Source of the DNA: a virus
Virus record (IMG/VR): IMGVR_UViG_3300025313_001058
Location: 1 to 25,330 of that record
Reading direction: 5' to 3' (one strand)
Length of the DNA stretch: 25,330 bases
Made by a program: the position numbers and the translations under genes. Numbering within the stretch: the first letter of the stretch is position 1; every line of letters starts with the position of its first letter. Of this stretch, positions 1 to 25,330 are shown piece by piece. Below the pieces are notes generated by a model. It was not told the DNA's origin, searched no databases, and was given only the letters and a program-made list of their open reading frames with translations.

Positions 1-29
1 TCGCCGAGAACGGCACCTGCGAGCACTGA
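1..29 (+). CDS. 3' end of the small gene that starts at 25069
   Basis: The last codons (ending NGTCEH and a TGA at 27-29) of the 62-residue hypothetical protein described at 25069-25257. It is partial here only because the window opens inside the gene on a circular molecule. Confidence 0.85.
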
Positions 30-102
30 CCGGTTGCCCCACCCCGAGAGGAAGCCGTAATGCCCCTGATCAACCCGGAGACCGGCAGCGAGATCGACAT
101 CG
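1..102. repeat. Left copy of 102-bp terminal overlap (circle join)
   Basis: These 102 bases are identical to 25229-25330. The repeat begins in the last codons of one small gene and ends inside the next, and both genes are complete only when the ends are joined. This is what an assembler leaves at the ends of a circular molecule; removing one copy gives 25,228 bp. A head-to-tail tandem array would look the same. Confidence 0.93.
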
Positions 103-173
103 AGCCGGGCGGCGACTTCACCGTCACCTTCTCCATGACCATCCCGGAACCAGCCGACACCGACGAGGACTGA
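60..173 (+). CDS. 37-residue acidic hypothetical protein
   Basis: Starts MPLINPETGSEIDIEPGGDF and ends EPADTDED; very acidic, with no Cys and no membrane segment. The ATG at 60 follows a GAGAGGAAG ribosome site, and codon third positions are G/C-rich as in the neighbours. It lies 30 bases after the preceding small gene across the circle join and upstream of the 60-residue gene and tra, so it is probably part of the same transfer-region transcript. I do not recognise the family. A truncated second copy at 25288-25330 is the terminal overlap, not a real duplicate. Confidence 0.7.
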   Translation: MPLINPETGSEIDIEPGGDFTVTFSMTIPEPADTDED

Positions 174-185
174 CTGTTGCCCGAT

Positions 186-206
186 CCGCCGGTCCCGTAC
201 CGGCGG
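186..206 (+). terminator. Small intercistronic hairpin
   Basis: CCGCCGGT, a 5-base loop, then ACCGGCGG forms an 8-bp GC-only stem 12 bases after the stop at 173. There is no T-run. It could be a weak terminator or an RNA-processing or stability element between two small genes upstream of tra. Confidence 0.45.
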
Positions 207-255
207 TGAGGGGAACCGCTCAGCGTTCCGCCCACCCACCCAGCAGGGAGCAGCC

Positions 256-438
256 GTGCCCAAGTCGAACGACATCACCGCCGCCGATCTCACCTTCGGC
301 GAGAAAGCCCGGATCGGCGTCCTGGTCGCCCGCATGGCGAAGCGCGGCATGGCCGGCGACGGCGTCGACCTCTCCGACCTCCAGCGGCGCGTGGAGCGCA
401 TCGAGCGGGACGCGCTCCGCCGCAAGAACAAGAAGTAG
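256..438 (+). CDS. 60-residue basic hypothetical protein upstream of tra
   Basis: MPKSNDITAADLTFGEKARIG at the N-terminus and a strongly charged helical C-terminus ending RRKNKK. The GTG start at 256 sits just after a CAGGGAG ribosome site. Residues 38-55 look like one amphipathic helix with alternating Arg, Glu and Leu, which suggests a small oligomerising or nucleic-acid-binding protein. It lies 85 bases before the tra start on the same strand. Small genes of this kind often precede tra in Streptomyces elements, but I cannot name a family. The longer overlapping frame that begins at 206 is the tra frame read too far upstream. Confidence 0.75.
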   Translation: MPKSNDITAADLTFGEKARIGVLVARMAKRGMAGDGVDLSDLQRRVERIERDALRRKNKK

Positions 439-523
439 AGCCACCCGGGGACGGCCCATCCCGCCAGGTCAGCGGCCGCCCCCGGGCCCCGGACCGCCCA
501 ACCGAACGACCGGAGAGACCAGC

Positions 524-2581
524 ATGACGGACACCGTCGTACCCGCCACCGTCGACGCACCCGAGGCGCCCGCCGCCCCCGTCCCCGTCGACAACCCGAA
601 CCTGCCCAAGCCCGGCGTCACCGACGAGAAGCGCCGGCCGATCCTCCCCCCGTGGCTCAAGGACCGCACCGAATTCGCCACCACGGCCCGCCACACCAGT
701 GGACGCCTCGGCTACGCCACCGCCTACCACGGGCTCCGCGCCCCCTGGTACGCCGTGCAGCTGACCGCCATGGCCCCGCGCGGCGCCTGCCGCTTCGTCG
801 CCGACACGAACCGGTGGCTGTGGGACCGCGAAGCCGCCCCGCTCCGCGGGCACGCCGTGCGCACCGAGGACGTCGAGGAGTACCTGCACCTCGCCCGGCT
901 GCGCGGCAACCGCGTACGCCTGCGCGGCCTGGTCGTCATGACCGCGGCCGTGTTCGGCACGGGCTTCGCGCTGTGGCTGCACGTCATGGCCCCCGCCTAC
1001 CTGTGGGCGTTCGCGGCCGGCGCCGTCCTCACCATGGGCTACTTCGGCCAGCAGCCCGACGCCCCCGTCATCGGCCCGGCCGTCATGCGCACCGACCTGC
1101 AGAAGCTCACCGGCAGCATCGTGCTGCGCGCCCTGGACTCGATCGGCAACTCGAAGATCTCCGCCGCCGTGAAGAGGGGCGGCGATATGAACGGCATGCG
1201 CTTCACCAGCGAGATCACCCGCGACGGGCCCGGCTACCGCGCCGACCTCGACCTGCCGTACGGCGTCGTGCCCGAGGACGTGATGGAGGAGAGGCAGGCC
1301 CTCGCCTCCGGCCTGCGCCGCAAGCTGGGCTGCGTGTGGCCGTCCGGCGACCCCGACGAGCACGAGGGGCGGCTGATTCTCTGGGTCGGCGACAAGCCGA
1401 TGAACGAGACCACCAAGCCCCCGTGGCCGCTGCTGCGCGAGGGCGAGGTCGACCTGTTCAAGCCCGTCGTGTTCGGCAACGACCAGCGGATGCGGGACAT
1501 CATGGTCACCCTGATGTTCGCCTCGGTCGTCATCGGCTCCATCCCCCGCATGGGCAAGACGTTCCTGCTCAGGCTGCTGATGCTCATCGCCTCCCTCGAC
1601 CCGCGCGCCCACCTGTACGCGTTCGACTTCAAGGGCACCGGCGACCTCGGCCCGCTGGAGCCCGTCTGCCACCGCTACCGCTCCGGCGAGGACGACGACG
1701 ACCTGCTGTACGTCCTGCACGCCATGCGGGAGCTGAAGGAAGAACTCCGGCGCCGCGCCAAGGTGATCCGCAACCTGCCCAAGTCCCGCTGCCCCGAATC
1801 GAAGGTCACCCCGGCCCTGGCCAGCGACAAAAGCCTCGGACTGCACCCGATCGTCGTCGGCTTCGACGAGTGCCAGGTGCCGTTCGAGCACGAGAAGTAC
1901 GGCGCAGAGCTGGAGTCCATCTGCACGGACATCGCCAAGCGCGGCCCGGCCCTCGGCATCGTCGGCATGTTCGCCACCCAGCGCCCCGACGCCAAGTCCC
2001 TGCCGCCGGGCATCTCCGCGAACGCCGTGCTCAGGTTCTGCCTGAAGGTCATGGGCCACACCGCCAATGACATGGTGCTCGGCACCGGCGCCTACAAGGC
2101 CGGCATCCGCGCCACGATGTTCACCCGCTCCGACCGCGGCATCTGCTGGATGTCCGGCGAGGGCGACGACCCGGTCATCGCGGCCTCGGCGTTCGTGGAC
2201 GGCCCGGGCGCCGAGGGAGTCGTGGCCCGAGCCCGCCAGCTGCGCGAGGACTACGGCAACGTCACCGGCCACGCCCTCGGCGAAGGCCCCTCGGCCACCG
2301 TCGGCATGGACATCCTCGGCGACGTCCTCAAGGTCATCGCGCCGACGGAGAAGGCCGTGTGGTGCGAGCGCCTGGCCGTCCGTCTCGCCGAGCTCCGGCC
2401 GGACGTCTACGCGGAGTGGAAGGGCGAGAACGTGACCGCCGCGCTCAAGCCGTGGAGCGTGCGCACCGGGCAGGTGTGGGGGCAGACCGACGAGGGCGAG
2501 GGCAAGAACCGGCGCGGCATCGAGCGGGCCGATGTGGCCGCCGCGATCGCCCGCCGGGAGGCCGACAGGCTCGCCGCGTAG
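524..2581 (+). CDS. traB: TraB/FtsK-SpoIIIE-type DNA translocase for conjugation
   Basis: A 685-residue membrane-anchored ATPase. After a Pro/Ala-rich N-terminus (1-45), two hydrophobic segments lie at about 136-155 and 158-175. The motor domain carries Walker A GSIPRMGKT (338-346) and Walker B VVGFDE with D448-E449, followed by ATQRPD, the usual sensor motif of FtsK-like pumps. The C-terminal ~100 residues would hold the winged-helix (gamma-like) domain that in Streptomyces TraB proteins reads short repeats at clt. In this family one hexameric protein moves double-stranded DNA between mycelia without a relaxase, and none is seen here. The ATG at 524 follows GGAGAGA; the in-frame stretch back to 206 is the shadow of the preceding gene. 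Tra expression is normally lethal unless repressed, which fits the GntR gene nearby. The overall family is clear; the exact subfamily is inferred. Confidence 0.95.
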   Translation: MTDTVVPATVDAPEAPAAPVPVDNPNLPKPGVTDEKRRPILPPWLKDRTEFATTARHTSGRLGYATAYHGLRAPWYAVQLTAMAPRGACRFVADTNRWLWDREAAPLRGHAVRTEDVEEYLHLARLRGNRVRLRGLVVMTAAVFGTGFALWLHVMAPAYLWAFAAGAVLTMGYFGQQPDAPVIGPAVMRTDLQKLTGSIVLRALDSIGNSKISAAVKRGGDMNGMRFTSEITRDGPGYRADLDLPYGVVPEDVMEERQALASGLRRKLGCVWPSGDPDEHEGRLILWVGDKPMNETTKPPWPLLREGEVDLFKPVVFGNDQRMRDIMVTLMFASVVIGSIPRMGKTFLLRLLMLIASLDPRAHLYAFDFKGTGDLGPLEPVCHRYRSGEDDDDLLYVLHAMRELKEELRRRAKVIRNLPKSRCPESKVTPALASDKSLGLHPIVVGFDECQVPFEHEKYGAELESICTDIAKRGPALGIVGMFATQRPDAKSLPPGISANAVLRFCLKVMGHTANDMVLGTGAYKAGIRATMFTRSDRGICWMSGEGDDPVIAASAFVDGPGAEGVVARARQLREDYGNVTGHALGEGPSATVGMDILGDVLKVIAPTEKAVWCERLAVRLAELRPDVYAEWKGENVTAALKPWSVRTGQVWGQTDEGEGKNRRGIERADVAAAIARREADRLAA

Positions 2582-2596
2582 ACCCCCGAAACGGCC

Positions 2597-2680
2597 GCTA
2601 GACCTAGCACCCCGCCCCGCTAGGTCTAGCACCCCCACTAGCGCCCCATACGGCCCCTGAGCAGGCGCCTAGCGTCTAGC
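2597..2680. repeat. CTAG-rich cluster with 12-bp inverted repeat after tra
   Basis: Seven CTAG tetramers lie within 82 bases (2598, 2604, 2620, 2626, 2638, 2669, 2676). GCTAGACCTAGC (2597-2608) and GCTAGGTCTAGC (2619-2630) are exact reverse complements separated by 10 bases, and both are followed by ACCCC. CTAG is normally rare in Streptomyces DNA. It begins 16 bases after the tra stop, so it may be the tra terminator, but the repeated AGCACCCC and CTAG units also suit a protein-binding or transfer locus. Confidence 0.75.
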
Positions 2681-2733
2681 AGGGGCACCGCAGGAACCCC
2701 GGCAAACGGCCGGAATCGAGAGGGAGAGACCTG

Positions 2734-2958
2734 ATGCTGATCGCTATGGCCGCGGCCGTTCTCTGGCTCGGCGGGTACGCCGTTCTCTGTGCCGTCCGGC
2801 CGTTCGCCCCGTGCCGTAGGTGCGGCGGCCTCGGTGCGGTCGAGCGGTTCGGGAAGACGAAGATGTGCCCGCGGTGCCTCGGCAAGAAGCTCCGGCTCCG
2901 CGTCGGCCGCCGCGCCCACAACGCCTGGCGCCGCACCCACCAGGCCGGCACCCGCTGA
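2734..2958 (+). CDS. Small membrane protein with zinc-ribbon tail (74 aa)
   Basis: Residues 1-24 form one hydrophobic segment (MLIAMAAAVLWLGGYAVL). Then comes CRRCGG, a 15-residue loop and CPRCLG, a two-knuckle Cys4 pattern like half of a DnaJ-type zinc finger, followed by a very basic tail. The ATG at 2734 has a strong GAGAGGGAGAG ribosome site. The predicted layout is a membrane anchor with a cytoplasmic zinc- and nucleic-acid-binding tail. It follows tra after the CTAG cluster and may be an accessory transfer protein; that role is inferred from position only. Confidence 0.75.
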   Translation: MLIAMAAAVLWLGGYAVLCAVRPFAPCRRCGGLGAVERFGKTKMCPRCLGKKLRLRVGRRAHNAWRRTHQAGTR

Positions 2959-3020
2959 CCCGTTTCCCACTGCTCCCCAGGGAGCAGCATCAACGAACCA
3001 CCGACACGAAGGAGCAACGA

Positions 3021-3398
3021 ATGCCCCGAGAGGCTGCTCTCCCCTACGGCCACGTGGCTGTGCCCGCCGACGTCCTGGCTACCGCCCTGTACGGCCTCGG
3101 CCAGTACGAGGCCGCGCAGATCGAAGGAAGGGGCGACGGCCTGCGCCCGAGCACCTCGACATGCAAGGCGGTCGCCTGGCTGTGGGAGAACGGGCGCCAG
3201 GGCGACGCGACCATCGTGGTGAGCACCACGTGCGCCGTACTCCGTGGGAGGCCCGTCCCGGGCGGCGCCGGCCGGATCACGTACGGCGCGGTCATCGATG
3301 CGTTCGGTGCCGAGCTGGATCACCTCGGCATGACGCCGGAGGGCGGATGGGCGCCCATCTCCAAGCACCTCTACAGCGAGGTTCCCCGCGGCTTCTGA
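3021..3398 (+). CDS. Hypothetical protein (125 aa)
   Basis: Starts MPREAALPYGHVAVPADVLA with an ideal GAAGGAG ribosome site seven bases before the ATG. It is soluble, with no signal peptide, mixed charge and a single Cys-containing stretch (STSTCKAVAWLW, then VVSTTCAVL). It is the last gene of the rightward transfer-region transcript, since a strong hairpin follows 26 bases after its stop. I do not recognise a domain. Codon bias is normal for the element, which argues that it is a real gene. Confidence 0.7.
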   Translation: MPREAALPYGHVAVPADVLATALYGLGQYEAAQIEGRGDGLRPSTSTCKAVAWLWENGRQGDATIVVSTTCAVLRGRPVPGGAGRITYGAVIDAFGAELDHLGMTPEGGWAPISKHLYSEVPRGF

Positions 3399-3423
3399 CG
3401 CGACTCTCTCCCCGTACGACGAC

Positions 3424-3452
3424 GGCCCCCGCCTCCACCGAGGTCGGGGGCC
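3424..3452 (+). terminator. Terminator closing the tra-side transcript
   Basis: GGCCCCCG and CGGGGGCC form an 8-bp perfect stem, extended inward by CCT/AGG, with a short CCACCG loop. It lies 26 bases after the stop at 3398. The next genes run the other way, so it could also stop leftward transcripts ending at 3522. Confidence 0.8.
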
Positions 3453-3521
3453 ATCGCCATGCCCGGCGGAGACGCGTGACGCGCGGGCTGGGGCCCGGCC
3501 TGGCCGCTCCGAGAGGGGTGC

Positions 3522-3686
3522 TCAGCAACCAGGCCGGGAGCCCTTACGGTGGCACGGGCAGCCGCACCGCAACGTCATCAACGGCCGCTCCCACGCGGGT
3601 GCGCCCTCGCGGCGTATCTCGCCGGGCCCGTCACACAGCTGGTGCATGTCGTGCTCGCACTCGGGGGCCTTGCCGTCGACGCTCAC
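3522..3686 (-). CDS. Small Cys/His-rich protein (54 aa)
   Basis: Reads MSVDGKAPECEHDMHQLC and ends MTLRCGCPCHRKGSRPGC. The arrangement C-x-H-x2-H-x2-C and then C-x-C-x-C-H is a zinc-binding pattern. I chose the GTG at 3686 because GTGA overlaps the stop of the upstream gene by 4 bases, which is translational coupling; an ATG at 3728 would overlap by 46 bases. It forms a two-gene leftward unit with 3683-3880. Similar tiny Cys-rich proteins are common on Streptomyces mobile elements; the function is unknown. Confidence 0.7.
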   Translation of the reverse strand: MSVDGKAPECEHDMHQLCDGPGEIRREGAPAWERPLMTLRCGCPCHRKGSRPGC

Positions 3687-3880
3687 GGCCGGTCGGCGTA
3701 CGGGACGAGGTTGTACGTCGTACGACACGGCTGGCAGGCGAACACGCCACCACCCGGCCCGGAGCCCTGCTCCTGTACCTCGATCAGCCGGACACCCTCA
3801 GCGCTCCCCTTGTGCCAGGCGCAGAAGCCGTAGGCGGTGGGGGTGTTCGAGGTGTCGGGGGTGTGCGTACGCTCGCGCAT
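3683..3880 (-). CDS. Small Cys-pair protein (65 aa)
   Basis: MRERTHTPDTSNTPTAYGFC at the N-terminus, FCAWH in the middle and FACQPCRTTYNLVPYADRP at the C-terminus. C-x2-H and C-x2-C spaced by about 25 residues suggest one zinc ribbon. The ATG at 3880 has GTGGAG upstream. It is divergent from the GntR gene across a 167-base region with operator-like repeats, so the repressor may control it too. The protein looks like a family often seen in Streptomyces plasmids and islands, but I cannot assign a function. Confidence 0.7.
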   Translation of the reverse strand: MRERTHTPDTSNTPTAYGFCAWHKGSAEGVRLIEVQEQGSGPGGGVFACQPCRTTYNLVPYADRP

Positions 3881-3975
3881 GTCGACTCCACATCAGTCGT
3901 CCATGCCCTCGGCCGGTTGCACGGCGCGGGGGCTTCTCTGTTCCCGCAGCGTAGACCCGCTTGTATCGCCCTGTC

Positions 3976-4008
3976 TCGATCCGTATCGAAGCGGATCGAA
4001 GCGGATCC
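3976..4008. promoter_or_regulatory. Operator-like repeats between divergent genes
   Basis: ATCGAAGCGG occurs twice in tandem (3985-3994, 3995-4004) and is followed by ATCC. TCGATCCG (3976-3983) is the reverse complement of CGGATCGA (3992-3999), with 8 bases between. The block lies 40 bases before the GntR start and about 100 before the divergent gene at 3880, the usual place for an autoregulated GntR operator. Confidence 0.6.
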
Positions 4009-4012
4009 CAAG

Positions 4013-4047
4013 ATGCCGGGTCATGTCCCCCTGCCTAGCTTCGGATC
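4013..4047 (+). promoter_or_regulatory. Probable leaderless promoter of the GntR gene
   Basis: TAGCTT at 4036-4041 is a good -10 box and lies six bases before the ATG at 4048, so transcription would start at or near the A of the start codon. No Shine-Dalgarno sequence is present. The -35 position (about 4013-4018, ATGCCG) is weak. The operator repeats lie immediately upstream. Confidence 0.5.
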
Positions 4048-4317
4048 ATGGCCACCAACCCGGACGCCGACATCGACCACGAAGGACCCGTCACCCCGTA
4101 CCGGCAACTCGCCGCGATCCTGAAAGCCCGCATCAAGCGGGGCGACTGGACGGAGGGCCGGCCGATCGCCTCGGAGACACGCCTGGTGCAGGAGTACGGG
4201 TTGGCCCGGTCAACGGTTCGGAGGGCGATCGCGGTGCTCGTCGACGACGGTGTGGTGTGGACCGTCCAAGGGCGCGGCACGTATGTGGGCCAGCCACCCG
4301 AGGACACCGCCGAATAG
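4048..4317 (+). CDS. Minimal GntR-family repressor (89 aa)
   Basis: Only the DNA-binding domain of a GntR regulator is present: TPYRQLAAILKARIKRGDW (16-34), ASETRLVQEYGLARSTVRRAI as the helix-turn-helix (41-61) and wing QGRGTYV (74-80). The usual ligand-binding C-terminal domain (UTRA or FCD, 120-170 residues) is absent and the frame ends cleanly at TAG, so this is a short form, not an obvious truncation. GntR repressors (the Kor proteins of pIJ101 and pSAM2 type elements) hold tra genes silent on Streptomyces elements. Position next to the transfer region and an upstream repeat cluster fit that role. Its targets are inferred. Confidence 0.88.
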   Translation: MATNPDADIDHEGPVTPYRQLAAILKARIKRGDWTEGRPIASETRLVQEYGLARSTVRRAIAVLVDDGVVWTVQGRGTYVGQPPEDTAE

Positions 4318-4342
4318 ACGCATGCACGGCATCATCTGCTGC

Positions 4343-4564
4343 ATGACTTTCTTCGTCGAGGACACCGTCCGCGAACGCGCCCGCCGCGCCCTCAACGCCG
4401 CCGACGGACCCCTCACCGTCGCCGACCTCGCCGACCAACTCGCCACCAGCACCCACCAGACCGGGCGCGCCCTGCGACAACTCGAAGCCGCCGGTACCGC
4501 CGTACGCGAACGGGGCCGCCCATGGGCCACACCCGACCAATGGCGCGCCACCAGCCGGCCGTAG
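4343..4564 (+). CDS. Small winged-helix protein (73 aa)
   Basis: MTFFVEDTVRERARRALNAA, then TVADLADQLATSTHQTGRALRQLEAAGTAVRERGRPW: a helix-turn-helix followed by a wing, the fold of MarR/ArsR-like or Rep-type winged helices. No ribosome site is obvious; an in-frame ATG at 4322 is an alternative start. It follows the GntR gene by 25 bases and is probably cotranscribed. Its stop is only three bases from the stop of the convergent tape measure gene, with no terminator between, so read-through antisense RNA in either direction is possible. Confidence 0.75.
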   Translation: MTFFVEDTVRERARRALNAADGPLTVADLADQLATSTHQTGRALRQLEAAGTAVRERGRPWATPDQWRATSRP

Positions 4565-4567
4565 CCG

Positions 4568-7500
4568 TCACGCCGCCCGGGGCAGACGGTTCGTACGCTT
4601 CAGCCGGTCTATCGACTTCGCCAGCCAGTTGTCCAACTCCAACTGCGAACCGATCGGCCCCTCATGGTGGAAATGGAACTCCTGCGTCACGTTCGTCACC
4701 GCGCCCACCCCCGTACGCATGCTGCCCACACCGAGCGGAGCCAGCGCCCCCACACCGCCAGCCGACGGCCGCATCACCATCGGCATACTGACCTCAGCCT
4801 GCGCCGCACCCGCCAACGTTTGCGCCGCCCGCCGCACCAACGCCTCACGCTGCGCAATACCAGCCGCAAGCGACTCGCTGATCGCCCGCCCCGAATACAG
4901 CACCCAACCCCGCCCAGAGAACGGGCCCTCCTTCGCCGGACTGCCCGGGAACAGATCCCGCGCCGCGCTGACGAGACTGCCGGCCGCGTCCTTCACCGCG
5001 CCGATCTTCGACGTGATGCCGTCGATGAACCCCTGGATCAACGAGCGCCCGGAACTGGCCAAAAAGCCGCCGAGATCACCAAGCGCATCCCTCGCGCGGC
5101 CCGGCAGACCCTTCGCCGCCTCGACCGCGTCGCCGATCTTCTCCCGCAGCGCCTTCAGCAACGCGCTGCCTGCTGTCGAGGCCCGGTCCCGCAGAGTCCC
5201 CGCCAACGACCCCAGCGCGCGGAAGATCTGGCCAGGCAACGCGGTGAACAGTCGCACGGCGGTGCTGACCATGCCCGAGACGACCCGCTTCGCGTTCTCG
5301 AACGCCCCCGAGAAGTCGCCCCGCAGCAGGGACGTGATCGTGTTGATGGCGGGGATGACCAGCGTCTGAATCTTCGCCGCCAGCTCGCCGGCGAACACCG
5401 ACGCGAGGCGCCCCACCAAGCTGATGACCGGCGTCAGCAGCGGCAGCAGTACGGCAAGGCCTTGGCTAACAAGCTGGCCCAGGATCGTGAGCAGCGGGCC
5501 GATCGCGACGAACAGCTGACCCACCGCCGTGCCCAGCTGTGTGAACGTCGGCGCCAACTGGGTGATCAGCTGCGACACCACCGGCAGGATCTGCGACGTC
5601 AGCTGCGTGAACGTCTGCACCAGCGGATCGATGATCGCAGGCAGCGCGGCAATGATCGGCGCCAGGATCGACGTCAATACCGTGCCGAGCTGCGACACCA
5701 CCGGCGCCAGGCCCGTGAAGGCCTGCGCGATCGCGTTCACGACTGGCACGAGAGGCGGCAGCAGCGACGCCACCAGGCTGCCGATCACCGGGAGCAGCGG
5801 GCCCACCGCATCAGCGAGCGCACCGACTGCACCGGCCGCCGCCTCCAGGACCGGACCCAGGCTCTCGATGACCGGTCCCAGGGCGGAGCCCAGATTTTCG
5901 ATCAGCCGCTGCACCGGCGGCCCGATCGTCGTAAGCGCGGGGGCGAGCGCGCCGAGCGCGGAGCCCAAAAGTGGCGCCGCCGTCGTCGCCAACATGGACA
6001 CGGCCTGGAACAAAGCCTGCAAGGCGGACTGCACGGCCGGAGACGCGAACGTCGTCGCCAACTGCCCGCTGATCGTCTTCAACGTGCCGACGAACCCGCC
6101 GCCGGACACCTGCGCCGCCTCGAACACCGAGCCGAAGACGGAGCCGATGTTCCGGCCCACGTCGACGAGATCCCCGATCAGGGAGACCGCCGTCTCGATC
6201 GCCCGCTCCATCGCGCCCGACTCGAACGCGGTCGTCAGCCGATCCGACAGCCGCCCGACCGCGTCACCGCCAGCCTTGGCCAGCCGCTCGAACGCCGGCG
6301 CAGCCGCTGCACCGATCTGCACCAGCCCTTGCAGCACCACTCCGGGCAGCGCCGAGAACGACCGCAAACCCTTGGTCGCGCCGCCGAGAGCCTTCCCCAA
6401 GGCCCCCGACTCCGACAGATTCGTCGCCGTGTCGAGGACGCCACGCGCCATCAAGTTCAGCGAACCCGCCGACGACCGCAGCGCCGCCGACACCTGCGGA
6501 AACGCCGCCTTCGCCGTGCTCTGCAGCGTCGTCCCCAGCTTGGCGAACAGCCGCTCCTGCACGTCCAGGCGCAGCTGGTCGAACTCGGGCCTCAGCCCCC
6601 GCACCGCGAGAACGAACGACTGCGCCGACGGGGCAAGCTTCTTCAACGCCGCATCGAACTCCGCCGCCTTCGACGGATCGAACGCCACCGCGAACGCGTC
6701 GGAAACCCCAAGCATGCCGATCTTCAACGCGGCACCCGCCGACACCGCCGCCAAGATGCCCGTCGCCGCCAGACCCGCGGCCGGAGCAATGTTCTGCAGC
6801 ACCGCCACCAGCCCGGCGGCAACCGGCACCGCAGCACCCAGAGCGCCGGCCGCGACACCCACCCGCCCGGCCACCGCACCGACAGCACCGGCCACCCGGC
6901 CAGCCACCGACGCCAGCGAACCCAAGGACCCGCCGAGCCGGTCCGTGTCCCCCGACGCATTACCGGCATCCCGCAGACCCCGGCCCACGTCCGGCAGACC
7001 GCCCCGCAAATCCCTCAGATCAGCGTTGACACCCCGGATGGAATCCGCCAGCCCGCCGAACCGGGTCGACGCGCCGAGCGCGGCAGAATCCAGGTCACCG
7101 AGCCGGTCGACGGAGTTCTCCGCCCGCTGCGCGAGCATCCGCAGACTCGCCGCCGCCTGCGCGGCCGCGGGCCTCAAATCGGTGAACGTCGCCGTCACCG
7201 CGGCCACCCGGCCCCGCAGCACCCGCAGCTCCCGCGCCGCGCTCTGGGCCGCGGACTCCACCAGCCCGAGCACGCCGGCCACCGCCGTCGACCTGGTCGA
7301 CAGGATGCGCAGACTGCTACCGGAAGCACCCGCATCCCGCAGAAGGTCACGGATCGCCGCCGCCGCCGCCGCGATATCGGCCTGCCCACGCACCTGAAGA
7401 TCGAGGCGGGCACCGCCCGCCGCCGTACGCAGGCTGCGGACCTCACGGCTGACATCGGTGACGGACCGCTGGACACTGCGGAACCTCGTCTGCGCCTCAC

Positions 7501-7600
7501 GGGAAAACCGGGCCAGCGCCCGCGTCGCCGGGTCGGTGTCAGCGTCGACCCGGATACTCGCGTCACCGACCAGGCCGCCATCACCAGCGGGGGTACTCAT
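4568..7600 (-). CDS. Phage tail tape measure protein (1010 aa), orphan
   Basis: A siphophage-type tape measure protein. The N-terminal ~170 residues are charged and helical (DADTDPATRALARFSREAQ). A hydrophobic Ala/Gly/Val stretch lies at about 245-297. Residues 530-735 are an irregular repeat of the form P-x2-x2-LG-x2-L typical of these rulers. The C-terminal part has FPGSPAKEGPFSGRG (about 884-898) and ends PIGSQLELDNWL...RTNRLPRAA, both hallmarks of actinophage tape measures. In phages it sets tail length and, with its hydrophobic part, helps DNA cross the membrane. I start it at ATG 7600, whose ATGA overlaps the stop of the preceding gene; the open frame continues to 7651 without a better start. 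No tail tube, chaperone, capsid or portal gene is present. The family is clear; the role here is unknown. Confidence 0.93.
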   Translation of the reverse strand: MSTPAGDGGLVGDASIRVDADTDPATRALARFSREAQTRFRSVQRSVTDVSREVRSLRTAAGGARLDLQVRGQADIAAAAAAIRDLLRDAGASGSSLRILSTRSTAVAGVLGLVESAAQSAARELRVLRGRVAAVTATFTDLRPAAAQAAASLRMLAQRAENSVDRLGDLDSAALGASTRFGGLADSIRGVNADLRDLRGGLPDVGRGLRDAGNASGDTDRLGGSLGSLASVAGRVAGAVGAVAGRVGVAAGALGAAVPVAAGLVAVLQNIAPAAGLAATGILAAVSAGAALKIGMLGVSDAFAVAFDPSKAAEFDAALKKLAPSAQSFVLAVRGLRPEFDQLRLDVQERLFAKLGTTLQSTAKAAFPQVSAALRSSAGSLNLMARGVLDTATNLSESGALGKALGGATKGLRSFSALPGVVLQGLVQIGAAAAPAFERLAKAGGDAVGRLSDRLTTAFESGAMERAIETAVSLIGDLVDVGRNIGSVFGSVFEAAQVSGGGFVGTLKTISGQLATTFASPAVQSALQALFQAVSMLATTAAPLLGSALGALAPALTTIGPPVQRLIENLGSALGPVIESLGPVLEAAAGAVGALADAVGPLLPVIGSLVASLLPPLVPVVNAIAQAFTGLAPVVSQLGTVLTSILAPIIAALPAIIDPLVQTFTQLTSQILPVVSQLITQLAPTFTQLGTAVGQLFVAIGPLLTILGQLVSQGLAVLLPLLTPVISLVGRLASVFAGELAAKIQTLVIPAINTITSLLRGDFSGAFENAKRVVSGMVSTAVRLFTALPGQIFRALGSLAGTLRDRASTAGSALLKALREKIGDAVEAAKGLPGRARDALGDLGGFLASSGRSLIQGFIDGITSKIGAVKDAAGSLVSAARDLFPGSPAKEGPFSGRGWVLYSGRAISESLAAGIAQREALVRRAAQTLAGAAQAEVSMPMVMRPSAGGVGALAPLGVGSMRTGVGAVTNVTQEFHFHHEGPIGSQLELDNWLAKSIDRLKRTNRLPRAA

Positions 7601-7857
7601 GAGGACTCCAGACACTTCAGGGCCTGCTCGGCCGTCACCTCGGCCGCACACGCCAGCGCCGCATCCACCGCGCGCGGCGGCGCGGCCTCACACAGGCTGA
7701 CCCCCGCGGCTGCCTCGACCTCGACGCGGATCCGCTCCACGTCCAGCGCCGCCGCCCAGAACCCGTCAGTCCCGTCCAGCAACTGCGCTTCGAGGATCGC
7801 GGCCTCCAGCCGGGCGGCACCCTCGTCGAGGAAACGCTCACGCTCCAGCGCGTCCAC
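7597..7857 (-). CDS. Small helical protein upstream of tape measure (86 aa)
   Basis: MDALERERFLDEGAARLEAA and so on: acidic, helical, with two Cys residues and no membrane segment. The GTG at 7857 has a strong GAGGAGG ribosome site that lies within the preceding gene. Its stop overlaps the tape measure start by 4 bases (ATGA), so the two are coupled. Position just before the tape measure is where phages encode tail assembly chaperones, but those are longer and use a slippery frameshift, which I do not see. The family is not recognised. Confidence 0.7.
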   Translation of the reverse strand: MDALERERFLDEGAARLEAAILEAQLLDGTDGFWAAALDVERIRVEVEAAAGVSLCEAAPPRAVDAALACAAEVTAEQALKCLESS

Positions 7858-8065
7858 CCGCCACCTCCTCAAGGAGGTAAAAGCGCAGGCCGCGCCCGCA
7901 CCGCGCAGGCACCACCAGCCGCGTCATCACCGGATCCGCAAGATGCGTATGACGGCGCCGGCAGTACGTGCAACGCCGCACCACCCACACGATCGCACCG
8001 TCTTTGTCGGCGGCCTCGCGGGTGGCCTCCACCACCGGCAGCTCGCCGGTACGGGCGGCGGTCAC
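7838..8065 (-). CDS. Small zinc-finger-like protein (75 aa)
   Basis: The middle reads VVRRCTYCRRRHTHLADPVM, then ARCGRGLRFYLLEE: C-x2-C-x4-H-x-H plus a later Cys, a possible zinc site. The GTG at 8065 gives a GTGA overlap with the stop of the larger upstream gene; a GTG at 8098 is an alternative that overlaps more. It is third from the end of the tape measure unit and overlaps the next gene by 20 bases. No family is recognised. Confidence 0.65.
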   Translation of the reverse strand: MTAARTGELPVVEATREAADKDGAIVWVVRRCTYCRRRHTHLADPVMTRLVVPARCGRGLRFYLLEEVAGGRAGA

Positions 8066-8958
8066 CGCTGGGCCCGCGTCGACGCCAGCCGAGGGCACGC
8101 ACAGCCGCTCGCCAAAAGATGGCCGCAGCGCAGCGTGCCCGGCCTGGCCGACGCCGTCACAGCCCGACGCCCGTCCACTACAGCCGCATCCTTCTCCAGA
8201 CCGCGCACCGTCGCGGCCAGCCGGATCGCCGCCCGCTGATCACCCCGCCGCTTCGCATCCTTCAACCGGGCCCGCGCCGTACGAAGGTTGCGGGCCACCA
8301 GCATCTTCCCGCCGTCGTCCTCGACGGCCGTCACCGCCCGCGCAGCAGGCTCCGGCAGGGCGGGCGGACGCGTACCCGCCGGAGCCTCCACACGACCCTC
8401 AATCGGGCGCGCACCGCCCGGATGAACCCGGCCGTGCAACTCCGCCATCCGGGCCCGCACAAGCCCACGATCCCGCTCGCACGTCGGACCACCCAGCAAG
8501 GCCAGCCCCACCTGGCTCGCCAACTGGCCATCGGAAACCGGAATCCCCGCCATCCGCCCAGCGATACGGGCCGCACACCACCGGCAACCCGACCCGTCCG
8601 GCAACGCCGCCGCGTTCAACATCGCCGCCCCGAAGGCCGACTTCACCGACTCGGACATCGACGTGAGAGCCGCGCTCCCTCGAGGCCCCGGAGCCGTCGC
8701 CGGCGGATGCAGCTGCAGACGCACATCCCTCGCAAGCTGAAGCAGCCGATCCGCACCAATCCGCTCGATCGCCGCATCCTGCCGCCGCGCCCGCAGAGCC
8801 TCGACGTCACTGGCCAGTACCTGGATCGGGTCACGGGTCACCGGCCTGAGCTCGCCCCGGTCGATCGCCTTGTGCACCGCCCACACACTGAGCCCGAGCC
8901 GGTTCGCCGCAGCCCGCACCGGCAGCGGCGGAATCGTCGCGTCCTCGCCGTACACCAT
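8062..8958 (-). CDS. HTH protein with Cys clusters, first gene of tape measure unit (298 aa)
   Basis: Residues 14-40 (VRAAANRLGLSVWAVHKAID) form a MerR/excisionase-like helix-turn-helix, followed by a short recognition-wing segment RDPIQVLASDVEALRARR. Further on there is C125-RW-C128 and a C-terminal C278-x-H280-x5-C286-x-C288, which suggest bound zinc. The ATG at 8958 has a perfect GGGAGGA site. It leads a coupled unit with three smaller genes ending in the tape measure. Two copies of the GGTTG-W-CAACC palindrome lie 15 and 79 bases upstream. It could be a DNA-binding regulator of the unit or a packaging-related protein; I see no enzyme motif. It is not obviously a known phage family. Confidence 0.8.
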   Translation of the reverse strand: MVYGEDATIPPLPVRAAANRLGLSVWAVHKAIDRGELRPVTRDPIQVLASDVEALRARRQDAAIERIGADRLLQLARDVRLQLHPPATAPGPRGSAALTSMSESVKSAFGAAMLNAAALPDGSGCRWCAARIAGRMAGIPVSDGQLASQVGLALLGGPTCERDRGLVRARMAELHGRVHPGGARPIEGRVEAPAGTRPPALPEPAARAVTAVEDDGGKMLVARNLRTARARLKDAKRRGDQRAAIRLAATVRGLEKDAAVVDGRRAVTASARPGTLRCGHLLASGCACPRLASTRAQR

Positions 8959-8972
8959 CTGCCGTTCCTCCC

Positions 8973-8983
8973 GGTTGACAACC
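8973..8983. promoter_or_regulatory. Palindromic operator GGTTGACAACC (copy 1)
   Basis: GGTTG-A-CAACC is a perfect odd palindrome 15 bases upstream of the start codon at 8958. The same sequence with central T is at 9037-9047. Binding here would cover the leader of the tape measure unit. Confidence 0.6.
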
Positions 8984-9036
8984 TGGGAGTGAGGGTGGAC
9001 CAGCAGAAAGCTTGATCATTCCGGCGCCGGAAACAC

Positions 9037-9047
9037 GGTTGTCAACC
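9037..9047. promoter_or_regulatory. Palindromic operator GGTTGTCAACC (copy 2), overlapping a -35 box
   Basis: This is the same palindrome as at 8973-8983 with central T. Read on the minus strand it contains TTGACA, a consensus -35 box, with AATGAT about 19 bases further on as a possible -10. It therefore probably marks the promoter of the tape measure unit, repressed by whatever binds the palindrome. Confidence 0.55.
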
Positions 9048-9122
9048 AGCCGCTACCGTGGAAACCGCGCAGCCCCGAGCCGGTCCTCCTGGCACGGTGC
9101 GCCTGCTACGGGGCAACGCGAC

Positions 9123-9166
9123 GGTGGCCCGCTTCCTCGCTTCTTCGGCCGGGGAAGCGGGCCACC
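9123..9166. terminator. Strong hairpin terminator (first of a tandem pair)
   Basis: GGTGGCCCGCTTCC (9123-9136) pairs perfectly with GGAAGCGGGCCACC (9153-9166), a 14-bp stem. With the hairpin at 9174-9211 it separates the terminase-small-like unit from the promoter of the tape measure unit. Confidence 0.85.
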
Positions 9167-9173
9167 ACACAAC

Positions 9174-9211
9174 GGCCCGCCCCCTTTCGTGGTGGTCAAC
9201 GGGGGCGGGCC
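9174..9211. terminator. Strong hairpin terminator (second of a tandem pair)
   Basis: GGCCCGCCCCC (9174-9184) pairs with GGGGGCGGGCC (9201-9211), an 11-bp perfect stem, 11 bases after the stop of the leftward gene ending at 9223. It is the first terminator met by leftward transcription. Confidence 0.85.
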
Positions 9212-9222
9212 TACTGCTGCAC

Positions 9223-9501
9223 CTACCGGCCCGGCCGCCAAATCACCGCCGACATGCCCGACCCGTACCGCATCCCGATCACACGCCGCCACCGCCGAGC
9301 CTCATCTGACGACCCCGGCCGCGGCTCCTGCTGAGCCTGTCGCGCCCGTACGGCGGCCTTCTGCTGCTCCTCGGCCTGCTCCCGCCGCAGCGCCTCGTGC
9401 GCGGCCGACAACGCGGCGAACTCCCGCTCCCGGCCCTCGCGTGTCATCTTCGCCATCGCCCGCAGCATCCGCGCGAGCCGCACATCCGTCTCGTCACCCA
9501 C
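9223..9501 (-). CDS. Small charged helical protein (92 aa)
   Basis: Starts MGDETDVRLARMLRAMAKMT and continues with a long Arg/Glu/Ala/Gln helix (about 22-55, EREFAALSAAHEALRREQAE), probably a coiled coil, and a basic tail ending VIWRPGR. The GTG at 9501 follows a GGAGG site inside the end of the upstream gene and overlaps it by 8 bases, so the two are coupled. It sits behind the terminase-small-like protein and is followed by two terminators. The function is unknown; a packaging or DNA-binding partner is possible. Confidence 0.72.
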   Translation of the reverse strand: MGDETDVRLARMLRAMAKMTREGREREFAALSAAHEALRREQAEEQQKAAVRARQAQQEPRPGSSDEARRWRRVIGMRYGSGMSAVIWRPGR

Positions 9502-10129
9502 CTGTACGGCCCTCCTCCTCGTCGTCGACCTCGGCGAGCAACGCCTCGACGTCCACGTCGGGCTCGTCCGCCACCAGGTCCCGCAACTTCTGTTCCATCC
9601 CGGCCCGCGGATCCACCGGCTCCTCGACGGCCGCAGGCTCCGGCTCCGGCAACGGCTCACCCGACAACTGCGCCACCGCCGCCCGCACAGCCAACTGCCG
9701 CCGCCCCTCGTCGAGCTGCAACACCTCCAACGCCGCGGTCACCGCAGCCACCACGATGTGCCCCTGGTCGTCCAAGTGCCGCTCGAACGTCACCGCAATC
9801 GGCTCCGTCGCGTCCAGGCCGAGCAGCTTCCTGCGGCTCTCCGAGAGCCGGGTAAGCCGGTCGATCGCCTTCAGCCTCACCTCGTCACCCTCCGCCCCGT
9901 CCAGCACCTCATAGGCGCGGACCGTGAGGTCGTTCAGCCGCGCGGCCTCCAACTCCCGGTACTCGGTCGCCACCGGCGTCACCAGCTCGGCGAGCGCAGC
10001 CGTGATCCGATCGGACACACCCTGATGCGACAGCCCGACGCGGGCGGCGATAGCGCGCAGCGACAGGCCGGAACACCTCAGACGAAGGATCTCCTCGTCC
10101 TGCTCGGCACGGACGGGATCAGTCTTCAC
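9494..10129 (-). CDS. HTH protein resembling phage terminase small subunit (211 aa)
   Basis: Residues 13-45 (EILRLRCSGLSLRAIAARVG and LSHQGVSDRITAAL) are a helix-turn-helix. It is followed by ELEAARLNDLTVRAYEVLDG, then GDEVRLKAIDRLTRLSESRR and KLLGLDATEP (101-110). The order HTH, then an ELxxARL helix, then a GD-led helix ending RRKLLGLDA is the layout I know from small terminase-like proteins of actinophages. The C-terminal third is acidic (EALLAEVDDEEEG). The GTG at 10129 has a GGAGG site. There is no large terminase on the element, so it cannot package alone. It could recruit a helper phage's terminase, or be a plain regulator. The packaging link is inferred. Confidence 0.75.
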   Translation of the reverse strand: MKTDPVRAEQDEEILRLRCSGLSLRAIAARVGLSHQGVSDRITAALAELVTPVATEYRELEAARLNDLTVRAYEVLDGAEGDEVRLKAIDRLTRLSESRRKLLGLDATEPIAVTFERHLDDQGHIVVAAVTAALEVLQLDEGRRQLAVRAAVAQLSGEPLPEPEPAAVEEPVDPRAGMEQKLRDLVADEPDVDVEALLAEVDDEEEGRTGG

Positions 10130-10142
10130 GGGCACCTCCACG

Positions 10143-10166
10143 GCTTGACACAGACAGGTTGACACC
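10143..10166. promoter_or_regulatory. Operator-like TTGACA repeats upstream of the terminase-small-like unit
   Basis: GGTTGACACC (10157-10166) is a one-base-shorter form of the GGTTGACAACC palindrome, and GCTTGACACA (10143-10152) is a half-matching copy 14 bases away. They lie 14-37 bases upstream of the start at 10129, as the full palindromes do for the tape measure unit. Confidence 0.5.
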
Positions 10167-10172
10167 GACGAA

Positions 10173-10202
10173 GGGCCCGGCCGTCCGAAGACCGCCGGGC
10201 CC
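10173..10202 (-). terminator. Terminator after the HEAGH gene
   Basis: GGGCCCGGC (10173-10181) pairs with GCCGGGCCC (10194-10202), a 9-bp perfect stem, 30 bases past the leftward stop at 10233. Confidence 0.75.
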
Positions 10203-10232
10203 AACACCACCGCCCGCCAACACCACGAGCGG

Positions 10233-10853
10233 TCACACCGCGTCGAGGTGCTCCCTCACGTACCGGATCAGCCACTTGTCCGGGGGCGAGTAGTCGATGC
10301 TCTCCGCCTCAAGCATCAACTCCGCCGCGACAATCCACGGATCAGGACGCATGCCCAGCGCCATCACGATCTCCAGGTCGTTCAAGGCCCGGAGTGGCTT
10401 GGGCTCCATCAAGGCTGCTGCCGCCACCTCGATCAACGGCTTCAGCACCGCGGTGGCAGTCGCGGCCGACCTGATCGCAGCGTCCAGGTCGACCGTCTTG
10501 TCCTTGCTGAGCTCGGCGAGCCAGCCCAGGTCACCGCACCCGGAGTCGGAGGCTCCGAGGGCACCGTGCATGCGGTGTACGGCACGGGCGCCTCGGTCCG
10601 CATGAAGCTGCGCGAGTCCGCCAGCACACGTCACGACCGCATCGAGGTGGGGCGACGGGCATTTCACGCCCCCGACATGAGCCGCCATCTGATCGCGTGC
10701 GGATGAGCGGAGCGTGGCGTAACTGAAGGTGCCGCCGACGGCGAGGCATACGACGGCATGTCCGGCTTCGTGAACGGCCTTGAGCCACAGATGCGAGCGC
10801 GGGTTGCCGATCAGGTGGGCGCGCGGGTGGCTGGGACTGGGAGATGTGGGCAC
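10233..10853 (-). CDS. HEAGH metallopeptidase-like protein (206 aa)
   Basis: Contains HEAGHAVV at residues 28-35, the HExxH zinc site of M41 (FtsH-type) peptidases, in the context WLKAVHEAGHAVVCLAVGG. Further on CAGGLAQ and SDSGCGDLGWLAEL match the G-SD-x-D segment that supplies the third ligand in M41-like proteins. There is no AAA domain and no membrane segment, so it is a stand-alone protease domain as found in some plasmids and phages. The GTG at 10853 follows GGAGG; longer frames upstream lack a site. It could cleave a repressor or a host regulator; the substrate is unknown. Its own terminator follows. Confidence 0.78.
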   Translation of the reverse strand: MPTSPSPSHPRAHLIGNPRSHLWLKAVHEAGHAVVCLAVGGTFSYATLRSSARDQMAAHVGGVKCPSPHLDAVVTCAGGLAQLHADRGARAVHRMHGALGASDSGCGDLGWLAELSKDKTVDLDAAIRSAATATAVLKPLIEVAAAALMEPKPLRALNDLEIVMALGMRPDPWIVAAELMLEAESIDYSPPDKWLIRYVREHLDAV

Positions 10854-10972
10854 GGTTCGCCTCCGGCTTCGGATCGGTTGGGATCGTCGCCGTGCCATGC
10901 CTCGCCAAGGGGGCGAAGCTACCACGGCAGGGCCCGGCCGCCGAGGTCGACGACCAGGCCCAGGTGCACAGC

Positions 10973-11392
10973 TCAGCCGGACGTGGGGAGCACCTTGCCC
11001 GGGTCGACGGCGAACTCCTCCAGCCACATCGGGTACTCCGTGCGCGGCCTCTCCGCCAGCACGGCCAAGACGTGGGCGTGGCAAAGGTCCGGAGCACACC
11101 AGCACGCCAGGACCGACCCGCGCAGCAGCTGCACGCGGGAATGCAGGCTGGTCTCCTGCAGGAGGTACCGGCAGTACGCCGCCACAGCCGCCTCGTTCGA
11201 GCCGATCGCCTTCACGGTGTACGGGTTGTTCAGCGCGCTCGCGGACAGGTTCCAGCCGCCCGCCCGTACGCCCTTCATCTCACGGCCGACGTAGACGAGG
11301 CCCTTGGGTGCGTTCTCCAGCCGCGGCCCGTAGTCGCGGATGAGGCTGCGGCCGTTCGGCCCCTTCTTCAGGTTGATGACGGTGGTGGTCAT
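10973..11392 (-). CDS. DUF4326-like protein (139 aa)
   Basis: The pattern NPYTVKAIGSNEAAVAAYCRYL, then LRGSVLACWCAPDLCHAHVLAVLAE matches DUF4326, a family common on phages and plasmids: an NP-x-x-V segment, a Y-x2-YL helix and a CWCAP-x2-CH signature that probably binds metal. The function of the family is not known. The ATG at 11392 follows GGAGG (an upstream ATG five codons earlier would include that ribosome site). The 71 bases upstream hold the terminator of the preceding gene, so it probably has its own promoter. Confidence 0.82.
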   Translation of the reverse strand: MTTTVINLKKGPNGRSLIRDYGPRLENAPKGLVYVGREMKGVRAGGWNLSASALNNPYTVKAIGSNEAAVAAYCRYLLQETSLHSRVQLLRGSVLACWCAPDLCHAHVLAVLAERPRTEYPMWLEEFAVDPGKVLPTSG

Positions 11393-11424
11393 GTCGGTGC
11401 CCTCCATGGTGTCGGTGGTGTGGC

Positions 11425-11449
11425 GGCCGCGCCCAGGGAGAGCGCGGCC
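11425..11449 (-). terminator. Terminator after the 94-residue gene
   Basis: GGCCGCGC (11425-11432) pairs with GCGCGGCC (11442-11449), an 8-bp perfect stem with a 9-base loop, 15 bases after the leftward stop at 11464. Confidence 0.7.
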
Positions 11450-11463
11450 CGTGGTCGTCTCGG

Positions 11464-11748
11464 TCACGCGACGGCGGGGACTTCGGGTGCCGGAACCGGC
11501 GGATACCACTCCGTCCACTCGCCGTCCACGACGGTGCCGAGGATCGTCCCGCGCACGCTGGACACGGCCAGTTCGTCGGCGACCAGCGCCGCCAGGCCGG
11601 GGAAGTCGACGATCCACATCTGTGTCTCGGGGTCGGGGAACATGTCGCGGACTACGGATTCGCGGTCGGCGGTCCGCATGCCGACGAACGTTTTGACGTC
11701 GAGGACGGTGTTGGTGAAGCAGATGAACGAGATGTCCGGCTGGGGCAT
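11464..11748 (-). CDS. Hypothetical protein (94 aa)
   Basis: MPQPDISFICFTNTVLDVKT, then MWIVDFPGLAALVADELAVS and an acidic, Pro-rich C-terminus (EWYPPVPAPEVPAVA). It is soluble, with no Cys pair and no signal. The ATG at 11748 has a clear GAGGAG site nine bases before. Hairpins lie on both sides, so it is probably a single-gene unit. No family is recognised. Confidence 0.7.
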   Translation of the reverse strand: MPQPDISFICFTNTVLDVKTFVGMRTADRESVVRDMFPDPETQMWIVDFPGLAALVADELAVSSVRGTILGTVVDGEWTEWYPPVPAPEVPAVA

Positions 11749-11779
11749 GGGGCGCTCCTCCTGTGGTTGTCTGGGGGGT

Positions 11780-11806
11780 GGCCGGCCCGAGTCCCGCGGG
11801 CCGGCC
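11780..11806 (-). terminator. Terminator after the 208-residue gene
   Basis: GGCCGGCCCG (11780-11789) pairs with CGGGCCGGCC (11797-11806), a 10-bp perfect stem with a 7-base loop, 14 bases past the leftward stop at 11821. Confidence 0.8.
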
Positions 11807-11820
11807 GTTTCGTGTGCGGG

Positions 11821-12447
11821 TCAGGCGTCGGCGATCACGGCCAGGTGGCGGTGCTCGGCGGGCAAGTGGTCGTGGCACCAGAAGCCGATGGTGAGGCCGA
11901 AGTCGCGCTGCTGAACCACCTTCCACACGGCCGTGGCCGCGCAGGTCTGCCGTCCCTCGTCCTCGGGGACGTGGTTGATCGTGCAGGTCTGAGTGCCGGG
12001 CTCGTAGGAAACCGTCCACCCATCCGCACCGTGGAAGACGCGCACCTCCGGACCCTCGTCGCCGCCCGCGCCGTTGGTGCCCCCGTCGCACGTGCAGGCG
12101 CTGCCGTCGGTCACACAGCCGTCGTGGACCGGGCAGAGCGTGGCGCAGAACGCAGCCATCTCGGCGTCACGGCGCTCCTCGACCATGGTGTGGGCCTTCT
12201 TCAGCAGGCCGCCGATGTAGTCGGCGCGGTGGTCGTCGAGGCTGATCTCAAGGGAGCGGCCGTCGCTGAACTCGAAGGTGACGTACACGGTGTCGTCGGT
12301 GTCTCCATCGTCGTCGGTGTCGCCGAGCTGGACGCGGACGGCGTGCGGGTCGTTGGGTCCGGTGACGATGCAGGGTTCGGTGGGGCCGTCGAGCTGCGGG
12401 GGTTCGGTCTGCTCGGCGGTGTGTACGAGGCTGAGGGGCTTGTTCAC
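11821..12447 (-). CDS. Hypothetical Cys-containing protein (208 aa)
   Basis: An acidic N-terminal half with GDTDDDGDTDDTVYVTFEFS and DDHRADYIGGLLKKAHTMVE. Then there is a Cys-rich patch (CATLCPVHDGC...CTCDGG, about 100-124) and a beta-rich C-terminus with IGFWCHDHLPAEHRH. The Cys and His residues suggest metal binding. The GTG at 12447 follows GAAGGAGAAG, an excellent site. It has its own terminator. I do not recognise the family; it resembles multi-part hypothetical proteins on Streptomyces mobile DNA but no assignment is safe. Confidence 0.72.
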   Translation of the reverse strand: MNKPLSLVHTAEQTEPPQLDGPTEPCIVTGPNDPHAVRVQLGDTDDDGDTDDTVYVTFEFSDGRSLEISLDDHRADYIGGLLKKAHTMVEERRDAEMAAFCATLCPVHDGCVTDGSACTCDGGTNGAGGDEGPEVRVFHGADGWTVSYEPGTQTCTINHVPEDEGRQTCAATAVWKVVQQRDFGLTIGFWCHDHLPAEHRHLAVIADA

Positions 12448-12469
12448 GGTGCTTCTCCTTCTTCGGTGG

Positions 12470-12491
12470 CCGGCCGCCGGTCGACGGCCGG
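12470..12491 (-). terminator. Hairpin after the 92-residue coiled-coil gene
   Basis: CCGGCCG (12470-12476) pairs with CGGCCGG (12485-12491), a 7-bp stem, just past the leftward stop at 12502. Confidence 0.6.
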
Positions 12492-12501
12492 AAGTCTGTG
12501 G

Positions 12502-12780
12502 TTACTGCCGGGCCTGGTCGCCGAGGAGCTGCTGCTCGCCGTCGTCCTGGCCGTCTGTCGGATTTCCGACAGTCGCCTGGTCGTCGACCTCGTCGAGGCC
12601 GGGCTCGTCGCGGCTCCGCTGCTCGGCTTCGGCCAGGTTGCGGAGCTTCCTCGCGTGCCGGTGGGCGAGGCCGGCGCGGCGGGCTTCGGCGAGTTCGGCC
12701 CGCTGGCGGCGCATGTCCTCGGTACGCCGACGGGCGGCCTGGATGCGGGCGGTGATCTGCGCCTCGACGTGGGAGGTCAT
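12502..12780 (-). CDS. Coiled-coil protein with AHRHARKLRNLA motif (92 aa)
   Basis: Residues 1-50 form a long basic helix (EAQITARIQAARRRTEDMRR) ending AGLAHRHARKLRNLA (36-50); the tail is acidic (DGQDDGEQQLLGDQARQ). The same helix and motif recur in the protein at 13779-14126, so the two are paralogues. ATG 12780 overlaps the stop of the preceding gene (ATGA). The Arg/His-rich helix could bind DNA or a partner protein. The family is not known to me. A hairpin follows the stop. Confidence 0.75.
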   Translation of the reverse strand: MTSHVEAQITARIQAARRRTEDMRRQRAELAEARRAGLAHRHARKLRNLAEAEQRSRDEPGLDEVDDQATVGNPTDGQDDGEQQLLGDQARQ

Positions 12781-13415
12781 GCGGCGGCCACCACGGCGAG
12801 CACTTCCCGGATCGCTGCCGACGTGCCCGGCGCGACGCCGGCCGCGTCCAGTGCGTCAGCCAGCTGCGCGGACTCCCCCGACGCACACCACGCACACACC
12901 ATCGCGAGGACTCCGTACGCGCCGACCATCAAGGTCGGCTCGGAGTCGAACACCGGACGGTCGCACGCCGAGCACAGGTGGAAGTCCTCGTACGGCAGCG
13001 CCTCGCCGTCGCCGACCGCGGGGACCAGGCGCAGCAGCTCCGCGCCGAGCTGGGCCCACATGTCGAGCGTCAGATCAAAGGTGCGGTCCGAGTGGGGTTC
13101 GTCGCTGTCCAGGCCGTCGACGCGCGCGAGGATCCCGACCGGGACACCGTCGTGCTCGGGCCGGAATACGAGGGCGGAGTCCGAGTCGTAGTAGCCGCCG
13201 TAGAAGGTGCCGTCGCGCATGGCGGTGAACAGTTCGGTGGCGGCGGGCAGTTCGGCGCGTAGGCGCCATACGGCTTTCTGGTCGCCGAGGAACGCGCCGA
13301 CGAGGGTCACGTCGATGGCGGGGCCGTTCACTCGGGCGTCGACGTGCTGTACGCCATGCGGGCCGATGGCCGTCGAGAACAGGTTGCCGGGCGCGGCGGG
13401 GGTGAGGTCAGTCAT
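12777..13415 (-). CDS. Zinc-ribbon-containing hypothetical protein (212 aa)
   Basis: The N-terminal 130 residues are beta-rich (VQHVDARVNGPAIDVTLVGA; DGTFYGGYYDSDSALVFRPE). The C-terminal part has LCSACDRPVF and, about 25 residues on, VCAWCASGES: two C-x2-C knuckles that would bind one zinc. It ends in an Ala-rich helix. The ATG at 13415 has GAGAGGA upstream and its stop is coupled by ATGA to the coiled-coil gene. It is the first gene to the left of the iteron-like region, which may hold its promoter. The function is unknown. Confidence 0.75.
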   Translation of the reverse strand: MTDLTPAAPGNLFSTAIGPHGVQHVDARVNGPAIDVTLVGAFLGDQKAVWRLRAELPAATELFTAMRDGTFYGGYYDSDSALVFRPEHDGVPVGILARVDGLDSDEPHSDRTFDLTLDMWAQLGAELLRLVPAVGDGEALPYEDFHLCSACDRPVFDSEPTLMVGAYGVLAMVCAWCASGESAQLADALDAAGVAPGTSAAIREVLAVVAAA

Positions 13416-13513
13416 GGATGGGTCCTCTCGTCGTGGCCGTCGGTGGCCCGTGCGGGCCGGGGTGGGTTGGGGCTAGACCGGCAGTGCAGTGTGTGTGCTC
13501 GCTGCGGCCGTCA

Positions 13514-13727
13514 ATGCAGTCATGCAGAGATGCAGAGATACAGAGAGTCTCTGCATTCGCTTTCCCTCGTTCCTCGCGTAATGCGTAACCATGACTGAGA
13601 CAATTTGTCCGTATATGCACCTTGCGAGGGGCGCCGCGTGTGACGCTCCGTGTTCGCCGGTTACTCGGATTCCCGGATCCATGACTGCACTGGTCGACGC
13701 CATGACTGCATCTCTGCATCACTGCAT
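13514..13727. repeat. Opposed arrays of 8-bp iteron-like repeats (candidate origin)
   Basis: The 363 bases at 13416-13778 hold no convincing gene. On the left, ATGCAGTC, ATGCAGAG, ATGCAGAG and ATACAGAG follow one another in tandem (13514-13545), then one inverted unit CTCTGCAT (13549-13556). On the right, GACTGCAT, CTCTGCAT and CACTGCAT lie in tandem in the opposite sense (13704-13727), with one more related unit at 13683-13690. Between them is DNA richer in A/T than the rest, with the odd palindrome GACAATTTGTC (13599-13609) and TATATG. CATGACTG also recurs at 13590, 13680 and 13701. This is the form of a plasmid iteron origin or a partition/operator site. Confidence 0.75.
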
Positions 13728-13734
13728 CGGAGGA

Positions 13735-13750
13735 ACTTGTCTGAACAAGT
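13735..13750 (-). terminator. Small hairpin after the 115-residue gene
   Basis: ACTTGT, CTGA, ACAAGT: a 6-bp stem with a 4-base loop, about 30 bases past the leftward stop at 13779. The stem is short and A/T-containing, so it may instead be a protein site belonging to the iteron region. Confidence 0.35.
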
Positions 13751-13778
13751 CCGGGCCCGGAGGGCGAGTCGACGATCG

Positions 13779-20493: not shown

Positions 20494-20529
20494 TGACCGG
20501 ATCAACCTGACATCACCAGGAGTCCAGCT

Positions 20530-21012
20530 GTGTTTCAGCTTCTCATGAGCCCCCGTGCCGCCCGCAACATCCGCGGCATTCTCGGCACCGTCTCCGCCGC
20601 CGTCCGTAGCGTCGTCAACCCGGCCGGCCTCGTCGCCGACCAGGCCGAGCCCGCGGTCGTCGAGGCCCCGGACCCGGCCGGCCTCTTCACCGAAGCCGAG
20701 CTGCCCCCGGTCGCCGACATCGAACGGGCCGCCTTCGCCTTCGACCTCGCATGCGACTCCGCCCGCGCCGCCGACCGCGCGAAGCGCAAGCACCGCAAGC
20801 TGATCGACCGCTTGCCCAGCGGTGTCTACGGGCAGTGGGTCGTGCGCCGTGTCGCCTCCAGCAGGCAGACCCCCGACCTGGTCGCCATCCGCGCCACCTA
20901 CGAGCGCCTGGGCCTCGGTGACGTCCCGATGCGCGACACCGCCCCGTCCCTGCGCGTCGAGCGCGTCGAGGTCCTGGCCGACATCGAGCAGCTGGCCGGG
21001 GTGACCGCCTGA
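20530..21012 (+). CDS. Hypothetical protein, first gene of rightward operon (160 aa)
   Basis: N-terminus MFQLLMSPRAARNIRGILGT, then an acidic Pro/Ala linker and a basic helix (ACDSARAADRAKRKHRKLID), followed by QWVVRRVASSRQTPDLVAIR and an acidic end. The GTG at 20530 has AGGAG eight bases before. The helix of Arg/Lys/Ala suggests DNA contact. Its stop is coupled to a 33-residue Cys protein (TGATG). The family is one I associate with Streptomyces mobile DNA, but no function is known to me. Confidence 0.75.
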   Translation: MFQLLMSPRAARNIRGILGTVSAAVRSVVNPAGLVADQAEPAVVEAPDPAGLFTEAELPPVADIERAAFAFDLACDSARAADRAKRKHRKLIDRLPSGVYGQWVVRRVASSRQTPDLVAIRATYERLGLGDVPMRDTAPSLRVERVEVLADIEQLAGVTA

Positions 21013-21113
21013 TGAACGCCACGCCCCCGCCCCCGCCGTCCGCCGACGACTCATGCGTTCTCTGCGGGTACTGGCGGTGCCGCTGCGAGGAAGTCCTCCG
21101 CACCACCGACTGA
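21012..21113 (+). CDS. Cys-rich micropeptide (33 aa)
   Basis: Translation is MNATPPPPPSADDSCVLCGY followed by WRCRCEEVLRTTD. C-x2-C-x4-C-x-C could bind one zinc. The ATG shares its A with the upstream stop (TGATG). The stop is followed by a stable hairpin. The small size makes it easy to miss; coupling and Cys spacing support it. Confidence 0.62.
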   Translation: MNATPPPPPSADDSCVLCGYWRCRCEEVLRTTD

Positions 21114-21127
21114 CCGCCCCGTAGACC

Positions 21128-21165
21128 GCCGTCCGGGCGCGGTGAAACCACCCGCCCCGGACGGC
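21128..21165 (+). terminator. Hairpin after the 33-residue gene
   Basis: GCCGTCCGGG (21128-21137) pairs with CCCGGACGGC (21156-21165), a 10-bp perfect stem with GGT/ACC inside the loop. It begins 14 bases past the stop at 21113. Confidence 0.75.
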
Positions 21166-21215
21166 ACCACCCAAGCCGTACAGCCACAGATCACCACCGG
21201 AGAAAGGCACCGCTC

Positions 21216-21875
21216 ATGCCGAACACCGAGATCAAGGCCAACACCACCACCGACCGCGAGGGCCTCGCCCCGCTCGCCGCCGCCCTGCCCGCCATCGTCG
21301 ACCGCGCTATGCAGGACACCATCCCCCACAGGTACACCCCGGAGCTCGCCGCAGCGATCGCCGAGGACGTGATCGCCCGCCTGATGACGCCCACCCCGCC
21401 CGCCCCGTGCCCCGACGGCGTCGCCTGGTGCGTCGGCGACCCGCTCAACCACACCGACGACGACGACCACCGGCACCAGGGCGCCGAGCACACGCTGAAC
21501 GGCTCCTACCTCTGCGACCCCAGCACCGAGGGCATCGCCACCTTCTACCTGGCGAAGTGGCGCGACAGCCAGCCGCACCTGGTGTTCCAGGGCACGGGCT
21601 TGTGGGCGGACATCGACCTGGCGCAGGTCGGCGAGCTGATCGGTGACGCGGTCCCGTGGCTGATCCAGCTGATCGCCACCCGCCGACGCCTCGCCATCGA
21701 GCTGAAGCCCAGCCGGGTGCCGTTCGCGGAGTCGGAGGACACCCAGACCAAGGCCGCCGCGTTCGAACTGGCCACCAGGTCGATGGACGTGGCACTGGCC
21801 AAGACCGACAACCGGGCCGGGACGCTGCGCGCGCTGCGGACCTGGCTGGACATGGCCGAGGCCGAGCAGGCCTAG
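21216..21875 (+). CDS. Hypothetical protein, DUF6907-like (219 aa)
   Basis: The N-terminal helix LAPLAAALPAIVDRAMQDTI is followed by CPDGVAWCVGDPLNHTDDDD and HRHQGAEH. A C-x6-C near His residues resembles the N-terminal motif of DUF6907, a Streptomyces family; the later strand-helix part (WADIDLAQVGELIGDAVPWL) also fits. The C-terminus is helical. The ATG at 21216 has GGAGAAAGG upstream. A strong hairpin follows its stop, so it forms a separate unit or a processed segment. The DUF assignment is tentative. Confidence 0.75.
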   Translation: MPNTEIKANTTTDREGLAPLAAALPAIVDRAMQDTIPHRYTPELAAAIAEDVIARLMTPTPPAPCPDGVAWCVGDPLNHTDDDDHRHQGAEHTLNGSYLCDPSTEGIATFYLAKWRDSQPHLVFQGTGLWADIDLAQVGELIGDAVPWLIQLIATRRRLAIELKPSRVPFAESEDTQTKAAAFELATRSMDVALAKTDNRAGTLRALRTWLDMAEAEQA

Positions 21876-21890
21876 CACCCCACCCAAGTC

Positions 21891-21928
21891 GGCCCAGGGC
21901 CCGGCGACTGCACCGCCGGCCCTGGGCC
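21891..21928 (+). terminator. Strong hairpin after the DUF6907-like gene
   Basis: GGCCCAGGGCCCGGCG and CGCCGGCCCTGGGCC pair over 15 positions with one bulged base; 7-base loop. It begins 16 bases after the stop at 21875. Confidence 0.82.
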
Positions 21929-21967
21929 TTGAGCCCGAACCCCACCCAATCAAGGGAGTCCGACCCC

Positions 21968-22153
21968 GTGAGCACCGTACCCACCCCCGCCGCCATCTAC
22001 ATGGCCGCCGCCCTCGCCAACCACCACGCCCACTGCACCCCCTGCCGCGACATCGCCGCCGCCCGCACCGTCTTCGCCGCCGAGAACGGCGCCTCCATGG
22101 CCCGCACCGACCGCCGCGAACTCGGCCTGCGCCGCACGGCGGTGAACCCGTGA
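21968..22153 (+). CDS. Small protein with HCTPC motif (61 aa)
   Basis: MSTVPTPAAIYMAAALANHH, then AHCTPCRDIAAARTVFAAEN and a basic end. One C-x2-C next to several His residues suggests metal binding. The GTG at 21968 has GGGAG upstream. It is the first gene of a run of eight whose starts and stops overlap by 4 bases (GTGA or ATGA), ending at 24963, so all are probably made from one transcript. No family is recognised. Confidence 0.7.
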   Translation: MSTVPTPAAIYMAAALANHHAHCTPCRDIAAARTVFAAENGASMARTDRRELGLRRTAVNP

Positions 22154-22452
22154 GCGAGCCCACCACCAACCCGGGCGACGCCCGCGACCTCCGCCAGCTC
22201 CTGGAGGCCGTCCTCGAAGCCCTCAACATCCCGGCCCCGGACACCATCGGCGACACCGACGCGCACCACGCCCTCCTCGCCGACCGGGCCATGGACGCCG
22301 TGATCGCCCTTCAGTGCGTCCTCCAGGCGCGCGGTGACTGCGCCGGCTGGTCGGCTGACTACCTCCGCACCCAGCTCGCCGCCAAGCCCCCCACCACCTA
22401 CCGGCACTGGCAGGACCGCGCCGGGGAGACCGAGCGGGGTGACACCAGGTGA
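22150..22452 (+). CDS. Hypothetical protein (100 aa)
   Basis: MSEPTTNPGDARDLRQLLEA, then VLEALNIPAPDTIGDTDAHH and a helix (LADRAMDAVIALQCVLQARG). It is soluble and mostly helical. GTG 22150 overlaps the preceding stop by 4 bases. It is similar in style to small hypothetical proteins of Streptomyces conjugative elements; no domain is recognised. Confidence 0.72.
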   Translation: MSEPTTNPGDARDLRQLLEAVLEALNIPAPDTIGDTDAHHALLADRAMDAVIALQCVLQARGDCAGWSADYLRTQLAAKPPTTYRHWQDRAGETERGDTR

Positions 22453-22661
22453 GGTTCCGCCGCGAAACCCGCGCCGACGACAACCGCCGTACCGGCGAGC
22501 TGCTGGACGCCGCCGACACCGCCTTCGAGTACGAGCCCGCCACCGAGCTGCACGAGGACTTCGAGGCCGTCGTCGTGGAGGGCCTGTTGACCGACCGGGC
22601 CGTCCCCGTCTACCCGCCGAGCGGCCACAGCTACCCGCGCCGGGGAGGTGACCGGTGGTGA
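22449..22661 (+). CDS. Hypothetical protein (70 aa)
   Basis: MRFRRETRADDNRRTGELLD, then AADTAFEYEPATELHEDFEA and a Pro-rich end. A basic start and acidic middle. GTG 22449 and the upstream TGA overlap by 4 bases. No Cys and no membrane segment. The family is not recognised. Confidence 0.68.
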   Translation: MRFRRETRADDNRRTGELLDAADTAFEYEPATELHEDFEAVVVEGLLTDRAVPVYPPSGHSYPRRGGDRW

Positions 22662-22765
22662 GCCAATGCGACCGCTGCGGAGGCTGGTTCGGCCTCACCG
22701 CCTGGACGTGCTCCGCCTGCCAGCAACTCGCCCTCTGCCTGACCCGCTGGACGGCCACCCGATGA
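22658..22765 (+). CDS. Double-knuckle zinc micropeptide (35 aa)
   Basis: Reads MSQCDRCGGWFGLTAWTCSA, then CQQLALCLTRWTATR. C-x2-C and C-x2-C 15 residues apart make one complete zinc site in 35 residues. GTG 22658 overlaps the upstream stop (GTGA) and follows GGGGAGG; GTG 22655 is equally possible. Its TGA overlaps the next ATG. It resembles the small zinc proteins at 14123-14278 and 2734-2958 in kind, not in sequence. Confidence 0.68.
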   Translation: MSQCDRCGGWFGLTAWTCSACQQLALCLTRWTATR

Positions 22766-22959
22766 CCGCCCGCTGGCCCGTCCGCCGTCCGACCGAGTCC
22801 GCCGCCATCCGCGCGGCGGGCCGGTCGGCCCGGCCGAACCCCACCCCTCAGACGATCCTCGCCGACATGGTCACCGCCCACCGGACGGAAGACCGGTACG
22901 GCATCCGCCTATGCGCCCACCTCCTGGTGCGCGCCACCACACCGGATGTGGAGCAATGA
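22762..22959 (+). CDS. Hypothetical protein (65 aa)
   Basis: MTARWPVRRPTESAAIRAAG, a Pro-rich linker, then a helix ILADMVTAHRTEDRYGIRLC and AHLLVRATTPDVEQ. Basic N-terminus. ATG 22762 overlaps the upstream stop (ATGA) and its stop overlaps the next start. No known domain. Confidence 0.66.
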   Translation: MTARWPVRRPTESAAIRAAGRSARPNPTPQTILADMVTAHRTEDRYGIRLCAHLLVRATTPDVEQ

Positions 22960-24473
22960 ACCGTCTCAAGAAGGCCGGCCCCTGGGTCCTGCCCGCCGCC
23001 CTCACCCTGATCGCCATCGTGTGGGCCGTCGTCGCCATCGGCGGCACCCTGACCGCCCTCGCCCACCCCGCCTTCGCGTACTCCGCCGCCGTCCTCTACG
23101 ACAGCGTGTGGTTGTACGGGCTCGCCATGGAGACCGCGCACCGCCGGCAGGGATCCAGCGCCCGCCTCCCGAAGGTCATCGGCTGGGTGTTCCTGCCCCT
23201 GACCGTCGGCATCCTCGCCGCCCATGGCGTCCTGGCCGGAGACGTCCTCGCCGCCATCGTCGGCGCCCTGGTGCCCGTCCTCGCGAAGGTCACCCTGGTG
23301 ATGGCGGTGGACCGCGACCGTACGAGGATCAGCCCGCGCGCCCAGGCCGCCATCGACCGGGCCCGCTCCGTCACCCGCGACCGCATCGCCATGAGCCGCG
23401 CCATCACGGAGGCGCGCGCCCACAACACGAAGGTCGCCGCCCAACTCCTCAACCGCTCACGCAAGGCAGAAGCGGAAGCCGTCGCCACCGTCCGCGAATC
23501 CGAGTCGTACGCGGAGATCGCGGACCAGCGCACCGAGCTGCCCGAGCTGCTCTCAGACCACGAGATGGAGGCCCTTCTGTCGGGAGACCAGGCCCGGCGC
23601 CCCGGCACCCCGCGTGCCACCCCCCACCGCGAGCCCCTGACCGCTCGGGAGAAGGAAGCGTTGCGGAACGCCAGGAAGCAGCGAAGGGCGCTGGCCGCCG
23701 GCCACGAGGACGCGTTCGTGCATGTCGTGCCTGGACTCGCCCGTCTTGCGCCCGCTGAGACGCCCACCACCAGCCACGCCCCGATCGTGTACTTCCTCCG
23801 CAACGGCAACCGCGTGAAGATCGGCACCTCGACCAACCTGCGGGAACGTGTCGGCTCACTCTCCCTCCGGATGCGTGACGTCATCCTGGTCGTCGAGGGC
23901 GGACGCGACACCGAGCGGGCGTTCCATCAGCACTTCGCCGAGCAGCGAGTCAAGAACACCGAGTGGTTCGTCTTCCCGGGGGCCGTGAACCGCTGGGTGC
24001 GTGCCGCGCGCCATCGGCTCCACGCAGCGGAGTGGCAGTCACCCGCCGATGCGGCGCAGGAGGACACCCTCGCCCCGGTGATCGAGTTCGAGATTGACCG
24101 CCCCGAGGTGCCCCCGGTCACCGCTCCGGAGGTGACCGGCGCCAACGGCACGCCCCCGCTGCCCGAGCTGACCGCCGGGACCGCAATCCCACTGGTCATC
24201 TGCGGTGACCGCCGGGTGTGGCACCCCGAGTTCCCGTCCCGCGACGAGGACGACGAGGTGTCCGTCGCGACGGGCGACCGGTTGCCGACCGAAGCGGCAG
24301 CGAACGTGATCCGCGCGGCCTGGGTGATGGGCACCTCGGTCACCGAGACGGCACGGCAGGCCACCCGAAGCACCTCGTACGTGAAGAAGGTGTTCGCCCG
24401 CCTGGAGGAGGAGCGGACCAAGGAGTCGTCCAAGCGGGAGTGGCCGCCGCTGAAGTGGGGTGAGGCATCGTGA
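22956..24473 (+). CDS. Four-TM (DUF2637-like) protein fused to GIY-YIG-like domain (505 aa)
   Basis: Four hydrophobic segments lie at about 8-33, 41-60, 73-93 and 97-118, the arrangement of DUF2637-type membrane proteins found beside tra and spd genes of Streptomyces elements. A basic helical linker follows (RAQAAIDRARSVTRDRIAMS). Residues 277-350 (IVYFLRNGNRVKIGTSTNLR; TERAFHQHF; EWFVF) match the T5orf172/MUG113 branch of the GIY-YIG nuclease superfamily, with Y279, K288-I-G and R297. A C-terminal helix-turn-helix (LPTEAAANVIRAAWVMGTSV, TETARQATRSTSYVKKVFAR) may bind DNA. ATG 22956 is coupled to the upstream gene. A membrane-tethered nuclease-like, DNA-binding protein could act at the transfer pore; this is inference. 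Confidence 0.87.
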   Translation: MNRLKKAGPWVLPAALTLIAIVWAVVAIGGTLTALAHPAFAYSAAVLYDSVWLYGLAMETAHRRQGSSARLPKVIGWVFLPLTVGILAAHGVLAGDVLAAIVGALVPVLAKVTLVMAVDRDRTRISPRAQAAIDRARSVTRDRIAMSRAITEARAHNTKVAAQLLNRSRKAEAEAVATVRESESYAEIADQRTELPELLSDHEMEALLSGDQARRPGTPRATPHREPLTAREKEALRNARKQRRALAAGHEDAFVHVVPGLARLAPAETPTTSHAPIVYFLRNGNRVKIGTSTNLRERVGSLSLRMRDVILVVEGGRDTERAFHQHFAEQRVKNTEWFVFPGAVNRWVRAARHRLHAAEWQSPADAAQEDTLAPVIEFEIDRPEVPPVTAPEVTGANGTPPLPELTAGTAIPLVICGDRRVWHPEFPSRDEDDEVSVATGDRLPTEAAANVIRAAWVMGTSVTETARQATRSTSYVKKVFARLEEERTKESSKREWPPLKWGEAS

Positions 24474-24655
24474 AGGCTCTCGCCTGGGGTGCCGTCCTGG
24501 CCCTCGTCTGGCTGCTGTTCGGGTCGCCGCTGGTGACCATCACGACGCTGCTGCCCGTCCTCGCCGAGCCGGTCACCGTCGCCTTCGGGCTCGGCGTGGC
24601 CGTCGGCCGGGTTGCGTCCGTCAGGCTGACGGACGCACGGAGGCGGACCGCATGA
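24470..24655 (+). CDS. Small membrane protein (61 aa), Spd-like
   Basis: MKALAWGAVLALVWLLFGSP gives one membrane helix and VTITTLLPVLAEPVTVAFGL a second; the tail is basic (RLTDARRRTA). GTG 24470 overlaps the stop of the large membrane protein. In Streptomyces plasmids small hydrophobic Spd proteins encoded beside tra help spread DNA within the mycelium; length, topology and position fit that group. No sequence signature is specific enough to be sure. Confidence 0.75.
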   Translation: MKALAWGAVLALVWLLFGSPLVTITTLLPVLAEPVTVAFGLGVAVGRVASVRLTDARRRTA

Positions 24656-24963
24656 GCGACGAACTCTCCAAGGCCGCCCGGGACGCGGTCGAGGCAGCCG
24701 CGAACTCCGAGCAGCTGCAGCTGATCGCCGCCGTCCTCCAGGCGCAGCAGCTGCAACAGCCCCCGCCCCCGGCACCCGCCCCGGTACAGCGCCCGTACGG
24801 CGCGTACGTCGCAGCCGGGATCGGCGGTGCCGTCGCCCTCACCGCCCTGGCCATGGCCGCCGCGCTCCTCGCGGTCGCCGTCGCCGTCGGCGCGGTCTGC
24901 GCGACGGTCTGCCTGCTCGTCCTGAAGTCCCTGCTCGACGACTACCAGAAGGGCCGCCGCTGA
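24652..24963 (+). CDS. SpdB-like membrane protein (103 aa)
   Basis: The N-terminal amphipathic helix MSDELSKAARDAVEAAANSE is followed by QLQLIAAVLQAQQLQQ, then a Pro/Ala linker and two membrane helices (about 51-73 and 74-93) and a basic end (DDYQKGRR). This layout is common to small proteins in spd clusters of Streptomyces conjugative elements. ATG 24652 overlaps the upstream stop. It is the last of the overlapped run and is followed by an unusual hairpin. A role in intramycelial spread with TraB is inferred. Confidence 0.8.
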   Translation: MSDELSKAARDAVEAAANSEQLQLIAAVLQAQQLQQPPPPAPAPVQRPYGAYVAAGIGGAVALTALAMAAALLAVAVAVGAVCATVCLLVLKSLLDDYQKGRR

Positions 24964-24983
24964 CGGTCCCTCCGTCCTCCGCG

Positions 24984-25011
24984 AGGTTTTTCCGGGATCC
25001 CAGAAAAACCT
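24984..25011 (+). terminator. A/T-stemmed hairpin after the SpdB-like gene
   Basis: AGGTTTTTC (24984-24992) and GAAAAACCT (25003-25011) form a 9-bp stem whose loop contains GGGATCCC. A run of five T and five A in the arms is exceptional in this GC-rich DNA. A second small GC hairpin (GGCCGG, CCAA, CCGGCC at 25027-25042) follows. It may be a terminator or a protein-binding site. Confidence 0.65.
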
Positions 25012-25068
25012 GCGGGGGTGCGGTGGGGCCGGCCAACCGGCCAGCCCGCAACCGGAAGGAACACCCCG

Positions 25069-25257
25069 ATGCGCAAGTGGAACACGTTCTCCGAGATCAC
25101 CGACAGCAACGGCAACACCGGCACCGCCCGCATCAGCGTCTGCGCGGAGACCGACGTAGCCGCAGGCCGCGCTGCCGCCGAGGCGGTCCACGCCAACGGC
25201 TACAAGGTCATCGACGGACGCGTCGACATCGCCGAGAACGGCACCTGCGAGCACTGA
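25069..25257 (+). CDS. Hypothetical protein (62 aa)
   Basis: MRKWNTFSEITDSNGNTGTA, then ARISVCAETDVAAGRAAAEA and VHANGYKVIDGRVDIAENGTCEH. Two Cys far apart; beta-alpha-beta pattern; no membrane segment. ATG 25069 has GGAAGGA upstream; the frame is open back to 25018 but without a better start. Its 3' end repeats at 1-29 because of the circular overlap. It leads into the 37- and 60-residue genes and tra. No family is known to me. Confidence 0.7.
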   Translation: MRKWNTFSEITDSNGNTGTARISVCAETDVAAGRAAAEAVHANGYKVIDGRVDIAENGTCEH

Positions 25258-25330
25258 CCGGTTGCCCCACCCCGAGAGGAAGCCGTAATGCCCCTGATCA
25301 ACCCGGAGACCGGCAGCGAGATCGACATCG
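25229..25330. repeat. Right copy of 102-bp terminal overlap (circle join)
   Basis: Exact second copy of bases 1-102. It contains the end of the gene starting at 25069 and the beginning of the gene found whole at 60-173. It is read as redundant sequence at the junction of a circular molecule, not as a transposon or att repeat, because there is no flanking host DNA. Confidence 0.93.
25288..25330 (+). CDS. 5' end of the 37-residue gene (second view)
   Basis: The first 14 codons of the gene present whole at 60-173, cut by the end of the window. It is redundant sequence from the circle join. Confidence 0.8.
   Translation, partial: MPLINPETGSEIDI

Follow-up and report, generated by a model that had tools for sequence, protein, structure and literature searches.

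The window, by which we mean the whole stretch of DNA under analysis, corresponds to a 25,330-base IMG/VR virus record ending in an exact 102-bp terminal repeat, which closes it into a circle of 25,228 bp. On its minus strand it encodes a tape measure protein (TMP), the phage protein that sets tail length and also helps the entry of phage DNA. The features of the circle that are relevant to this gene are the following (coordinates in the window, strand, description).

1..102, copy at 25229-25330, no strand: terminal direct repeat, marking a circular molecule of 25,228 bp
524..2581, plus: FtsK/TraB-type DNA translocase (conjugation); PHROG_1358, E=3e-25; 92% identical in the phage-like record G002
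3683..3880, minus: 65-aa Cys-containing protein kept next to GntR across the element family (cluster c91)
4048..4317, plus: GntR-family regulator, convergent with the TMP gene; PF00392, E=7e-15; copy in the G016 element 86% identical
4568..7600, minus: orphan TMP, 1010 aa; PHROG_305, E=4.5e-99; begins with ATG and is ATGA-coupled to the gene before it
7597..7857, minus: 86-aa protein overlapping the TMP start, candidate chaperone by position only; coding score
7838..8065, minus: small protein of 75-86 aa containing a stretch rich in Cys and His (CTYCRRRHTH); coding evidence
8062..8958, minus: 298-aa protein with an N-terminal winged-helix-like DNA-binding domain, first in the TMP unit; weak HTH_17 / excisionase matches
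8973-8983 and 9037-9047, no strand: two 11-bp palindromes, GGTTGACAACC / GGTTGTCAACC, 64 bp apart in the 264-bp gap upstream of the TMP unit
9123..9211, no strand: pair of strong inverted repeats that separate the TerS-like gene from the TMP unit and probably form terminator stems
9494..10141, minus: orphan terminase-small-subunit-like (TerS-like) protein, 215 aa; PHROG_645, E=4.2e-16; part of the cluster immediately upstream of the TMP
14586..16121, minus: DnaB-like/AAA_25 replication helicase; PF00772, PF13481; 64-76% in sister elements
17931..18929, plus: tyrosine recombinase (integrase); PF00589, PF02899
18994..20418, minus: large serine recombinase; PF00239, PF07508
22956..24473, plus: membrane and T5orf172 domain protein, possibly a SpdB-like spread protein; PF10544, PF13455

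Outside the TMP, the gene content of the circle reads as that of an actinobacterial integrative/conjugative element (AICE): an FtsK/SpoIIIE-type translocase, site-specific integrases, a replication protein and a GntR-type regulator are all present, and the window is an integrative element lacking a complete set of virion genes. Two recombinases, one of the tyrosine and one of the large serine type (17931-18929 and 18994-20418), occur together on this one circle, a DUF4326 protein (PF14216, E=7e-16) is encoded in the operon at 10973-11467, and the genes at 12502-12780 and 13779-14126 encode two small basic paralogues (cluster c337), further relatives of which occur in G245, G251, G265 and the hybrid record G002. 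Plasmids searched for near-identical DNA returned no match to the window, for which neither an empty site nor a near-identical relative was found.

The tape measure gene and its transcription unit

The TMP is encoded by a single frame open from 7600 to 4568, in agreement with the full-length protein originally predicted, and the alignment with PHROG_305 (tail length tape measure) spans residues 8-937, which is most of its length. The other PHROG families listed for the protein are nearly all tail or TMP families or unannotated. A comparison with siphophage TMPs, which had been proposed as a check, evidenced the Streptomyces siphophages OnionKnight (41%) and mu1/6 (43%) as its closest relatives among isolated phages, over the middle 55-60% of the protein. 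The conserved C-terminal motifs of the original prediction are not well supported for this TMP, since neither its first 178 nor its last 47 residues matched any TMP in isolated phages, although the PHROG_305 alignment reaches from residue 8 to residue 937.

The coupled four-gene unit that had been described is real, as the genes from 8958 to 4568 overlap one another, with ATGA at the TMP start. Its first product, the 298-aa protein, has a homologue in the G265 element (40%), and viral contigs scanned with this protein and with the TerS-like protein yielded no relatives. Considered as possible tail chaperones, the two small genes at 7597-7857 and 7838-8065 match no PHROG or Pfam family. The unit was also claimed to have its own operator: the GGTTGNCAACC palindrome occurs twice in the window, both times in the 264-bp gap upstream of the unit, against 0.00 occurrences expected from shuffles, and on this sequence support the pair is a probable operator of the TMP unit.

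Among the remaining window proteins we recognised no other head or tail family at E≤0.01, a search of a kind that may overlook divergent tail genes, and all ORFs big enough for a TerL, portal or capsid protein carry other assignments. The TMP does not lie within a tail gene cluster, such genes being absent from the circle. The original statement that no other tail, capsid or packaging ATPase gene is present holds at this threshold, but it had missed the TerS-like gene at 9494-10141.

The PHROG_645 match of this TerS-like protein covers positions 20-129 of 196 and extends well beyond the HTH, whereas matches to this family in the other genomes, among the six searched, are mostly HTH-only noise. 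Genes named 'Rnase E', the family name of PHROG_645, directly precede TerL in mu1/6 and Zuko, and the window protein matches OnionKnight TerS (9e-6), Zuko gp6 (4e-6) and the TerS of the Arthrobacter phage Altadena (E=3e-4), after which comes the Altadena TerL; its homology to phage TerS preceding TerL thus reaches past the HTH. A structure model of low confidence (pLDDT 63) has TerS as its top viral fold matches, and the fold search of the model against the PDB gave nothing significant. As for the other genomes, G279 has one strong PHROG_645 match located elsewhere in its genome, G265 has two copies, and G016 encodes a PHROG_5536 protein (E=2e-26) of the same family as the gene directly preceding TerL in the G225 prophage. 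Matches to TerS families are weak in G251 and in G038, a sister without TMP, and no TerS was recognised in L196, L226, G245 and G001. On contig C17 of G265, closely related copies of the TerS-like/HTH region are found at both ends (L258, L261), which suggests two related elements in one genome.

Recurrence and anatomy of the elements in Streptomyces

We have surveyed a sample of 393 Streptomyces genomes, with several contigs cut, in which TMP matches at E≤1e-40 were obtained in 56. The original prediction had raised the question of recurrence without tail genes, and this is indeed observed: 8 of the 62 loci examined are of the orphan type, with the TMP in an integrative element and no recognised virion gene nearby, these eight including three incomplete or doubtful ones (L223, L232, and L198, which ends at a contig edge). 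The other loci are prophage-like or cut by contig ends. Together with the window, TMPs without a recognised virion gene nearby are those of G001/L039 (a 16.2-kb record), G016/L048 (Streptomyces sp. AC512_CC834), G245/L085, G225:C77/L196, G356/L226, G251/L231 and G265, in the latter case on two contigs (L198 and L258) which presumably belong to one element. The assignment is less sure for L223, where the TMP has the opposite orientation and a weak minor-tail-like match is present, and for L232, a contig of 6 kb; L022 is a further, partial case of TraB plus TMP. When the remaining genes of L196, L226, L048, L039 and L085 were scanned against PHROG, no head or tail family appeared among the best 25 of 57 families (none better than 2.7e-7).

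The usual gene order in these elements runs from integrase through HTH, replication gene and small genes to TMP, convergent GntR and the 65-aa Cys protein, the latter (c91) being found in the window, G001, G016, L196, L226, L198 and L231. The elements of G016, L196 and L226 are complete at about 14 kb, with integrase, replication gene and TMP, and TraB is absent from all three, which makes the TMP independent of conjugation. A 14-bp att core, CGTGAACTACCGGT, is common to L226 (14.39 kb, no TraB) and G245 (20.75 kb, with TraB). The same host genes adjoin L196 and G016, in which a search for direct-repeat att sites found none of ≥12 bp in the zones tried. A comparison of the L196 element with the prophage of the same genome, made in search of a common packaging-site-like sequence, returned just the TMP region and some short matches of the kind that chance would produce.

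Other observations concern the relatives of these elements. In the G001 element the helicase is split by a frameshift (L039, 5696-7209), reflecting sequencing error or decay, and a sister locus in G038 (L073, 5213-11070) has the same replication gene, HTH and GntR with a 247-aa protein in the place of the TMP. The GntR regulator, considered as a marker of TMP elements, proved too common (233/393 genomes at E≤1e-10) and in most cases lies apart from any TMP. In three phage-like records TraB/FtsK occurs alongside a virion module and small genes of the conjugation type, namely L020/G002 (L040-L041), L032/G014 and G332 (L068-L069), and these are apparent phage/conjugative-element hybrids.

Evolution of the orphan tape measure proteins

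In a tree of 67 rows the orphan TMPs do not form a single clade and are spread over several of the starred phage groups; counted on this tree, the sequences indicate that they were captured independently at least five times. The window TMP pairs with the orphan TMP of G265 (70%, dN/dS 0.42), and that of G245 lies beside the TMP of L005, a phage bearing virion genes, at 82.5% over 1180/1180 gap-free codons (dN/dS 0.21). The partner of the L196 TMP is that of L200, a prophage of the same genome (66%, dN/dS 0.36), the last 31 residues of the two being 94% identical, L226 pairs with G001 (dN/dS 0.57), and G016 groups with L195/L002/L016. The dN/dS values are pairwise (NG86) and range from 0.2 to 0.6, some of the pairs being orphan versus phage, so that part of the selection may have acted in phages. 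As judged from these sequences, the orphan TMP is an intact and recurrent gene under purifying selection. There is strong support for the original argument that selection maintains the full frame, since the orphan recurs in independent elements, is always open and has dN/dS values well below 1.

Comparison with known systems

The closest precedent is found in the PLE satellites of Vibrio cholerae, whose own TMP is required for efficient transduction and builds chimeric tails; satellite control of tail assembly was there first shown, in 2026 and for one Vibrio family, and putative tmp genes occur in some cf-PICIs (Extended Data Fig. 10) (PMC12987554). The Streptomyces elements resemble PLEs in being integrative islands with a satellite TMP that differs from the phage TMP and comes without a full tail module (PMC12987554). 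However, PLEs have TAC, and some also BhuB, beside the TMP, whereas no TAC or hub was recognised in the Streptomyces elements; PLEs exploit a contractile-tailed phage and their transduction has been shown, whereas the presumed helper of the Streptomyces elements is a siphophage. Also unlike PLEs, the latter have swapped TMPs between members and some carry conjugation genes.

The resemblance to PICIs and SaPIs lies in an integrative element of about 14 kb with integrase, regulator, replication gene and, in some members, an orphan TerS, but no capsid-remodelling gene was recognised here in a search without PICI-specific models. To our knowledge, an orphan TMP does not count among the classical features of PICIs. 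The cf-PICIs encode capsid, portal and terminase, of which the Streptomyces elements have TerS-like genes alone. MulchRoom and MiniFlayer share the host genus Streptomyces and are satellites of siphophage helpers, MulchRoom having also an integrase and a GntR-type regulator; they differ in encoding a capsid and both terminase subunits, and a tape measure is unmentioned in that report (PMC10690885). Finally, AICEs of the pSAM2 type have in common with these elements the integrase, the replication gene, a KorSA-like GntR, FtsK/TraB and spread-type membrane proteins, whereas the Streptomyces elements add the orphan TMP and the TerS-like gene, and several sisters have no TraB.

A proposed satellite-like role and its alternatives

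The reading that we favour, with a probability of about 0.55, is that the TMP is a cargo gene kept by selection on Streptomyces integrative elements, which would live as satellite-like parasites of siphophages by way of chimeric tails. Upon infection or induction of a helper phage, the element would replicate and produce a TMP of its own together with, in some members, a TerS of its own; the tube, tip and chaperones of the helper tail would then assemble on the element TMP, and the chimeric tails would join helper capsids that package the element, with its TerS steering the terminase in the members having one. For elements bearing TraB, the window among them, conjugation and phage particles could both serve as routes of transfer. 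The expression upon infection, the incorporation into tails, the packaging and the transduction are inferred. The TMP and TerS-like homologues are candidate virion-redirecting functions and in some elements share a gene cluster, with TerS upstream. The satellite-like trait put forward in the original prediction is further favoured by the complete 14-kb elements that have a TMP and no TraB and by the PLE precedent (PMC12987554), and the dominant-negative alternative of the same prediction stands beside it. No genes for capsid size, cos/pac or helper inhibition were recognised, nor was a tail assembly chaperone, whereas PLEs pair one with their TMP. A wider proposal, which we advance tentatively and consider less probable than the reading just given, is that of an actinobacterial satellite class that swaps its own TMP, recaptured from successive helpers, into helper tails, some members being also conjugative and exploiting both routes of spread.

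The main rival, which we regard as unlikely although worth serious attention, is a dominant-negative defence in which the element TMP poisons siphophage tail assembly, yielding tails of wrong length or unstable ones and shielding the host and hence the element, so that transfer in particles becomes unnecessary. Interference with tail assembly is already known as a defence strategy (PMC11364771), as in the case of Rta (PMC12987554); TMPs taken from different phage lineages would fit the tracking of local phages, and the members bearing TraB already own a route of transfer. However, a poison could be truncated, whereas these TMPs are full length and colinear with phage TMPs, in G245 at both ends; the TerS homologues upstream in the cluster suggest packaging and not blocking alone, and PADLOC gives no match for the TMP.

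Less probable again is that the TMP is what was left when a phage/conjugative-element hybrid lost its other virion genes. G002, G014 and G332 do join TraB to a virion module, a weak minor-tail-like match is present in L223, and relatives of the window TraB at 70-92% are mostly found in phage-like records with virion genes, which indicates frequent recombination with whole phages that could leave remnants. In fact, G002, with its 92% identical TraB and entire virion module, corresponds in part to the kind of relative that would point to the recent deletion considered in the original prediction. However, the window TMP has no sister among the TMPs of G002, G014 and G332, which fall in other parts of the tree, and the gene order of these records differs with the virion module placed elsewhere, so that a simple recent deletion does not fit. 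Moreover, at least five independent cases keep the TMP and no other virion gene (TerS excepted), with every frame open and dN/dS of 0.2-0.6, contrary to what a remnant would suggest.

A role in conjugation itself, with the TMP for example as a membrane-spanning channel helping TraB to move double-stranded DNA across the wall, is very improbable: TMPs do take part in DNA entry and several members have TraB, but three complete elements have the TMP without TraB, a TMP related to P0002 is missing from most of the records in which a close TraB occurs, and the TMPs change independently of TraB.

Implications

Taken at the strength of the satellite-like reading, these results suggest that small mobile elements of Streptomyces, having a TMP gene and no other tail genes, dress their DNA in borrowed and altered phage tails, and that their case is distinct from that of the Vibrio family and evolved independently of it. 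The border between conjugative elements, satellites and phages is blurred, because one translocase lineage occurs in all three. The orphan TMPs constitute a natural set of tape measure swaps with which to ask what a parasite gains by carrying a tail ruler of its own, the candidate benefits being escape from TMP-directed defence, tail length and DNA delivery.
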